From: Campylobacteraceae bacterium
GTDB lineage: Bacteria; Campylobacterota; Campylobacteria; Campylobacterales; Sulfurovaceae
Direction of reading: 5' to 3'
DNA length: 64,000 bases
NCBI GenBank assembly: GCA_027068975.1
Contig: JALXFN010000045.1
Coordinates: 1-64,000 of the forward strand
The notes under the pieces were generated by a model, which worked only from the letters and a program-made list of their open reading frames with translations, searched no databases and was not told where the DNA came from. Positions 1-64,000 of the stretch are shown piece by piece (position 1 is the first letter of the stretch; each line of letters starts with the position of its first letter). Position numbers and translations under genes: made by a program.

Positions 1-522
1 TATATTGATAGATTAAAAAAAGGAACATACAGTTTTAATAAAAGAATTAGTTATTCTTACTATGAATATTATAATAAAATTAATGGAATTTATAAAGATT
101 ATAAATTTTCAAAAGAGTATCTATACTATTTTTCTAAAATTATAGAAGAGTGTAGAGTAAATAATATTAAAGTTTGGGTCTATATACCTCCAATGTACAG
201 TTCATTTTTTGATTCTATAAATTCAATAGGTTATTTTGATGAATTTGAAAAGTTTAAAAGAGAATTGGTCAAAGTAACGAATTACATAGATTTTACTGGC
301 CATAATACAATCACAAACAATAAAGATAATTATTGGGATGGATCACATTTAAGGGTAAATGTAACGACTCCAATAATGGCAAGGGTTTTTAATGACAAGT
401 CCATAGATGTCCCATCTGACTTTGGAGTACTTGTAACGAAAGAAAATATTGAAAAACATTTAAAGAATCTAAGAGGTCAAATTAAAAAATTCGATTTAAA
501 TAAAGTATTAAATGAATATTAA
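1..522 (+). CDS. SGNH-like protein, C-terminal part (5' end outside window)
   Basis: The reading frame is open from base 1, well before the first ATG at 193, so this is the 3' part of a longer gene that starts upstream of the window. The visible 173 residues contain a beta-strand ending in VWVYIPP and, further on, YWDGSHL. A D-x-x-H pair near the C-terminus following a hydrophobic strand that ends in P is typical of SGNH/GDSL-type hydrolases and of the AlgX/DltD-like proteins that acetylate or handle cell-surface polysaccharides. The Asp-Gly-Ser-His placement fits the catalytic Asp-His of that fold. The N-terminal Ser block is not in the window, so function is inferred from a small part. It ends 10 bp from the convergent phosphoesterase gene. 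Confidence 0.55.
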   Translation, partial: YIDRLKKGTYSFNKRISYSYYEYYNKINGIYKDYKFSKEYLYYFSKIIEECRVNNIKVWVYIPPMYSSFFDSINSIGYFDEFEKFKRELVKVTNYIDFTGHNTITNNKDNYWDGSHLRVNVTTPIMARVFNDKSIDVPSDFGVLVTKENIEKHLKNLRGQIKKFDLNKVLNEY

Positions 523-532
523 AGTGTAAATT

Positions 533-1225
533 TTATTTTTTTAGCCCCAAAAACTCCAACTCCCCACCCCGAACCACAGCAACCTCTCCTTGACAAGCCA
601 AAGAGGGTAAAGAGATATAGTTTTTATACTGAATAGCCTGATGAAAATGACCCTCTATAATAAGAGCGTCTTTTGGGTAGTGGCTTCTTATGGCATCGAA
701 TCTTTTTGCATAGCCTTTAAAATCTCCACAGATACTTTTAACTTTTAGTCTGTTCATTCTATGGTCTATAATCTGTTTTTCAAAAGGTCTTAAAATGGTA
801 AGGGTGCTTTTAGTCCGTAGGAGGATAGCGTAGAGGTTAAAAATAGCTCCTGCAGTGTATTTGTCTCCATGAGCTAGGTATACATCTTTTTCTGCTAGTT
901 TATAATGAACAGGTTGCTCTTTTCGTGAATATACTTTTATGTTGGGAAAGAGTTCTTTTAGACAGAAGTCATGATTTCCTTCTATGTAGATAATCTCTAA
1001 CTCTTTGGAGATTTTTTGAAGTAACTCTATAGCAGGTTTTGAAAACGTTTGTATGTAGTCGTTGTAGCCAAAGAGTAGGTCAAAGATATCACCCATAAGA
1101 AAGAGTTGTGGAGGTGTAAGTTCTTTAGAGTCTATTTTTTTTAAAAGGGTTAAAAACTTGTCACCATGATGGGGGTAGTGGGCATCAGCAACAAAGAGCG
1201 AATGCTCTTTTATCTGCTTTGGCAT
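533..1225 (-). CDS. LpxH-like calcineurin-type metallophosphoesterase
   Basis: A 230-residue metallophosphoesterase. The dinuclear-metal motifs are all present in order: D14-x-H16, GDIFD (45-49), GNHD (83-86), HGD (119-121) and GHFH (192-195). This arrangement is that of UDP-2,3-diacylglucosamine diphosphatases (LpxH and relatives), which make lipid X in lipid A synthesis at the inner membrane. Campylobacterota are known to use a divergent enzyme (LpxJ) for this step, so the exact substrate is not certain. The frame extends upstream to 1336, but that extension lies inside the regulator gene; the ATG at 1225, giving MPKQIKEHS, is preferred because the conserved strand begins right after it. 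It overlaps the 3' end of the upstream perR-like gene by 16 bp, implying co-transcription. Confidence 0.72.
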   Translation of the reverse strand: MPKQIKEHSLFVADAHYPHHGDKFLTLLKKIDSKELTPPQLFLMGDIFDLLFGYNDYIQTFSKPAIELLQKISKELEIIYIEGNHDFCLKELFPNIKVYSRKEQPVHYKLAEKDVYLAHGDKYTAGAIFNLYAILLRTKSTLTILRPFEKQIIDHRMNRLKVKSICGDFKGYAKRFDAIRSHYPKDALIIEGHFHQAIQYKNYISLPSLACQGEVAVVRGGELEFLGLKK

Positions 1226-1611
1226 TTTTGGCAGAGTCCATAGAGGTTGATTTGAGAGGAGTTGAGTTTGAAGTTTTCTATAACTAGTGCCTCTTGTGTT
1301 TTTTGGGTTATATCTGTATCTTGAATCTCTCCACACCCTTGGCAGATGAGGTGAATGTGGTCATCTTTTTTTAATTCAAACTTTGACTTCTCACCATTCA
1401 TTGGAACCTCTACAATAACATTATGCTCTTGCATTAAAATAATATTTTTGTAAATAGTAGCCAGAGAAAGGGTAGGGTGAAGTTCTCTTACATCTTCGTA
1501 AATATCATCTATATTAATATGACCTGCATGGTCTATTGATTTTAAAATAGAGGTACGTTGTATGGTTGCTTTTAGGTCATTTTCTTTGAGCAGTGTTATG
1601 TAATCTGTCAT
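1210..1611 (-). CDS. perR: Fur/PerR-family transcriptional regulator
   Basis: A 133-residue Fur-superfamily protein. An N-terminal winged helix (about 1-75) carries the recognition-helix signature SLATIYKN (49-56). The dimerisation domain has the DHIHLIC metal-site segment (84-90) and two CxxC pairs (C90-C93 and C127-C130) that bind structural zinc. Fur, PerR and Zur share this layout. PerR is favoured because the gene lies next to a 2-Cys peroxiredoxin and both genes have a near-identical style of palindromic operator upstream. A perfect 8-1-8 inverted repeat at 1645-1661 overlaps a TATAAT -10 element 34 bp before the start, so autorepression is likely. It would sense peroxide through iron-catalysed His oxidation if PerR. 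The lpxH-like gene is translated from its 3' end. Confidence 0.8.
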   Translation of the reverse strand: MTDYITLLKENDLKATIQRTSILKSIDHAGHINIDDIYEDVRELHPTLSLATIYKNIILMQEHNVIVEVPMNGEKSKFELKKDDHIHLICQGCGEIQDTDITQKTQEALVIENFKLNSSQINLYGLCQKCQSR

Positions 1612-1644
1612 GTTTTACCTCTCCTTTGTAAATACTTATATAAA

Positions 1645-1661
1645 TATTATAGTCTATAATA
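1645..1661 (-). promoter_or_regulatory. PerR/Fur-type operator of the perR-like gene
   Basis: A perfect inverted repeat with 8-bp arms and one central base, TATTATAG-T-CTATAATA. The 7-1-7 A/T palindrome is the classic shape of PerR and Fur boxes. On the minus strand its right half contains TATAAT, the likely -10 element, with TTTAAG just upstream, so a bound repressor would block polymerase. It sits 34 bp upstream of the regulator's start codon. Confidence 0.65.
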
Positions 1662-1690
1662 CTTAAATAGGCATTTGTTTTTTTAGCAAA

Positions 1691-1716
1691 GGGCAGACAC
1701 AGAGGTCCGCCCCTAC
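1691..1716 (-). repeat. REP-like element (GTAGGGG + hairpin)
   Basis: On the minus strand this reads GTAG followed by GGGCGGAC, a six-base loop and GTCTGCCC, an eight-pair stem with one G-T pair. A GTAG head followed by an imperfect hairpin is the hallmark of REP sequences mobilised by RAYT transposases. Comparable elements are at 4993, 23009, 23792, 35120, 54582 and 58798. Here it lies just after the peroxiredoxin stop codon and may also act as its terminator or mRNA-stabilising hairpin. Confidence 0.55.
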
Positions 1717-1719
1717 GGT

Positions 1720-1739
1720 TATAATCGTTTATGATTATA
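1720..1739. repeat. AT-rich inverted repeat over the peroxiredoxin stop codon
   Basis: TATAATC, a six-base spacer and GATTATA form a perfect 7-bp palindrome that covers the TAA stop of the peroxiredoxin gene (1735-1737). It adjoins the REP-like hairpin at 1691-1716. It is too AT-rich to be a good intrinsic terminator alone; function unknown. Confidence 0.3.
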
Positions 1740-2331
1740 GTTCGTCAGCGTGTTTTGCAAGATAGTCAGCAACACCTTCTGTGTCAGCTTTCATACCTTC
1801 ATCACCTTTTACCCAACCAGCAGGACAAACTTCACCATGCTCATTTGTAAACAACATTGTATCAACCATTCTAATCATCTCATCAATGTTTCTACCTAAT
1901 GGAAGGTCATTAATAACTGCGTGTCTTACTGTACCATCAGCATCAATCAAAAATGAGCCTCTAAGTGCTACTGCATCATCAAGAAGAACATCGTAGTCTC
2001 TAGCAATTTGTTTAGTGATATCTGCTACTAGAGGCATATCAACTCTACCAATACCACCTTTTTCTACTGGAGTTTCTCTCCATGCAAAGTGTGAGAATTG
2101 GCTATCTACAGATACACCAATAACATTGATTCCTCTCTCTCTAAACTCTTTTGCTCTGTGCGAAAAAGCGATAATCTCCGATGGACATACAAAAGTAAAG
2201 TCAAGTGGATAGAAAAAAAGTACGGCACCTTTTTCACCAAGGTTGTCCATTAGGTTGAAGTCATCAACGATTGAACCATCTGCAAGTACTGCTGTTGCTG
2301 TAAAATCTGGAGCTTTATTTGTTACGATCAT
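1735..2331 (-). CDS. ahpC: Typical 2-Cys peroxiredoxin (AhpC/Prx1 type)
   Basis: A 198-residue cytoplasmic thiol peroxidase that reduces hydrogen peroxide and organic hydroperoxides. The peroxidatic cysteine is C49 in FYPLDFTFVCPSE, and the resolving cysteine is C169 in HGEVCPAGW. The GGIG and C-terminal features are those of AhpC/TSA proteins, and the length matches the family (about 190-200). AAGGA is placed seven to eight bases before the ATG. A perfect 7-1-7 palindrome at 2352-2366 lies in the promoter region, consistent with repression by the PerR-like regulator encoded downstream. No AhpF or dedicated reductase gene is nearby, so reduction is presumably by thioredoxin, as in other Campylobacterota. 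Confidence 0.93.
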   Translation of the reverse strand: MIVTNKAPDFTATAVLADGSIVDDFNLMDNLGEKGAVLFFYPLDFTFVCPSEIIAFSHRAKEFRERGINVIGVSVDSQFSHFAWRETPVEKGGIGRVDMPLVADITKQIARDYDVLLDDAVALRGSFLIDADGTVRHAVINDLPLGRNIDEMIRMVDTMLFTNEHGEVCPAGWVKGDEGMKADTEGVADYLAKHADEL

Positions 2332-2351
2332 AGTGTTTCCTTGTATTTAAA

Positions 2352-2366
2352 TAATAAATTTTATTA
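2352..2366 (-). promoter_or_regulatory. PerR/Fur-type operator of the peroxiredoxin gene
   Basis: TAATAAA-T-TTTATTA is a perfect 7-1-7 palindrome 20 bp upstream of the peroxiredoxin ATG. It has the same geometry as the box at 1645-1661 in front of the PerR-like gene but a different arm sequence. Its position between the likely -10 region and the ribosome-binding site suits a repressor operator. Confidence 0.55.
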
Positions 2367-2417
2367 ACAAGGAAATAGTATCATATAAAAATTAAAATAA
2401 GATAAAATTACTCTTTT

Positions 2418-3077
2418 TTATCTTTTATAATTAACTTTATTCTCCTTCATAATCAACTTCACTGGTTCTTCCGTATTTTTACCTATATAATCAGCAGCAG
2501 CTTCTAATAACATAGGAACAATTTTTCTTAGATTTTTAGACTCACCTATACTTGATACATCTACACGCCACAACTCTTTGTTTGATTGGTCTTTTGCGAG
2601 AAGGGTAACATAACGGTTATAATAGGTATAGGTTTTTCGATACATGGTTGAGTATCCTCCTCCATACCAAAAGTTATTATATGGGTGATAGTGTCGTCCA
2701 TAGTAATCATAAGGAAATCCCCATGACATACCAATGGTTATATCAGGCTCTATATAGGTCTCTGTTTTTTCTTGAGTCTTCTCTATGCCATAGTCAAAGT
2801 AGATGGTTTGCTGAGCCAAATGACTTGCATAGGGTTGAATATAGCCTTTAGAACCAAGTATTTCTACTAACTTCGTAGTTAGCCTTTGATACTCTAAGCT
2901 ATTTTTATCTGTATCTTTTCCTAAAGGTTCTATACTATAGCTAGTATGCTCTTTAATTATAAGGTTTGGAGCTGTAATGGCATCAACAGTTACTCTGTAT
3001 TTAGCCGTTATAGGTGAACAGCCTGTTGTGATAATTAGAGCAATGGTGCTGATAATAGATAAAATAAATTTTCTCAT
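2418..3077 (-). CDS. DUF4136-like lipoprotein
   Basis: A 219-residue exported lipoprotein. A charged N-terminus and hydrophobic segment lead to the lipobox ITTGC, with lipidated C20. The mature part starts with a strand pattern like that of DUF4136 proteins, with a low-complexity aromatic and glycine patch (YDYYGRHYHPYNNFWYGGG, about 124-142) that recalls the GWGGGW-type loops in that family, and ends with helices. DUF4136 proteins are envelope lipoproteins of unknown function. It stands alone between the peroxiredoxin and ubiD genes, all on the minus strand, with its own 60-bp upstream gap. Family assignment is by overall look and is moderate. Confidence 0.6.
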   Translation of the reverse strand: MRKFILSIISTIALIITTGCSPITAKYRVTVDAITAPNLIIKEHTSYSIEPLGKDTDKNSLEYQRLTTKLVEILGSKGYIQPYASHLAQQTIYFDYGIEKTQEKTETYIEPDITIGMSWGFPYDYYGRHYHPYNNFWYGGGYSTMYRKTYTYYNRYVTLLAKDQSNKELWRVDVSSIGESKNLRKIVPMLLEAAADYIGKNTEEPVKLIMKENKVNYKR

Positions 3078-3140
3078 ATGATTAAATCTCCTTTGTAGTA
3101 CGCTATTAATAGTTTACTATAAAGATTCTTAGTATATCTA

Positions 3141-4967
3141 TTATTGATTAAAAGGAAGTAGCCCAAACTTCTTAATAAACTTTTCATCTATATTTATAAG
3201 TCCACGCTTTTGTAAAGAATCAAGTGTCTCTTTTGTACAGAAGGTATCTCCTGGCCACTCTCTGGTGAAACCATCTAGTTCACCTTTGTTGGTTCCGTCT
3301 ACTATGATAAATGGCTTTAGAGTAATGTCTCTTTGTGCATCTATATTGTTAGCCACACGCCAAATTAACATATAAGGGTTATCTATTTGGTTGTTCTTTT
3401 TATCAACTATAATTAAAACTTTGATGTTCTCTTCTAATATAGAGACTTTTTCTATAAGGTTTTGCATCGATTCTGTTTTATCTACAGTGATGATACAGAT
3501 AGGATTTTTAGTATGGATAAAGTACTGTTTTAATTCTAAAATATTGCAATCAAGTGATTGCATCTTATTGAGTAGAGTTTTGTCATTTAAAAGTTTAGTC
3601 ACACCATTTTCAACTTCTGAAGCAGTAGCATCAATACCTAGTTTACCCCCAACTAATGTCTCGTCTGCTGTATGGTCAAGGGCATCAATAATTCCTTGAG
3701 TAATAAGAATTTTATTGGGGTCTAGTCTATTTAAAATATACTCTGTAATAGCAATGTCATTGTCAAGTTCAGGTGCATCTTCGTTAACAAAAATAGCATG
3801 TTTTACAAAACTCATTTGACCCACACCCCAAAAGGCATGCATAAACTGTTGTGCATGACCTTTATAGAGCGTTTTCATCTTTCCAAGTATTAGGTTATGG
3901 AAAACTCCGTTTTCAGGCATATAGTAGTCTATAAGGTCAGGAGCCATTGGTTTTAGCATTGGTAAAAAGATTCTCTCTGTTGCCCAACCCATATATTTGT
4001 CTTCTAATGGTGGTTTTCCTACAACTGTTGCTTGAAATACAGGTTTTTCTTTCATGGTAATGGTCTCTACTTCCATAACAGGGTAGGGTTCTTTTAAAGT
4101 GTAGTATCCAGTGTGGTCTCCAAAAGGTCCCTCTATTTCCATGTTTTTTGGGTCAACAAAGCCCTCGATGACGATATCCACATCACGAGGAATATAGATA
4201 TCGTTAGTAATAGACTTGATAAGTTGTGCATTCTTGCCTCTTACAAAACCATAAAGAAGCATCTCAAACATTCCATGAGGCATAGGGGCTTGACCACACC
4301 AAATGTAGAGAGGGTCTCCACCTATGGCAACGGTTACAGGCATCTTTTTACCTGCTTTTTGGTACTGGTCAAAGAAGTGTGAAGCATCTTTATGAATCTG
4401 CCAGTGCATTCCTAAATGATTTTTGTCATACTGTTGTAGACGGTACATTCCAAGGTTTTGCATACTGCCATTAAGACTTTGTGTATAGACTTGACCCATA
4501 GTAATAAATGGTCCACCATCCTCTTCCCATGTTTTTAAGATAGGAAGTTTGTCCAAATCTACCTTTGCTTTAGGGATGATAACTTGTTGACACTCTCCTC
4601 TGACTTTAGAACGTTTTGGAAAAACATTTTTAAGTGCAAAGAGTTCTGGCATCATCTTCAACTTATCTATAAATCCTGCTGGTGGTTTAAGTTTTAAAAG
4701 TTTATCTATACCTTGTGCCACCTCGTCTGGATGTTTAGCAAAGATTTTTTCTGTCAACTCTTTGTTGGCAAAAATATTCATAAGTACTGGCATATCATAC
4801 TCTATACCTTTTTCTTTGTTGATAGGATTTGTAAAAAGAATAGGGCGAGAGTCATCTGTTTTGACTTCTATGTATGCGATGTGGGGGATTTCTAAGTTTA
4901 CATCTAGGGGTTCATCTATTACTTTTAGGTTTCCATTTTCTTTTAGCCATTCTATTACGTCTTGCAT
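3141..4967 (-). CDS. UbiD-family decarboxylase (menaquinone biosynthesis type)
   Basis: A 608-residue UbiD-family decarboxylase. Recognisable stretches include the N-terminal DVIEWLKENGNL, the central EGPFGDHTGYYTL with the catalytic Glu/Asp network that works with prenylated FMN, and the C-terminal EWPGD. Length exceeds E. coli UbiD (about 500) and fits the menaquinone-pathway decarboxylases of futalosine-using bacteria. Campylobacterota make menaquinone through futalosine, and a UbiD/UbiX-like pair performs the decarboxylation of the dihydroxynaphthoate intermediate. That role is therefore likely, although ubiD homologues can act on other aromatic acids. No ubiX-like gene is in the window. 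GGAAA lies seven to eight bases before the ATG. Confidence 0.85.
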   Translation of the reverse strand: MQDVIEWLKENGNLKVIDEPLDVNLEIPHIAYIEVKTDDSRPILFTNPINKEKGIEYDMPVLMNIFANKELTEKIFAKHPDEVAQGIDKLLKLKPPAGFIDKLKMMPELFALKNVFPKRSKVRGECQQVIIPKAKVDLDKLPILKTWEEDGGPFITMGQVYTQSLNGSMQNLGMYRLQQYDKNHLGMHWQIHKDASHFFDQYQKAGKKMPVTVAIGGDPLYIWCGQAPMPHGMFEMLLYGFVRGKNAQLIKSITNDIYIPRDVDIVIEGFVDPKNMEIEGPFGDHTGYYTLKEPYPVMEVETITMKEKPVFQATVVGKPPLEDKYMGWATERIFLPMLKPMAPDLIDYYMPENGVFHNLILGKMKTLYKGHAQQFMHAFWGVGQMSFVKHAIFVNEDAPELDNDIAITEYILNRLDPNKILITQGIIDALDHTADETLVGGKLGIDATASEVENGVTKLLNDKTLLNKMQSLDCNILELKQYFIHTKNPICIITVDKTESMQNLIEKVSILEENIKVLIIVDKKNNQIDNPYMLIWRVANNIDAQRDITLKPFIIVDGTNKGELDGFTREWPGDTFCTKETLDSLQKRGLINIDEKFIKKFGLLPFNQ

Positions 4968-4992
4968 TTTTTATTTCCAATTTTTATTTGAT

Positions 4993-5020
4993 GGTGTAGT
5001 CGTCAGGGATTACACCCTAC
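4993..5020 (-). repeat. REP-like element (GTAGGGTGTAAT type)
   Basis: On the minus strand: GTAGGGTGTAATCCCTGACG then ACTACACC. The GGTGTA/TACACC arms pair to give a hairpin behind a GTAGG head. It lies in the gap between the polysaccharide deacetylase stop and the ubiD start. The first 19 bases match the degenerate copy at 35120 at all but one position. Confidence 0.5.
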
Positions 5021-5051
5021 AATTTTTTGGAGTATTATATCTGAAAAGTTA

Positions 5052-6011
5052 TTATTTTGATAAGACCATGAGTTTAATTTTGCTTTTTATTTTTACACCG
5101 ATTTTGATACGGTTAAGTTTTACTTTTTTGTTGGCATTCCAAAGTATTTTTCCATTGTTGACCTTAACTTTTGTCCAGCCATTGTTTGAGATGAAAATAT
5201 CTGCTGATTGAATAGTTTTATCATTTAGTATAACTTCAACTGTTTTTACTATTTTATCTTTTGGATAGACTATTGGTTGTTGGAAGTCCACTCCACAAAG
5301 CTCTTGAAATTTAAGATAGAGTTTAAAGTCATGAGCATTACTTCCTACAACTGCAGAACGGTCAATATCATTGCTGTCACTACATGTACCACCATGAATA
5401 GCCCCTATATTTTGATTAAATACAGCTTTAAATCCATAAGGTTTGATAACTTTACTAACTCTATCATCATACTCACCATAAGGATAAACAAAAAGATTTG
5501 GCTTATAGTTTAGATGTCTTTTCATTAAGGCTAAACCTTTGTCCATATCAACCTTAATCTCTTTCTCACTCATCTGTCCAAAGTGTCCATGCCCATAGCT
5601 ATGAAACTCTACTGAACCATATTTAGCAATGGTTTTTAGCTCTTTCCATGAGACATAATCTTTATAGTTTTTTTCAGTATATTTAACAGCAATAAAAATT
5701 GTAAAAGGGTAGTTGTACTCCCTAAAAACAGAAAGTCCATGAGTATAAAAACTTTTAAACCCATCATCTATGCTAAATGCCACCCATTTGCTAGGTACTT
5801 CTTCCTTATTATTTATCTTTTTTACAATAGCAATGAGAGGTACAACTTTGTAGCCATTTTTTTTGAGGTAGTCAAATTCTTTGCGAAGTTCTTTGGTTGA
5901 GATATTGGTAGTAGGGTAACGGGTATCATCAAAACGGTGATAGACAAATATATGTCCATCACTCATTAAATAAGGTGACAAAAGTAGGAAGAGGAGGAGA
6001 ACTTTTGTCAT
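5052..6011 (-). CDS. Secreted polysaccharide deacetylase (NodB-type)
   Basis: A 319-residue protein with an N-terminal hydrophobic signal (about 1-17). The carbohydrate esterase 4 / NodB domain spans about 20-215: YHRFDD at 24-29, the FSIDDGF motif 1 with catalytic base and metal Asp pair (about 79-85), and the histidine motif HSYGHGH (about 137-143). A Y-P-Y-G-E-Y-D stretch follows at motif 3. A C-terminal region of about 90 residues is beta-rich, possibly a carbohydrate-binding or adhesion module. The enzyme would remove acetyl groups from a surface or peptidoglycan sugar in the periplasm. It lies 40 bp downstream of the ftsZ stop on the same strand, but a division role is not implied by the sequence. 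Confidence 0.82.
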   Translation of the reverse strand: MTKVLLLFLLLSPYLMSDGHIFVYHRFDDTRYPTTNISTKELRKEFDYLKKNGYKVVPLIAIVKKINNKEEVPSKWVAFSIDDGFKSFYTHGLSVFREYNYPFTIFIAVKYTEKNYKDYVSWKELKTIAKYGSVEFHSYGHGHFGQMSEKEIKVDMDKGLALMKRHLNYKPNLFVYPYGEYDDRVSKVIKPYGFKAVFNQNIGAIHGGTCSDSNDIDRSAVVGSNAHDFKLYLKFQELCGVDFQQPIVYPKDKIVKTVEVILNDKTIQSADIFISNNGWTKVKVNNGKILWNANKKVKLNRIKIGVKIKSKIKLMVLSK

Positions 6012-6050
6012 ATTATATATTAAAAAAAAGAGATAAAATTAATCTATCTC

Positions 6051-7229
6051 TTAATCCATTTGCTTTCTAAGGAAGGTAGGTGTGTCTAAATAGTCATTAT
6101 TACTGCCATTATATCCACCAACAACTTTTTCAGAATTCAAGCTGTTTAGCAAGTTACCCTGAGTAGGTCTTCTAAGTCCTGGCTTAGCTGTCGAAATAGT
6201 TGTTTTTTCTGTAGAATTGTCATTATTTGGTTTAGCTACTTCAAAGTCTGATGGATCTTCAAAACCAGTTGCAATAATAGTTAACTTAACTTCATCAAGA
6301 GGAATGTTTTCAGATGTAGTTGTACCAAAGATAATATTTGCATCTTCATCTGCATTCTCTTCTACTATATCCATAGCTTCTGAAATTTCAACCAATGGAT
6401 AGTCAGGGTGAATATGGAAATGAACCAAAATACCCATAGCACCATCAATCGACAAGTTATCAAGAAGAGGAGATTCAATAGCAGTTTTTGCTGCATCATA
6501 AGCAGCAGAATTACCTTGAGATTCACCCACACCCATAAGTGCAAGACCTCTATGACTCATAACTGTTTTAACATCGGCAAAGTCAAGGTTAATGTCATTT
6601 GCACCATGTGAAAGAATAACGTTTGAAATCCCTCCAACTGCTTGAGAAAGAACGTTATCAACCAATCTAAAGCTGTCTCTCATACCAAGATTTTTTTCAA
6701 CAATTGAAAGAAGTCTCTCATTAGGAACAACAATGATTGAATCAGATTCTCTTTTAAGTGCTTCTAAACCCTCCTTTGCTAATCTTTTTCTTTTACGACC
6801 TTCAAATGCAAATGGACTAGTAACAATAGCTACAGTTAATGCACCAACCTCTTTAGCCGCTTGAGCAATTACAGGTGCAGCACCTGTTCCTGTACCACCA
6901 CCAAGACCAGCAGAGATAAATACTAAGTCTGCTCCATCAAGCATGGTTTTAATGCTGTCAAAGCTCTCTTCAGCAGCATCTCTACCTACCTCTGGTTTCA
7001 TACCTGCTCCAAGACCTTTAGTTACTTGAAGACCAATTTGCATTTTGTATGGTGCAATAGAAGCATCTAATGCTTGGGCATCTGTGTTTGCTACGATAAG
7101 ATCAATACCATCTATACCTTCCCTTATCATATGGTTAATCATGTTTCCACCACCACCACCTACACCAATTGCTTTAATCTTGGCACCATGGACGCCTGCA
7201 GTTGATTCTGTTATATTAAAATCTTCCAT
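6051..7229 (-). CDS. ftsZ: Cell division protein FtsZ
   Basis: A 392-residue tubulin-like GTPase that forms the Z-ring. The first glycine-rich loop GVGGGGGN (22-29) and the tubulin signature GGGTGTG (110-116) bind GTP; the T7 loop region follows around residues 200-215. A variable linker rich in Asn, Thr and Ser leads to the conserved C-terminal peptide DTPTFLRKQ, which binds FtsA. The start is set at 7229 rather than the in-frame ATG at 7271: a perfect AGGAGG lies six bases before 7229, and the longer version would overlap ftsA. The gene follows ftsA by 20 bp and ends 39 bp from the deacetylase gene. Confidence 0.97.
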
Positions 7230-7249
7230 TTTTTCCTCCTTTGTTTTTC

Positions 7250-8617
7250 TTAAAATATTTTCGATGCCCATTGCACAAAGTTTTGCAATGGATTACTTTG
7301 ATCTTTTTTAGGCTCCTTACTTAAGTCCTTAAATAGATCATTCTCTCCTTCATCACTAAATGATGGAGTAGATACAGATACTTTTGGTTTCATTGTATCA
7401 TAATTCGCTATATCTTGCAATGAACTTTTAGCTTTATACTCTTTTGAATGGAGCATACTTTTAGCACCATCAAGTTCATATTCAGTATGTTTCCCTGATG
7501 CATAATAGAGTAAACCTATGGCTGTTGAAAATTCAGGTGAGTTGAGGTCATCCATAACATTTAAAGTATTTTCTGGTTGTCCTAATCTTACAGGTATACT
7601 TGGAATGAGTGCTTGTGCTAATTCTCGTGTTCCTGGAATTTTTGTCATTCCTCCTGTTAAAACAATACCTGAACCAAGCTGGTCTGCCAATTCACTTTTT
7701 GCCAATGAGTTTGCTAGAATATTTATAGTCTCTTCCATACGGCTATAGATAATGTTTTGTGCTATATCTAATGAAACCACATTCATATTGTTCTCATCTC
7801 CGATAATTGGTAGCTCTATCTCTTTACTCTCTGATTCTAACAGTGTTCCCTCTGTAATTTTAAGGGTTTCTGCCGAATCTAAAGGAGTATGTAGAGCAAT
7901 AGATAAGTCATTGGTTATATGATTGGAACCAACTGATAAAAAGTCATTGTATTGAATTGAATTACCTACATGTATAATGAGGTTTGATGTCTCACCACCT
8001 AAATCGATAACTGCAACACCTCTTGCTCTATCTGATTCTGATACTACAGCGATAGATGAAGCATAACCCGAAAGTACAACTTTGTTAATTTCTATTCCAG
8101 CTGCATTAACCGCTTTTTTAAGATTACCAAGGTTTGATTTTGCTGTCATAATAATATGCACATCAACTTCCATGCGATTTGCATTCATTCCATTGGGGTC
8201 ATCTATAAAATCTTGTTCATCTATTTTAAATTTGTAGGGCAATACATGTAGTATTTCAAATTCATTAGGAATATTTGCATTATAAAGTGCTGTTTGCATT
8301 ACTCGGTTAATTTCTGTAATTGAAATTTCACCTGATGGAATATTAACAACACCTGTAGCATTAATACTTTTGGTGTATGCTCCTGAGATTGAAATATTCG
8401 CTAATGAAATATTTAGACCTGCAACACGTTTTGCATCATCTACTGATTTTTTAATAGCCTTTGATGCTAATTGTATATTTGTAATTGTCCCTTTTTTAAT
8501 ACCTTGGGATTTTACAATCCCATGTCCAGAGATATCAACAGACCCATCTTTGATTTCACCTATGATTGCACATATTTTTGTTGAGCCAATATCAATAGCT
8601 AAGATTGGGGTATTCAA
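7250..8617 (-). CDS. ftsA: Cell division protein FtsA
   Basis: A 455-residue actin-like ATPase that tethers FtsZ to the membrane and recruits the divisome. The phosphate-1 loop AIDIGSTKICAIIG (7-20), the SHS2 (1C) insertion after it, the second phosphate motif VIDLGGETSNLII and the adenosine motif IVLTGG are all visible. The last residues, NFVQWASKIF, form the amphipathic membrane-targeting helix. It is 16 bp downstream of the ppiD-like gene and 20 bp upstream of ftsZ, so the three are very likely one operon; ppiD-ftsA-ftsZ is the order known from Campylobacter. Confidence 0.96.
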   Translation of the reverse strand: MNTPILAIDIGSTKICAIIGEIKDGSVDISGHGIVKSQGIKKGTITNIQLASKAIKKSVDDAKRVAGLNISLANISISGAYTKSINATGVVNIPSGEISITEINRVMQTALYNANIPNEFEILHVLPYKFKIDEQDFIDDPNGMNANRMEVDVHIIMTAKSNLGNLKKAVNAAGIEINKVVLSGYASSIAVVSESDRARGVAVIDLGGETSNLIIHVGNSIQYNDFLSVGSNHITNDLSIALHTPLDSAETLKITEGTLLESESKEIELPIIGDENNMNVVSLDIAQNIIYSRMEETINILANSLAKSELADQLGSGIVLTGGMTKIPGTRELAQALIPSIPVRLGQPENTLNVMDDLNSPEFSTAIGLLYYASGKHTEYELDGAKSMLHSKEYKAKSSLQDIANYDTMKPKVSVSTPSFSDEGENDLFKDLSKEPKKDQSNPLQNFVQWASKIF

Positions 8618-8633
8618 TTTTAATCCTTAGGTG

Positions 8634-10094
8634 TTATTTATAAAGCTTTGTAGGATACATTTTATCTAACTTCTTTATTAAACTCGTTTGAAAACTTTGT
8701 TTTTTAACCAAATCTGTATTTTTATACAAATCTTCAGTTCCATTATCATCAAGCGTAATCAATTTTTGTTCGATAATTTTGTATACTATTACTTTACTTC
8801 CTATAGGTATAATACCGTTTTCTTTGTTAGAAGTAAAGAGTTTTGTTATAAAATCTGATGTTTCTTGTGTATTTAGACCTATTTTTTGTTTTTCTGCGTT
8901 ATGAAGAGTGATAAAATTTGATACATTTGCCTCATCACTGTCAATAGTTGTCAATCGCTTATCAGCTAAAGTAGCAAGAGCCTCTTTGGTCGCTTCTTGC
9001 TTATATATAGGGGTTATCTCTTCTTTTACTTCATCAAATGTTTTTATTACAGGATTAATAATGTTAACTATCTTTACAGCAGCATATTTATCTCCTACTA
9101 CTTTTGGTTTTAAAAGAGAGTTTACCTCACTTTTTGATATTTCATCCCATAATTTTGGGGATATTTTGGGACTGTTTATATCTAAAGTTAAAGTTTCATC
9201 TTTAGTTAACTCTCCTTTTTTAAGCTTTAAGTAACGTTTATATGCTATTTTATTACTTTTTTTAATTTTAACATCAGCAATAAGTGAGTTTTTAATATCC
9301 TCTAACGGTAGTATTTTTCCTTTTGTATCTGTATATTTAAATTTGTTTTCATTATAGTAAGCTTCTATTTCTGCATCAGTTACATTTGTATCTTTTGTCT
9401 GAGTCCATTGTATATCTAAGATATACTTTTTTGGTGTTTTATATTGCTCTTTTCTTGTTTCCCAAAACTCTTTAAGTTTTGCATCATTTACTGTTACATT
9501 TACATCTTTTTCTGAGAGTATAGAGTATTTGATTTTATCTGCAATTTCAAATGCTAAAGAAAAAGCTTTATATTCATTTTTTAAAGCATGGTCTGGACTT
9601 AACATATTTAATGTCTTCTCTATAGTAAGTTGGTCTTTAATACTCTCTTCAAATGTTGTGTTATCAAAACTACTGTTTTGGATAAATGTATCGTATATTT
9701 TTCTATCAAATTTACCATCTGTTTGAAAAGCAGGAATGGAAGCGAGTTTCTCTGCTGTCTCTTTCTCTGTTACAACAATGCCAAAATCTTGAGCAAGGTT
9801 TAGTAGCTTCGCTTCTGTTTCCATTGAGTTTAATACTTGTTGCTCTAATCCCATCTGTTTAGCTTGGTCTTTGTCAAATTTACCTTGAAACATTTGGTTG
9901 TATCTGTTAAAAAGATTATTATAATTCATATTGAATCTATCTTGCTTTAACTCTATATCTCCAACTTGACCTATACTATTACTTCGTAATCCATAGGAGA
10001 AACCATAAGTAGCCCCTGTAAATATAAATGAAACAGTTGCTATCCACATAGTAACTATTAAAAATTTGTTGTTTTTTTGCATCCAACTTATCAT
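8634..10094 (-). CDS. ppiD: PpiD-like membrane-anchored periplasmic chaperone
   Basis: A 486-residue protein with one N-terminal membrane anchor (about 12-34, after MISWMQKNNK) and a periplasmic body. Residues 36-180 match the SurA/PpiD N-terminal chaperone region, seen in QVGDIELKQDRFNMNYNN and KFDRKIYDTFIQ. A parvulin-type isomerase domain would follow around 220-350, but its usual signature is weak, so isomerase activity is uncertain. PpiD helps newly exported proteins fold at the Sec translocon. It is the first gene of the ppiD-ftsA-ftsZ block and is divergent from bioA, with 113 bp between them for both promoters. Confidence 0.82.
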   Translation of the reverse strand: MISWMQKNNKFLIVTMWIATVSFIFTGATYGFSYGLRSNSIGQVGDIELKQDRFNMNYNNLFNRYNQMFQGKFDKDQAKQMGLEQQVLNSMETEAKLLNLAQDFGIVVTEKETAEKLASIPAFQTDGKFDRKIYDTFIQNSSFDNTTFEESIKDQLTIEKTLNMLSPDHALKNEYKAFSLAFEIADKIKYSILSEKDVNVTVNDAKLKEFWETRKEQYKTPKKYILDIQWTQTKDTNVTDAEIEAYYNENKFKYTDTKGKILPLEDIKNSLIADVKIKKSNKIAYKRYLKLKKGELTKDETLTLDINSPKISPKLWDEISKSEVNSLLKPKVVGDKYAAVKIVNIINPVIKTFDEVKEEITPIYKQEATKEALATLADKRLTTIDSDEANVSNFITLHNAEKQKIGLNTQETSDFITKLFTSNKENGIIPIGSKVIVYKIIEQKLITLDDNGTEDLYKNTDLVKKQSFQTSLIKKLDKMYPTKLYK

Positions 10095-10207
10095 GTTTTG
10101 TTGCCTTAGTTTAAAATTTGCATAATTTTAGTCTAGTTGTTATTAATTATTAATGAAATAATTACTTTATCTATAGTATATTCGTTACAAAAAAAATAAG
10201 GTGCTTA

Positions 10208-11512
10208 ATGAATCATAAGAATATGCAAATAGTAACAGACGACCTTAAAAATATATGGCATCCCTGCACACAAATGAAAGACCATGAAACTTTGCCCTTA
10301 ATACCTATAGATAGAGGAGAGGGTGTGTATCTTTATGATTTTGATAATAACTCTTATATTGATGCCATAAGTTCATGGTGGGTAAATATTTTTGGACACA
10401 CCAACAGACATATATCTAATCGAGTTAAAAAGCAATTAGATACATTAGAGCATGTGTTGTTGGCAGGTTTTACACATAAACCAGCTGTCAACCTGGCAGA
10501 CAAACTTGTCAACCTAACTCCTTCAGGTTTAGATAAAGTCTTCTTTGCCGATAATGGTTCAAGTGCCGTAGAAGTAGCACTTAAGATGAGTTTTCACTAT
10601 CATCGTAATCGTGGAGAGAATCGTCCTCTTTTTCTTTCGTTGACAAACTCCTACCATGGTGAGACTATAGGTGCTTTGAGTGTGGGAGATGTTGAGCTTT
10701 ATAAAGAGACTTATGCCCCACTTCTTATCTCATGTATTCAAACACCTGTGCCAAAAGACCAAAGTGAAGAGTCTGCAAATGAGGCTATATTTGAATTAGA
10801 AAAAGTATTAGAAGAGAGAGGAGATGAAATCTCTGCATTTATTATAGAACCTCTTATTCAAGGTGCAGGAGGTATGCATATGTATCATCCTATCTATATT
10901 ACAGAGGCTAAAAAACTTTGTGAAAAGTATGGTGTGCATCTTATAGCAGACGAAATTATGACAGGTTTTGGACGAACAGGAACCATGTTTGGTTGTGAAC
11001 AAGCAGAGGTGACTCCTGACTTTATGACACTTTCAAAAGGTCTAACTGGTGGGTATTTACCTCTTGCCGTTGTTATGACAACTAATGAGGTATATAGTGC
11101 TTTTTACTGTGATTATAATGAGCATAAAGCTTTTTTACACTCTCACTCCTATACTGGTAATCCTTTGGCTTGTTCTGCAGCATTGGCAACATTAGAGCTT
11201 TTTGAAGCTTCAGATGTACTAGGAGATAATAGAAAAAAATCAGCTTATATCTTAGAAAAACTAGAGAAGTTCAAAACGCTTCCAAATGTAAAAGAGGTAA
11301 GACAAACAGGAATGGTGGTAGCCATAGAGTTAAAGGGCTACAAAGCAGAAGAGCGTATAGGTTTAAAAGTGTATCAATATGGTTTAGATAATGGTGTCCT
11401 TTTACGTCCATTGGGACATATTATCTATTTTATGCCACCTTACATTATAACTTATGACGAGATAGACAAGATGATAGATACAGCCTATGAAGCTATAAAA
11501 TTATTACCGTAA
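10208..11512 (+). CDS. bioA: Adenosylmethionine-8-amino-7-oxononanoate aminotransferase
   Basis: A 434-residue class III PLP aminotransferase that converts 8-amino-7-oxononanoate to 7,8-diaminononanoate with S-adenosylmethionine as donor, the next-to-last part of biotin synthesis. Typical BioA features are IWHPCTQMKDHE near the N-terminus, SSWWVNIFGH (56-65), the aspartate motif ADEIMTGFGRTG and the PLP lysine in LSKGLTGGYLPL. The length is standard. It precedes cca by 15 bp on the same strand; other bio genes are not in the window. Confidence 0.94.
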   Translation: MNHKNMQIVTDDLKNIWHPCTQMKDHETLPLIPIDRGEGVYLYDFDNNSYIDAISSWWVNIFGHTNRHISNRVKKQLDTLEHVLLAGFTHKPAVNLADKLVNLTPSGLDKVFFADNGSSAVEVALKMSFHYHRNRGENRPLFLSLTNSYHGETIGALSVGDVELYKETYAPLLISCIQTPVPKDQSEESANEAIFELEKVLEERGDEISAFIIEPLIQGAGGMHMYHPIYITEAKKLCEKYGVHLIADEIMTGFGRTGTMFGCEQAEVTPDFMTLSKGLTGGYLPLAVVMTTNEVYSAFYCDYNEHKAFLHSHSYTGNPLACSAALATLELFEASDVLGDNRKKSAYILEKLEKFKTLPNVKEVRQTGMVVAIELKGYKAEERIGLKVYQYGLDNGVLLRPLGHIIYFMPPYIITYDEIDKMIDTAYEAIKLLP

Positions 11513-11527
11513 ACTATTAGGAAAAAA

Positions 11528-12910
11528 ATGAAACTACCAAAAATAATAGAGACCATATCTAAAGAGTTATTAAAAAAAAACGCAAAAGCCATCGTAGTAG
11601 GTGGTTCGGTACGTGACCATTTTTTAGAACTTCCTATAAAAGATTATGATGTAGAAGTGTATGGTTTAGAAAAAATAGAGGAGTTAGAGACTATTTTAGC
11701 TCAATATGGCTCTGTAAATTTGGTAGGTAAAAGTTTTGGTGTTTTAAAATTTGTTTATGAGGGTGAGGAGTATGACTTCTCTTTTCCCAGAAAAGAGCGA
11801 AAAGTAGCCCAAGGTCACAGAGGGTTTGATATTACATGTAATGGAGAATTAAGTTTTAAAGAAGCCTCTTTACGTCGTGACTTTACAGTTAATGCCATGG
11901 GGTATGATATTGAAGAGAAAGCCTTTATAGACCCATATGGAGCTAAAGATGACATAGAGACAAAAACTTTGCGACATATAAATGATGAGACTTTTATAGA
12001 AGACCCATTAAGAGTCTATAGAGCTGTTCAGTTTTGTGCTAGATTTAATTATGTTTTAGCAGATGATACCTTTAGACTTTGTAAAAATATGGTAGAGCAG
12101 GGGATGCTTGAAGAGTTGGCAAAAGAGAGAGTCTATATAGAGTTTAAAAAACTATTTTTAAAGTCACCTAAACCATCTATAGGGTTTGAACTTATGCGTA
12201 AGCTGGGAATATTGAAATATTATCCAGAGCTAGAAGCTATTGTAGATGTACCTCAATCTCCTATCTGGCACCCAGAAGGTGATGTTTGGGTTCATACTTT
12301 GATGTGTGTCGATAAAATGGTTGATTTGAAAAGTGGAGATGAGAAGCATGACCTAAAAATGATGTTTTCCATACTTTGCCATGACTTGGGTAAGGCTACG
12401 CATACACAGATAACTCCTGAAAAAATCTCTGCTATAGGTCATGAGTTAGCAGGGTTAGAGCCTACTAAAAAGTTTCTCTATCGGTTAACAGATGAGCATG
12501 ATTTTATAAACTCTATACTTCCTTTAGTTGAATACCATTTGGCTCCATCTATTTACTACAGAGGTAAAGCAAAAAATAGCACCATACGACGACTCTCAAC
12601 AAAAGTAAATATAGAAGAGTTAGTAACCGTTGCAAGAGCTGATTTTTTAGGGCGTACTACAGAGGAGTCTTTAAGTGGTGTCTATAAAGCTGGAGATTGG
12701 CTACTTAAAAAAGCAGAAGAATTAGATGTATATAATGTACCACCTGTTGCTTTGATTCAAGGGCGTGATTTAATAGCCCTTGGTTTAAAACCTTCTGCAG
12801 AGTTTAAAAAGATACTAAACAGAGTTTATGAGGTACAGCTAGAGGGAAGAATCTCTACTGTAGAGGAAGCAGTAGAGTATGTAAAAGTTCTAATCCAAAA
12901 GTTAGATTAG
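11528..12910 (+). CDS. cca: CCA tRNA nucleotidyltransferase / polyA polymerase family with HD domain
   Basis: A 460-residue class II nucleotidyltransferase. The head domain has VVGGSVRDHFLELPIKDYDVEVYG (20-43 region) with the G-G-S-V-R and D-x-D metal motifs; RRDFTVNAM and EDPLRVYRAVQFCARF follow. A C-terminal HD phosphohydrolase domain is shown by LCHDLGKATH. It adds or repairs the CCA end of tRNAs, with the HD domain giving possible phosphatase or phosphodiesterase activity as in E. coli Cca. It sits directly behind bioA. It converges on the lolC/E gene, with only 4 bp between the two stops. Confidence 0.88.
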   Translation: MKLPKIIETISKELLKKNAKAIVVGGSVRDHFLELPIKDYDVEVYGLEKIEELETILAQYGSVNLVGKSFGVLKFVYEGEEYDFSFPRKERKVAQGHRGFDITCNGELSFKEASLRRDFTVNAMGYDIEEKAFIDPYGAKDDIETKTLRHINDETFIEDPLRVYRAVQFCARFNYVLADDTFRLCKNMVEQGMLEELAKERVYIEFKKLFLKSPKPSIGFELMRKLGILKYYPELEAIVDVPQSPIWHPEGDVWVHTLMCVDKMVDLKSGDEKHDLKMMFSILCHDLGKATHTQITPEKISAIGHELAGLEPTKKFLYRLTDEHDFINSILPLVEYHLAPSIYYRGKAKNSTIRRLSTKVNIEELVTVARADFLGRTTEESLSGVYKAGDWLLKKAEELDVYNVPPVALIQGRDLIALGLKPSAEFKKILNRVYEVQLEGRISTVEEAVEYVKVLIQKLD

Positions 12911-12914
12911 AACA

Positions 12915-14150
12915 TTATTCATTTCTTAGTACGATTAAAGGGTCAGTAGATGCAGCTTTTTGGGCTGGATATCTTGATGATGCGAGTACTATTATAATAG
13001 CACCTATAAGAATAGAGAAGAAATCTGTTACAGTTAAATCAATAGGTAATTTAGAAAAACCATATACATCTGCAGAGAGGGTAATAATATCAAAAGTAGT
13101 TAGTACCCAAATAGAGAGGAATCCTAATATGGTTCCACCGATAATTCCTCCTACACCAATAATAGCTCCTAATTTTAAAAAAATACTTTTAATCTCAGTG
13201 TTGGTGGCACCAAGAGTTTTCATAAGTGCAATCTCTGGTCTTCTACTCATAACCGTCATTAGTAAAGAAGAGATAATGTTTAGAGAAGCGACAATAATAA
13301 TAAGCAATAGTGCTAAGAAAAGAGCATTTTTCTCCATCTCCATAGCTGCAAAGAAGTTGGCATGTTGTTCCCACCAACCTATGATACGTGTTTTGTTTTC
13401 ATAACCCTCTTTTTTAAGAAAAGCATTAATTTTATTAACATCTTCCATTGCATTATTGGAGAAAATATGTATACCATCATAGACAGAAACTTTACGTTTT
13501 AATATTTTATGAAATGCTTCATGTGTGGTATAGATAATAAAGTCATCATAGGTTGAGATACCTGAACTGTAGGTAGCATCAACAGTAAAACGTTTTTGAA
13601 GTGGCATACTTCCAAAACCAATGGCTTGCATCTCTGAAAAGTAGAGTGTAAGCTTTTCACCTTTTTTCACAAACATCTCTTCTATAAGTTTTTCACCAGC
13701 AACAATTTTAAATTTGCTTTGAGTGCCAATAGAGTGCTTATAGGCTTTTTGAAAAATTTCATTAAGCTCTTTCTCTTTTTCAAAATCAACTCCATAAAGC
13801 ATTGAGCCTTTTATGTTAGAACCACTTTTTGTAATAATCTGTGTTCTATAGTAAGGGCTAAATTTAAGAGTAGGAAATTCATTAGAAAGTTTAGAGGTAA
13901 GTTCATCTGTAGCTATGTTTTGTCCAAGAGGAATAAGCGTTAAGGGGTAGTCCATTTGAAAAAGACGTTTTTTAAATTCATTTTCGGTACCATTCATCAT
14001 ACCCATTGCAATCATAAGCACTGCAATACCAACGGCAATACTTAAAAAAGCCATAATAGAAGAGACAAAGATAAAAGGATTATCTTTGTCATATTTAAGA
14101 TAATGTTTTATTACCTTATTTACAAACTTAGAGTTTACAGTCATTGCCAT
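12915..14150 (-). CDS. LolC/LolE-type ABC transporter permease
   Basis: A 411-residue inner-membrane permease of the MacB/FtsX type. It has one N-terminal transmembrane segment (about 26-48), a large periplasmic domain (about 50-270) and three C-terminal segments (about 275-400), ending DPLIVLRNE. This layout is that of LolC/LolE, which pull lipoproteins from the inner membrane for delivery to LolA. The ATG at 14150 overlaps the secA stop as TAATG, so it is the preferred start; a longer frame to 14225 would run inside secA. The ATPase LolD is not in the window. A secA-lolC/E order is also found in Campylobacter. Confidence 0.8.
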   Translation of the reverse strand: MAMTVNSKFVNKVIKHYLKYDKDNPFIFVSSIMAFLSIAVGIAVLMIAMGMMNGTENEFKKRLFQMDYPLTLIPLGQNIATDELTSKLSNEFPTLKFSPYYRTQIITKSGSNIKGSMLYGVDFEKEKELNEIFQKAYKHSIGTQSKFKIVAGEKLIEEMFVKKGEKLTLYFSEMQAIGFGSMPLQKRFTVDATYSSGISTYDDFIIYTTHEAFHKILKRKVSVYDGIHIFSNNAMEDVNKINAFLKKEGYENKTRIIGWWEQHANFFAAMEMEKNALFLALLLIIIVASLNIISSLLMTVMSRRPEIALMKTLGATNTEIKSIFLKLGAIIGVGGIIGGTILGFLSIWVLTTFDIITLSADVYGFSKLPIDLTVTDFFSILIGAIIIVLASSRYPAQKAASTDPLIVLRNE

Positions 14151-16771
14151 TATGCAAGTAGTCCTTTTTTTGGTCCACTTTTCCCACAACAGTTTTTGTA
14201 TTTTTCTCCTGAACCACAAGGACAAGGGTCATTTCTTTTTGGTTTCTTCTCAAGGTTCTCTACTGTAGCTTCTTCAAAATCTGCTTCTACTATCTCATCT
14301 TCATTGGTCTGTGCTTGAGCAATCTCCTCTTCGAGCTGTTGTCTCATTGCTTCCATTTTTGCTTGTTCTTGTGCAGGGTCTTCAAAGTTAAATTGAACCA
14401 CTTGAAGTACTTTTACAGCTTCAAATTTAATACGTTCTATGAGATTCATAAATAGGTTATATGAGTCTTTTTTATACTCTGTAAGAGGGTCTTTTTGGTT
14501 GTAGCCTCTTAGCCCAATACCAGTTTTCATAACATCCATCTCATAGAGGTGGTTACGCCATTGTGGGTCAAGAACTTGTAAGTATAAGATACGTTGAACT
14601 TCGCTTCTTTGTTCTGGAGTCAATGGTGCCATTTTCTCTTCGTATGTTTGTGTTAAAATATCTGTAACCAACTCTTTTATAGCATCATAGTCTTTTCCTT
14701 TAAAGACTTCACCCTCAAGTTGAATATGCAACTCTTCTCTGAGCTGATTTTCAAGTTTTTCTATGTTGAAGTCCTCTTGCGATGCTCCATCATAGATATC
14801 TGCGTTAGATAACATGTTGTCAATGTATTCTATTCTATTCTCTTTAATTTTTGAGTCAATATCGTAGTTCTCATCAAGGAGCTGATTTCTAAAGTTATAG
14901 ATGACTTTACGCTGTTCATTTGCAATATCATCATACTCTAAGATATGCTTTCTTGACTCATAGTGCATGTTTTCAACTTTCTTTTGAGCCTTCTCTACTG
15001 AACGTGTGACTATTTTAGAATCGATGTACTCTCCCTCTTCAACACCCAATTTGTTCATAATGTTTCTAATTTTTTCACCACCAAAAATTCTTAAGAGGTT
15101 ATCATCAAGACTTAGGTAAAACTGAGAAGCTCCTGGGTCACCCTGACGACCCGAACGACCACGAAGCTGATTATCTATACGTCTACTTTCGTGTCTTTCG
15201 GTTCCTAAAATATAGAGTCCCCCAAGCTTTTTAATCTCATCAGTAAGTTTAATATCAACCCCACGTCCTGCCATGTTGGTTGCAACAGTTACAGCACCTT
15301 TTTTACCTGCTTCCATAATAATTTCTGCTTCACTGGCATGGTTTTTAGCATTTAGTGTGTTGTGTGGTATCTTAGCAGCTTTAAGTCTTTCATGAACCAG
15401 TTCAGATTTCTCGATAGAAGCTGTACCAATAAGTACTGGCTGTCCCTTTTCATGAAGCTCTTGAACTTTTCTTGCTACTGCATCTAGTTTTTCTTTTTCA
15501 GTGTTATAGATAAGGTCATTCATATCATTTCGAGCAATAGGTAAATTGGTAGGAATAGAGATGACTTCTAAGTTATAAATCTCTGCAAACTCTGTAGCCT
15601 CTGTTTGAGCAGTTCCTGTCATACCTGCTAGTTTTTCGTAAAGTCTAAAATAATTTTGGTAGGTAATTTCTGCTAATGTTTGTGATTCATCTTTTACTTC
15701 AACACCCTCTTTTGCTTCTATGGCTTGGTGTAGCCCCTCAGAGAAACGACGCCCCTCACTTAGACGACCTGTAAATTCATCAACAATAATAATTTCACCA
15801 TTTTGAACAACATAGTCAATATCTTTTACAAAAATGTATTGAGCTTTCATCGCTTGGTCTAGGTGATGAGAGAGTGAAGCATTTTCAAGACTATAGAGGT
15901 TTTCTACACCAAACAGGTCTTGTGCTTTCTGTAGACCATCTTCTGTCATGATGACTTGACGGTTTTTTTCATCTACATAAAAATCACCTGTTGTCTCTTC
16001 AGGTTCACCTGCTTTGGTCTCTTTCTTCTCACCTTTTATCATCTGCAGAGCTATCTCATTGGCTTTCTCATAGTGATACTCATCACGTTGAACAGGTCCA
16101 GAGATAATCAGTGGCGTTCTAGCTTCATCAATCAAAATAGAGTCAACTTCATCAATAATAGCGTAGAAGTGTTCACGTTGAACTTTCTCTTCTGCTTTTG
16201 TTTTCATATTGTCACGTAGGTAGTCAAATCCATATTCGTTATTTGTACCATAGGTGATATCACAGTCATATTGAGCTTTTTTTGTTACTTCATCATATAT
16301 CTCATCAGTTAAACAACCAACCGAGTATCCTAAGAAGTTGTAGAGTTTTCCCATCTCATCAGCATCTCTTTTGGCAAGGTAGTCGTTTACGGTGACAATG
16401 TGTACCCCTTTACCCATCATGGCATTAAGTGCAACAGCGAGTGTTGCTACCAAAGTTTTACCTTCACCTGTTTTCATCTCAGCAATAGAGTTGTCATGAA
16501 GAACCATCCCCCCTACAAGCTGAACATCGAAGTGACGCATATTAAGGACACGTCTACTCGCTTCTCTAGTAATGGCAAATGAGTCATCTAAAACATCATC
16601 TAGTGATTTTTCTTGGGATTGAACAGAAGCTTTTAGTGCATTAAATGCAGCTTTTAATTCATCATCTGAAAGTTTTTTGTATTGTTCTTCTAGTTTATTA
16701 ATTTTTTGAGCTCTTTTTAAGTAGCCTTTTACGATTCTATCATTTTTAGAACCAAATATCATCTTTAGCAT
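14150..16771 (-). CDS. secA: Preprotein translocase ATPase SecA
   Basis: An 873-residue DEAD-type motor that drives proteins through SecYEG. The Walker A region is MKTGEGKT (99-106), followed by the helicase motifs [26 protein letters not shown], and [12 protein letters not shown]. The C-terminus carries the zinc-binding and SecB-binding motif with C850-x-C852-x8-C861-C862. Length and order match the family. The start [11 protein letters not shown] is close to that of Campylobacter SecA; a second ATG three codons in is also possible. The lolC/E-like gene is translationally coupled behind it. Confidence 0.97.
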
Positions 16772-16842
16772 TATAGTTATAACCTAGTATTAAAATTGTG
16801 ATTATTTTATCTAAAATTTGATTAGTGAGCTATTAAATAGTG

Positions 16843-17760
16843 TTAAATCCCCAATACTAACAGAGCATCTCTATAAATTGGTTCGTCTATAAAACCATAC
16901 TTCATATCCATAAACCCATTTTCACCATTTTTAGCAGATTCTTCAAAAACACGTTTTATATGGTTCGCTCTTGCTATGGCTTCATTTTCTATGGAAAAAA
17001 CTTCATTGGCTATTTTTACCTGAAGAGGACCCATACAAGCTTTGGTACGAAAGCCCATTTTCTTTTCTAGCTCACACCATTTTCTAAAATCTTCGACATT
17101 ATTGTACTCTTGAAACATAAAAGAGATAGGGGTTAGTCCAGCTGTTTTTGCATCAATTAAAAATTTACTTAAAATATAATGAATAGTGGGATTATCATGA
17201 GTCAGAAGTGATTGTGGTAGTCCCAGTGAAGTTAAGAGGTCAAGTATGCCTATGTTTGCAGTTGTAAATCTTTTTATCCCTCCAAAGGTAGCCAAGTTTT
17301 GAAATGCCTCTTTTGTCTCTAGTGAGATATGTATCTCTTTTTCACTGTTAAGTAATCTGTCAATTTCTAAAATCTCCTCTTTTGTTTTAATCTTTGCTAC
17401 TCGGATAGCATCAAAAGAGAAGCTGTTTAAAAAATCTATCTCTTCTCTCCCCCCTTCATCTATAGGGTTTGTACGAACAATAATAAAACTTTTAGACGCT
17501 TTCAGATGAGAAAGAAATAGGGCGATATTATAAAGAGCCTCCTTTTTACGAGAAGGGGAAATGGCATCTTCTAAATTAAGTGTAATCATATCGGCATCTA
17601 AATTATCTATACGGTTTAAATGTTTAAGTTTTAGGGGGTTTAGCATCATGTTTGAACGGAAAAATACTTTGTTACTAGGGGATTTTGTTTCTTTTCCTAA
17701 ATGCTTTAAACGCTCTTCTATATTTATTTTTTCAATGAACTCTAGTGTATTAAATATCAT
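16843..17760 (-). CDS. CitE-like HpcH/HpaI aldolase family lyase
   Basis: A 305-residue TIM-barrel protein of the HpcH/HpaI aldolase / citrate lyase beta family. RSNMMLNP (about 35-42) and the strand ITLNLEDAISPSRKKEA, with its acidic metal ligands, mark the family; SLETKEAF supplies the second Glu. Family members cleave citryl-CoA, malyl-CoA or related compounds, and many stand-alone CitE-like proteins act on CoA thioesters of unknown identity. No other citrate-lyase subunit genes are nearby, so the substrate is open. AAGGGG lies six bases before the ATG at 17760. It is on the minus strand just upstream of secA. Confidence 0.75.
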   Translation of the reverse strand: MIFNTLEFIEKINIEERLKHLGKETKSPSNKVFFRSNMMLNPLKLKHLNRIDNLDADMITLNLEDAISPSRKKEALYNIALFLSHLKASKSFIIVRTNPIDEGGREEIDFLNSFSFDAIRVAKIKTKEEILEIDRLLNSEKEIHISLETKEAFQNLATFGGIKRFTTANIGILDLLTSLGLPQSLLTHDNPTIHYILSKFLIDAKTAGLTPISFMFQEYNNVEDFRKWCELEKKMGFRTKACMGPLQVKIANEVFSIENEAIARANHIKRVFEESAKNGENGFMDMKYGFIDEPIYRDALLVLGI

Positions 17761-17868
17761 TATTTTCCCCTTATTAATATAATCGCTCTTTAAACTAAAA
17801 CAGAGTATTATATCACAATATATAATAATTTAGAATAGGAAAATTATCTTATTTTTAGAAGGAAGAAA

Positions 17869-18507
17869 ATGACAGAGCATCTATTTGAATATATCTCTAT
17901 TATTATATTACTGTCAAGTGTTGGTCTATATCTAGCTCGTCATAAAATTAAAAGCTATTTTAAATCACCCTCTATTCAAATCTCTCAAGCATCATTTGGA
18001 AAGAGAGTTCAAAATGGGTATATCACTCTACTTAATCTATCCTATCATAATAGTGATAAAGAGGATTTAGAAAGAGAGATTCGAGATATTTCTATCCAAA
18101 GAGGAGATGGTCGATATGTAGGTGGATATAGTAAAAAAGCAAATGAGTTTGATGCAAAGTCTTTTGTTTTGGACTATTTTTATGAAATACTCAACTATAC
18201 AGATAGTAAAAATGAAAATTTTATATTTAGTGTTGATTCTAGTTTCAATATAGAAGAATTAAATTATAAGTTACAGGTGTCACTTGCTAGTATATCTAAA
18301 AATATAGAGTTGCCTTATTTATCAAATATAGATATAGAAAGCACTATGTTGATGTATAAAGAGAAGTTAAATCAAGAGAATATTCAAATGACTTTTGTTT
18401 CAGATGGTTCGGATACATACTATTTTGTTCTTCATCCTTTATCAAAAGAGAAAGATGTTATTAAAGCCATAGGTGATATAGGTCTTGATCGAATAGTATT
18501 AAATTAA
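17869..18507 (+). CDS. Hypothetical membrane-anchored protein
   Basis: A 212-residue protein that I do not recognise. An N-terminal hydrophobic segment (about 6-24) is followed by the charged stretch HKIKSYFKSP, suggesting a single anchor with a soluble cytoplasmic or periplasmic domain. The rest is mixed alpha/beta with many Lys, Asp and Ser residues and no Cys motif. AAGGAAG precedes the ATG at a good distance, so the gene is likely real. It is divergent from the CitE-like gene and is followed after 76 bp by the RNase T2 gene on the same strand. Confidence 0.55.
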   Translation: MTEHLFEYISIIILLSSVGLYLARHKIKSYFKSPSIQISQASFGKRVQNGYITLLNLSYHNSDKEDLEREIRDISIQRGDGRYVGGYSKKANEFDAKSFVLDYFYEILNYTDSKNENFIFSVDSSFNIEELNYKLQVSLASISKNIELPYLSNIDIESTMLMYKEKLNQENIQMTFVSDGSDTYYFVLHPLSKEKDVIKAIGDIGLDRIVLN

Positions 18508-18583
18508 TCTTTAAGTCATCTTTTTTATGATATTTTCATATTTTTTCATATACAATAACATACTAAAAAGTATAAGGAAAACA

Positions 18584-19591
18584 ATGAACAAACTACTTAC
18601 GTCAACACTTATTTTAACACTCCCTTTAGTACTTGTGGCAAAGAAGCCCCATGTTTATAAGGAAGCCACTAAAGAGTGTCCTGCATTTAATAATATGAAA
18701 CATAGCTCAAATAGCAATAACATTAAGCTAAAAGTCGGGAAGAAATATAGAATTTTACAGAAGAACAAAGGGCAAATTTTAACGCTTATAGATGGTCAAA
18801 GAGTTGCTCAACGTTGGGTAGATGAGTCTTGTTTTAACGATAGTAGTAGAGCTCTTAAAGAGCCAAAAAAAGTTGCTACTCAAACAACAGCTAGTTTATC
18901 AGAGACTGTGAAAAATTCAAGCATAGGTAAGAAAAAAACAGAATCTTTATCAAAATCTACCTCAAAACAAAATCTTTTAGCTCTCTCTTGGCAAAATGCT
19001 TTTTGTCAAACGCATCAATATAAAAAAGAGTGTAAATCTATGAGTATAAAAGATTTTGGAGCAACACATTTTGTTCTTCATGGTCTTTGGCCTCAACCAC
19101 GCAACAATCAATACTGTAATGTGAGTAAAAGAGAGATTGGTAAAGATAAAAATAAACAATGGAATAAACTCAATAAGTTGGATTTAAATGAAACAGTACG
19201 TAGCAAACTCTCTAAATTTATGCCAGGTTATAGCTCAAACTTACATAAGCATGAGTGGGTGAAACATGGAACATGCTATGGTACAACAGCCAACGAGTAC
19301 TATAATGATGCAATGATACTTTTAACACAAGTTAATGCGTCAGCTTTACAGAAATATTTTAAACTAAATATTGGTAAGACAATCCGACTAAAAGAGGTTC
19401 GTCAAGTAGTAGATAAAGCATTTGGAAAAGGTGCTGGAGAGCATGTAACGATGAACTGTAATAGAGGTCTTATAACGGAGTTATGGTTCCACATAGGTAA
19501 TGGTGCAGATGACTTAGCAGGACTCCTTAAAAAAGGAGAAACTCCTAAGAGTCGTTGTCATAAGGGACGTGTTGACCCTGTAGGATATTAA
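18584..19591 (+). CDS. Secreted ribonuclease T2 family protein
   Basis: A 335-residue exported endoribonuclease. Residues 1-19 are a signal peptide ending LVLVAK. Residues 20-90 form a small N-terminal region with two Cys (C32, C83) that may be an SH3-like or binding module, then a Ser/Lys linker. The RNase T2 domain (about 131-330) has active-site block CAS1, FVLHGLWPQ with H166, and CAS2, KHEWVKHGTCY with H223, E224 and H228. Disulfide cysteines are conserved. The enzyme would cut single-stranded RNA in the periplasm or outside, perhaps for nucleotide scavenging. The start at 18584 is chosen because AAGGAAA precedes it and a signal peptide follows; the frame opens at 18527 without one. Confidence 0.86.
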   Translation: MNKLLTSTLILTLPLVLVAKKPHVYKEATKECPAFNNMKHSSNSNNIKLKVGKKYRILQKNKGQILTLIDGQRVAQRWVDESCFNDSSRALKEPKKVATQTTASLSETVKNSSIGKKKTESLSKSTSKQNLLALSWQNAFCQTHQYKKECKSMSIKDFGATHFVLHGLWPQPRNNQYCNVSKREIGKDKNKQWNKLNKLDLNETVRSKLSKFMPGYSSNLHKHEWVKHGTCYGTTANEYYNDAMILLTQVNASALQKYFKLNIGKTIRLKEVRQVVDKAFGKGAGEHVTMNCNRGLITELWFHIGNGADDLAGLLKKGETPKSRCHKGRVDPVGY

Positions 19592-19610
19592 ATTTCAATG
19601 CCTCTTACTT

Positions 19611-19967
19611 TTATACATAGTAAGGGGTATTATACTTCCAAGAAAAGTAATCTTTCAATTCCTCTTTTTCAACTTTTATTCTCTGCAAGAATGATGGGTT
19701 CCATAATTTGATACTAGAAAATGTTAACGGGGTATGGTTAGTACTTGACTTGTCTTGTTTATCTATAAAAAGTTCTTTTGTGTTGATTTTAGATGGGATT
19801 TTGGAATACAAGTTTGAATAAACACAAACATGTACTCCTTTGTTATCAACCTTTAATACTTTAAAAATACCAAATTTACCTTTATTAGGCATACTGTATA
19901 GCTCACCAGCTTTATATCTTTGTGGTTGGAAACTTGAAGAGATTTTTTTTAATAGTTTTCTGAACAT
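19611..19967 (-). CDS. Hypothetical small protein
   Basis: A 118-residue basic protein that I do not recognise. After a short helix (MFRKLLKKI) it shows alternating strands: GKFGIFKVLKVDNKGVHVCV and a Trp/Phe-rich middle (IKLWNPSFLQRIK). The pattern of a small beta-barrel after 'GELYSMPNKGKFG' slightly resembles Imm26-like or other small SH3-like domains, but this is a weak impression. It converges on RNase T2, with 19 bp between stops. Confidence 0.4.
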   Translation of the reverse strand: MFRKLLKKISSSFQPQRYKAGELYSMPNKGKFGIFKVLKVDNKGVHVCVYSNLYSKIPSKINTKELFIDKQDKSSTNHTPLTFSSIKLWNPSFLQRIKVEKEELKDYFSWKYNTPYYV

Positions 19968-20062
19968 AATTTGTTACTTTCCTATAATTAGTTTAAAAAA
20001 ATTATTATAGGAAAAAGAGATTCCAATATCAATATAAAAAAATATGTAATTTTATTTTTAAG

Positions 20063-21133
20063 TTATGCCTCTTGGGTAACTTTTTTTACATGTGTACGGA
20101 ATGTAGTTAAAGAGATGATTTTTAACTCTATATCACGTCCATGTTCACGCTCACAGTTAGAGATAACAGAGTGAAAGAAATTAACATCGGTATCTTTAGA
20201 ACATATTAGGGTGTCTACCCCATTATCAAGGGCATCAAGTAGAGCTTTTCCTGCTTTTTTATAGGCTAATTCACTGTATGAACTGAGAAGACTTTGTCCA
20301 GCTTTTTTAGTAGACATAGAAAAGTCAATAAAGTTTATATTATTGGCTTTTACTTCTTTTTTTACCTTCTCTTTAATTTCATTTGAGTTTTTATCTCCCA
20401 AATATAGAGCAACATTTGTACCCTCTAAACTCCCTTCTATCTTATGACTCTTTTTTCTTAAAGTTAACTCTGATATTTTATCTATGAATAATTTACGTTC
20501 TTTAAGGTTTAACATGGCTTTTAATTCATTGATTTTCTCACCATGGTCTTCACCTTGAAAGATATTGTTTTCATATTCACAACATCTTATACCATTAAAT
20601 TTATCGTTAATAATTGCTAAAATTTCATCTTTATATTCTGAGCCATCTTCTACAATCATCTTATGAGCCAAAAGTAAAATAGCATCACCAATATACTCAT
20701 GGTTATAGTTAAAGGCTTCAGAAGCATAGTGAACAGGGTAGAGTGTTAAGTAGTAAGCTAAATCTTCTTTACTTGTATTATGTCCTGAAAACAGGGTTCT
20801 ATATTGATGTAAAAAGTCACTATTATTCAGTATTAATCCATTATTAGAACGGTAGGCTAAAGCAGGTTCAATCGTAAGTTCATTTCCTAACTCTTTAACA
20901 ACATCAGATACTTTTTCTTCTCCTGTAACCATGAGTTGGTTTACTCTAAAAAGCAGGTCTTTATCTGGGTATGAAAAATCAGAGTTTTTCTTCTTGATGA
21001 GTTTAAGAATATCTACGAGTTTTGTATTATTATCGACTGTAAATGAAAAATTCTTGTAGTAAGGGAGGTAGTCAGTTTTCGAGTTAAAGAAAAAAGCTTT
21101 AATATCTATCTCTAATAAGTTTTTAAATGGCAT
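20063..21133 (-). CDS. DUF5644-like Campylobacterota protein
   Basis: A 356-residue soluble protein. The opening, LLEIDIKAFFFNSKTDYLPYYKNF (residues 6-29 region), followed by a predicted ubiquitin/ferredoxin-like fold (about 5-95) with FSYPDKDLLFRVNQ, resembles proteins annotated with DUF5644 in Campylobacterota, some of which carry an HdrB-like C-terminal part. A CC pair occurs in GIRCCEYEN, and a C in LICSKDTDVNFF, but the full CCG motif of HdrB is not visible. The C-terminal portion has a Rossmann-like run (NVALYLGDKN, FIDFSMST, TLICSKDTD). A redox role is possible but unproven. The gene is isolated, with no clear partners. Confidence 0.5.
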   Translation of the reverse strand: MPFKNLLEIDIKAFFFNSKTDYLPYYKNFSFTVDNNTKLVDILKLIKKKNSDFSYPDKDLLFRVNQLMVTGEEKVSDVVKELGNELTIEPALAYRSNNGLILNNSDFLHQYRTLFSGHNTSKEDLAYYLTLYPVHYASEAFNYNHEYIGDAILLLAHKMIVEDGSEYKDEILAIINDKFNGIRCCEYENNIFQGEDHGEKINELKAMLNLKERKLFIDKISELTLRKKSHKIEGSLEGTNVALYLGDKNSNEIKEKVKKEVKANNINFIDFSMSTKKAGQSLLSSYSELAYKKAGKALLDALDNGVDTLICSKDTDVNFFHSVISNCEREHGRDIELKIISLTTFRTHVKKVTQEA

Positions 21134-21318
21134 GGTCAGATACTCCTAACAAATATAATAGTACTAATATATCCACCTTATGGTTAAAATAGAGAATATG
21201 AAAGGAAAAATTATTCGCAAAAGTTTTTATATGTGTAATATAAAAGTTAAACACTTCTACATTTAGTTTTAAATGCTAAAATAAATTTTATATTTAATAC
21301 TTTATATTAGGAACGAAA

Positions 21319-21912
21319 ATGACCATATACGATTTAAAACCAAAATTTCAAGCTCTTTTAAGACCAATAGTTCGGCTTTTAGCCAATAAAGGGGTGACTC
21401 CAAACCAAGTAACTATGTTTGCTATGCTTCTCTCCATTTGGGTAGGTGTAATGATTATTTTAACTCATGGAGCCAAGGTGATTCTTCTATTTGTTCCCAT
21501 TTTTATGTTTGTGCGTATGGCACTCAATGCCATTGATGGACTTTTAGCCAAAGAGCATAACATGAAGACCAAACGGGGTGCGATGTTTAATGAAATGAGT
21601 GATGTTATTGCTGATGTAGCTCTTTTTTTACCCTTTGCATTTATATCAGGGATGAACCCTATTTTAGTAGTACTTTTTACCATTATAGGTATTTTAAATG
21701 AGATGGCAGGGGTTGTTGCTCAAACACTCAATGGTGAACGCCGATATGATGGACCAATGGGTAAGAGTGACCGTGTTTTTGTGATGGGACTTATGGCTTT
21801 ACTTCTTGGTTTAGGTCTTCAAGTCGATATTTGGGCAGATGTATTGTTAGAAGTATCTATCTTTTTAGGTGTAGTATCAACCTATAATCGAGCGATGAAA
21901 GGTTCCATCTAA
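21319..21912 (+). CDS. CDP-alcohol phosphatidyltransferase (YnbA-like, variant motif)
   Basis: A 197-residue integral membrane enzyme with about six hydrophobic segments. The family motif is D-x2-D-G-x2-A-R-x8-G-x3-D-x3-D; here it reads N70-x2-D73-G-x2-A77-K78-x8-G87-x3-N91-x3-D95. The first and third aspartates are Asn and the Arg is Lys, while the catalytic fourth Asp is kept. Size, and the coupled CdsA-like gene starting on the last base of its stop codon, match E. coli YnbA-YnbB, a pair thought to make an unidentified phospholipid. The product would transfer a phosphatidyl group from CDP-diacylglycerol, or another CDP-linked group, to an alcohol. The motif changes could alter metal use or abolish activity. 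Confidence 0.75.
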   Translation: MTIYDLKPKFQALLRPIVRLLANKGVTPNQVTMFAMLLSIWVGVMIILTHGAKVILLFVPIFMFVRMALNAIDGLLAKEHNMKTKRGAMFNEMSDVIADVALFLPFAFISGMNPILVVLFTIIGILNEMAGVVAQTLNGERRYDGPMGKSDRVFVMGLMALLLGLGLQVDIWADVLLEVSIFLGVVSTYNRAMKGSI

Positions 21913-22808
21913 TGAGTGCTTCAACGCTAACTCTCTATCTGCTAATGGCTATTTTGTCCGTTGCTACGGTAATAATTTATTTTGAGTTTTCAACAAAAGA
22001 GCTAAAAGAGAGGGTCAATTCATGGTGGTATATTTTAGTTTTCTTTAGCGTTGGTATTATGCTAAATACTACACTTGCCATGTTCTTCTTTGGCTTTTTG
22101 AGCTTTTTGGCACTTAAGGAGTATTTTACCCTTATTCCCTCACGCTTAACCGACCGACGTGTCATGTTTTATGCCTATTTGGCGATTCCTTTTCAGTACT
22201 ATTTTGCTGGAATCTCATGGTATGGTATGTTTATTATTTGGATTCCTGTCTACCTCTTTTTACTGCTTCCTTTTAGGCAAGTACTCATAGGTGATACCAA
22301 AGGTTTTTTAGAGAACACAGCACGAGTACAATGGGGCTTGATGATGTTTGTTTTTGGTCTAAGCCACTTAGCTTACATGCTGACCTTACCTGAAGTAAAT
22401 GGAGCCTCTGGAAAAGAGTTGGTACTCTACTTGGTACTGCTTACAGCCTTTAATGACGTACTCCAATACCTCTGGGGAAAGAGCTTTGGAAAGCACAAAA
22501 TTATCCCAAAAGTTAGCCCAAACAAAACAGTTGAGGGGTTTGTAGGAGCATTTTTTAGCATTATGATTTTGGCATTTCTATTTTCTTACTTAACACCATT
22601 TACTTGGTACGAAGCATTGGGTGCAGGGGTAATCATTTCAGCCTTTGGTTTTGTAGGTGACGTGGTCATCTCGATGATAAAACGAGATATTGGTGTAAAA
22701 GACTCAGGTAATCTCATTCCAGGGCATGGTGGAGTGTTAGACAGGGTCGACAGCTTGGTCTATACGGCTCCTCTGTTTTTTCATTATGTTTATTGTTTGT
22801 ATTATTAA
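21912..22808 (+). CDS. CdsA-like phosphatidate cytidylyltransferase paralogue (YnbB-like)
   Basis: A 298-residue polytopic membrane protein with about eight segments. The C-terminal CDP-diglyceride synthetase signature is clear: GDVVISMIKRDIGVKDSGN then LIPGHGGVLDRVDSL (about 256-290). N-terminal length and spacing match E. coli YnbB (also 298 residues) rather than the shorter housekeeping CdsA. It would make CDP-diacylglycerol or a related activated lipid for the partner transferase encoded immediately upstream, whose stop overlaps this start (TAATG). The pair stands alone, without the YnbC/YnbD partners of E. coli. Confidence 0.85.
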   Translation: MSASTLTLYLLMAILSVATVIIYFEFSTKELKERVNSWWYILVFFSVGIMLNTTLAMFFFGFLSFLALKEYFTLIPSRLTDRRVMFYAYLAIPFQYYFAGISWYGMFIIWIPVYLFLLLPFRQVLIGDTKGFLENTARVQWGLMMFVFGLSHLAYMLTLPEVNGASGKELVLYLVLLTAFNDVLQYLWGKSFGKHKIIPKVSPNKTVEGFVGAFFSIMILAFLFSYLTPFTWYEALGAGVIISAFGFVGDVVISMIKRDIGVKDSGNLIPGHGGVLDRVDSLVYTAPLFFHYVYCLYY

Positions 22809-23104
22809 GTTATAAATTATATTATTATAATCTATCTTATAATAAGGAAGATTATAATGTTCCCTCATTTTACAAATCTAGTTTTTAAATTCTCATTTGG
22901 GTAACAAAAATATAATAAAATTATTTACTCCAATATCGATGAAAGCATGATAAACATAGCTCTTATTTGGTGCTTAGTAAAGAGGATTATTTGGGTGTGT
23001 AATCAACCGTAGGGTGCGATTGCTATCGCAGCACAAAACTAAACTAAGGCAATAAAAAATACGAGTTATGATATAATCGTAAATAAAACCAATGGAGGTA
23101 TATT
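22809..23104. other. Intergenic stretch with one REP-like hairpin
   Basis: About 300 bp without a gene. It is AT-rich. A 15-codon reading frame preceded by AAGGAAG (22857-22904) has no recognisable product and is not called. The only structured part is the REP-like hairpin at 23009-23034. A good ribosome-binding site (GGAGG) lies at the right end for the antitoxin gene. Confidence 0.6.
23009..23034 (+). repeat. REP-like element (GTAGGGTGCGAT type)
   Basis: GTAGG followed by GTGCGAT-TGCT-ATCGCA(G)CAC, a strong hairpin with a four-base loop. The same stem, loop and head occur on the opposite strand at 54582-54605, where the stem is perfect. It lies upstream of the vapBC-type pair. Confidence 0.6.
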
Positions 23105-23332
23105 ATGAATATGCAAACCATACAACTAAATATTAGCAATGATATTTTCGATAAGGTAATGTCATTTTTAGAGATTTTACCTAAAAATAAAATCGTTATA
23201 GTTCGAGATAATAACTCTAAAAAGCCTCAAAGTAAAAAAGAGTCATTAGGAGATTTTTTTCAATCTTCTCCATTAGTTGGGCTTGATTTGAGTAGAAGCT
23301 CAGAGGTCTATCAAGGTAGGATAGAGTTTTGA
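23105..23332 (+). CDS. Antitoxin of a VapBC-type pair
   Basis: A 75-residue protein with an N-terminal strand-helix (MQTIQLNISNDIFDKVMSFLEIL, residues 3-25 region) and a disordered C-terminal tail (SPLVGLDLSRSSEVYQGRIEF region). This layout is that of small antitoxins whose tail wraps around the toxin. GGAGG is placed about seven bases before the ATG. Its stop TGA overlaps the TTG start of the PIN toxin gene, as is usual for such operons. The antitoxin would bind its own promoter and the toxin. The precise antitoxin family is not certain. Confidence 0.72.
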   Translation: MNMQTIQLNISNDIFDKVMSFLEILPKNKIVIVRDNNSKKPQSKKESLGDFFQSSPLVGLDLSRSSEVYQGRIEF

Positions 23333-23754
23333 AATATTTGCTAGATACCAATATAATCTCTGAATTTGTTTCTAAAAAGCCAAATCAAAAAGTTTTAGAT
23401 TATGTAAATTCGCTTGATGAAAACGATGTGTATCTCTCTGTGATTACTATTGGAGAGATTCGTTTTGGGATTGAAAAATTGGATGAAGAACAGCAATTTA
23501 AAAAAATCAAAATATTATCAGATTGGTTGGATAATGACCTTATGCAACGCTTTGAGGGTCGTATAGTTGATATTGATAAACAGACCATGCTACAATGGGG
23601 AGAGATAAATGGACAACTTCAAAAGATAGGAAGACCAATGCCTATTATGGACTCTTTGATTGCTTCAACTTGTGTGGCAAATGGGTTTGTTTTGATTACA
23701 AGAAATACTAAGGATTTTTATAGTTTTGAGATGGAGATGATTAATCCGTTTTAG
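23329..23754 (+). CDS. vapC: VapC-like PIN-domain toxin
   Basis: A 141-residue PIN-domain ribonuclease. The four acidic residues expected at the active site are visible: D6 in LLDTNIIS, E43 in ITIGEIRFG, D108 in PIMDSLIA and D129 in TRNTKDF. VapC toxins cut tRNA or rRNA to halt growth. The start is TTG at 23329, inside the antitoxin stop, so the pair is translationally coupled. The FitB-like ending is typical. Immediately downstream lie a REP-like hairpin and a REPIN-like mobile element. Confidence 0.9.
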   Translation: MKYLLDTNIISEFVSKKPNQKVLDYVNSLDENDVYLSVITIGEIRFGIEKLDEEQQFKKIKILSDWLDNDLMQRFEGRIVDIDKQTMLQWGEINGQLQKIGRPMPIMDSLIASTCVANGFVLITRNTKDFYSFEMEMINPF

Positions 23755-23791
23755 TATTTGATTCTTGTATTAGTATCTCAATAAATTTCCC

Positions 23792-23815
23792 GTAGGGTGC
23801 TGTTTTCAACGCACC
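23792..23815 (+). repeat. REP-like element (GTAGGGTGC type)
   Basis: GTAG head followed by GGTGC, a loop of about ten to thirteen bases, and GCACC. It shares the GTAGGGTGC opening with the copies at 23009 and 54582 but has a different, weaker stem. It follows the vapC stop by 37 bp. Confidence 0.5.
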
Positions 23816-23890
23816 ATTAATGTAAATCTGCATAAAATAAACTTTCGCCGAAAGGCTTAAAATCTTCGCTATAATATATTTAACAATTTG

Positions 23891-24030
23891 AGGCATCCTT
23901 CATAGGTAGTTTACACTTTTGCATATTGAGTGTTTTAGGGGTATGGATTTTAGTCCATGAATTAGACAACAGCGACTAAAGTCACTGCCCCTAAAATGTA
24001 AACTACTTTTAGCTAGTTATGAAGGATGCC
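23891..24030. mobile_element. REPIN-like MITE with terminal inverted repeats and 7-bp duplication
   Basis: A 140-bp non-coding element made of nested inverted repeats: outer arms GGCATCCTTCATA (23892-23904) and its complement (24018-24030), middle arms GTAGTTTACA (23906-23915 and 23997-24006), and inner arms TTTTAGGGG (23933-23941 and 23988-23996). Between the inner arms are two separate hairpins, ATGGA...TCCAT and CAGCGACT..AGTCACTG. It is flanked by a direct repeat CAATTTG (23884-23890 and 24031-24037), which looks like a target-site duplication. Two inverted REP-like units inside one unit is the REPIN pattern. No transposase is encoded, so it must be moved in trans. Confidence 0.65.
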
Positions 24031-24063
24031 CAATTTGGAATCTATTTTCAAGTATAATCTCTC

Positions 24064-24690
24064 ATGATAAATCAAGAACGTAAACAACGTATAGAAGAAA
24101 TTTTAATGCAAAAACAACCAACCTTACAAGTGATGCTGGACAACGTCTCAAATTCTCAAAATATCTCTGCTATTATTCGCTCTTGTGATGGAGTGGGGGT
24201 TTTGAACTTGTATTATAGTACAGTAGACAACTTAGATTTGCGTATACATAAGACCATTACTCAGGGGACGCATCGTTGGATTAACCGTGAACGGGTTGAG
24301 TTTGATGATAGAGTTGATTTTTTGAAGAAGAAGAAAGAAGAGGGCTTTCAAGTGGTGGTTACCCATCTTGGTGAAGAGTTTGTTTCCTTTTCTAAGGTGG
24401 ACTATAGTAAACCTACCATGTTGGTGATGGGAAATGAACATGAAGGCATAAGTGAAGAAGTGTTGGCTGTGGCTGATGTGAACATTATTATACCCATGAG
24501 AGGCATGGCTCAAAGTTTAAATGTCTCTGTGGCTACTGCCTTGATACTTTACGAAGCAGGGCGACAACGTGATGAAGCTAAGATGTATGATGAAGCTCAA
24601 ATTTCAATAGAGCATAGAGAAAAAATTATGGAAGATTGGATTTATAGGGATGTGATACGGAATCGGAGTAAGGGGAGAATTTTTTATTAA
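24064..24690 (+). CDS. trmH: tRNA (guanosine-2'-O-)-methyltransferase TrmH
   Basis: A 208-residue SpoU-class (SPOUT) methyltransferase. Motif 1 is DNVSNSQNISAIIRSCDGVG (21-40), motif 2 VMGNEHEGIS with the SAM-binding knot, and motif 3 IPMRGMAQSLNVSVATALILYEAGRQR. This set is that of TrmH, which methylates the ribose of G18 in the D-loop of tRNAs. A C-terminal helix follows, as in TrmH. It lies downstream of the REPIN-like element and converges on the M48 peptidase gene, with a perfect hairpin between them. Confidence 0.88.
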   Translation: MINQERKQRIEEILMQKQPTLQVMLDNVSNSQNISAIIRSCDGVGVLNLYYSTVDNLDLRIHKTITQGTHRWINRERVEFDDRVDFLKKKKEEGFQVVVTHLGEEFVSFSKVDYSKPTMLVMGNEHEGISEEVLAVADVNIIIPMRGMAQSLNVSVATALILYEAGRQRDEAKMYDEAQISIEHREKIMEDWIYRDVIRNRSKGRIFY

Positions 24691-24695
24691 AAATG

Positions 24696-24719
24696 TGTGT
24701 GGATTTGATAATCCACACA
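24696..24719. terminator. Bidirectional terminator-like hairpin between trmH and M48 gene
   Basis: A perfect 10-bp stem TGTGTGGATT/AATCCACACA with a TGAT loop lies between two convergent stops. On the minus strand it is followed by a T-rich run (CATTTTTAATAAAA), which fits an intrinsic terminator for the M48 gene; on the plus strand the tail is poorer in T. Confidence 0.65.
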
Positions 24720-24726
24720 ATAAAAA

Positions 24727-25524
24727 TTAATGTCTATTAGCATTATAAATAGGCATTACTTTTGGAAGTAATGATTTGATTTTTTGAATACGGTTGGCAG
24801 GTGCAGGGTGAGTCGATAGGTACTCTGGTGGTGTTCGTCCATCTTTAGCAAATTTTTCCCAAAAAGTTAAGGCTGATTGTGGATTGTACCCAGCTTTTGC
24901 CATAAGCACTAAACCAATATGGTCAGCTTCATACTCTTGTGTTCGTGAGTGAGGTAGGGCGATTCCTAGTTGAGTACCTATACCAAATGCCTGCATAACA
25001 GCTGCTGTATTTTGTGGGTTACCACGTCCTTGCATAACTGAAGCTAAAACTTGACCTCCCATTTGAGTAAGTTGTGAATTACTCATACGTTCAGCTCCAT
25101 GTCTTGCTAAGGCATGACCAATCTCATGACCCATAACAGCTGCTAATTCAGCATCGTTTGCTGCATATTTAAAGAGTCCTGTATAGACAAATACTTTTCC
25201 TCCAGGGAGACAAAAAGCATTGGCTTGTTCATCATCTTCAATGACAAAAAATTCCCAAGTAAAGCTCTTAGCTATAGGATATTGATTTGTTGCAACGGTT
25301 GCAATACGTTTTCCTATACGCTGAACCATGGCATTTTTTTGTGGGTCTGAGCTTACTTTCTCTTTTTTTAGAATCTCCTGAGCACTTTGGAATCCTAACT
25401 GTAACTCTTGACTAGGGTTAATCATGATGAGTTGATTTCTACCTGTTATGGGTGCTTTAGAACATCCTATGAATAAAAGTGCTAAAATAGCACTCAATAT
25501 TATTTTTTTAAAAGTTTTTGACAT
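24727..25524 (-). CDS. M48-family metalloprotease lipoprotein
   Basis: A 265-residue lipoprotein with a hydrophobic signal and lipobox LFIGC (C21). The M48 catalytic zinc motif HEIGH is at 133-137, with the third ligand E199 in QEYEADHIG. LoiP and BepA of E. coli share this plan: periplasmic zinc peptidases that clear misfolded outer-membrane proteins. The mature part has PGGKVFVYTGLF and ELAAVMGHEIGHALARH, as in that family. No TPR domain follows, so it is closer to LoiP than to BepA. It converges on trmH. Confidence 0.87.
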   Translation of the reverse strand: MSKTFKKIILSAILALLFIGCSKAPITGRNQLIMINPSQELQLGFQSAQEILKKEKVSSDPQKNAMVQRIGKRIATVATNQYPIAKSFTWEFFVIEDDEQANAFCLPGGKVFVYTGLFKYAANDAELAAVMGHEIGHALARHGAERMSNSQLTQMGGQVLASVMQGRGNPQNTAAVMQAFGIGTQLGIALPHSRTQEYEADHIGLVLMAKAGYNPQSALTFWEKFAKDGRTPPEYLSTHPAPANRIQKIKSLLPKVMPIYNANRH

Positions 25525-25590
25525 GATTCTCCTTCATTTGTAATAGAATCATTATATCAAAGATAATTAAAAATAAAAAGAGGAGAGTAT

Positions 25591-26085
25591 ATGTTTAACA
25601 TTGTCTTAGTAGAACCACAAATACCACCAAATACAGGAACCATAGGTCGCTTATGTGTAAATTTAGATGCAACTTTACACCTTATAAAACCATTGGGTTT
25701 TGATATAGATGATAAAGCAGTAACTCGTGCAGGTCTTGATTATTGGAAAGATTTAGACTTAATAATTTGGGAGAGTTTTGATGAGTTTTTAGAAGCACAT
25801 CCTATTGATGAACATTGTCACTTGGCAACAACAAAAACAGATAAACTTTACTTTGACGCAGCATTTAAAAAAGGAGACTATATTCTTTTTGGTTCAGAAA
25901 CTAAAGGTATACGGGAAGATATTTTATTGGAAAATAAAGAGCAGTGTATTACTATTCCTATGGGAGGTAAAGGACGTAGTTTAAACTTGGGTGTTGCTGT
26001 TGGAGTAGTCACTTATGAAGCATTGCGTCAAAACTATGATGGCTTTGAGAAGATTACCATTCCCAATACATTGGAGGAGGCATAA
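25591..26085 (+). CDS. trmL: tRNA (cytidine34/uridine34-2'-O)-methyltransferase TrmL
   Basis: A 164-residue minimal SPOUT methyltransferase. The opening MFNIVLVEPQIPPNTGTIGR and the knot region TIPMGGKGRSLNLGVAVGVVTYEALRQ are diagnostic of TrmL (YibK), which methylates the wobble ribose of two leucine tRNAs. The length is typical. GAGGAG precedes the ATG. Its TAA overlaps the ATG of a 49-residue membrane protein as TAATG. Confidence 0.92.
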   Translation: MFNIVLVEPQIPPNTGTIGRLCVNLDATLHLIKPLGFDIDDKAVTRAGLDYWKDLDLIIWESFDEFLEAHPIDEHCHLATTKTDKLYFDAAFKKGDYILFGSETKGIREDILLENKEQCITIPMGGKGRSLNLGVAVGVVTYEALRQNYDGFEKITIPNTLEEA

Positions 26086-26234
26086 TGGCTATAGGAGATA
26101 TATTATATATTATGGCAGCACTACTTTTTTCTTATATGACATTTGTGATTATCAGAGGTAATTTTCAGCGTAAGTTTGATGAGGAAGGTAATCGTTTAGA
26201 TTTAAAAGATAAAGATAAAGATAAAAAAGAGTAG
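26085..26234 (+). CDS. Small single-span membrane protein (49 aa)
   Basis: A 49-residue frame starting on the last base of the trmL stop (TAATG), with GGAGGAGG ending four bases before the ATG. The product has one hydrophobic helix (about residues 4-24, with LLFSYMTFVII) and a charged tail ending in repeated Asp-Lys. It is short, but the coupling, ribosome-binding site and clear membrane helix support it as a real gene. I do not know its function. It converges on the PAS gene. Confidence 0.6.
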   Translation: MAIGDILYIMAALLFSYMTFVIIRGNFQRKFDEEGNRLDLKDKDKDKKE

Positions 26235-26243
26235 TTCTCTTTT

Positions 26244-26807
26244 TTATCCAAACATTCGTTTAAAAGCACTAAGTAGAGTAGCAATAATACCCTTAGGCTT
26301 GATAAGCTCTTCTATAAATTCGTTATAGGTAAGATTATGCTCTTCTAAAAAGGCTTCAAGGTAGGCTAGTGACTTCTCCATACCATGTTTCTTTTCTATA
26401 GCCAACATGGTTTCATATAACTCTTCTGTTGTATCTATGACATCTTGAGGAGCAGCACGTCTAAATGCAGTTAATGCGACTACTTCACCTTTTAGATTAA
26501 ACTTAGGTTCTAGGTCTGCTATGACCCAATAATACTCTCCACTTTTTGCTAAGTTTTTAATAACACCAGAGATAGGTTGTCCTGATAGAAGTGCTTGCCA
26601 TACAATAAAAAAGACAGCTCTAGGCATATCAGGATGTCTTAAAATATTATGAGGAGCACCAATAAGTTCAGCTTCATTATAGCCTGATACCTCTGAGAAG
26701 TTTTTATTGATAAAGATAATATTACCCTTAAGGTCTGTTTTACTTACAATAAACTTTTTTTTGGAAAACTTAATCTCTTTATCTAATACTATTGGTCTAT
26801 AAAACAT
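26244..26807 (-). CDS. Stand-alone PAS-domain sensor (Aer/CetB-like)
   Basis: A 187-residue soluble protein. A PAS domain (about 16-120) is shown by TDLKGNIIFINKNFSEVSGYNE, then ELIGAPHNILRHPDMPRAVF, then the WVIADLEPKFN strand. This is close to the Aer-type PAS that holds FAD and to Campylobacter CetB, where a PAS protein works with a separate methyl-accepting partner in energy taxis. The C-terminal 65 residues are helical, without a histidine-kinase, GGDEF or MCP domain. A cytoplasmic redox-sensing adaptor is the most likely role. Confidence 0.8.
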   Translation of the reverse strand: MFYRPIVLDKEIKFSKKKFIVSKTDLKGNIIFINKNFSEVSGYNEAELIGAPHNILRHPDMPRAVFFIVWQALLSGQPISGVIKNLAKSGEYYWVIADLEPKFNLKGEVVALTAFRRAAPQDVIDTTEELYETMLAIEKKHGMEKSLAYLEAFLEEHNLTYNEFIEELIKPKGIIATLLSAFKRMFG

Positions 26808-26911
26808 TTAATTATCCTTTTCTGTAAAAACTCTTTATATTTTATTTTAACAAAATAATCTAAGGATAACATAAAAATATATAAAATTATAAAATAGATA
26901 ATATATTTAAT

Positions 26912-26945
26912 ATAAAAGTAAGAAGTTTATAACTTTTACTTTTAT
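26912..26945. repeat. AT-rich long inverted repeat downstream of argG
   Basis: About 16 bases (ATAAAAGTAAGAAGTT) and their near-perfect complement, with a 3-base loop and one bulge, follow the argG stop by 11 bp. It could fold as a hairpin in the argG transcript, but there is little GC and no adjacent T-tract, so a terminator role is uncertain. Confidence 0.35.
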
Positions 26946-26955
26946 AGTTTATAAC

Positions 26956-28173
26956 TTATTTTCTATTTTTACCAGCAATAATAAATCGTAAAGCATTAAG
27001 TTTAATAAACCCTTCAGCATCTGATTGGTCATAAACATCATCTTCTTCAAATGTTGAGTGTGCCTCTGAAAAGAGTGACTTTTCTGATTCACGACCAACC
27101 ACCATAACATTACCTTTGTAGAGTTTTAATTTTACAGTTCCCTCTACATGCTCTTGAGTTTTGTCAATAGCGGCTTGAAGCATCTCACGCTCAGGGGACC
27201 ACCAGTAACCATTGTAGATAAGTTTTGCATAGCGTGGCATAAGTTCATCTTTTAGGTGTGCTGCTTCACGGTCAAGAGTAATAGACTCAATAGCTCTATG
27301 TGCTTTTAGCATAATGGTTCCACCTGGAGTTTCGTAACAACCACGTGCTTTCATTCCAACGTATCGGTTTTCAACAATGTCAATACGTCCAATTCCATGT
27401 TTGTTACCATACTCGTTAAGTTTGGTTAAAATAGTCGCTGGAGTCATTGCTTCACCATTAATAGCAATAGGGTCACCATTTTTGTAATCTATGGTAATAT
27501 ACTCTGCTTGGTCTGGTGCCTTTTCAGGGCTTGTTGTCCAGAGCCACATATCTTCTTCTGGCTCTTTGCTTGGGTCTTCTAAAACAAGACCTTCGTAAGA
27601 GATGTGAAGCAAGTTTGCATCCATAGAGTATGGAGAAGATTGACCTTGCTTTTTCTCTATTTTGATACCATGAGCCTCAGCATAAGCCAAAAGTTTTTCA
27701 CGAGAGTTCAAGTCCCACTCTCTCCATGGTGCAATAACAGTGATGTCCGAGTTAAGTCCAAGGTAGCCAAGCTCAAAACGCACTTGGTCATTCCCTTTTC
27801 CTGTTGCTCCGTGACTTACGGCATCAGCACCAGTTTGTGCTGCAATTTCAATTTGCTTTTTTGCAATAAGTGGTCTAGCAATAGAAGTTCCAAGTAGGTA
27901 CTCACCCTCATAGATAGTATTTGCTCTAAACATAGGAAAGACGAAATCTTTTACAAACTCTTCACGTAAATCTAATATAAAAATATTTTCAGGTTTAATT
28001 CCCATTGCTAAAGCTTTTTCTCTAGCTGGTTCAACCTCTTCACCTTGACCAAGGTCTGCTGTAAACGTTACCACTTCACAGTTATATTCATCTTGTAGCC
28101 ACTTTAAAATAATACTGGTATCAAGCCCACCAGAATATGCTAAGACTGCTTTTTTAATCTCTTTCTTTGCCAT
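26956..28173 (-). CDS. argG: Argininosuccinate synthase
   Basis: A 405-residue enzyme that joins citrulline and aspartate with ATP to give argininosuccinate, the penultimate step of arginine synthesis. The N-type ATP pyrophosphatase loop YSGGLDTS is at 13-20; the citrulline and aspartate sites are seen in [10 protein letters not shown] and the C-terminal half. The length is standard for the type I enzyme. The window also encodes an arginine kinase (57767), which would use the end product of this pathway, though the genes are far apart. The start [10 protein letters not shown] follows a clear upstream gap. Confidence 0.96.
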
Positions 28174-28240
28174 AAATAAACCTTTAATTAACGGGATAAA
28201 ATTTTGTGGGATTTTATCACATTATATGTTAATTATAAGT

Positions 28241-29194
28241 CTATTGGGCTTTTTTAATATTTTTTAAATGCTCTTTATAGGAGTCGGTAAAATCATGTAC
28301 TCCAGATTTATTTCTCATAAAATATAGGTAGTTTGTTTTTTTAGGTTCTAGTGTTGCTTTTATAGCATCAAGAGAGACAGCACAGACAGGGTAGGGAGGT
28401 AGACCAATATTAGCATAGGTGTTAAACTTGCTTGTGTCCTCTTTTATCCGTTTAGGTGTTACTTTAACATGTGAGTATTTACCATAATTTAGTGTTCCAT
28501 CCATCTGTAGTGCCATTTTTTTCTTTAACCTATTAAAAATAACAGAAGCGATTACTGGCATCTCCTCTTTGTTGGCAGCCTCTTTTTGTACTATAGAGGC
28601 AATGGTTAATATTTTGTTCCACTCTTTTTTATCATATTTTTTGAGATGCTTTTTAGCTAACTCTTCATACTTTTTGTTACTCTGTTCTATTAAAGTTTTT
28701 ATGAGTTGTGTCTCATTAGAATCTGTAGGAATATGGTATGTTTCAGGGATGATTCCTGATTCATTGTAGTCAGAAAATTCCTTATAACTTCTTTTTAACT
28801 CTTTTATATCAAAGTTGTGCTTATTTGCAATCTCTTCCAAAAATATAGGAAGTGTCTCCCCTGGAATAAGTGTTATAACCTTTATAGCTTCTTTTGCATC
28901 GGTTAATTTTTTTAAAAACTCAATACGGGGCATACTCTCTTCACCTATAATGAGTGTACCACTTTTAGGTTGACCTTCAATGGCATAAGCTAAAAGATAG
29001 GTATCAATAGTGTTTAACTCATAACCCTCTTTTTTTAAGTGTTCTATGGTGTTGGTGATACTACCTTTTGGTAAAGTAACAGTTTGAGTAGTTTTTAGAG
29101 GAGTATATGCATATATTATAATAGCAATCACTGTGGTAAGTGCTAAGATAAGCATCACTCTTATAAGGTTGTAAAATGTGTTTAAAATTTTCAT
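28241..29194 (-). CDS. mltG: Endolytic transglycosylase MltG
   Basis: A 317-residue YceG-family membrane protein. One transmembrane segment (about 11-31) is followed by a LysM-like region and the catalytic domain. SIVQKEAANK carries the catalytic Glu (E205), and ASVIFNRLKKKMALQMDGT and the C-terminal VHDFTDSYKEH stretches are conserved. MltG cuts nascent peptidoglycan glycan strands and so sets their length. It stands between argG and the pqiC gene on the minus strand. Confidence 0.92.
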   Translation of the reverse strand: MKILNTFYNLIRVMLILALTTVIAIIIYAYTPLKTTQTVTLPKGSITNTIEHLKKEGYELNTIDTYLLAYAIEGQPKSGTLIIGEESMPRIEFLKKLTDAKEAIKVITLIPGETLPIFLEEIANKHNFDIKELKRSYKEFSDYNESGIIPETYHIPTDSNETQLIKTLIEQSNKKYEELAKKHLKKYDKKEWNKILTIASIVQKEAANKEEMPVIASVIFNRLKKKMALQMDGTLNYGKYSHVKVTPKRIKEDTSKFNTYANIGLPPYPVCAVSLDAIKATLEPKKTNYLYFMRNKSGVHDFTDSYKEHLKNIKKAQ

Positions 29195-29236
29195 TGTTGG
29201 GATTATACTCCTTAGAGACTAAATAGACTCTTATAT

Positions 29237-29800
29237 TTATTTAATAATGTTTTTTTGAATGTTTTGTACAAGTTTTAAATAGGCTTTTTCCATAGAGTGC
29301 ATCATGTCTTTTAAGCTACCATCTGTTTTTACAGCTGTTTGAAAACGTTCTGTTTTTATTGTATTACTTGGTAAATCATGTATTTTATAGTTTGCCTTTA
29401 AGATGACATTGTTATTGAAAGCAATAAATTTTTTAATACGAATAGAAATTCTTTTTTTACTCTTTCCCCCACTCTCCCAAGGGTATAAGTGTACATTTGG
29501 ATTGTCCATACTCTGTTGAAGATAGTCTATAAGTACGTTGGTTAAACGTTCTTTCATAGGAGTAAGCCAGTGTGCGTTGTCTATAATCTCAATATTATAA
29601 GGACTCGTCTGTCGTACCAGTTTAAACTCTTCTAAGTACTTTGGAACAATAACAGTAACCACATCTATGGGTTCTTTATAGCTTTGCGTTACTTCTATTT
29701 CAATATTGTCCCCTAGAGTATAGTAGTGTTTAGCACCACATCCCGTTGTCAGTAGCAGAAAAGATAAAGCGGTTAATAGTGGTTTCAGTAAAGGTCTCAT
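29237..29800 (-). CDS. pqiC: PqiC-like lipoprotein of a lipid-transport cluster
   Basis: A 187-residue lipoprotein with a signal and lipobox LTTGC (C21), then HYYTLGD, the start typical of PqiC/YmbA proteins. PqiC is an outer-membrane lipoprotein that docks to the PqiB tunnel and links inner and outer membranes. It starts exactly at the end of the MCE-domain gene (the ATG overlaps the stop), and the pqiA-like genes lie further upstream, so the cluster is pqiA-pqiA-pqiB-pqiC, read right to left. Confidence 0.82.
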   Translation of the reverse strand: MRPLLKPLLTALSFLLLTTGCGAKHYYTLGDNIEIEVTQSYKEPIDVVTVIVPKYLEEFKLVRQTSPYNIEIIDNAHWLTPMKERLTNVLIDYLQQSMDNPNVHLYPWESGGKSKKRISIRIKKFIAFNNNVILKANYKIHDLPSNTIKTERFQTAVKTDGSLKDMMHSMEKAYLKLVQNIQKNIIK

Positions 29801-31461
29801 TATTCATCTCCTAATAGTAATGCATTTGTTTTTCTCTCAAGTTTATGACTTATGGCTCCCATTGATTCAGCCATTTGTGTTACTTCTTTTAGTGTGATGG
29901 AGAGTTCCGAAGCAAATATGGAGTCTGCGTTATAATCTTTACTAAGTTTTTGAATCTCTTCTAATGTAGTGCTGAGTTGATTTAAGGTTCCCTCTATATC
30001 TTGTGGCAGTGTTTGTAGTGCATCTTGTTCTGTAAGTTTATTTAAGTTTTTAACTGTAGTATCAAAATGATTAATGGTTTTTCGTAAATCTTTTAAAAGA
30101 TTATTTACAGGCTTTTTGTTTTGGTCTAAAAGTTCTGTCGCAGAAGAGAGTAGTTTCTCTAGTTCAAGATTCTCTAGTTTTACAAGTACTTTTTCTACCT
30201 CGTTAAGAATATTTGACCCTTCTGCTGTTTTTATAGTAGGAAATATGCTAAAGTTATTATCTACTAAAAGTTCATTATTTTCATCTTTATTAAAGACTAA
30301 GTCAATAAATTGAGAACCAACCATAGGTATGTTAGAGTTAAGTTGAGCTTTGAGTCCATTTCGAACCAGCTCTTCTATCATTTTAGAACCTTCTATTTGG
30401 CTTGATTTCCCTGTAAATGCTTTGGTATGAACAATGGCATATACATCAGATTTGATACTTTGATTATTTTCATCAAAACTACTGTCAATATCGGTTACAT
30501 AGCCAACTTGGAATCCATTAAACTCTACTGGTGAGCCAATTTCAAGTCTGTTGATACTGTTTTTAAAGTTGAACTTATAGATTTTGTTGTCCATACCTGT
30601 CATGAGGTGTTTCTCTTTCATCTCAGATAAGTTTTTATAGAGAGGAAAAACTTTCTCTTGTGCAATGGTGTTGTTTTTATCTGAATGAATGGTTTGTACA
30701 GGAGTATAGATAGAAATTCCACCATGTACAATTTGTGAAATAGAAGCGATACTCATATCTACTTTACCTTGAGAGAAGTCTATGCTTACTGCACTGTTAG
30801 CATAAAATTGACTTTTTTTATTAACATATTTACTGTACTCTTTTTTAACAAAAATAGTAAAATTAATCTGTTTACCATTGGGTGCAATACCTACACGTTC
30901 AACACGTCCAACTTTAATCATACGGTAGTAGACATTTGAGCCTTCGGTAATATTATAGGAGTTAGGAGCTGCAAGAAGGTAGTATTCACCATTGGCTGTT
31001 TGGTCAATATAGGGTTTCTCTAAACCTACAAATTTTTTCTTTGTCTCCTCTTCTTTAACCCCATATAGCTCAATATAAGAGCCTGAAACTAAAGTATCGA
31101 GACCTGAAATACCATGTGAACCTACATCTGGGTGGACAATCCAAAACTTTGCTTTATCATTTAAGTAAGGGTTTACCTCTTTGTTCATTTTGGCTTGAAC
31201 TATAACACCTTTCCCATCTTTAGAGAGTGAAATTTTAGTTACCATACCAATGGTTACATCACGTAATTTAATTTGACTTTGGTTTGCTATAAGTCCTGCA
31301 TTGGACTCAAATGATATCTCAATAGTAGAACCCAGTTTTGCATAGTATTGAAAAGCCAACCATAAAGCGATAATCATGGCTAAAAAAGGTACCAACCAGA
31401 TAGTAGTTAAAACCTGAACACTCTTTGATTCTCTTACTTTAGGTGCGTTATATTTTTTCAT
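29800..31461 (-). CDS. pqiB: PqiB-like MCE-domain protein
   Basis: A 553-residue inner-membrane-anchored periplasmic protein. One transmembrane helix (about 18-40) is followed by three MCE/MlaD domains: about 46-130 (with IKLRDVTIGMVTKISL), 155-250 and 280-400 (with VEFNGFQVGYVTDID). A coiled-coil/needle-like C-terminus (about 430-550) follows. PqiB hexamers form a syringe-like tube thought to move lipids across the periplasm. The gene overlaps the pqiA-like gene by 14 bp and abuts pqiC. Confidence 0.9.
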   Translation of the reverse strand: MKKYNAPKVRESKSVQVLTTIWLVPFLAMIIALWLAFQYYAKLGSTIEISFESNAGLIANQSQIKLRDVTIGMVTKISLSKDGKGVIVQAKMNKEVNPYLNDKAKFWIVHPDVGSHGISGLDTLVSGSYIELYGVKEEETKKKFVGLEKPYIDQTANGEYYLLAAPNSYNITEGSNVYYRMIKVGRVERVGIAPNGKQINFTIFVKKEYSKYVNKKSQFYANSAVSIDFSQGKVDMSIASISQIVHGGISIYTPVQTIHSDKNNTIAQEKVFPLYKNLSEMKEKHLMTGMDNKIYKFNFKNSINRLEIGSPVEFNGFQVGYVTDIDSSFDENNQSIKSDVYAIVHTKAFTGKSSQIEGSKMIEELVRNGLKAQLNSNIPMVGSQFIDLVFNKDENNELLVDNNFSIFPTIKTAEGSNILNEVEKVLVKLENLELEKLLSSATELLDQNKKPVNNLLKDLRKTINHFDTTVKNLNKLTEQDALQTLPQDIEGTLNQLSTTLEEIQKLSKDYNADSIFASELSITLKEVTQMAESMGAISHKLERKTNALLLGDE

Positions 31462-32053
31462 TAAACCTCTTTATTATTAGTCTGGTATCAAATGACAATG
31501 CAGAGAGCATGGTAAAAAAGACCATGAGTGCAAAAGCAGTTGCCCCTATACCTGGATATATTTTTATTCCAGAAAAATGGATAAGTACAGAGAGTATAAG
31601 TACTACAAAGACATCTATCATTGACCATGGTCCTATGGCTTCTGTAATGTAAAAAAGTTTATGTTTGTCAACTTTTGATGATTTAACATTATACTTACTT
31701 GATAATAGTAAATAGATTATAAATATAAATTTTAATATAGGAACAAAAACAGAAGCGACTAAAATAATAATAGCAATAGGGTATGAGCCATGCTCCCAAA
31801 GATGCAAAATACCACCTATGATGGTACTTTCAGTCACTATACCAAACTGTTTACTTATGAGTATGGGGTAGATGTTTGCAGGAATATAGAGAATAATAGC
31901 TGTGATTAAAAAAGCCAATGTTTTTTGAAAAGAGATATTTCTTGGTTGATGTATTTTTGTTTGACAACGTCTACACTCTATATTTTTTTTATCATCATAG
32001 TTAACAGCTTCACAGATATGACAACGGGTAAAACGCCTTCTTTTTCTAAGCAT
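31448..32053 (-). CDS. pqiA: PqiA-like membrane protein, second half-size copy
   Basis: About 201 residues from the chosen ATG at 32053, which has GGAA about seven bases upstream. It begins MLRKRRRFTRCHIC with a C-x2-C...C-x2-C zinc-ribbon-like motif, followed by four membrane segments and the PqiA signature WSMIDVFVV. E. coli PqiA is a single protein with two such domains; here they are two genes. In-frame ATGs upstream (32065, 32077, 32125) would add a tail inside the neighbouring gene and are less likely. It would be the inner-membrane partner of the PqiB tube. It overlaps the upstream pqiA-like gene by a few bases. Confidence 0.75.
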   Translation of the reverse strand: MLRKRRRFTRCHICEAVNYDDKKNIECRRCQTKIHQPRNISFQKTLAFLITAIILYIPANIYPILISKQFGIVTESTIIGGILHLWEHGSYPIAIIILVASVFVPILKFIFIIYLLLSSKYNVKSSKVDKHKLFYITEAIGPWSMIDVFVVLILSVLIHFSGIKIYPGIGATAFALMVFFTMLSALSFDTRLIIKRFNEKI

Positions 32054-32678
32054 TATTGGTTCCATAAATTTTGTCATGATGTTCCCAAAGCTCATAAAAA
32101 CTAATGTTTTTTGTAATGATGGCATCTAAAAACAGTGTAAATATAAAAGCAGCAAAAGAGACCCCCAGTTCTATCTGTGCAACATCAAAAAGTTTAACCA
32201 TGGCAACTAAAAGGGAGATAAAAAATATATCAACCATGCTCCATGGTCTAATATGGGCTAGAAGAATGAGTAGTCGTCTTACAAGGTATTCAGCTTTACC
32301 TAGTTTCATATAGAGAAGTAGAAAAAACATAGAGATTAAAATAACAAAAGGAAAAATAACTATAAGAAAAAGAAGCATAATACCTACTATATACTGTTTA
32401 TGTTCAACGATAACAACAAAAAGTGAGCTTAGGTTCAGACTCTGCTCCAAGCCGTTAATATTTATAGTAACAATGGTAAATTGAAAAGCAACAATTAGTG
32501 AAATAAACGCTGTTATTACCAAGGCTAAAGTTTTGTCTATCATATATTTATCATTTTGATATAGCACGATGTTGCATTGAGTGCAGAGAGCTTTTTTCCC
32601 TTCTTCAAGAGGAACTTTTTCATGTAAGGTATGACACTTATGACAGATGATGAGGTTATCGAGTTCACTATTTTTCAT
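32046..32678 (-). CDS. pqiA: PqiA-like membrane protein, first half-size copy
   Basis: A 210-residue protein beginning MKNSELDNLIICHKC, with two C-x2-C pairs (IICHKCHTLHEK and ALCTQCNIVLY) followed by four membrane segments and WSMVDIFFI, the PqiA signature. The ATG at 32678 is one base after the stop of the PIF1-like helicase gene, and GAGGAG lies upstream, so the cluster may be expressed with the helicase. It forms the N-terminal half of what E. coli makes as one PqiA protein. Split PqiA proteins are also known elsewhere (for example YebS-type), so this is not necessarily a broken gene. Confidence 0.75.
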   Translation of the reverse strand: MKNSELDNLIICHKCHTLHEKVPLEEGKKALCTQCNIVLYQNDKYMIDKTLALVITAFISLIVAFQFTIVTININGLEQSLNLSSLFVVIVEHKQYIVGIMLLFLIVIFPFVILISMFFLLLYMKLGKAEYLVRRLLILLAHIRPWSMVDIFFISLLVAMVKLFDVAQIELGVSFAAFIFTLFLDAIITKNISFYELWEHHDKIYGTNNA

Positions 32679-32679
32679 A

Positions 32680-34002
32680 CTAAAAAGGCAACTCCTCATT
32701 GGTTATATAGGCTTGACCCAGTTGGGTATAGTATGCTACTACACGTTGGTCTACATTGACCATTCGTCTTAAATACCCTGTTAAGTCTCCACGGTTAAAG
32801 TCAAGTCGTAAGTTTTTAGGGTTAATGGCTCGTGAGATGGCTACATAAAACTGACTTGGTGCAAAAATATTGTCAACATTACAGACCAAGTTGTCTATAC
32901 TCATTCCTTGACTTTTGTGAATGGTTACAGCGTAGGCAAGTTTTAGGGGAAACTGTGAGATGGTTGCTAGTTTTACATTTTTGATTTTTCCATTTTCATC
33001 GCTTTGTATCTCTAACAGGTCAAAGTCATGCCGTTCTACTCGTACATATATCTCCTCTTTTTCTACTACAATGTACTCATCTTCTATACGTTGTATTATG
33101 CCTCGTTCACCATTGGCATATTTGCCCCATTTGTTTATGGTAAAGAGTACAGGAACACCAACCTTTAGAGTAAGTTGTTCTTCTATTGGTAACATCTTTT
33201 TCCATGAAGCTAAACGTTTCTCATGGACTCTACCTTGATGCTCTTCATAGGTAGCAAACAGTAGGTGTTCTTCTGCATCAACAGCCTCTAGCTTATTTTT
33301 GTTTGTAGCGTTAACCTCTGCATTACGACCAAAAAGAAAGGTTGGATTCTCTTCTTTTATGTATGTATTGGTAAGGCGTAACATATAGTTGATCACTTCA
33401 TGGTCACACTCTCCTACACGTACCTTATGGAGTATGTGGGTAAATTCTGCATCAGAAGTTCTTTTCATCTCTGTAAGTTCTATAACCACAGGGGCAAAGC
33501 TTCTCCACGCATCGGACTCAAAGGCGTAGAGTTTCTCTCCAAATATATCTGGGCTATTTTGTCCAAACTTCTGTACAGGAGGAAGCTGAAAAAAGTCCCC
33601 TACAAATAGCAGTTTACCCAAGTAGCCCATAGAGCTTAAACGGTAGCTTATCATCTCCATCATGTTAGAAGAGACCATAGAGATTTCATCTATGATGATG
33701 AGGTCAGTTGCTTTTAAAATCTTTTTGAGTTCAGATAGCCGTGAGCGTGAACGTTTGTCATTTTGGTCAAGCTCTTCAAAGTTTGAAGAGATTCCAAATG
33801 CAAAAAAACTGTGAATGGTATACCCACCAATGTTTACAGCACTTACCCCCGTAGAACCTAAAGCAACTACCTGTTCATCTGTTTGCGAACGATAAAGCCT
33901 TATGATTTCAGTTGTAGTATAACTTTTACCTACACCAGCTCCACCAGTTAGAAAAACATTGTTACTTTTTAAGTGTTTTAAGACTAAATCGACATCGCTC
34001 AC
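32680..34002 (-). CDS. PIF1-like ATP-dependent DNA helicase
   Basis: A 440-residue superfamily 1B helicase. Walker A is GGAGVGKS (20-27), the DE motif is IIIDEISMVSS, and the C-terminal part has VTIHKSQGMS, typical of PIF1/RecD2-like enzymes. Such proteins unwind 5'-3' on replication forks, R-loops or G-quadruplexes, and Campylobacterota commonly carry one. The start is GTG with AAGGG at a good distance. The pqiAABC cluster follows immediately on the same strand. A MITE sits in the upstream region, 44 bp from the start. Confidence 0.87.
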   Translation of the reverse strand: MSDVDLVLKHLKSNNVFLTGGAGVGKSYTTTEIIRLYRSQTDEQVVALGSTGVSAVNIGGYTIHSFFAFGISSNFEELDQNDKRSRSRLSELKKILKATDLIIIDEISMVSSNMMEMISYRLSSMGYLGKLLFVGDFFQLPPVQKFGQNSPDIFGEKLYAFESDAWRSFAPVVIELTEMKRTSDAEFTHILHKVRVGECDHEVINYMLRLTNTYIKEENPTFLFGRNAEVNATNKNKLEAVDAEEHLLFATYEEHQGRVHEKRLASWKKMLPIEEQLTLKVGVPVLFTINKWGKYANGERGIIQRIEDEYIVVEKEEIYVRVERHDFDLLEIQSDENGKIKNVKLATISQFPLKLAYAVTIHKSQGMSIDNLVCNVDNIFAPSQFYVAISRAINPKNLRLDFNRGDLTGYLRRMVNVDQRVVAYYTQLGQAYITNEELPF

Positions 34003-34045
34003 GAAAACCCTTGATTTTTTATCTTATTTTACTATAATATAGTAA

Positions 34046-34210
34046 TAGACTTCTTGTATGAGCCTATAAATTGTCTATATTATTTATTGCACATCATCTT
34101 TCATTAAATATCCTCTCGACTTAGCTAAGGCTAGGACTTCGAGTATATTTAATAAAATCTAATGTACACTAAACAATATTTACAAAATATAGGCTCATAC
34201 AAGAAGTCTA
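34046..34210. mobile_element. TA-flanked MITE, copy 1 (perfect 22-bp ends)
   Basis: A 165-bp non-coding element between divergent genes. Its ends, AGACTTCTTGTATGAGCCTA followed by TA, are perfect inverted repeats of 22 bp (34047-34068 and 34188-34209), extended by one base to T...A. The interior is also palindromic: ATTAAATAT ... ATATTTAAT around a core with CTTAGCTAAGGCTAGGAC. TA at both ends suggests an IS630/Tc1-mariner-type target. No coding sequence is inside. A second copy lies at 53036-53197 in the opposite orientation. Confidence 0.75.
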
Positions 34211-34322
34211 AGAATAATTCAAAAGGATTGATAAGATTAAAACGCAATTTCAAAACTTCTTTCAACATTTTGGCTACTTAGAGCTGGAACAGGCATTTGA
34301 ATATTTCGCAGTTTTCGGAGGA

Positions 34323-35123
34323 ATGGAAGAGGCTTTAGAGCTTGATTTCTTTGATGATTTAGAATCCATAATTCGTTTTAATTTTGTAGAAAAATATAAA
34401 GTTCTAAACGAACTTATCTCCCCATCATACATCATAGAAGAACCATACCGTTGGCTTTTGGTCTCCATAGCACGTGGTGATGGTCGTCTCTCTAATGTGT
34501 TTAGAAAAGCAAGAGTTGGTGATAGTTTAGGTTTACGACTTCTTGACGAGTTAAAAGAGTTGGGCATTATAGAGTTTGAAGAGTCCCGAGAAGCCCCACT
34601 AAAAAAACACCCAAATCAAAAACTAGAAAAGGCATTACGCTCTTATAAAATAGAACCAAAAGTCTACTTTAAAAAGCCTTTTCATCGTTTTTGGTTTGGT
34701 TTTGTAGAACCCTATCATAAAGAGTTAAATCGAGGTGACTCCAAGCGTTTTTTTGAGAATTTTGAGAAACACTTTTCACGTCTACACTCATTTGTTTTTG
34801 AGCAGTTGTCACAAGAGTTACTTAACTTACACTTTAAAAATCAGTTAACCATCAACGGAAACTACTGGGACAAACACAGTGAGTTTGACATCTGGGCAAC
34901 CCACAAAGATGGCAGACAGATACTTGGTGAGTGTAAATACACCAGCAGACATGTTTGTAAAAGTGAACTAGGAAAGTTAAAGCACAAAGCAGAAACGTCT
35001 GAGTTAGAGATAGATATATTTGCACTCTTCTCTAAAAGTGGATTTTCCAATGAGCTAAAAAATTCTAATGACAAAGATTTGTTACTGTTTGAGTTTGAGG
35101 ACTTTCGGGCATTGTTGGAGTAG
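34323..35123 (+). CDS. DUF234-like PD-(D/E)XK protein, N-terminus uncertain
   Basis: At least 266 residues. A winged-helix-like part (about 30-100) leads to PFHRFWFGFVEPY, then a PD-(D/E)XK nuclease-like core with HSEFDIWATHKDGRQILGECKY, giving the D...E-x-K pattern. Both regions match DUF234, usually the C-terminal part of archaeal-type ATPases; here there is no ATPase domain. Coding-like sequence continues upstream to 34218 (including YLELEQAFEYFAVFGG), but it contains no ATG, GTG or TTG; possible starts are ATT codons. GGAGGA before the first ATG encodes FGG and is too close to be the true ribosome site. The MITE ends 8 bp before the frame opens. The function is unknown; the stop TAG lies inside a REP-like head. 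Confidence 0.6.
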   Translation: MEEALELDFFDDLESIIRFNFVEKYKVLNELISPSYIIEEPYRWLLVSIARGDGRLSNVFRKARVGDSLGLRLLDELKELGIIEFEESREAPLKKHPNQKLEKALRSYKIEPKVYFKKPFHRFWFGFVEPYHKELNRGDSKRFFENFEKHFSRLHSFVFEQLSQELLNLHFKNQLTINGNYWDKHSEFDIWATHKDGRQILGECKYTSRHVCKSELGKLKHKAETSELEIDIFALFSKSGFSNELKNSNDKDLLLFEFEDFRALLE

Positions 35124-35138
35124 GGTGTAGTCCCTATC
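35120..35138 (+). repeat. Degenerate REP-like element
   Basis: GTAGGGTGTAGTCCCTATC matches the first part of the copy at 4993-5020 with one change up to CCCT, but the second arm of the hairpin is lost or changed. AGGG/CCCT can still pair. The TAG stop of the DUF234-like gene (35121-35123) is the second to fourth base of the GTAG head. Confidence 0.4.
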
Positions 35139-35217
35139 TTCATGAGCCTACCTCGACAAAGCACTCTTAAACTAAATTCAAAGTATAATCCTGAAAAATA
35201 TAATCAAAGGGTTTTTT

Positions 35218-35430
35218 ATGGAAAAAATTGAATTGGTAGGGATGCTTTCAACATTAATGTATGCAGGAATAGGAATAGCTGTTTTCTTTTTAGTTTTGTC
35301 ACTTATTGAAGTGATGACAAAATATTCAGTTAGCAAAAAAATTGCACAAGAGGGCAACGTAGCTTTGGCGATTGTTTTGGCTTCGATTATTATCGCTTTA
35401 GGTCTTATTATCTCGGCTTCAATACACTAA
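35218..35430 (+). CDS. DUF350 two-helix membrane protein
   Basis: A 70-residue protein with two hydrophobic segments (about 9-29 and 46-67) joined by a loop with SVSKKIAQEGNVALAIVLA. This is a single DUF350 unit. DUF350 proteins are often encoded beside membrane-bound spermidine-synthase-like proteins in diverse bacteria. The partner gene starts immediately after the stop here (1 bp apart). The exact activity is unknown; a role in the membrane with polyamine transfer is suggested by context. Confidence 0.8.
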   Translation: MEKIELVGMLSTLMYAGIGIAVFFLVLSLIEVMTKYSVSKKIAQEGNVALAIVLASIIIALGLIISASIH

Positions 35431-36951
35431 ATGGAAAGTAAAACTACTCAAGGAAAAGAGATTGCTCTTCTTTTTGGAACGTTTATTATTGCTATTTGTG
35501 GGTTGGTTTATGAGCTTTTAGAAGGGACGCTCTCCTCTTATCTTTTGGGGGATTCGGTCTATCACTTCTCTTTGGTGATTGGGCTTTTTATGTCCTCTAT
35601 GGGAATTGGTTCATGGCTCTCTCGGTTTTTTGAAGAGAATCTTGAAAAATCATTTATTACGCTACAACTCATCATCGCTATGGTGGGTGGTTTTTCGGCG
35701 TTTATTCTCTTTTTTGCTTTTGCTTTTATAGAAAACTATGATGCCTTTTTGTACCTCATCACCATTTTACTTGGGAGTATGTTGGGGATTGAGATACCAC
35801 TGATTATCCGTATTTTAAAAGAGAGTTTTTCATTAAAAAGTAACATCTCAAACGTCTTTACTTTAGACTACATTGGTGCATTGTTTGCCTCTTTGCTTTT
35901 TCCTATGGTTTTAGTGCCACAACTCGGACTCATGCAGACCTCATTTCTTTTTGGATTGTTAAATCTGTTTGTTGCTTCTATGAGTTGGTATATCTTTAGA
36001 AGTATTATCTCTAAACGCTATTTGCTCTATATCGCTTTTGTGTTTGTAGCTTTGATATTGGGATTTTTTTACTCAACAAAACTAACAACCATTATAGAGA
36101 ACAAACTCTACCGAAATAACATTATTTACTCTGAGCAGACGCAATATCAAAAGATTGTTGTGACAGGAAATAGCCATCGAATTCAATTTTATATCAACGG
36201 AGCAATTCAGTTTGATAGCATTGATGAACACCGATACCATGAATCTTTAGTTCACCCTGCTATGTTGTCTACACCTAGACATGAGAACATTTTAATTATT
36301 GGTGGTGGTGATGGAATGGCTATTAGAGAGGTATTGACCTATACTGATGTGGAGCATGTAACGTTGGTGGACTTAGATAAGGCGATTACAACGCTTTTTA
36401 CTACACATCCTCTGCTAAGTAAGCTAAATCATTACGCATACCAAGACAAGAGAGTTAATGTAGTCAATCAAGATGCTTGGAAATATATTGAAAATGCCAA
36501 TACCCTTTATGATGTGATTATTGTTGATTTACCTGACCCAAACAACATCTCACTAAGTCGTCTCTATTCACAGAGTTTTTATAAGTTGCTAAAGTCACAG
36601 CTCTCTAAAATGGGAGTTATGGTGACACAGGCGAGTTCTCCTTTGTTTACGCATAAAGCCTACTGGTGTATTAAAAAGAGTATGGAGCATACGGGGCTTT
36701 ATGTAAAACCTTATCATACTTATATTCCAAGTTTTGGTGAGTGGGGGTTTGTTTTGGCTTCTCATTTTCCTGTTGATTTAAGTAAATTACAACCAACCGA
36801 TAAGATGAAGTACCTAAACCATGCCAGTCTAACTAGAATGCAACTTTTTGATGCAGATATGAGTGAAGTAGAGGTCAAAGCCAATAAATTGAGTCAACAT
36901 GCACTGATTAAATACTATGACGAGGGTTGGGTAAAGTGGTATGAAGAGTAA
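35431..36951 (+). CDS. Membrane-anchored spermidine-synthase-like aminopropyltransferase
   Basis: A 506-residue protein. The N-terminal 215 residues contain about seven transmembrane helices; the C-terminal 270 residues are a spermidine-synthase fold. Key motifs are the SAM-binding GGGDGMAIREVL, the acidic VDLDKAI and IVDLPDPNN, the equivalent of the D-x-P active-site segment. Soluble spermidine synthases use decarboxylated SAM; whether this branch does is not known. It forms a three-gene set with DUF350 (abutting) and an NspC-like decarboxylase (10-bp overlap). A membrane-associated polyamine-modifying function is the likely role. Confidence 0.78.
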   Translation: MESKTTQGKEIALLFGTFIIAICGLVYELLEGTLSSYLLGDSVYHFSLVIGLFMSSMGIGSWLSRFFEENLEKSFITLQLIIAMVGGFSAFILFFAFAFIENYDAFLYLITILLGSMLGIEIPLIIRILKESFSLKSNISNVFTLDYIGALFASLLFPMVLVPQLGLMQTSFLFGLLNLFVASMSWYIFRSIISKRYLLYIAFVFVALILGFFYSTKLTTIIENKLYRNNIIYSEQTQYQKIVVTGNSHRIQFYINGAIQFDSIDEHRYHESLVHPAMLSTPRHENILIIGGGDGMAIREVLTYTDVEHVTLVDLDKAITTLFTTHPLLSKLNHYAYQDKRVNVVNQDAWKYIENANTLYDVIIVDLPDPNNISLSRLYSQSFYKLLKSQLSKMGVMVTQASSPLFTHKAYWCIKKSMEHTGLYVKPYHTYIPSFGEWGFVLASHFPVDLSKLQPTDKMKYLNHASLTRMQLFDADMSEVEVKANKLSQHALIKYYDEGWVKWYEE

Positions 36952-38008
36952 AACTCCCTATTTTGAACTTCATCTTCAAGCGTTCAAGAGAAATCTTGAA
37001 CGTTTGGAGCATTTGCAACAAGAGCCTAATGTTAAAATTTTACATACCTTAAAAAGTTTTAATGAACCCAGTGCATTGACCTTGATAGGCGAGAGACTTT
37101 CAGGTATGAGCATTAGTAGTTTAAAAGAGTTAGCCTTAGCTAACGAGGCAAAGGCTAGGCATATTCACCTCTATGCTCCTGCTTTTAAAGGTGAGGAACT
37201 CACTTTAATGCAAGAGCAGGTAGATACTGTTTCATTGAACTCTCTTTCTCAATGGAGAAGATTTTCTTCCGTAACTAAAAGCTCTTTGGGGCTTAGAGTT
37301 AATCCAAAGCTCAATCTGCCCATTCCTGACTATTGTAATCCTAATGTTTCCTATTCTCGTTTGGGGGTTGATTATGTGGAGTTTTTAGAGCAGTACAGAG
37401 AAAACCCTAAAGAGTTTTCATCTTTAGAGGGCTTACATTTTCATGCTCTTTTTCAAAGCTCTTTTCAAGGATTATGGTTACTTTTAGAACATATAGAGAA
37501 CAACTATCAAGAGCTTTTACCTCAGCTAAAATGGCTCAACTTAGGAGGAGGGCATAACTTTACAGATGACTCTTATGAAGTGGAGGAGTTTGTTAAAAGA
37601 GTTCAAGCCTTTCATAGTCGTTATGAGCATATAGAGCTTATCTTTGAACCAGGGGAGTCGGTGGTTAGCTCTTGTGGTGATTTTGTAACAACAGTTTTAG
37701 ACATTGTAGAGGTTGCAGGTGAAAAGATGGTTATTTTAGACACCTCAACAGAGACCCATCTGCTCGATGTAGCCATTGTTAACCTAAGAGTTAACGTTGA
37801 GGGAACACAGCCTGAGTCTACCCCTTATTTTTACACTTTAACAGGAAACTCTTGTCTGCAAGGAGATTATATTGGAGAGTATTTTTTTCTTGAACCTTTA
37901 AAAATTGGTTCTAAGGTTAGGTTTAAAAATATGATGGGTTATAGCATGGTTAAGATGACAGAGTTTAATGGAATGGAGAAAGCAAAGTTTTTAATAGTCG
38001 ATTCGTAG
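36941..38008 (+). CDS. nspC: Carboxynorspermidine decarboxylase-like protein (NspC family)
   Basis: A 355-residue alanine-racemase-fold PLP decarboxylase. PLP lysine K38 (in HTLKSF), GLRVNP, the SRLGV strand, LGGGHN (201-206), EPGES (236-240) and the second-subunit catalytic Cys in TGNSCLQGD (C305) are in the order of NspC. NspC makes norspermidine or spermidine from the carboxy forms, and Campylobacter uses this route for spermidine. This copy is shorter at both ends than Vibrio NspC (about 380) and lacks a carboxyspermidine dehydrogenase neighbour. It may be the housekeeping enzyme or a specialised one for the membrane transferase before it. It overlaps that gene by 11 bp. Confidence 0.78.
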   Translation: MKSKTPYFELHLQAFKRNLERLEHLQQEPNVKILHTLKSFNEPSALTLIGERLSGMSISSLKELALANEAKARHIHLYAPAFKGEELTLMQEQVDTVSLNSLSQWRRFSSVTKSSLGLRVNPKLNLPIPDYCNPNVSYSRLGVDYVEFLEQYRENPKEFSSLEGLHFHALFQSSFQGLWLLLEHIENNYQELLPQLKWLNLGGGHNFTDDSYEVEEFVKRVQAFHSRYEHIELIFEPGESVVSSCGDFVTTVLDIVEVAGEKMVILDTSTETHLLDVAIVNLRVNVEGTQPESTPYFYTLTGNSCLQGDYIGEYFFLEPLKIGSKVRFKNMMGYSMVKMTEFNGMEKAKFLIVDS

Positions 38009-38175
38009 TGTTAGAAGCAGTAGTAGCTCTCATTCGTATGATAATGGTGGTGGGTATAGTTCTGGGAAGTAATTGAGAAAGATAATGCCTTTAAAATTTT
38101 AGATAAATTATATTTTCCTTATAAAAATAATATAATAGTATGATATTATATAAAAGTCAACAGGAGGAAAGTAAA

Positions 38176-38676
38176 ATGAAAAAAACTAAAAACAAAGAAC
38201 TCTTTACAGTAAAAGACATAGCCGTAGCTTGTCCAGAAAAAATGGTTTGGGATGAGATGGATGTTGTAGGAGAGGGAAAACGACTTTGTGAGGGTTGTGA
38301 CAAGGTCTTAGTAGATGTAACAGGCTATACCAAAGAAGAGGTAGAAGAACTACAGAAAAAAGACCCTACTATTTGTGTGGCTGTGGGCCATGCATTAATC
38401 GCCAGTACACTTAGTTTCTCTTTGTTGTCTGCAGGTGGAGATATAGGTGAAATCAATGCAACGGTTCCGTATGAAGTATATGAAGAAAATGCATTGTCTG
38501 AAGATACTGTTATAGTTGAAGCTGTTGGTTCACCTGTACCTCCTCCTGAAGAAGTACCACATGTAGTACTTGGTCTACCTGCACGACCTACATGTAGTAC
38601 GGGAACCGTAATTTTAAACAATATAAAAAGATTTTTTGGTTTGAAAGCAGATACTAGCTGTTGGGAAGAGGATTAA
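38176..38676 (+). CDS. Small protein with a Cys-rich domain like Bacteroidota 'C..WD.M...C..C.K.V.D' modules
   Basis: A 166-residue protein, starting at the ATG with AGGAGG eight bases upstream. Residues 16-71 read C19 (ACPEKMVWDEMD), C38-x2-C41 (RLCEGCDKVLVD), VTGYTKEEVEEL, then C67. This C...C-x2-C-K-x-V-x-D...C pattern is that of a small domain found at the N-terminus of many Bacteroidota proteins and elsewhere. A hydrophobic stretch (HALIASTLSFSLLSAG, about 72-87) probably spans the membrane. A Pro-rich loop and a short C-terminal region with two Cys follow. Function unknown. It heads a tight plus-strand run that continues with a VanW gene 7 bp later. Confidence 0.65.
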   Translation: MKKTKNKELFTVKDIAVACPEKMVWDEMDVVGEGKRLCEGCDKVLVDVTGYTKEEVEELQKKDPTICVAVGHALIASTLSFSLLSAGGDIGEINATVPYEVYEENALSEDTVIVEAVGSPVPPPEEVPHVVLGLPARPTCSTGTVILNNIKRFFGLKADTSCWEED

Positions 38677-38683
38677 GGGGTAG

Positions 38684-39547
38684 TTGAATGAAAAAATTAA
38701 CACTATTGTCAACAAGATGCTAAAGCGACCAAAATTTATAAAAAAATCCTTAGCAACCTATCACCCTTGGCTTTACCATTTTATGATTTTTATTAAACGT
38801 ATAGAACGCCATATTGAGTGGAAGCTTGATGGTAGAATTTACTCAAAATTTTATGAGAAAGAGCCGTACCCCTTTCGTGTTAAAAAGCATCAGAGTGTGC
38901 TTATCCGTAAGTACTCAAACAGTTCTGATATGCAACTTCAATACAACAAAGTTGAGAACCTTAAGTTGGTAATAGAAGCTTTAGATGGTATTGTTATAAA
39001 TCCTAATGAGACTTTTTCTTTTTATCAACTGGTTGGTAAACCTACTCAAAAGAGAGGGTTTAAAAGAGGAATGGAACTCTCAGGTGGAGAGGCTAGAGCA
39101 GGGGTTGGTGGTGGCATTTGTCAGTCATCTAACCTTATCTATTGGTTGGCGTTGCACTCTCCTTTAACGGTTGTAGAGCGACACCATCACTCTTTTGACC
39201 CTTTTCCTGACACTGGTCGAGTTTTGCCTTTTGCTTCTGGTGCTACGGTGATGTATAACTACCGAGATTTACGTTTGCATAATCCAACAAAGCAGAGTTT
39301 TCAACTGAAACTTTGGCTTGATGAGAAGTGTTTAAATGGAGACTTAAGAAGTAACAAAGAGATGAAGATAAAATACCATGTTTATGAAAAAAATCACCAT
39401 TTTGAAAAGAGAAATGGAAACTACTTTAGAACCAATGAACTTTGGCGAGAGGTTAAGAGAAAAGGAAGAGGTGAGTATAATGAAGAGCATGAGTTTTTAG
39501 TGTTAAACTATGCAGAGGTTAAGTATGTGCCTGAGGAGTTTAAGTAA
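38684..39547 (+). CDS. VanW-family protein
   Basis: A 287-residue protein starting with TTG (AAGGGG just upstream; no in-frame ATG near). The VanW domain (about 90-220) is evident: NETFSFYQLVGKPTQKRGF, then GVGGGICQSSNLIYWLALHSPL, then a basic HHHSFDPFP motif. VanW proteins are found in glycopeptide-resistance clusters and more widely in cell-wall contexts, often with a conserved Cys in GGGICQ, but their biochemical role is not established. No obvious signal peptide; the first 40 residues are basic and hydrophobic. It ends with TAATG onto the next gene. Confidence 0.82.
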   Translation: MNEKINTIVNKMLKRPKFIKKSLATYHPWLYHFMIFIKRIERHIEWKLDGRIYSKFYEKEPYPFRVKKHQSVLIRKYSNSSDMQLQYNKVENLKLVIEALDGIVINPNETFSFYQLVGKPTQKRGFKRGMELSGGEARAGVGGGICQSSNLIYWLALHSPLTVVERHHHSFDPFPDTGRVLPFASGATVMYNYRDLRLHNPTKQSFQLKLWLDEKCLNGDLRSNKEMKIKYHVYEKNHHFEKRNGNYFRTNELWREVKRKGRGEYNEEHEFLVLNYAEVKYVPEEFK

Positions 39548-40464
39548 TGAAAAAAATAATTTTAACAATGGGACTATTAAGTTTGGCACTACTGCAAGCT
39601 TCAGAAGATTTATTGCAAATATGTCTCAATGGAGAAGATGAAGAGGTATCGGCTATAGCAGTAGGAGATACAGAGGTTTATAAAGGTGCATTTGATAATG
39701 ACAATATAGAAGACAGCATTATATTAAATGACCATAGTATGGTGCTTAACTCCAGTGTTAATGGTAGAGTTCAAGTAGATATAGATGATGCCAATGCAGA
39801 TGTAAGGCATGTTTCTTCAAACTATATCTGCTTAGGGAATTTGGGTACGGACTATGGAGATGTAAGCGTTTTTAAGTTTAGTAAAGTTCATAACAACTGG
39901 TTTAACTATGGGTACATAAGTAAAGATGTAGACCAATTCTCACATAAGTACGACCAAGGTATTTCAAAAGAAAATTGGAGTTTGGACAAAAAAATCTATA
40001 ATATAGATGATAAAGTGGAGTTACTCTCTCTCTTTGCTGATATTAAAAAACTTTATAAAAAGCAAGAATTTAAAAAACTTCAAGGCTTGATGAATGGTAT
40101 AGACTTAACGCAGATAAAGGTCAACAAAAGTAACATTTCTAAATACAACGACATTGCTTACTATTTACAAAAAGCAAGTATAAACAAAGAGGCTATAGTT
40201 CTTTTAAAGAAGGTTATCTCTTCTGATTATCATCGTGCTGTAGCTCATTACAATTTGGCTGATGCCTACAGGGCATTAGGAGAAAAAGAAAAAGCGTTAA
40301 AAGAGTACCACACATATGTAGAGCAGATGCGAAAGCAAGGAAAAGAGAAAAGAATACCCAATAAAGTGCTACGTCTAACAGATGAAAAAAGAATTTCAAA
40401 GTTTATTCCTAAGGGGAGTATAATTAATAATACCAAGAGAAAGAAAACAAATGGAAAAATTTAA
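39547..40464 (+). CDS. Secreted TPR-containing protein
   Basis: A 305-residue protein with a signal peptide (1-18, ending LLQAS) and two Cys in the mature part (C26, C103) that could form a disulfide. The N-terminal half has repeating NIEDS and HNNWFNYGYI elements of a beta-type domain. About 205-285 is TPR-like: YLQKASINKEAIVLLKKV and AHYNLADAYRALGEKEKALKEY, two helix pairs. It is translationally linked to vanW (TAATG) and overlaps the next gene by 14 bp. It probably works in the periplasm; function unknown. Confidence 0.65.
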   Translation: MKKIILTMGLLSLALLQASEDLLQICLNGEDEEVSAIAVGDTEVYKGAFDNDNIEDSIILNDHSMVLNSSVNGRVQVDIDDANADVRHVSSNYICLGNLGTDYGDVSVFKFSKVHNNWFNYGYISKDVDQFSHKYDQGISKENWSLDKKIYNIDDKVELLSLFADIKKLYKKQEFKKLQGLMNGIDLTQIKVNKSNISKYNDIAYYLQKASINKEAIVLLKKVISSDYHRAVAHYNLADAYRALGEKEKALKEYHTYVEQMRKQGKEKRIPNKVLRLTDEKRISKFIPKGSIINNTKRKKTNGKI

Positions 40465-41773
40465 AGAACAGCTACTCTTAGAGAGTAAAAAGTGGCTAGA
40501 GAAAGGAATCATTAGTTCCACACAGGCTTACAATATCTGTAACTTGTATGGCATTGATTCTCATGAGTATGAGGAACCAAGTAAAAAATCATACAACATA
40601 CTGATGATTTTGGGTTATCTTTTTTTGGGTATATCCATACTCATTTTAATTGGTGAAAACTGGGAGAGCGTTCCACGTTGGATTCGTATGTCTTCTCTCA
40701 TGGCATTGGTACTAACCATACACAGTTTTGGAATAAAAGAGTTTTCTAAAAATAAAAGTAAAGGTACCATGCTCTTTTTCTTTGGTTCTTTTCTTTATGG
40801 AGTCTCTATCGTACTCATCGCTCAGATGTATCATTTGGGTGAACACATGCCCGATGGTGTGTTATGGTGGGCAATAGGAGTCTTACCATTTGTCTTTTTA
40901 ACACGAAGCAACTGGATGATGCTTTTCTTTTTACTACTGGGCTTTACTTGGTACACATTAGAGCTGGACATGGGCTACAACAAATACACTTTTGTCATCG
41001 TATTAGCCGTAGCCTATTATGCACTTTTTAGGTACAAGGTCTCTCCTTTTCCTTTTATCGTCTCTGTCATTATTACATTTATTTGGTCAAACCAGATGCT
41101 TTCAGAGTTTATTGTAGGGGGTAGAGATATCTCTTTAATAAATATTGGAATGCTCATCGCACTCTTTGGACTTAGTACACTGTTAAGTGATTATAAAAGT
41201 AAGAAGTTTAAAAGTTATGCAACAGTATTGCAGTCTACTTTGCTTCTAGTTACTATTATTTTGTTATTCATTTTAACATTTAAAGATATGTGGAGTTTTA
41301 TACTTGATGAGCATTATTATTTTCTTTTTTTTACTATATCTCATGCTCCTGTTACATTGCTTCCTGTAGTCCTTTCATTGTCTTTGGCATTTATAGGTGT
41401 ACTCTTAACAATACTCTCTAAAAAATCGTTTCATATCATATTGTTTTTTGCTTTGCTCTTTACTATGGTGACACTCATGCTCTTCTTTGCACCAAATGCT
41501 TTAAGTCCTTTGTCCATGCAGATTGTTTTTAATGTTATTTTTGCTCTCTTTGCTATCTATTTTATTATGGAAGGTATGCAAAAAGAGAGTGCCCTCTATT
41601 TCTTTTTAGGAATTGGGGCTATTTTGCTTATTACCTACATTCGTTACGTCAACCTTATAGGGGGATATATAGGTTCATCTCTTCTATTTTTAACTTTTGC
41701 CCTCATTATGTTGGGGTCAGCTAAATATTGGAACCAATACAAAAAAGAGAAGGAGCTTACCCATGAAAACTAA
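40451..41773 (+). CDS. DUF2157 polytopic membrane protein
   Basis: A 440-residue membrane protein with an N-terminal soluble helix pair (KKWLEKGIISSTQAYNICNLY) typical of DUF2157, then about twelve hydrophobic segments. DUF2157 genes are commonly followed by a GDYXXLXY-domain gene, as here. The two functions are unknown; both are inner-membrane proteins. It overlaps the previous and next genes. Confidence 0.78.
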   Translation: MEKFKEQLLLESKKWLEKGIISSTQAYNICNLYGIDSHEYEEPSKKSYNILMILGYLFLGISILILIGENWESVPRWIRMSSLMALVLTIHSFGIKEFSKNKSKGTMLFFFGSFLYGVSIVLIAQMYHLGEHMPDGVLWWAIGVLPFVFLTRSNWMMLFFLLLGFTWYTLELDMGYNKYTFVIVLAVAYYALFRYKVSPFPFIVSVIITFIWSNQMLSEFIVGGRDISLINIGMLIALFGLSTLLSDYKSKKFKSYATVLQSTLLLVTIILLFILTFKDMWSFILDEHYYFLFFTISHAPVTLLPVVLSLSLAFIGVLLTILSKKSFHIILFFALLFTMVTLMLFFAPNALSPLSMQIVFNVIFALFAIYFIMEGMQKESALYFFLGIGAILLITYIRYVNLIGGYIGSSLLFLTFALIMLGSAKYWNQYKKEKELTHEN

Positions 41774-42275
41774 CCGTAAAAGACTCTTTATAGTCGCTGC
41801 ACTCTTTCAACTTTTTATCTTAGGAGGAATGCTAATAAGTAGCAACATCCCCCTTTGGTTTGGAAAAGAGATAAAAGTAAACGTCGAACCTGTTGACCCA
41901 CGCTCTCTACTACGAGGTAACTATGTTCGGTTACGTTACGATTTTGAAAGCATTGCTATGAAGACTAATAAAAAACGAGATACAAAAGTATATGTAGAAC
42001 TTAAAGAGAACAACAATAGCATGTATGAGTTTGAGAAAGTGTCGTTTGAAAAACCTACTAAAGGTATTTTTTTACAAGGACGTGTTAAGGGACAATACTT
42101 CAAAACATTAGAAATAAAAGTTGCCAATATAAACGCCTATTTCACTCAAAAAGAGAATGCCCTAAAACTAGAAAAAGAGTTAAGAAGAGGAAGTGTAATA
42201 GCTGTCTTAATGGTAGATAGTAGAGGAAAAGCTATTATTAAAAATGTTTATGGGAAGAGAGAAGAGAAAGAGTGA
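41763..42275 (+). CDS. GDYXXLXY-domain membrane protein
   Basis: A 170-residue protein with one N-terminal membrane helix (about 8-28), then a periplasmic domain opening with DPRSLLRGNYVRLRYDF, the GDYXXLXY motif with Asp replaced by Asn. The remaining part is beta-rich, ending in Glu/Lys. The ATG at 41763 overlaps the DUF2157 gene by 11 bp; the longer in-frame start at 41697 lies inside it. This pair is conserved widely, which supports the call, but no biochemical role is known. Confidence 0.75.
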   Translation: MKTNRKRLFIVAALFQLFILGGMLISSNIPLWFGKEIKVNVEPVDPRSLLRGNYVRLRYDFESIAMKTNKKRDTKVYVELKENNNSMYEFEKVSFEKPTKGIFLQGRVKGQYFKTLEIKVANINAYFTQKENALKLEKELRRGSVIAVLMVDSRGKAIIKNVYGKREEKE

Positions 42276-42326
42276 GAAAGATAAAGCAGAATATTGGAAC
42301 AATGAAAAAATAATGGAGTTGCTGAA

Positions 42327-43676
42327 ATGAAAAAACTATTTAAGTGGGTAGTGTTGTTACAGACTATACTGATGGCAAATGATGGTGCTTACACCATGTC
42401 GGGGAATCAACTCATTCCTATATTTGAGTCTAATATCTCTATTCCTAAAGAGGTTTTGACCATAAAACGTTTAAAAGATGGTTTGTTAGATGTAACTGTT
42501 GAGTATACGTTTTATAATCCAGACAAAAGAAAAAAGGTAATGGTTGGATTTGAGGCAGATGAACCATCTGGCGATGTAGATGGAACACCTAAAAATGGTG
42601 GACATCCTTACATGAGTGAGTTTAGTGTTATGATGAACAATAAAAAAGTCCTCTATAAAATAGCCATTGATGCTGATGATAAGGGCTATATTAAAAATAA
42701 TAAAATTGTTTCCGATGATGTCACGGCTAAGCTTAAAGACCCATGGTTTAACGGAAATGAATCAGGTATAGGCTATGTTTATTATTTCAATGCTACCTTT
42801 GAACATGGGACAAATTATATTACTCATCATTACCGTTATGAACCCTCAGGTTCTGTAATGACTCAGTATGAGATAGACTATGTGTTAACAGCAGCATCAC
42901 GTTGGGCAGGTGGTGTCATAAAAGATTTTACACTTATCATAGATGTTGGAGATATAACCGATTTTGTCATTTCAAAAGAGTTTTTTACCAAAGGGAAGGA
43001 GTGGGAAGTAAATGGCTGGACAAAAGATACTGTATTTAATAAATTTGATGACCCTAAAGAGCAAACTCCTGCTTTAGCCTTTTACATTCAAAAATCTCCT
43101 GTAGTCTTTAAAAAGAAAAACTTTAAAATAGAGGGAGACTTACACTTGGTCTCTTGGCGAATACAAGAGCCTTACCATCGCTATTTAGAAGAGTTTAATT
43201 ATATGGAAAATTTGTTGCCTTTTAGTTCTGACTATATAGAAAATATGCTTCCAAGAGACAGACTCTCTTATAAGATTTTAAAAAATCTTCCTTTTGCACG
43301 AAGAGGTTATGTTTTTAAAAGTAGCCGAATGAAAAAGTATTTCAAAAGTTTAGAGTGGTACAGAGAAAACCCAAACTACGTTCCTAAATGGAGTGACCTA
43401 ACAAAAGAAGAGAATGAATGGATAACCAAACTACGTAAACAGAGCCTAGAACTTCTTAAAAACTTACCCTTTGCTAAGCGTGGTTATGTTTTTAAAAAAG
43501 CCTATTTGCAAAATTATTTTAAACAACAGTACTGGTATGCTCCTAATAAGAGTTATAAGGTTGTTTTGTCCGAACTCTCAGTCCATGAAAAAAAGTGGTT
43601 ACAAGAGATTAAAAAGCTTAAGGTTACGGACAATTTTGATTTGTATGAGTGGATAGATAAATATCCTAAATTTTAA
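42327..43676 (+). CDS. Secreted protein with two YARHG domains
   Basis: A 449-residue exported protein with a signal peptide (1-17, ending ILMAN). Residues 20-275 form a beta-rich domain (STAGVSEKVL-type strands with VTVEYTFYNP and MVGFEADEP) resembling secreted DUF4424-like proteins. Two tandem YARHG domains follow: about 313-371 with LPFARRGYVFK, and 374-432 with LPFAKRGYVFK, each ending in W-x-x-x-L-R/K. YARHG is a small extracellular domain found in many bacteria; its binding target is not known. The two copies resemble each other and arose by duplication. It sits in the envelope operon between GDYXXLXY and LprI-like genes. Confidence 0.75.
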   Translation: MKKLFKWVVLLQTILMANDGAYTMSGNQLIPIFESNISIPKEVLTIKRLKDGLLDVTVEYTFYNPDKRKKVMVGFEADEPSGDVDGTPKNGGHPYMSEFSVMMNNKKVLYKIAIDADDKGYIKNNKIVSDDVTAKLKDPWFNGNESGIGYVYYFNATFEHGTNYITHHYRYEPSGSVMTQYEIDYVLTAASRWAGGVIKDFTLIIDVGDITDFVISKEFFTKGKEWEVNGWTKDTVFNKFDDPKEQTPALAFYIQKSPVVFKKKNFKIEGDLHLVSWRIQEPYHRYLEEFNYMENLLPFSSDYIENMLPRDRLSYKILKNLPFARRGYVFKSSRMKKYFKSLEWYRENPNYVPKWSDLTKEENEWITKLRKQSLELLKNLPFAKRGYVFKKAYLQNYFKQQYWYAPNKSYKVVLSELSVHEKKWLQEIKKLKVTDNFDLYEWIDKYPKF

Positions 43677-43692
43677 AACATAGGAAAAGTAA

Positions 43693-44331
43693 ATGAACAA
43701 GATAATCATACTACTGTTACTTTCTAAAGTATTGGTAGCCCAAGAACATAAAAATATAGTCGTAGAAAACAACTACAGTGCTGACAAAATTACTTACAAA
43801 GTTAGTTCAAATAACCATGGCATGGTTCTGAGCCAAAAAAATGAGAAGATATATTTAGGAAAAAGTTGTGATGTTTTTTCTAAAGAAGAGGGGAAAGGTC
43901 ATTGGGGTTATTATAAAAATGGCACAGTATGGCTAAAGTTTGAGAATGAATTAAGTTTTAGCATAAAAGATAAACTGCCTCAAAAGTATAGCTGTCCAAC
44001 GAAAGATATAAAAATTTCATACGATGAGGTGTATGCTGAGTGTGTTGGAGAAGGAGCAATAAATAATAGCCTTATCCATATTTGTGCAGGAACTATTAAT
44101 CATTTAATGGAAAAGAAAATTCAAAATATGTATGAGTCTCTACTCAAAACATACAAAGAAGAGAGTCCAGAAAGTTTTGATAAGCTAAAAGAGTCTCAAA
44201 AAATGTGGCAGTCATACAAAGAGGCACAATGTAATTTAGAGGGCTGGGCAATAGGTACACCTATGTATGACTTATGCCCCGTTAGAATAAATGAAGAACG
44301 TATAAAAAATTTAAAAGGTTTAAGGGAATGA
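43693..44331 (+). CDS. Secreted protein with LprI-like (DUF1311) domain
   Basis: A 212-residue exported protein with a signal peptide (1-16, ending VLVAQ). The C-terminal half (about 108-212) carries a DUF1311/LprI-like pattern: AECVGEGAINN and ICAGTINHLMEKKIQNMYESLL, then KLKESQKMWQSYKEAQCNLE and CPVRINEERIKNLK. In Mycobacterium, LprI inhibits lysozyme; in many bacteria DUF1311 proteins are simply small periplasmic proteins with conserved disulfides. Whether this one inhibits a host or bacterial lysozyme is inference. It overlaps the next gene by 4 bp. Confidence 0.75.
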   Translation: MNKIIILLLLSKVLVAQEHKNIVVENNYSADKITYKVSSNNHGMVLSQKNEKIYLGKSCDVFSKEEGKGHWGYYKNGTVWLKFENELSFSIKDKLPQKYSCPTKDIKISYDEVYAECVGEGAINNSLIHICAGTINHLMEKKIQNMYESLLKTYKEESPESFDKLKESQKMWQSYKEAQCNLEGWAIGTPMYDLCPVRINEERIKNLKGLRE

Positions 44332-45446
44332 AAAAAATATTAACAAGCATAGTCTTGATGATAAGTTTGCTAACAGCAAAAACAGTAACCATAAACAAAG
44401 GTAGCGACTATGAAGCCATAGTTACTTCAAAAGGAGATAATCTTTACCTTACTCACAAAGGGCTAAAAAAGAAGATTTTTACAACAGACATACCAAACGA
44501 TGATGAGAATCAAGACTTAGAATTTAGTATTGATGATATGGATTTTGACGGTAAAGAGGATATTGCCGTGATTGAGATGAAAGGTTATGGTGGGGTTAAT
44601 AACTATTATCAAATCTTTTTAGCACAAAATGGAAGCTACAAAGAGAGTAATCTTTCGTTGAGTAATTATGAACTCTACCCTAGTTATAGAACAATACTTT
44701 CAGAGTATAAAAGTGGACCTAGACATTTCACAGACCTCTATTCGGTAGATGATAAGGGTAAGGTATATCGTTTTGTAAACTATGAAAACTACAGAGGTGA
44801 TGACCTCTGTTTTATAAAAAAGTTAGAGCTAGAGAGTCCAAGAGAAATAGGTAAAGAAAATGCTGTACTTTCATGTAAAGCATTACTTAAAAAACATGAA
44901 GCTGTAAAACTCTATGCGAAAGTCATTAAGAAAAAAGCACTGCTTTATAACAATGATTCAGATGAAAAGTCCAACGGAATGTACGTTATAAAAAATGACA
45001 TAGTGGAGCTTATCGGTGGAACAGCTGAGTCCGATAAAGTCTTGGTTCGTTTTAGAGGTAAGCGAGTAGTTAGCAAATACATAAAAGTAGAAGATTTGAA
45101 AGTAGTACCTAGAAAACGTTATGAACATAGACATAGTGTCAGATATTACAACCATGGAAAATGGATAGAAGAGAAAACAAATGATAGCTTGACCATACAA
45201 AAAGTAGGCTCTAAAAAATACCATTTTATTCTTGATAGCATTGGTACAAATTTGCATACTTGTGACTTGGAAGGCATAGCTCAAGATAAAGGAAAGTATC
45301 TGTTGTTTAGAGAAGATGCTTGTACGTTTAAACTGCATAAAATAAAAGGTGGTTTTAAATCTGAAGATAAAGATATGAAATGTCAAGATGACTACTGTGG
45401 TTATCATGGTTTTGTTGGTGGGTTGAGTTTTAAGGAGATTGAGTAG
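44328..45446 (+). CDS. Secreted protein with FG-GAP/VCBS-like repeat and Cys-rich C-terminus
   Basis: A 372-residue exported protein with a signal peptide (1-17, ending LLTAK). Residues 60-130 contain DMDFDGKEDIAVIEMKG, the Asp-rich calcium loop of FG-GAP/VCBS-like repeats. A middle basic domain (about 200-280) follows, then a C-terminal Cys domain (about 295-370) with HTCDLEG, DACTFKL and CQDDYCGYHG, a pattern seen beside DUF1311 domains in other bacteria. It is the last of the tight plus-strand run and is followed by a 117-bp gap. Function unknown. Confidence 0.65.
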   Translation: MKKILTSIVLMISLLTAKTVTINKGSDYEAIVTSKGDNLYLTHKGLKKKIFTTDIPNDDENQDLEFSIDDMDFDGKEDIAVIEMKGYGGVNNYYQIFLAQNGSYKESNLSLSNYELYPSYRTILSEYKSGPRHFTDLYSVDDKGKVYRFVNYENYRGDDLCFIKKLELESPREIGKENAVLSCKALLKKHEAVKLYAKVIKKKALLYNNDSDEKSNGMYVIKNDIVELIGGTAESDKVLVRFRGKRVVSKYIKVEDLKVVPRKRYEHRHSVRYYNHGKWIEEKTNDSLTIQKVGSKKYHFILDSIGTNLHTCDLEGIAQDKGKYLLFREDACTFKLHKIKGGFKSEDKDMKCQDDYCGYHGFVGGLSFKEIE

Positions 45447-45563
45447 ATGAAAAATATGAGGATAGTTATTAGATAAATTCTTATAGTACTTAGAGATAAA
45501 ATTAGATATTATATAGGTTCTTTTCGTTATATAGTAAAAAATAAAAAAGGGGTTTAAAGCAGC

Positions 45564-46310
45564 ATGATAGGTATTATATTTATATTTTTACTCATGATAT
45601 CGGTACGTTTAACTACTTCATTAGAGCTTGGATGTTGGGGGACTGCTGGGTATGCAGTTCTTTTTTCAGGAATGATATTTCATCAACTTATGGAGTTTAA
45701 AAAAGATGTGAGTTCCTTTGCTTGTCCTGCCTGTCTTGAAGGTTCACTTTGTCAAAAGTTTTGTAAGAGTAGGGTCGTTTATGCCCTAATAGCAGTGACT
45801 ATTTCATCGGTTATGGCTGTTTCACTCTTGTCTTTTTTGGTCTTAACAGAGAAGTTTTTTTTACTTATTATTGGAATGGATATGTTTGTCTTTCATTACC
45901 TTTTTACCCATTGGAATTTAAGTAAAAACAGAGAGTTGGTAAAAGGTGCTAGTAAAATAGTGAGTGAAGTGGCTATTAACTTCTTCAATATCTTACTACT
46001 TATTGCCATGTTGGTTGCCTTAGAACTTATGTACATACGTGACGTTCAAATGAGTCCAGAGATATTCTCGACTATTAATGAGACTGTTCATCATAGCTGT
46101 AGAGTTTTTCAGCATATATTACGAACCAAAGAGTTTACAGACTCTTCTATCTATGCCATGAGAAGCATTGATGGAGTCGGTAATGTTTTATTTGCTTTTT
46201 TTTACATCTCTACTTTGTCACTTTTTCCTATGACAGCCATTACACTTTTGTATAAATTTGGTATAAAAGCCCAGCAAAAACTCACCCCAAAAAATAAAGA
46301 GGAGTCCTAA
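45564..46310 (+). CDS. Hypothetical polytopic membrane protein with Cys cluster
   Basis: A 248-residue protein with about five to six transmembrane segments. Between segments lies a Cys cluster, CPACLEGSLCQKFC (54-67), giving C-x2-C-x6-C-x3-C, which could bind a metal or a disulfide partner. I do not recognise the family. Its stop overlaps the ATG of the small lipoprotein gene (TAATG), so the two are expressed together. Confidence 0.5.
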   Translation: MIGIIFIFLLMISVRLTTSLELGCWGTAGYAVLFSGMIFHQLMEFKKDVSSFACPACLEGSLCQKFCKSRVVYALIAVTISSVMAVSLLSFLVLTEKFFLLIIGMDMFVFHYLFTHWNLSKNRELVKGASKIVSEVAINFFNILLLIAMLVALELMYIRDVQMSPEIFSTINETVHHSCRVFQHILRTKEFTDSSIYAMRSIDGVGNVLFAFFYISTLSLFPMTAITLLYKFGIKAQQKLTPKNKEES

Positions 46311-46543
46311 TGCGATATTTTTTACTGTTTGCTTTTTTGCTTAATTTTTCTGCCTGTGACGACAAAGAGAAAATAAAATATGTTGCACAATCTGCTTACG
46401 ATGAGTTAGAGTTAAAATATAAAAACTTACAACTCAAAAATAGACTGCTTAAAAAAGAAAATATAAAACTCAACAATGAAAATGAGCTTTTAAAACATGA
46501 CTTAGAGAAGTATAAGAATGGTTTTAAAAGTATGTATGAGTAG
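46310..46543 (+). CDS. Small coiled-coil lipoprotein
   Basis: A 77-residue protein with a signal and lipobox (LNFSAC, C16), followed by a continuous charged coiled coil of about 55 residues (ELELKYKNLQLKNRLLKKEN region). Small coiled-coil lipoproteins of this size often brace the cell envelope. It is coupled to the preceding membrane-protein gene. Function unknown. Confidence 0.6.
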   Translation: MRYFLLFAFLLNFSACDDKEKIKYVAQSAYDELELKYKNLQLKNRLLKKENIKLNNENELLKHDLEKYKNGFKSMYE

Positions 46544-46677
46544 AATTAGTAAAAAAGTTATAAAATCATTACTATATAAAGCCCCAAATAGTATAAAAAT
46601 AAAATTTTAATCTATAATATATTTATAGGAAATTTTAAGGTAGTAAAAAATAATATCTAAATGGGGAGTTATAGCTT

Positions 46678-49600
46678 GTGTCAGAATTTCAACAGCGTTT
46701 AAATCAGATAAGAAAGAAACTACTCGACTTAAGTAAGCGAAATCAGCTTATTAAGTATCGTCGTCCACCAAAATCGAGAAATATAAAAATCATTGATGAA
46801 TCTCCTGAGTTTATCTATGAGTATTTGGTACACAAAGGAAAAGTGTTTAATTTTAAAGCGATTCCTTACCCTAAAATGATGCCAAAATATATGGCTTTGG
46901 TGAAAGAGAAAGAGACAATTGAGTCTAAACTTCCTGCTTTAGAGATAGAAGTAAAACTCTTAGTAAGTCAATTTAACTGGAGACCAAAGAGAACCTCTGC
47001 TACTACTCCTGCTTCTTACTCTATAGTTAATCAGATAATAAAAATTGAAACAGCTAAAAGAGAGTTAACTAAAAGATTAGAAGAATTGGTTGAAGAGATT
47101 GAGGTGTTTGATAATGATGAGAACTTCACCGTTGAGTCACAAGCTAAAGAGATGGGCTTGGTTCTCTCTAGTGAGATGCCTGAGATAGAGCTACATGATG
47201 AGAACAATTTTGATATTCACCTCGACAGTGACTTGCAGACACTCCATTTTCCTTATGATTTAGAGCAGATTTTAAAAAATATTGAATTTCGTTCTCGCTC
47301 TATTATGGAGATGGCAGGGAGCAATATGCTCTATCTGATACTGGGTGTTTTAGAGTGGAGAGAGCCAAGTAAACCTGATGATGTTATAAAATCTCCCCTT
47401 ATTACCGTGCCAGTTTCACTTAAACGTCTTGGTTTTGATGCAACGCTTAAGACCTATAAGTATTCACTTGATTATACAGGTGATATAATAGAGACCAATG
47501 AGTCTTTAAGTCAAAAACTCTTTAGTGACTTTAAAATCAAACTTCCAAAACTTACCGAAGAGCTAAGCTTTAACAACTACATAAAAGAGGTACAAAAAAT
47601 CTGTTCACAACAGAAAAACTGGAAGATAAAACAAGAGATTTCACTCGATTTTCTACAGTTTGGAAAAGTGTTGATGTATAAAGATTTAAACCATCAAGGT
47701 CTAAAATCACACCCTATCTTAAGAGATGTTTTTTTAGGAAAAGCTTCAAACAACTCTGCTTATGCTGTTGATGAGTATGAGATAGACAAAGAACCAATGG
47801 CACAAAAAGCACCTTTGGTTTTAGATGCTGACAGTTCACAACACAGTGCCATTGTCGATGTCTTAAAGGGTAAAAATGTGGTCATAGAAGGACCTCCTGG
47901 GAGTGGTAAATCTCAGATTATCGCAAACTTGATAGCTGTTTTAATGGCTGAAGGTAAAAAAGTTCTTTTTGTCTCTGAAAAGTTGGTTGCTCTGGAGGTG
48001 GTCTATCAACGTTTAGAGCAGATTGGTTTGGGTGATTTCTGTTTGGAACTCCACAGTCATAAAACAGACAAGGTTGAGTTTCTTGCTAATTTAAAAAAAC
48101 GTATAGAGGGCGACTACAAGTTACCGAAAACACTCTTGGGTAATAAAAAAAGCCTAGAGCAGAGTAAAGTTTCTCTTAATGAGTATTTGGAGCGTCTACA
48201 TCAACCTTATGGAAATTGTGGAAAGAACCTTTTTGATACTGTTTGGTTGAGAGAGAAGTATGCAGAGGGTGAGTCCTATTTTAGGTTTAAAATCACCAAT
48301 GCTTCAAACTTAAAAGAGTATGACTTAAGGGTTTGTGAGGAGCTTTTAAAGGAGTATGCTACACACTACAGTGACTATAATATAGAGGAGTTCTATTGGC
48401 ATGGTTTAGAGGTTACCAATCTCTCATTTTCAGAGATAGACCGATTTGTCTTGTTACTTCAAGAGCTTAAAATAGCCTATCAGGAGTTAGGGGAAAATAC
48501 AACGCACAGTGTAGAGGAGATTAGTCGTCTTAAGAGCTTTTCAGAGGAGTTCTTGTTTGAAGATGAGTACTTTTTTGCCTATGAGGAGTTTGAGAACTTT
48601 TACAACTTGGAGAAGAGGCTAGAGAGGTATCTTGGAACATTTGTCAATTATCTAGGAAGTAGTGAGGTTAAAAATCTCTCTACAGCAGATATTTTGGAGT
48701 CGGTTCAAAACTCTTTTGAGCTTTTACGTGAACTCTTCTCATTTGAGAGTGAGTTTAACCCTGAACTTATGGCATTTCAACGCTTTATTAAAAATGCCCA
48801 AGAGAACTTTGAGAGGTTTGAAGAGATAGAGCGTAACAACAGTGAGAACTTGGCGTTAGAGATGGTCAACCACAAATCTACAGAAGATATTTTTCATATT
48901 GTAAGTACTATTATTGATAAAAAGGACTCATGGTTTAGGTTTTTATCTCCAAGTTATAAACGAGCTGTAAAAGATTTTCAACTCACACTCAAAGAGATGT
49001 TGCCTCAAAATAGAGATGAGTGGACTCTTCTTCTGCGTGAGTTAAATGTCTATACGCTTAATCGGGAAAATCAACTAAATCTACGTCTGATGCTGATACA
49101 AAAAGTTCCTCTTTTTGTAGAGAAGATTGTAACTATGGAGCGTAAAATAAAAAGCACCCTAGAGGTTTTTCAAACCATTCAAAAGAGTGAACTTGCAATG
49201 GAGTTTAAAGAGCTACTCTATAGAGATGCGAAAAACTTTCATGAGTTTGAGCCACTGATAAAAGGGCAAGAGCGTATTGAGAATATTATTCAGAAGATAA
49301 ATAACTTTGGTGTTATAGAGAGTTCTGTTTTTTATGGTAAAGATGAGCTAAAATTTGATGATATAACAGATAAACTAGATGAGGTAGAGCGTCATAAATC
49401 GACTTTGAGTGAGTGGATAACTTTGCAAAATCTATTGACAAAGTTAAAAGATTTGGGCTTAAAAGAGATGATGAAGAGTGCTGAGAGGGGTGAGATACCT
49501 AAAGATAAATTGGTCGATGTCTTCTATTTTAACTACTATAACTCACTGCTTCAAGAGGCTTTTCTTCTCTACCCTGAGCTGAAAAACTTTAACCGAGTTA

Positions 49601-51123
49601 AACATGAACTTATGGTTGAGAAGTTTAGAAAATTAGATGTTGAAGTCATTAAACAAAATAGTAAAATGGTTGCTTATGAGTTGAGCCAAAAAGAGCTTCC
49701 TTATGCCAATGGAGCAGGTAGGGTAGGGACATTTACCAACCTAAAACTTTTAAAACATGAGATAGGTAAAAAGAGAAGACATGTACCCATTCGTCAGCTT
49801 CTAAAACGTGCAGGTGGGGCAATCTCTGTACTTAAACCATGTTATATGATGAGTCCACTCTCTGTAGCACAATACTTACCTATAGAGTCCTCTAAATTTG
49901 ATGTGTTGTTAATAGATGAGGCTTCACAGCTTAAACCTGAGGAGTCCTTAGGGGTGATTGCACGAGCCAAACAGGTGGTTGTGGTGGGTGACCCAAAACA
50001 GCTACCACCTACCTCTTTTTTTGATACACTTCAAGATGAGGTTGCACAGGAGCAGAAGACCGTTTTAGATGACTCTGAATCTATTTTAGACAGTTTTATG
50101 GAACTCTACAGCCCCATTCGTCGCCTAAAGTGGCACTACCGTTCAGCACATGAATCACTTATTAGCTTCTCAAATAGACACTTTTACGATGGAGAATTGA
50201 CTATCTTCCCCTCTGCTTCAAACCAAGATGAGCATTTAGGGGTCAAATACACTTATGTTGAAAATGGATTTTACAAGAGTGGACAAGAGCATAGAGTCAA
50301 TGTAAATGAAGCCAATGAGGTTCTAAAGCAGATTGAGTACCAAATGAAAAACTTCCCTGAAAAATCTTTAGGAGTAGGAACACTAAACGGAACGCAACGT
50401 GAGCTTATACAGGAGTTAGTCGATAGTTCAGAGAAAAACAATCTCTTTGTAGCAACCTATATAGAGCGTTGGAGAGCCAAACATGAGCCATTTTTTGTAA
50501 AAAACCTAGAGTCACTACAAGGAGATGAACGAGATGTTATCTTAATCTCTACCACTTATGGAAAAGAGGAGGGGAGCAGTCATCTAAACCAACGTTTTGG
50601 TCCAATTAACCAAGAGAGTGGTTGGAGACGTTTAAATGTACTGATTACCCGTTCCAAACAGAAGATGCATGTTTTTACCTCTATGCTATCTTCTGATATT
50701 GTCATAAAAGATAGCTCTTCACGTGGAGTAAAAGCCTTAAAGTCATTTTTAAAATTTTTAGAGGTTGGGTGTATAAAAGAGGAGCAGTTAGAAAAAGAGA
50801 AAGATAGCTCTGCATTTGTAGAGGTTCTCTATGAAACGCTTAAAAAACGAGGTATAGATGTTGTTAAAAATATTGGTGTCTCAGGCTACTACATTGACTT
50901 AGCTGTTGTCTCTAAAAGAGATGGAAGGTATATTTTAGCTATTGAGTGTGATGGTGAAAAGTTTTATGAGGCAAAATCATCAAGTGATAGATACCGACTT
51001 AAATTTGAGGCTCTAAAGCGTTTGAGTTGGAGGCACTATTTTGTTTGGTCAGCAGAGTGGTATAAGAATCGAGAGTTGGAGTTGGAGAGGTTGGTTGAGT
51101 ATATTGAGGAGATTGAGAGGTAA
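46678..51123 (+). CDS. DUF4011 superfamily 1 helicase with C-terminal Vsr/MTES_1575-like nuclease
   Basis: A 1481-residue single-gene helicase-nuclease. The N-terminus (QRLNQIRKKLLDLSKRNQLI) is the DUF4011 motif. Walker A is GPPGSGKS (405-412), motif II LLIDEAS about 1077-1083, a further VVVGDPKQLPPTSFFD, LKWHYRS, then TLQGDERDVIL-like motif V and WRRLNVLITRSK. The last 170 residues form a restriction-endonuclease-like domain of the Vsr/MTES_1575 type, with ...YIDLAVV...AIECDG, D/E-x-C-D. Start is GTG with GGGGAG upstream. This architecture occurs in lists of candidate anti-phage proteins, but no defence genes surround it here. It may act in DNA repair or defence; the nuclease residues look intact. 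Confidence 0.83.
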   Translation: MSEFQQRLNQIRKKLLDLSKRNQLIKYRRPPKSRNIKIIDESPEFIYEYLVHKGKVFNFKAIPYPKMMPKYMALVKEKETIESKLPALEIEVKLLVSQFNWRPKRTSATTPASYSIVNQIIKIETAKRELTKRLEELVEEIEVFDNDENFTVESQAKEMGLVLSSEMPEIELHDENNFDIHLDSDLQTLHFPYDLEQILKNIEFRSRSIMEMAGSNMLYLILGVLEWREPSKPDDVIKSPLITVPVSLKRLGFDATLKTYKYSLDYTGDIIETNESLSQKLFSDFKIKLPKLTEELSFNNYIKEVQKICSQQKNWKIKQEISLDFLQFGKVLMYKDLNHQGLKSHPILRDVFLGKASNNSAYAVDEYEIDKEPMAQKAPLVLDADSSQHSAIVDVLKGKNVVIEGPPGSGKSQIIANLIAVLMAEGKKVLFVSEKLVALEVVYQRLEQIGLGDFCLELHSHKTDKVEFLANLKKRIEGDYKLPKTLLGNKKSLEQSKVSLNEYLERLHQPYGNCGKNLFDTVWLREKYAEGESYFRFKITNASNLKEYDLRVCEELLKEYATHYSDYNIEEFYWHGLEVTNLSFSEIDRFVLLLQELKIAYQELGENTTHSVEEISRLKSFSEEFLFEDEYFFAYEEFENFYNLEKRLERYLGTFVNYLGSSEVKNLSTADILESVQNSFELLRELFSFESEFNPELMAFQRFIKNAQENFERFEEIERNNSENLALEMVNHKSTEDIFHIVSTIIDKKDSWFRFLSPSYKRAVKDFQLTLKEMLPQNRDEWTLLLRELNVYTLNRENQLNLRLMLIQKVPLFVEKIVTMERKIKSTLEVFQTIQKSELAMEFKELLYRDAKNFHEFEPLIKGQERIENIIQKINNFGVIESSVFYGKDELKFDDITDKLDEVERHKSTLSEWITLQNLLTKLKDLGLKEMMKSAERGEIPKDKLVDVFYFNYYNSLLQEAFLLYPELKNFNRVKHELMVEKFRKLDVEVIKQNSKMVAYELSQKELPYANGAGRVGTFTNLKLLKHEIGKKRRHVPIRQLLKRAGGAISVLKPCYMMSPLSVAQYLPIESSKFDVLLIDEASQLKPEESLGVIARAKQVVVVGDPKQLPPTSFFDTLQDEVAQEQKTVLDDSESILDSFMELYSPIRRLKWHYRSAHESLISFSNRHFYDGELTIFPSASNQDEHLGVKYTYVENGFYKSGQEHRVNVNEANEVLKQIEYQMKNFPEKSLGVGTLNGTQRELIQELVDSSEKNNLFVATYIERWRAKHEPFFVKNLESLQGDERDVILISTTYGKEEGSSHLNQRFGPINQESGWRRLNVLITRSKQKMHVFTSMLSSDIVIKDSSSRGVKALKSFLKFLEVGCIKEEQLEKEKDSSAFVEVLYETLKKRGIDVVKNIGVSGYYIDLAVVSKRDGRYILAIECDGEKFYEAKSSSDRYRLKFEALKRLSWRHYFVWSAEWYKNRELELERLVEYIEEIER

Positions 51124-51248
51124 AATAATGAAATTATATACTATTTTATTATGGATAATTTTATTTTTAGTGACTATATCATAGTACAACAGGGGAGTTA
51201 TTGATGCCTCTATAGGTAAAGCTACAGAATATATAAGGAGAAAAAATA

Positions 51249-52286
51249 GTGAAAAAAATATCAATAGCATTACTACTTATAGGCTCACAACTCTTAAGTG
51301 CTAAGTCACTCGCTTATCAGCATCATGACTGGCAGGTGGTGTGTGACAATACCAATACTTGTCGTATTGCAGGGTACAGCTCTGATGATAGTGATGGTAA
51401 TCGTGTTTCAGTACTTATAACACGTGAAGCTGGTGCAAGAAAAAAGATAAAAGCAAATATTCAACTGGGTCGCTATGGTGATGACGATGAAAAATTATTT
51501 AAAAGTTTTCCATCTTCTTTTAAATTAAAAATGCTCATTAATGGAAAAATCCATGGCTTTGTTGGTATGAAAAAGAGTGAGTTGATTGCATCTTTATCTA
51601 CAAGGCAAACCGAAGCATTAGTTAACTCATTAAGTAAAAGTAGTGAGATAGTTTGGAAATATAAAAAGTACCAATGGCAACTCTCAGACAGTGGTTCTAC
51701 TGCTGTACTCTTAAAAGCCGATGAGTTTCAAAAACGGTTAAACACACGAACTGCTTTTTACAAAAAAGGAAGCAGAAGTGAAAAAAATGTTTTAAAAGCA
51801 AAAAAAGTACCTACGATTTATGCACAAAAAGTAAAAGATAAAGAGATGATAGTAAAAGATAAGGCATACATAGAAAAAGTAAGAAGTGCTTTATCTTCAA
51901 AAGATGAACAGTGTTTTGAATCGGACTATCAAGGTGATGGTAGTCTGAAATTTTACAGTCTCAATGCTTCTAAGATGGTAGTAAGCAAAGCTGTTTGGAT
52001 GGCAGCATATAATGAGGGTCATTGTACTTGGGTAGTAAACAAAAAAGAGCCATTTAATCCTCAACCAGCAGTTGAGGGTAGTTACTATGTCGAGGGAAAC
52101 ATAGGTATGGTGTCAAACTCTCAAAAATGGAGAGGCTTAGGTGACTGTTGGTCTTATGAAGAGCATGTATGGACAGGAGAGAGTTTAGAAGAGAGTTCTG
52201 TTGGTTCAACAGGTCTATGCCGTCTTATAGCAGGTGGAGGAGCTTGGAGTTTACCTACTTTTGTTTCTAATGTGAAGGTTAGGTAG
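51249..52286 (+). CDS. Secreted DUF1176 protein
   Basis: A 345-residue exported protein; start GTG, with AAGGAG about ten bases upstream and a signal peptide (1-18, ending LLSAK). DWQVVCDNTNTCRIAGYS (28-45) and SVLITREAGA are the DUF1176 opening. The remainder repeats a beta pattern with paired Cys and ends in CWSYEEHVW and CRLIAGGGAWSLPTFV. DUF1176 proteins are periplasmic and of unknown function, found in many Proteobacteria. It follows the helicase gene after 125 bp with an own ribosome site. Confidence 0.75.
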   Translation: MKKISIALLLIGSQLLSAKSLAYQHHDWQVVCDNTNTCRIAGYSSDDSDGNRVSVLITREAGARKKIKANIQLGRYGDDDEKLFKSFPSSFKLKMLINGKIHGFVGMKKSELIASLSTRQTEALVNSLSKSSEIVWKYKKYQWQLSDSGSTAVLLKADEFQKRLNTRTAFYKKGSRSEKNVLKAKKVPTIYAQKVKDKEMIVKDKAYIEKVRSALSSKDEQCFESDYQGDGSLKFYSLNASKMVVSKAVWMAAYNEGHCTWVVNKKEPFNPQPAVEGSYYVEGNIGMVSNSQKWRGLGDCWSYEEHVWTGESLEESSVGSTGLCRLIAGGGAWSLPTFVSNVKVR

Positions 52287-52331
52287 GTGTTAGAATTTAT
52301 GGGTACAGTGATATTTAAAAGGAGATAAATC

Positions 52332-52418
52332 ATGAAAAAATTAGAGATTAACAAAAAACTTACAAACATGATTTCATTAAAAACGGAACCATACAAAAAT
52401 ATGACCATTTATTATTGA
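52332..52418 (+). CDS. Possible 28-residue basic peptide
   Basis: A short frame starting ATG AAA AAA, with GGAG nine bases upstream, encoding a basic peptide rich in Lys. It lies between the DUF1176 gene and coaX. It could be a small protein, a leader, or chance; the good ribosome-binding site is the main argument for it. Confidence 0.3.
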   Translation: MKKLEINKKLTNMISLKTEPYKNMTIYY

Positions 52419-52434
52419 TATTAAAAGGAAGGTT

Positions 52435-53049
52435 ATGATACTTTTAGCTGATATAGGAAATACCCGAATACATATTTACGATGGTAAAGAGGTGATACAC
52501 TTAAGCCATGAAGAAGCTATAGAGCAATATAGAGATAAAAAGCTCAAATACATTACCGTTAAACATCAACTCAAAGAGCAGTTAGAGGGGCTGGAGAATT
52601 GGGAAGATGTGTCTGGTTTTATGCGAATAGAGAATGAGTATGATACCATGGGTATAGACCGTAAAGCTTTGTGTTTGTCTCATCGTAATGGCATATTTGT
52701 AAGTGCTGGTTCTGCTATAACTGTTGATGTGGTGGAAGAGGGTAGGTACGTTGGTGGGTTTTTACTTCCTGGGTTAAAAGCTTATATAGATGCTTATGCT
52801 TCTATCTCTCCTGCGTTAGAAACAGAGTTAAATCCAAAAGTATCTTTAAATGAGTTACCTAAAACAACTAAAGATGCAATAAGTTTTGGTATAATCGCGT
52901 CCATAAAAACGCTTGTAGAAAAATATCAATCAGATAAACAGTTGTATATATCGGGTGGAGATGGCGAGTTGATTAGTGGCTTTTTTAAGAGGGCTATTTT
53001 TGATGAAACGCTTATATTTCAGGGCATGAAGAATGGACTTCTTGAATAA
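52435..53049 (+). CDS. coaX: Type III pantothenate kinase
   Basis: A 204-residue kinase for the first step of coenzyme A synthesis. LADIGNTRIHIYDG (4-17) is the phosphate-1 motif of the ASKHA fold, GSAITVDVV and GGFLLPGLKAY are the typical core, and YISGGDGE follows near the C-terminus. Type III enzymes are normal in Campylobacterota and need a monovalent cation. The last codons and stop (leading into CTTCTTGAATAA) lie inside the inverted-repeat end of a MITE (53036-53197), so the extreme C-terminus is set by the insertion. Confidence 0.9.
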   Translation: MILLADIGNTRIHIYDGKEVIHLSHEEAIEQYRDKKLKYITVKHQLKEQLEGLENWEDVSGFMRIENEYDTMGIDRKALCLSHRNGIFVSAGSAITVDVVEEGRYVGGFLLPGLKAYIDAYASISPALETELNPKVSLNELPKTTKDAISFGIIASIKTLVEKYQSDKQLYISGGDGELISGFFKRAIFDETLIFQGMKNGLLE

Positions 53050-53197
53050 CCCTATATTTTGTAAATATTTTTTAGTGTGCATTAGATTTTATTGAATAGA
53101 CTCGAAGTCCTAGCCTTAGCTAAGTCAAGAAGATATTCAATAAAATATGATGTGCAATAAAGAATATAGACATTTATAAGGTTATGCAAGAAGTCTA
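53036..53197. mobile_element. TA-type MITE, copy 2 (opposite orientation)
   Basis: A 162-bp element related to that at 34046-34210 in reverse orientation. Ends: GACTTCTTGAATAACC and the complement of GGTTATGCAAGAAGTC, matching at 19 of 21 bases. The core CTAGCCTTAGCTAAGTC is the complement of the core of copy 1. Right flank is TA; left has become TG. The left end forms the last codons of coaX; the right end lies 20 bp upstream of the hisG ATG. Confidence 0.7.
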
Positions 53198-53217
53198 ATA
53201 TATTAAAGGAACAGTAG

Positions 53218-53838
53218 ATGTTAACAGTAGCACTTCCAAAGGGAAGAATTGCAGAGGATACTTTAGCCATATTTTCAGAGATATTTGGTGGAGAGTTTAA
53301 GTTTGAAGGACGTGAACTCATAATGGAAGTAGGAGACTTCCGTTTTTTAAATGTAAGAAACCAAGATGTACCAACCTATGTAGAGCATGGTTCAGCAGAC
53401 ATTGGTGTGGTAGGGCTTGATGTTATTACCGAAAAGGAGCTAGACATTGTAAAGCTTTTAGACATGCAGATGGGTAAATGTAAAGTCTCTATTGGAATTA
53501 AAAATGAAGATGAGCTTGACTGGTCGAAACCAAACATAAAAATAGCTACCAAAATGGTGAACATTACTGAAAAGTATTTTGCAGAAAAAGCTGTAGGTGT
53601 TGAGATTATTAAACTATATGGTTCTATAGAGTTGGCTCCACTTGTTGGTTTGGCAGATGCTATTGTGGACATTGTTGAAACTGGTGCTACCATGAAAGAG
53701 AACGGACTTAAAGTGGCTGAAGACATTATGGACTCATCGGTTCACCTTATAGCAAACAAAAATGCCTACTATGCGAAAAAAGATGAGGTTCTTTCACTTT
53801 ATGAAAAAATTAATGAAGTGGTAAAAAGCCGTGCCTAA
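53218..53838 (+). CDS. hisG: ATP phosphoribosyltransferase, short form
   Basis: A 206-residue enzyme, the first step of histidine synthesis. LTVALPKGRIAEDTLAIF and FLNVRNQDVPTYVEHGSADIGVVGLDVI mark the PRPP-binding and periplasmic-binding-like core; DIVETGATMKENGL is also standard. The short form lacks the C-terminal regulatory ACT-like domain and needs HisZ, which is not in the window. It abuts a MITE upstream and overlaps the methyltransferase gene by 8 bp. Confidence 0.93.
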   Translation: MLTVALPKGRIAEDTLAIFSEIFGGEFKFEGRELIMEVGDFRFLNVRNQDVPTYVEHGSADIGVVGLDVITEKELDIVKLLDMQMGKCKVSIGIKNEDELDWSKPNIKIATKMVNITEKYFAEKAVGVEIIKLYGSIELAPLVGLADAIVDIVETGATMKENGLKVAEDIMDSSVHLIANKNAYYAKKDEVLSLYEKINEVVKSRA

Positions 53839-54526
53839 TGCTCTTGACCTCTATGCCAAAGTAGAAGATTTGTTGGGGGTGCATGAAGTTACTCCTATCT
53901 TAAATGAGTACTATTTTGATACCTTAGATACTTTAGAGTTTAAAACCCTACTTGACGTTGGTTGTGGTTCAGGTGGATTTTTAGAAGAACTCTCCATAGG
54001 CTACCCTCATGTAAAAACAAAAGGTATTGACCTTAGCCCTATTATGGTAGAGATGACCAAAGCCAAAGGCTTAAATGCTGAGTGCATTGATCTTTGTAAA
54101 CTAGATGGAAAGTACGATGTAATAACAGCCATCTTTGACATGGTAAACTACTTAGACAAAAAGAGTTTAAAACGTTTTTTAGGCTGTGTAGAAGAGCGTT
54201 TGGAAGAGGGTGGTCATTTTATTTTTGACATCAATACCCTTTATGCCTTTAAAGTTGTCGCAGCAGGTTCATACATAAAAGATGCAGGGGAGCGTTTTGT
54301 AACCATAGATTCAGACTATGAAGAGGATAGAGGCGAATACTTTATGGACTTTACTCTTTTTGAAAAAGAGGGTGATGCCTTTGTAAAGAGTCAAGATTCT
54401 ATTACTCAAACTTATCATACTGTAGCAGAGATTGAGAAGTTAACAAATATGAAGTTGGTCTCTAAACAGCCTATAGCCATTTATGGTGATGAGGTTGAGA
54501 AGTTTTATTTGGTCTTTAAAAAGTAG
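53831..54526 (+). CDS. Class I SAM-dependent methyltransferase
   Basis: A 231-residue protein starting with GTG inside the hisG stop region. LLDVGCGSGGFLEEL (about 40-54) is motif I, GIDLSPIMV follows, and YDVITAIFDMVNYL is motif IV. The later half, with FDINTLYAF and FMDFTLFEKE, resembles small-molecule methyltransferases of the Methyltransf_11/25 type. The substrate is unknown. Overlap with hisG suggests co-expression but not a histidine role. Confidence 0.78.
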   Translation: MPNALDLYAKVEDLLGVHEVTPILNEYYFDTLDTLEFKTLLDVGCGSGGFLEELSIGYPHVKTKGIDLSPIMVEMTKAKGLNAECIDLCKLDGKYDVITAIFDMVNYLDKKSLKRFLGCVEERLEEGGHFIFDINTLYAFKVVAAGSYIKDAGERFVTIDSDYEEDRGEYFMDFTLFEKEGDAFVKSQDSITQTYHTVAEIEKLTNMKLVSKQPIAIYGDEVEKFYLVFKK

Positions 54527-54581
54527 ACTCCTCCACGCCCTTTACACAAAATAAAAGCTATCATTAAAATATAATTAAAAT

Positions 54582-54605
54582 GGTGCGATAGCAATCGCAC
54601 CCTAC
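54582..54605 (-). repeat. REP-like element (perfect GTGCGAT hairpin) before cusA
   Basis: On the minus strand GTAG then GGTGCGAT-TGCT-ATCGCACC, a perfect 8-bp stem with a 4-base loop. It is almost the same sequence as the plus-strand copy at 23009. It ends 13 bp before the cusA-like ATG, immediately before the AGGG that serves as ribosome-binding site, so its hairpin could lie in the 5' leader of the mRNA. Confidence 0.6.
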
Positions 54606-54617
54606 AGGGTATAATAG

Positions 54618-57600
54618 ATGATAGAAAAACTCATAAACTTTTCATGGCGAAACAGATTTTTAGTTATCGCTACGACCATACTACTTTTACTAGGTTCATT
54701 TTGGGCGATTAAAAATACTCCTCTTGATGCATTGCCTGACTTAACGCCACCACAAATCATCGTCTCTGTTAAATGGAAAGGGCAGTCTCCACAGCTTATA
54801 GAAGACCAAATTATCTACCCACTTACCAATGCTCTAATGAGCGTGGCAGGAGCAAAGACGGTTCGGGCTTTTTCATCGTTTGAGAATGCTTTGGTTTATG
54901 TCATCTTTGAAGAGGGAGAAGATATCTACTTTTCACGTGACCGAGTGGCAGAGAAGATAAATGAGCTTACCTCAACCTTTCCTAAAACAGCTCAAGTCAA
55001 AATGGGACCAGATGCCACAGGGATTGGGTGGGTTTATGAGTATGCTTTAACCTCTAAAACCAAAGATTTATCTGAACTTTATGACTTACAACAGTATTAT
55101 TATAAATATGCCCTTTTAGGAATCAACGGTGTTTCAGAAGTGGCAACGGTTGGTGGGTTTGAGAAGAACTATCAAGTGACGATTAATGAAGCAAAGCTAG
55201 TAGAGCAAGAGTTAAGTCTTCAAGATGTCATAAAAGCCATTAAAGCTAACAATGAAGACCGTGGAGGAAGAATAGTTTTAGAGAATGGCTATGAGAATAT
55301 TATTCAAGCCATTGGCTATGCTAAAACTGCTGAAGATTTAGGGAACATTGTCATTAAAACACGCAATGGAAAGCCTCTTAAAGTCTCTGATGTGGCAGTT
55401 ATAGATTTAGTCCCCTCCTATCGTCGTGGTATGGCAGATTTAAATGGTCAAGGTGAAGTTGTGGGTGGGATTGTTATTGTCCGTTACAATGAAAATGCGT
55501 ATGCTGTGATTCAAGAGATAAAAGAGAAACTAGAAAAAATAAAACTTTCCGATGTAAATGTGGTAACTACTTACGACCGTTCAGACCTTATCTCAAAAGC
55601 CATTAGTACCTTGAACCATACCCTCTTAGAAGAGTCTGCTGTGGTTTTGATTATTATTTTAATGTTTCTGCTTCATTTTCGTTCAGCCTTGGTGATTATT
55701 ATTACTTTGCCTCTAACCATTGCCATTACTTTTTTACTTATGAAGTGGGCAGGTGTTGAGTCAAACATTATGTCCCTTGGAGGGATTGCCATTGCTATTG
55801 GAGCGATGATAGATGCTTCTATTGTTATGGTTGAAAATGTCCACAAAAAACTACAAGCATCAGGGGGAGAAACGTTAGGGGGAGAAGCACGAACAGAAGT
55901 GGTTTTAAATGCAGCCAAACAGGTAGGACGACCTATCTTTTTTGCGTTAATACTTATTGTGGTTTCATTTTTGCCTATTTTTGCTCTGTCAGGTCAAGAG
56001 GGGGCGTTGTTTAAACCTTTGGCGTATACCAAAACCTTTGCCATGATAACAGGGGCAATTATCTCTATTACGCTTGTACCTATTTTAATGGTCTATCTAA
56101 TTCGAGGTAAAATCTTAGATGAACGTAAAAACTGGTTAAACCGATTTTTTATTTGGCTCTACTCTCCACTGCTTAAGGGGGCGTTATATTTGCGTTATAT
56201 TGTCCCTTTTGTTTTGGTAGGGGTTATCGCTTATGGTGTGTGGATTTATGAGCAACAGAAGTGGGAGTTTATGCCACCACTCAACGAACAGACCTATATG
56301 TATATGCCTGTAACGCCTTATGGAATTGGAATCGACATGGCAAAAGAGCTAACTCAAAAAACGGACAAGATTTTAAAAGAGAACTTCCCTGAAGTTGCCA
56401 CGGTATTTGGAAAAGCAGGACGAGCCGACACAGCCACCGACCCAGCACCACTAAGCATGATAGAGACCATCATAACCTTTAAACCTCAAGAGCAATGGCG
56501 AGAGGGAATGACCTATGAAAAGCTCTTAAATGAGATGGAAGCAATGCTTCAAGTAAAAGGGTTAACCAACTCATGGACGTACCCTATTAGAGGACGAATA
56601 GATATGCTTCTTTCAGGTATTCGTACCCCATTAGGTATTAAACTCTATGGTGATACCTCCGAAGAGTTAGCCAAACAAGCAAAAGAGATAGAGAAACGTC
56701 TGAAAGCATGCGGAGGAACACAGTCAGTCTTTGCCGACAAAGCAAACTCTGGTTACTACCTCAATATTGACCTAAACGATGCAAAAATAGCAGAGTATGG
56801 TATTAGCAAAAACATCATCTTAGATACCATTTCAAATGGGGTGGGTGGTAGTAGTGTCGCCACACTTTATGATGGCATAAAACGCTACCCCATTTCAGTA
56901 CGTTATGAACAGAAGAGTCGTTCTGATTTAAGTAGCATTGGAAAGATTCGGATTAAAACCCCTTATGGTTACACCCCTTTAGAGACCTTTGCACACTTGT
57001 ACTACAAAGAAGCACCCTCTATTTTAAAAGCAGAGAAAGGTAAAAAAGTAATTTTCATTTACATTACACCCAACCAAGGCGTTACCTCACAAGTTTACAA
57101 AAAAGAGGGGATGAAACTCTTAGCCGATTTAAAACTACCCACAGGTTACTATTATGAATGGGCAGGAGAGAGTGAGTACCTAGAGTCAGCAATGGAACGT
57201 TTGACTTTTATTTTACCCATTACACTTTTTATAACCTTTATACTTATCTATTTGGGCTTAAAAAGCATTAAAAATGCGTTAATCGTTTTCTTTACCTTGC
57301 CCTTTGCTGCTGTAGGAGGTATTGTCTACTTAGATATGTTAAATTTCAACTTCTCCATCGCTGTGGTTGTTGGGTTCTTGTCGCTCATAGGGGTAGCAAC
57401 CGAGACGGCTATTGTGATGATTATCTATTTAGAAGAGGCAGTTGAAAAAGTTAAAGTAAGAAGCAAAGCAAATATAAAACACGCCATCTACGACGGAGCA
57501 GTTTTACGAGTACGTCCAAAACTTATGACTGTGTTTGCTATTTTAGGTGGGTTAATCCCCATTATGTACATAGACGGGGTAGGAAGTGAAGTGATGCAGA

Positions 57601-57701
57601 GAATCGCTGCCCCTATGATTGGTGGGGTGGTTAGTTCTGCTGTCTTGACGCTTTTGATTATTCCTGCTGTTTATTATATGAGTATTAAGAAGGAGGGCTA
57701 A
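54618..57701 (+). CDS. cusA: CusA/CzcA-type heavy-metal RND efflux pump
   Basis: A 1027-residue proton-driven RND transporter of the heavy-metal class. Twelve transmembrane segments in two halves, with the conserved AIGAMIDASIVMVENVH of helix 4 containing the proton-relay Asp and Glu. ALPDLTPPQIIVSVKWKGQ near the N-terminus and RIDMLLSGIRTPLG in the pore domain are CusA/SilA-like; methionines in the pore region fit Cu(I)/Ag(I). CusB- and CusC-like partners are not adjacent; a short HlyD-type adaptor lies on the opposite strand at 58829, beyond the arginine kinase. A REP-like hairpin sits in the leader. Confidence 0.9.
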   Translation: MIEKLINFSWRNRFLVIATTILLLLGSFWAIKNTPLDALPDLTPPQIIVSVKWKGQSPQLIEDQIIYPLTNALMSVAGAKTVRAFSSFENALVYVIFEEGEDIYFSRDRVAEKINELTSTFPKTAQVKMGPDATGIGWVYEYALTSKTKDLSELYDLQQYYYKYALLGINGVSEVATVGGFEKNYQVTINEAKLVEQELSLQDVIKAIKANNEDRGGRIVLENGYENIIQAIGYAKTAEDLGNIVIKTRNGKPLKVSDVAVIDLVPSYRRGMADLNGQGEVVGGIVIVRYNENAYAVIQEIKEKLEKIKLSDVNVVTTYDRSDLISKAISTLNHTLLEESAVVLIIILMFLLHFRSALVIIITLPLTIAITFLLMKWAGVESNIMSLGGIAIAIGAMIDASIVMVENVHKKLQASGGETLGGEARTEVVLNAAKQVGRPIFFALILIVVSFLPIFALSGQEGALFKPLAYTKTFAMITGAIISITLVPILMVYLIRGKILDERKNWLNRFFIWLYSPLLKGALYLRYIVPFVLVGVIAYGVWIYEQQKWEFMPPLNEQTYMYMPVTPYGIGIDMAKELTQKTDKILKENFPEVATVFGKAGRADTATDPAPLSMIETIITFKPQEQWREGMTYEKLLNEMEAMLQVKGLTNSWTYPIRGRIDMLLSGIRTPLGIKLYGDTSEELAKQAKEIEKRLKACGGTQSVFADKANSGYYLNIDLNDAKIAEYGISKNIILDTISNGVGGSSVATLYDGIKRYPISVRYEQKSRSDLSSIGKIRIKTPYGYTPLETFAHLYYKEAPSILKAEKGKKVIFIYITPNQGVTSQVYKKEGMKLLADLKLPTGYYYEWAGESEYLESAMERLTFILPITLFITFILIYLGLKSIKNALIVFFTLPFAAVGGIVYLDMLNFNFSIAVVVGFLSLIGVATETAIVMIIYLEEAVEKVKVRSKANIKHAIYDGAVLRVRPKLMTVFAILGGLIPIMYIDGVGSEVMQRIAAPMIGGVVSSAVLTLLIIPAVYYMSIKKEG

Positions 57702-57715
57702 GATATAATACATAT

Positions 57716-57749
57716 TAGACTTCTTGCATAATTCTATAAATGAGTCTAT
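57716..57749. mobile_element. Solo end of the TA-type MITE
   Basis: TAGACTTCTTGCATAA and the following bases up to 57749 match the first 33 bases of the MITE copy at 53197 reading inward (GACTTCTTGCATAA...CTATAAATG...GTCTAT). The rest of the element is absent, so it is a remnant or a solo end. It lies just upstream of the arginine kinase and includes an in-frame ATG at 57740. Confidence 0.55.
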
Positions 57750-57766
57750 TTAAATTAAGGAATAAA

Positions 57767-58801
57767 ATGAACTACCCAAACTTACCAGAAGATTGTACAT
57801 CACTATTATGTAAATACCTTACAAAAGAGGTTTTTGAAGAATTAAAAGATAAAAAAACAACCAATGGCTTTACCTTAGAACAAGCCATTAACTCAGGTCT
57901 TGTTAACCTAGACAGTGGAATAGGGGTCTACGCAGGAGATGAAGAGTCGTATAGTCTGTTTGCTCCACTTTTTGATGCCATTATCGAAGATTATCATGGT
58001 TTTGGAAGAGAAGATAAACATCAAAGTAATTTAAATCCTGATGATTTAAATGCACCCAATCCTGACCCTAATGGTGAGTTTATTGTCTCGACACGTATTC
58101 GAGTTGGGCGTAATGTTGCTCATTTTCCCCTTGGTCCAGCTATTTCTAAAGAGCAAAGAGATTTAGTAGAGTCAAGTATAGTTGAGGCTCTTAAGAGCTT
58201 AAGTGGTGAGTTAGAGGGAAGGTATTATCCTCTACTTGGCATGAGTAAAGAGGTTCAAGAGGAGCTTATTAAAGACCACTTCTTATTTAAAGAAGGAGAC
58301 CGTTTTTTAGATGCTGCTGGATTGAACCGTGATTGGTCTGAGGGAAGAGGGATTTACCATAACAAAGAGAAGACCTTTTTAGTGTGGGTCAATGAAGAGG
58401 ACCAGCTAAGAATTATATCTATGCAAAAGGGTGGGGACATTACAGAAGTATTTAATCGATTGGTTACTGCTGTAAAGGCTATAGAAACGAAAGTGGCATT
58501 TTCTTACAGTGAGCATTTAGGGTATATTAGCTCTTGTCCGACTAATTTAGGAACAGCCATGAGAGCCAGTGTTCATATAGCGCTTCCAAACTTAGCAAAA
58601 GATATGGAGGCATTTAAAGCCATTACCGACAAGTATTATTTGCAAATTCGTGGGATTCATGGAGAACATTCTCAGAGTGAAGGTGGAGTTTATGACATTA
58701 GTAACCGTCGTCGTTTAGGAATTACAGAAGTTCAAGCCGTTCAAGATATGTATGATGGTGTGGTTGCTTTGATAAAAGCTGAGAAGGAATTAACCAAGTA
58801 G
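57767..58801 (+). CDS. Phosphagen (arginine) kinase
   Basis: A 344-residue ATP:guanido phosphotransferase with both domains: N-terminal helical (about 1-90) and C-terminal catalytic (95-340). The guanidine-specificity loop SGIGVYAGD (50-58) is of the arginine-kinase type. [26 protein letters not shown] with the two Glu at 210-211, SSCPTNLGT with the reactive Cys (C257), and [17 protein letters not shown] with E300 are all present; positions run about 14 lower than in Limulus arginine kinase. It would store ATP energy as phosphoarginine. Unlike the bacterial protein-arginine kinase McsB, it keeps the N-terminal domain. Start at 57767 with AAGGA upstream; the ATG at 57740 lies in a mobile-element end. 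REP head GTAG forms the stop. Confidence 0.9.
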
Positions 58802-58822
58802 GTTCGGTAACACCGAACACCA
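58798..58822 (+). repeat. REP-like element at the arginine-kinase stop
   Basis: GTAGGTTCGG-TAACA-CCGAACACC: GTAG head, then a six-pair GTTCGG/CCGAAC hairpin. TAG of the head is the arginine-kinase stop codon. It lies between convergent genes and could also serve as a weak terminator for either. Confidence 0.5.
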
Positions 58823-58828
58823 CTATTG

Positions 58829-59620
58829 TTATTTTTTCTCTTTAATAACAACTTTTGCATACATTCCAGGGAAGACATTATGGTCACCCTTATCAAATGA
58901 TATACGTATTCTTATTTTGTGAGTCATTGGGTTAGCATCTGGAACGATGGCTTTGATGGTTCCAATGGTTTTGTATTTTATAGAAGGAATACTAACGGTT
59001 AGTTTCTCTCCTACTTTTACTTGAGCAATGATACTTTCAGAAACAGAAGCGTCAATTTCTAAATCTTCCGTATCAACCATCATAATGGTTAACATTCCTG
59101 GCATAATCATATCACCTGGTTTAATGTTTCTTCTTACGATGACACCATCTGATGGAGCTTTCATTTTAAGATAGTTAAAGATAGTTGCCATCTGCTTAGC
59201 TTTAATAGAAGCTTGTTCTACTAATACTTGTGCAGAGTCCAACATGGCTGAGACATTTTCAGCTTGTGCATCTAAGTCATCTATATCCATCATAGGAATG
59301 TTTTTACGTTGTTTTAATTGATTCTTTCGTTTATTTATATTTTGTAAACGTTTTCTCCAAAACTCTACTACTATTTTTGACTGTTCTAACATTAGGTCAG
59401 CTTGAGACTTCATAATGTCAAACTCTGCAGACTCCATTTCATAAAGAGGGTCTTCACGTTTAACTTTGTCACCAATTTTTACAAAGACTTTTTTTACATA
59501 GCCCATATACCGACTACCTATCATCTTTTGACCATCAGAAACCACGGTTCCTGTAATTGTAATATCATCTGCCTTTAGTGAGACGATGAGTAAAAACGTT
59601 ACAATTAATAATTTTTTCAT
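58829..59620 (-). CDS. HlyD-type efflux periplasmic adaptor
   Basis: A 263-residue exported protein with a signal peptide (1-17). A lipoyl-like half motif GYVKKVFVKIGDKV (about 42-55), a long alpha hairpin (about 70-150) with LKQRKNIPMM, the second lipoyl half GVIVRRNIKPGDMIMPG and a beta-barrel (170-255) form a short membrane-fusion protein. The cognate pump could be the CusA-like protein at 54618, but it is on the other strand and separated by the arginine kinase. An OMF partner is missing. A c-type cytochrome gene is just upstream on this strand. Confidence 0.8.
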   Translation of the reverse strand: MKKLLIVTFLLIVSLKADDITITGTVVSDGQKMIGSRYMGYVKKVFVKIGDKVKREDPLYEMESAEFDIMKSQADLMLEQSKIVVEFWRKRLQNINKRKNQLKQRKNIPMMDIDDLDAQAENVSAMLDSAQVLVEQASIKAKQMATIFNYLKMKAPSDGVIVRRNIKPGDMIMPGMLTIMMVDTEDLEIDASVSESIIAQVKVGEKLTVSIPSIKYKTIGTIKAIVPDANPMTHKIRIRISFDKGDHNVFPGMYAKVVIKEKK

Positions 59621-59647
59621 TGCTATCCTTTACATAGATTCGAGTGA

Positions 59648-60058
59648 TTACCATTTACGTATATTGATATGGCATTTTAAACACTGTTGTGAAATTTTAC
59701 TATAGGCTTGTAATGCTTGTTTCGGATCACCACTTTCAAAACGTTCAACAATGTCTTCTGCTTTTTTTGTGATTTTCTTTTTTATCTTATTTGTCATCTT
59801 AAGAGAGTTGTTCATCCATTTTTCATAAATATCTTTAGTATTAATTTCAGTATCTATAGGACCTACCCTTTTTATGGTCTCTCGAAGGGTTTTTGCACCA
59901 TCTTTTACAATATCAATATTGTTGTAAAAAAAGCCAGTTTGTATGTCTTGCATTGCTTGTGCCATCTTTTGCATGTCTAAGATTCTTTCAGCTTGTGTAT
60001 AAGCTTCTGCTGATGCAAAAGTTGTTAATATTGCTGGAATGAGAAGTAGTTTTTTCAT
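59648..60058 (-). CDS. Periplasmic c-type cytochrome (cytochrome c'-like)
   Basis: A 136-residue exported protein with signal peptide (1-18) and one C-terminal haem-binding motif CLKCH (126-130). The rest is helical, with AERILDMQKMAQAMQDIQTGF and ending INIRKW. A single haem at the C-terminus of a four-helix bundle is the cytochrome c' / c-556 (class II) layout. It would bind haem in the periplasm; the ligand or partner is unknown. It lies 27 bp upstream of the adaptor gene on the minus strand. Confidence 0.8.
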   Translation of the reverse strand: MKKLLLIPAILTTFASAEAYTQAERILDMQKMAQAMQDIQTGFFYNNIDIVKDGAKTLRETIKRVGPIDTEINTKDIYEKWMNNSLKMTNKIKKKITKKAEDIVERFESGDPKQALQAYSKISQQCLKCHINIRKW

Positions 60059-60232
60059 GAGTCATTTTCCTTTTATAAATGTTCTTACTGTTATTGTAAC
60101 AGATTATCTTTAATTACTCAATTACTTTGATAAACATTATATCTTTTAATTATTTTTTTTTATACTCATTAAGTATCTTTTCAAATAATTGTTGCTAATA
60201 TTGGCTCATCAAATGTTAAAAGGATTATCACA

Positions 60233-61039
60233 ATGAATAAAATCATAATTATAAGTGCCGTAAGTGCAGCAATGTTAACAACAGCTTCGGCTGACTTCAG
60301 TTTCGGCGATATGTTTAAAGATATGAAAGAGGCAGCTACATCTATGAGCAAAGATGCTAAAGATTCTGTAGCTTCAATGAAAGATGGTGCTGTTGAGACT
60401 TCAAAGTCTGCAGAGAGAACAGTAACAAATGTAAGTTCTGATGTGAAAGATTCTTCTGTTAAAGTATCTGACGATTTAAAAACAGCTGAACTTGCAAGTT
60501 CTAAAGATATAAGAGATTCAACAGTTGAATTGGCTGAAGATACTAAAGATTCTATCTCTAATACAACAAAAGATCTTAAAGACTCTTCAACCATTGCTTC
60601 TAAAGACATGAAAGATTCTGCAGTTGCTGTCTCTAAAGATGTAAATGATGCAACTAAAACTATCTCTAACGATACAACTAAAAATGTTACAACAGTTTCA
60701 AATGATACAACTGATTCAGTAAAAACAGTTTCAAATGACACAAGAGATTCTGTTAAAGAGGTATCTAACGATACAAATGATGCAACAAAAACAGTTTCAA
60801 ATGATTCAAGAGATTCTGTAAAAACTGTATCTAATGATTTGGATGATACAACAAAAACAGTTTCAAATGATACAAGAGACTCTGTTAAAGAGGTATCTAA
60901 TGATACAAATGATGCAGCAAAAACAGCTACCGAGAATGCAAGTGATACAGCAAAAACAGCTTCAAATGACGCAACTGATGCAAGTAAATCTGCAAGTAAT
61001 AATGCAAAAGATGCTGTTGATACAGTAGATAAAGACTAA
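60233..61039 (+). CDS. Secreted hendecad-repeat protein (LEA-like)
   Basis: A 268-residue exported protein with a clean signal peptide (1-20, ending TTASA). After a DFSFGDMFKDMKEA start, the mature part is a long amphipathic helix built of 11-residue units. From T143 there are eleven units of the type TVSNDTRDSVK / EVSNDTNDATK (143-263). Nearly all residues are Ser, Thr, Asp, Asn, Lys, Ala and Val, with no aromatic beyond the N-terminus. LEA_4-like stress proteins and some bacterial surface proteins share this layout. A paralogue with the same start follows at 63891. The stop is 23 bp before a terminator-like hairpin. Confidence 0.75.
   Translation: MNKIIIISAVSAAMLTTASADFSFGDMFKDMKEAATSMSKDAKDSVASMKDGAVETSKSAERTVTNVSSDVKDSSVKVSDDLKTAELASSKDIRDSTVELAEDTKDSISNTTKDLKDSSTIASKDMKDSAVAVSKDVNDATKTISNDTTKNVTTVSNDTTDSVKTVSNDTRDSVKEVSNDTNDATKTVSNDSRDSVKTVSNDLDDTTKTVSNDTRDSVKEVSNDTNDAAKTATENASDTAKTASNDATDASKSASNNAKDAVDTVDKD
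60659..61021 (+). repeat. Eleven tandem 33-bp coding repeats
   Basis: Within the secreted protein gene, eleven 33-bp units encode hendecads (TVSNDT...). A 132-bp higher-order unit, TVSNDTRDSVK EVSNDTNDATK and the following two, recurs with few changes, showing recent duplication. It is coding, in frame, and not a CRISPR. Confidence 0.8.
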
Positions 61040-61062
61040 TTTATTTATTAAATTATCATCTT

Positions 61063-61089
61063 AAGGGTTGCTATTTTATGGCAATCCTT
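61063..61089 (+). terminator. Hairpin after the hendecad protein
   Basis: AAGGGTTGC and GCAATCCTT pair over a nine-base loop, nine pairs including one G-T, followed by a short T/C run. It lies 23 bp after the stop at 61039 and is a plausible terminator. Confidence 0.5.
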
Positions 61090-61217
61090 TCTTACCCAAA
61101 AGATACCAGTAACTTTTAGTAGCTTTATCTTTTCATCTCTTCAAAGTACAAATCTAAATTTATCATATTCATAAAAAAATGTTATCATTTATATTAATTA
61201 TATAATAAGGGATAACC

Positions 61218-63410
61218 ATGAATGTAACGTATACCAATAGGTTAAAAATATATACTTTGTTGTTAAGTATAGTACTTTTTTTGATACCTTCCTCTGCATT
61301 TGCTGATACATCTAAAAAATTAGCAGTTTTTTATGAATTGACAGGTGATGATGCAGAAGCTAGGTACAATAAAGTAGTTGAAGAGGATTTACCAAAAATT
61401 GGTTTCAATTTAGCAGACCCACATCATAGAGTAAATGACCAATATAAGGCAAAGTATGGTTCAACCACTTTGGATGTATTGAGTTTTTTACCTGTAGTTA
61501 ATGATAACAATGTTATGCCTCTTTTTAATATCGACCCTCGTTTAGCAGGATTTTCACCATTTAATATGTTGATTCATAAAAGCTTAAAAGAGGAGAAGAC
61601 TCATGTAGGGCATTTAACTCCAGAGGCTATTTTAGATATTTTAGGTATTGATGACAAGGAGCTTAGTGAAAAATTTATTGCTTCATTTAAACCTTTAGAT
61701 GAACTACTTGATAAAAAATTTGGTAAAAGAACCTATAAGACCTATGGAAAATTGTCTGATGATAGAATGCTAAACTTCGAGTATGAGTTTGACAGACCTG
61801 AAGATATGGATGATTTTATAGATGAGTTTCAAAATGAATTTGAAATGAGTTTTATAAATAAACACTATTTAATAGCAGGTTTTCATAACTTTTTAGATAC
61901 AGATGATGGCGAAGAGGCTTTAGCAAACTTTGACATATTTTGGGCTTATTCTCTTTGTCATTTAGAGTACTCATACAACATGTTTGATAATAAGGGTGCT
62001 AGACCAGATGCTGGACTTTATGCACCATGTACCATGTATATGTATGTTAAAAAAGGAACAAACAAGTTGGTGGTAGGAATGCCAAAACTTATAAATATTA
62101 TTGATACTCTTGATGTTAAAGCACCAGAGAGAGTAGCCTTAGTAAATAAACTAGATAAAGAGATACCAGAGATTCTAACAGCATTTGGAATGAAGGCTGT
62201 TGAAAACGTAAACCCTCTAAAAGAGACGCCGAAGGCTAAGTTCTCTACGGCTGCTATTGGTGTTGCCTTGGCTAAAGCTACAGAAAAAGTTTTAGAGCCA
62301 AAAGAAGAAGACAAAATAGAAGCAAAAAAAGCTATTGCTAAAAAATTAGCTCCCGTTGAAAAAACAGCTGTAGAAGTAGAGAAGAAAAAAGTAGAAAAAG
62401 ATGAAACTAAAAAAGTAAAACAGACAATGGAGGAAAAAGGAAAAGTTATTAATATAGTGATTCCAAAGCCACCAAAAGTTATTGTAGTGACAACCAATAG
62501 TAGTTCTTCCACAACAAGTAGTATTAATAATAGTGCTGACCGTTCTATTAAGTTTTCAAAACGTGTACCACCAAATTATATTACTTCTGCCCAGCGTTAT
62601 GGAAAAGGTGGGAAAGGCGCAAGTTTAAGTAGCTCGACTAAAATGATAGGAGATGTTGATAAGGGTCGTATCTCTGCCTATTTAAGGGCAGACCTTTTAG
62701 ATGTTAAAACAGCCAGTGATAAACTTAAAAATGCTGGATTTGAAGTTCTTGCAGCTGCACCTTTGGACAAAAAGAAAACATTAATATCTATTGTTTTTAC
62801 ATCTGATGACTTAAAAAAACTGGCAAGTAAAACAAATAGAGGTTTTTTAGGAACTTTAAGACTTTTAATTGACCCAAAGAATAAACAGATTAGTATTACT
62901 AATCCTCTTTACTTGGCAAAAGCATTTTTGCAAGATGACTTTAGTGATGAAATTCCTAAAAAGATTTTGGCAGCTATTAACAAAGAGTTTTCTGGACTAC
63001 GAAACTCTATGGACAAGTTAAAGTTTCAGCTTCTACCTAAGTATCAGTTTATGAATGGTATGCCGTACTTTAAAGATATGGAAGTTGTAGCAAGAGGAAG
63101 TGACTTACTTGAAAAATTAAAAAAGAAAAAGAATAAGAAAAAAGTTGTATTTCAATTAAAGTTAAATAATGGTTCTGTTTTAGTTGGTGTAAAATTAGGT
63201 AAACGTACCTCTAAGTTTCCAAAAAAGATTGGAACAAATAATGCAGGAATGCTTCCTTACCCCGTACTTATAGAGAATGGTGAAGCTAAAATTCTTGAGC
63301 CTAAGTATTACTTAGCATTGATGTATCCTCAATTAACAATGGAGCAATTTATGACCATAGCAACTATACCAGGTGCTATTATAAAAGATTGTGGGAAAGT
63401 ATTTAAATAA
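61218..63410 (+). CDS. Large secreted protein with two DUF302-like halves
   Basis: A 730-residue exported protein with a signal peptide (1-29, ending SSAFA). The first half (about 33-290) has YELTGDDAEARYNKVVEEDL, HLTPEAILDILGI and YAPCTMYMYVKKGTNKLVVGMPKL; that last stretch is of the DUF302 type (a PC-x-V strand followed by a beta-turn). After a Lys/Glu-rich linker (about 330-400) and a Ser/Thr patch, the second half (about 440-730) has IEYLRADLLDVKTASDKLKNAGFEVL and LPYPVLIENGEAKILEPKYYLALMYPQ, a second and related unit. Function unknown. It lies between the hendecad proteins and a small coiled-coil protein. Confidence 0.55.
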   Translation: MNVTYTNRLKIYTLLLSIVLFLIPSSAFADTSKKLAVFYELTGDDAEARYNKVVEEDLPKIGFNLADPHHRVNDQYKAKYGSTTLDVLSFLPVVNDNNVMPLFNIDPRLAGFSPFNMLIHKSLKEEKTHVGHLTPEAILDILGIDDKELSEKFIASFKPLDELLDKKFGKRTYKTYGKLSDDRMLNFEYEFDRPEDMDDFIDEFQNEFEMSFINKHYLIAGFHNFLDTDDGEEALANFDIFWAYSLCHLEYSYNMFDNKGARPDAGLYAPCTMYMYVKKGTNKLVVGMPKLINIIDTLDVKAPERVALVNKLDKEIPEILTAFGMKAVENVNPLKETPKAKFSTAAIGVALAKATEKVLEPKEEDKIEAKKAIAKKLAPVEKTAVEVEKKKVEKDETKKVKQTMEEKGKVINIVIPKPPKVIVVTTNSSSSTTSSINNSADRSIKFSKRVPPNYITSAQRYGKGGKGASLSSSTKMIGDVDKGRISAYLRADLLDVKTASDKLKNAGFEVLAAAPLDKKKTLISIVFTSDDLKKLASKTNRGFLGTLRLLIDPKNKQISITNPLYLAKAFLQDDFSDEIPKKILAAINKEFSGLRNSMDKLKFQLLPKYQFMNGMPYFKDMEVVARGSDLLEKLKKKKNKKKVVFQLKLNNGSVLVGVKLGKRTSKFPKKIGTNNAGMLPYPVLIENGEAKILEPKYYLALMYPQLTMEQFMTIATIPGAIIKDCGKVFK

Positions 63411-63421
63411 GATTTTATTTT

Positions 63422-63447
63422 GTATGGGCAGACTAAGAAGTCTGTCC
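63422..63447. repeat. REP-like hairpin between convergent genes
   Basis: GTATGGGCAGAC, six bases, then GTCTGTCC; an eight-pair stem with one mismatched pair. It resembles the copy at 1691 (GGGCGGAC/GTCTGCCC) but the GTAG head is altered. It lies between the stops of two convergent genes and may terminate both. Confidence 0.4.
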
Positions 63448-63466
63448 AATTTCTATGTTAGACTCT

Positions 63467-63706
63467 CTATTTTTTAGATTGTTTTTGTTTAAGTAAGTCA
63501 AGTTTCATATCGTTAAGAAGTGCCTCTTTTTGGTAAAGTTTTACCTTCTCTTCGGAAATTTCTTTAGCCAGTTTTGCAAGATTAATCTCCATCTCTTCTA
63601 TTGTCATTTTCTTCTCTGTAACAGTCGTCTCTTCTGCCGTAAGAGTTTGGGTCAATGTAAGTGATAATATCGCTCCAAGTGCCAGTAATTTGATTGTTTT
63701 GTTCAT
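63467..63706 (-). CDS. Small secreted coiled-coil protein
   Basis: A 79-residue protein with a signal peptide (1-24, ending QTLTA), then a charged helix (IEEMEINLAKLAKEISEEK region) of about 40 residues. No other motif. It converges on the 730-residue protein gene. Function unknown. Confidence 0.55.
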   Translation of the reverse strand: MNKTIKLLALGAILSLTLTQTLTAEETTVTEKKMTIEEMEINLAKLAKEISEEKVKLYQKEALLNDMKLDLLKQKQSKK

Positions 63707-63890
63707 CTAATTCTTCCTTATTTATATAGTATGGTAGCATTATATCATCTACTACTTTATATTTATATCAATTATTCTATTAGATAATTCTATTTTAGGT
63801 AATTTTATTTATTGTTGTTTTAAGTGATATTTTAAATAATAATTGTTAGTATTTGCATTGATTATAAATATTAAAAAAAGGATTTCGATA

Positions 63891-64000
63891 ATGAAAAAAA
63901 TTTTAATTTTAAGTGCTGTTACTGCAGCATTATTAACAACGGCATCAGCTGAGTCAGATTTTGGAGATATGCTTACTAAGATGAAAGAGTCAGTAGCCAA
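63891..64000 (+). CDS. Paralogue of the hendecad protein, start only
   Basis: ATG AAA AAA followed by ILILSAVTAALLTTASAE, then SDFGDMLTKMKESVA; the frame runs off the window. The signal peptide and DFGDM-KMKE match the start of the protein at 60233 closely. The 60 bp upstream also resemble each other (AAATAATTGTTAG, AAGGATT), so gene and leader were duplicated together. AAAAAGGA lies about nine bases before the ATG. Confidence 0.7.
   Translation, partial: MKKILILSAVTAALLTTASAESDFGDMLTKMKESVA

Follow-up and report, generated by a model that had tools for sequence, protein, structure and literature searches.

Introduction

Arginine kinase (AK) in invertebrates stores spare ATP energy as phosphoarginine. 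What such an enzyme is for in bacteria is an open question, and it is raised again by a reading frame in the window considered here, that is, the whole stretch of 64,000 nucleotides of Campylobacterota DNA that was analysed (Table 1). A conserved operon found in relatives of this bacterium, described below, makes the question directly testable.

Bacterial AKs have already been published, and the present gene adds to a known but sparsely studied set. They are reported in Sulfurovum lithotrophicum, Sulfurovum sp. NBC37-1, Desulfotalea, Moritella and Myxococcus, with an origin that is called debated (PMC6429109). According to this review, which cites Suzuki et al. 2013, the S. lithotrophicum homologue has been characterised; this enzyme and that of NBC37-1 come from the same phylum and belong to the same enzyme family as the one in the window. 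Sulfurovum was rightly named as an AK carrier in the first-pass annotation.

Our overall reading, in which we have high confidence, is that the gene codes for a working ATP:L-arginine phosphotransferase of a phylum-resident clade, which is part of a module in many relatives and stands alone in the window. The activity, the role and the adenylate sensing discussed below are what we infer from sequence.

Table 1. Positions of the features discussed; window coordinates unless a locus, plasmid or residue (aa) numbering is given.
Feature	Position	Strand	Remarks
argG	26956–28173	−	
Copies of AGACTTCTTGCATAA in the window	53182–53196; 57717–57731	−; +	11 further exact copies elsewhere in the genome
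CusA/CzcA-type heavy-metal RND pump gene	54618–57701	+	TIGR00914; 65 bp from its end to the AK start
MITE end remnant with terminal inverted repeat AGACTTCTTGCATAA	57716–57748	+	33 bp; between the CusA-type gene and AK
AK ribosome-binding site, AAGGA	57757–57761	+	5 nt before the ATG; kept in sister species L020
AK gene, 344 aa	57767–58801	+	ORF, Pfam, AlphaFold2 model
AK N-terminal domain, PF02807	aa 9–74		
AK C-terminal catalytic domain, PF00217	aa 134–341		
RND periplasmic adaptor gene (HlyD/CusB-like)	58829–59620	−	downstream of AK, convergent
argB2–AK loci of relatives	L022, L023, L024, L025, L029, L035, L050, L078, L080, L081, L085, L090, L161, L162		
Small protein gene f3	L080:4075–4371		and homologues
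Second phosphagen kinase gene	L022:9096–10280	+	394 aa
Four-CBS kinase and regulator genes	L160:5265–7163		genome G459
AK behind proA-like gene	L032, 7983; L037, 8986; L045, 8593		
Plasmid phosphagen kinase gene	L055:5917–7014		NZ_CP110821.1; annotated hypothetical protein

Results and Discussion

The enzyme

The genome to which the window belongs (2.78-Mb assembly, 146 contigs, 96% complete) has MAGs of Campylobacterota as its nearest named relatives and holds one PF00217 protein, the AK itself. Both halves of the protein are matched far above cut-off in Pfam, with E-values of 2e-30 for PF02807 and 2e-78 for PF00217. The AlphaFold2 model has a pLDDT of 88.6 and its top PDB matches are all arginine kinases, at TM scores of 0.82–0.87. 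At the level of sequence, the PDB matches are single-domain animal AKs at E-values of ca 1e-130, while the best match to the protein-arginine kinase McsB has 7e-24. The identity is 57–60% to the AKs of Limulus, shrimp, T. cruzi and Anthopleura, 46% to a CK-type AK from sea cucumber, 45% to a taurocyamine kinase and 27% to B. subtilis McsB.

A longer version of the protein, starting at the in-frame ATG 57740, was considered and rejected. This codon lies within the MITE remnant, and because the frame is interrupted by a stop in the sister species L020, the start is placed at ATG 57767.

The residues proposed in the first-pass annotation turned out to be correct when mapped on Limulus AK. The SGIGVY loop at positions 50–55 corresponds to S63–Y68, E210/E211 to E224/E225, C257 to C271 and E300 to E314. 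The nucleotide-binding arginines R110, R112, R215, R266 and R295 (Limulus 124, 126, 229, 280 and 309) are all present as well. In an alignment of 52 Campylobacterota AKs, the catalytic and nucleotide-binding residues are invariant in all 52, and the arginine loop varies at position 51 (G, S or N) and at position 52 (one V for I). The annotated eukaryote-like two-domain architecture is likewise borne out by the presence of both domains; the model has the AK fold, and the protein groups with AKs in the tree. We consider it confirmed on these grounds that the reading frame is a complete two-domain arginine kinase of single-subunit size, with predicted catalysis. The animal and trypanosome enzymes (Limulus 1m15, shrimp 4bg4, Anthopleura 4rf6, T. 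cruzi 2j1q) have the same two-domain fold, catalytic residues and arginine loop; they differ in that the host of the window AK is a bacterium and that the bacterial clade is separate in the tree.

The locus in the window

The CusA-type gene upstream of the AK is outside the conserved AK module. Between the two genes lies the MITE remnant, which had been noticed before and is indeed there; it is shared by the sister species L020 save for one base in the terminal repeat. This repeat, AGACTTCTTGCATAA, has 13 exact copies in the genome, compared to 0 for the reversed control, and inverted pairs of it are 147 bp apart. Full copies of this MITE family are ca 162 bp long. The surroundings of the window AK gave neither promoter nor terminator signals that exceed chance. 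Both the four-CBS histidine kinase and the argB2 gene of the module are absent from the window genome, so any control must come from elsewhere. The window AK is thus an orphan behind a pump gene of CusA type and a MITE remnant. It had also been suggested that argG in the same window could supply the substrate; the gene is present, but at ca 30 kb from the AK and on the opposite strand the link is weak. Judging by gene order, the actual link of AK to arginine lies in relatives, in which a dedicated argB precedes the AK gene.

With the CusA-type gene so close and on the same strand, one could argue that AK and pump gene form a metal-efflux operon in which the kinase has a role in the response to metals, the more so as similar adjacencies are seen elsewhere: a CusA 59% identical also precedes the AK in a distant relative (G358, locus L046), and in G009 (L049) the AK precedes an outer-membrane gene and an adaptor gene, with a CusA system nearby. 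These two cases may, however, be due to chance. Pump genes are missing from the surroundings of most AK loci, the MITE remnant separates the two genes in the window, and RND pumps of CusA type are driven by proton flow and not by ATP. A role in metal efflux is therefore improbable.

Substrate

Phosphagen kinases have changed substrate several times in animals, and PMC6429109 lists the resulting kinds, which means that a preference for taurocyamine, creatine, glycocyamine or another guanidino compound has to be weighed against arginine. The guanidino-specificity loop of the window enzyme is of the short arginine type (S63-G-V-G-x-Y68 in Limulus). In the two taurocyamine kinase domains these positions are occupied by other residues, and the CK-type enzyme reads DFHLGLL here. 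Arginine is also indicated by the neighbours of AK in relatives, which include argB and proA-like genes, and a different substrate is accordingly very unlikely.

Distribution and descent

AK is found in 19 of 397 genomes sampled across the phylum and in 36 of 299 sampled from the order, two of the latter being fragments. The tree of the family was calculated with IQ-TREE and rooted on McsB; its 65 rows contain 52 Campylobacterota AKs and, as the sole other bacterial AK, one plasmid copy, the AKs of Desulfotalea, Moritella, Myxococcus and ciliates being absent from it. All 52 Campylobacterota AKs fall on one side of a branch (93/97), apart from the eukaryotic ones. The window AK groups with L020 and L021, and then with L022, L023 and L024 (99/91), and is as such nested among AKs that are linked to argB2. 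Its nearest relatives, at 96% (L020), 86% and lower identities, are all from Campylobacterota.

Since the sampled Campylobacterota AKs make up a single clade without exception, the gene is resident in the phylum, with no recent transfer from a eukaryote to this bacterium. The AKs of the family code of the window (f1) are at the same time scattered in the tree, and forcing them into one clade costs 163 log-likelihood units (p-AU 2e-70). The single clade and the scattered family codes together argue for a gene that is old in the phylum and moving within it, and the sequences indicate that AK spreads by transfer between families inside Campylobacterota. An ancient transfer, with a eukaryotic donor or from the phylum to eukaryotes, is possible, and so is a gene that the phylum has in common with other bacteria.

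The horizontal transfer put forward in the first-pass annotation holds up, then, in that the distribution is patchy and crosses family borders, but not as a recent acquisition from a eukaryote. Such a transfer, from an animal or protist straight into the lineage of this bacterium, would agree with the 57–60% identity to animal AKs and with the patchiness. It would not agree with closest relatives that all belong to Campylobacterota, in a single clade whose members diverge widely and which lies apart from the eukaryotic sequences, and we give it hardly any credence.

Finally, a protein-arginine kinase of McsB kind, which would tag proteins for degradation by ClpCP, shares the C-terminal catalytic domain and its NCBIfam models do match the AK, but so far below cut-off (145 bits against 385, and 129 against 500), with the N-terminal guanidino-kinase domain PF02807 missing from McsB, a 100/100 branch placing the window protein with the AKs outside McsB, and RND pump genes in place of mcsA or clpC as neighbours, that this identity is ruled out on score, architecture and tree and its probability is practically nil.

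The module in relatives

About 54 AK loci were gathered and compared for gene context. The idea of one fixed AK neighbourhood had to be abandoned, as the contexts vary and there is no universal neighbour among these loci. However, one order recurs on a single strand, namely a response regulator of OmpR type, a histidine kinase, argB2, a small protein called f3, and AK. The argB2 gene precedes AK, with or without f3 in between, in 14 genomes (Table 1). Regulator and kinase are directly upstream of argB2 at L023, L078, L080, L085, L090 and L161, where the AK of L161 is cut by the contig end. At L050 the module is cut at the kinase by a contig end, while the genome G434, represented by the contig ends L081 and L158, is consistent with the same order. 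At L025 and L162 the histidine kinase is ca 2.5–3 kb away. Two loci have the two-component genes and no argB2, in the orders regulator-kinase-AK (L094) and AK-regulator-kinase (L038).

A further argB is present elsewhere in 12 of the 14 argB2–AK genomes, in G442 just as a contig-edge fragment; in G500 (L022) and G508 (L035) the linked copy is the sole one found. In the argB tree the linked copies cluster apart from the housekeeping ones, the exception being the unlinked argB of G358, which nests with them, and a strict single origin of the cassette argB is not rejected (p-AU 0.175). The linked copies share a few class-specific residues, e.g. Tyr21 and Ala268, which may be connected with inhibition. 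They also keep an N-terminal helix and a C-terminal signature which we take to be those of arginine-inhibited N-acetylglutamate kinases (NAGKs).

The f3 protein has 72–98 residues and is located between argB2 and AK where found. It has the conserved pattern QCEAII..GL...KV.RAL.II...LY....FE.YC...W, matches no Pfam family, and in terms of phage origin gives no more than a weak PHROG match (E 0.003).

The sensor kinase

In the linked kinase Pfam recognises four CBS domains and an HATPase domain, together with a weak match to PAS; its H-box, AHQWRQPL, is invariant and preceded by I. It is cytosolic, with no membrane segment and a highest 19-residue hydropathy of 1.1. When modelled alone, the four-CBS part (pLDDT 85) forms two Bateman modules and resembles, at TM scores of ca 0.8, MJ1225 (an archaeal homologue of AMPK gamma), SSO3205 with bound AMP and many structures of AMPK gamma itself. 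The predicted fold is thus like that of AMPK gamma and the archaeal MJ1225 and SSO3205, and these nucleotide-binding proteins make up most of the best PDB matches. Unlike AMPK gamma, the CBS part is fused to PAS and histidine-kinase domains, and its nucleotide binding is a prediction. The ribose-binding T-x-x-D motif is present in full in two of the four CBS units: across 13 homologues it is invariant in CBS3 (T179, D182) and nearly so in CBS4 (T243, D246), while in most of them CBS1 has no Asp and CBS2 no Thr.

Counted at an identity of at least 41% over the CBS part, the kinase is present in 12 of the same 299 genomes of the order. AK occurs in 11 of these 12, compared to 25 of the other 287 (Fisher p 1.9e-10, a value that overstates independence because the genomes are related). 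That the 12 genomes belong to four family codes, with gene orders that differ, speaks against common descent as the sole cause. The genome G459 has the kinase and its regulator (L160) together with one argB and no AK match.

From this linkage we infer that an adenylate-sensing two-component system controls phosphoarginine storage, both the ligand and the regulation being deduced in this way.

Proposed function

The AK would catalyse a reversible phosphate transfer from the gamma position of ATP to free L-arginine (ATP + L-arginine = ADP + phosphoarginine). When ATP is plentiful, phosphoarginine would be stored, and when the supply falls, ATP would be given back. From what is known of the family, this would buffer ATP when the electron donor or acceptor fluctuates.

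In genomes with the module, the CBS domains would read adenylate levels and set the transcription of the dedicated NAGK and of AK. The argB2 product would enlarge arginine synthesis, and the additional arginine would go into the phosphoarginine store, which would at the same time lower the free arginine available for feedback inhibition. In the species of the window, the AK would work without dedicated control by the module.

The presence of argB2 and an AMPK-like sensor in an operon with AK suggests a regulated bacterial energy buffer. The proposal is then that Campylobacterota have a regulated phosphagen module, in which a cytosolic histidine kinase with an AMPK-gamma-like sensor and its regulator control NAGK and AK, with the energy charge setting the phosphoarginine store, and that the window AK, though of this lineage, is uncoupled from the module. 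We give this proposal an even chance of being right. If the proposal is true, sulfur and hydrogen oxidisers with a fluctuating energy supply would possess a bacterial equivalent of the animal AMPK and phosphagen systems. A role in stress or development would suit the AK just as well as one in energy buffering; a title in the reference list of PMC6429109 reports that M. xanthus needs an AK homologue for its fruiting bodies.

In the open literature covered by the searches, the module of the relatives is undescribed: no paper describing a linkage of argB2 or the sensor kinase to AK was found in open-access full text. For the Sulfurovum AKs, the open papers found give no operon context, and a full-text search for AK together with CBS and histidine kinase returned none.

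Other contexts of phosphagen kinases

A second, divergent phosphagen kinase gene, ca 40% identical to AK, is located directly 3' of argB2-f3-AK at L022. It has Gly (NEGD) in place of the catalytic Glu equivalent to Limulus E225, and no second example of this type was found among the 299 genomes of the order.

Carriage of AK by plasmids or phages was also considered; the search returned, outside McsB, one true AK on a plasmid and none in phages. The plasmid belongs to Candidatus Bandiella woodruffii, a ciliate endosymbiont. Its kinase has insertion sequences nearby and a hydrophobic, signal-like N-terminus, and is possibly derived from the host.

At L032, L037 and L045, AK comes directly after a gene of the aldehyde-dehydrogenase family and a gene for an ABM-domain protein. 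The former reads as proA (glutamate-5-semialdehyde dehydrogenase), which makes another link to the glutamate/arginine/proline branch. At L052, L088, L091 and L095, all from one genus, AK is located downstream of a ThiF-family gene and beside a convergent PHO4 phosphate transporter gene.
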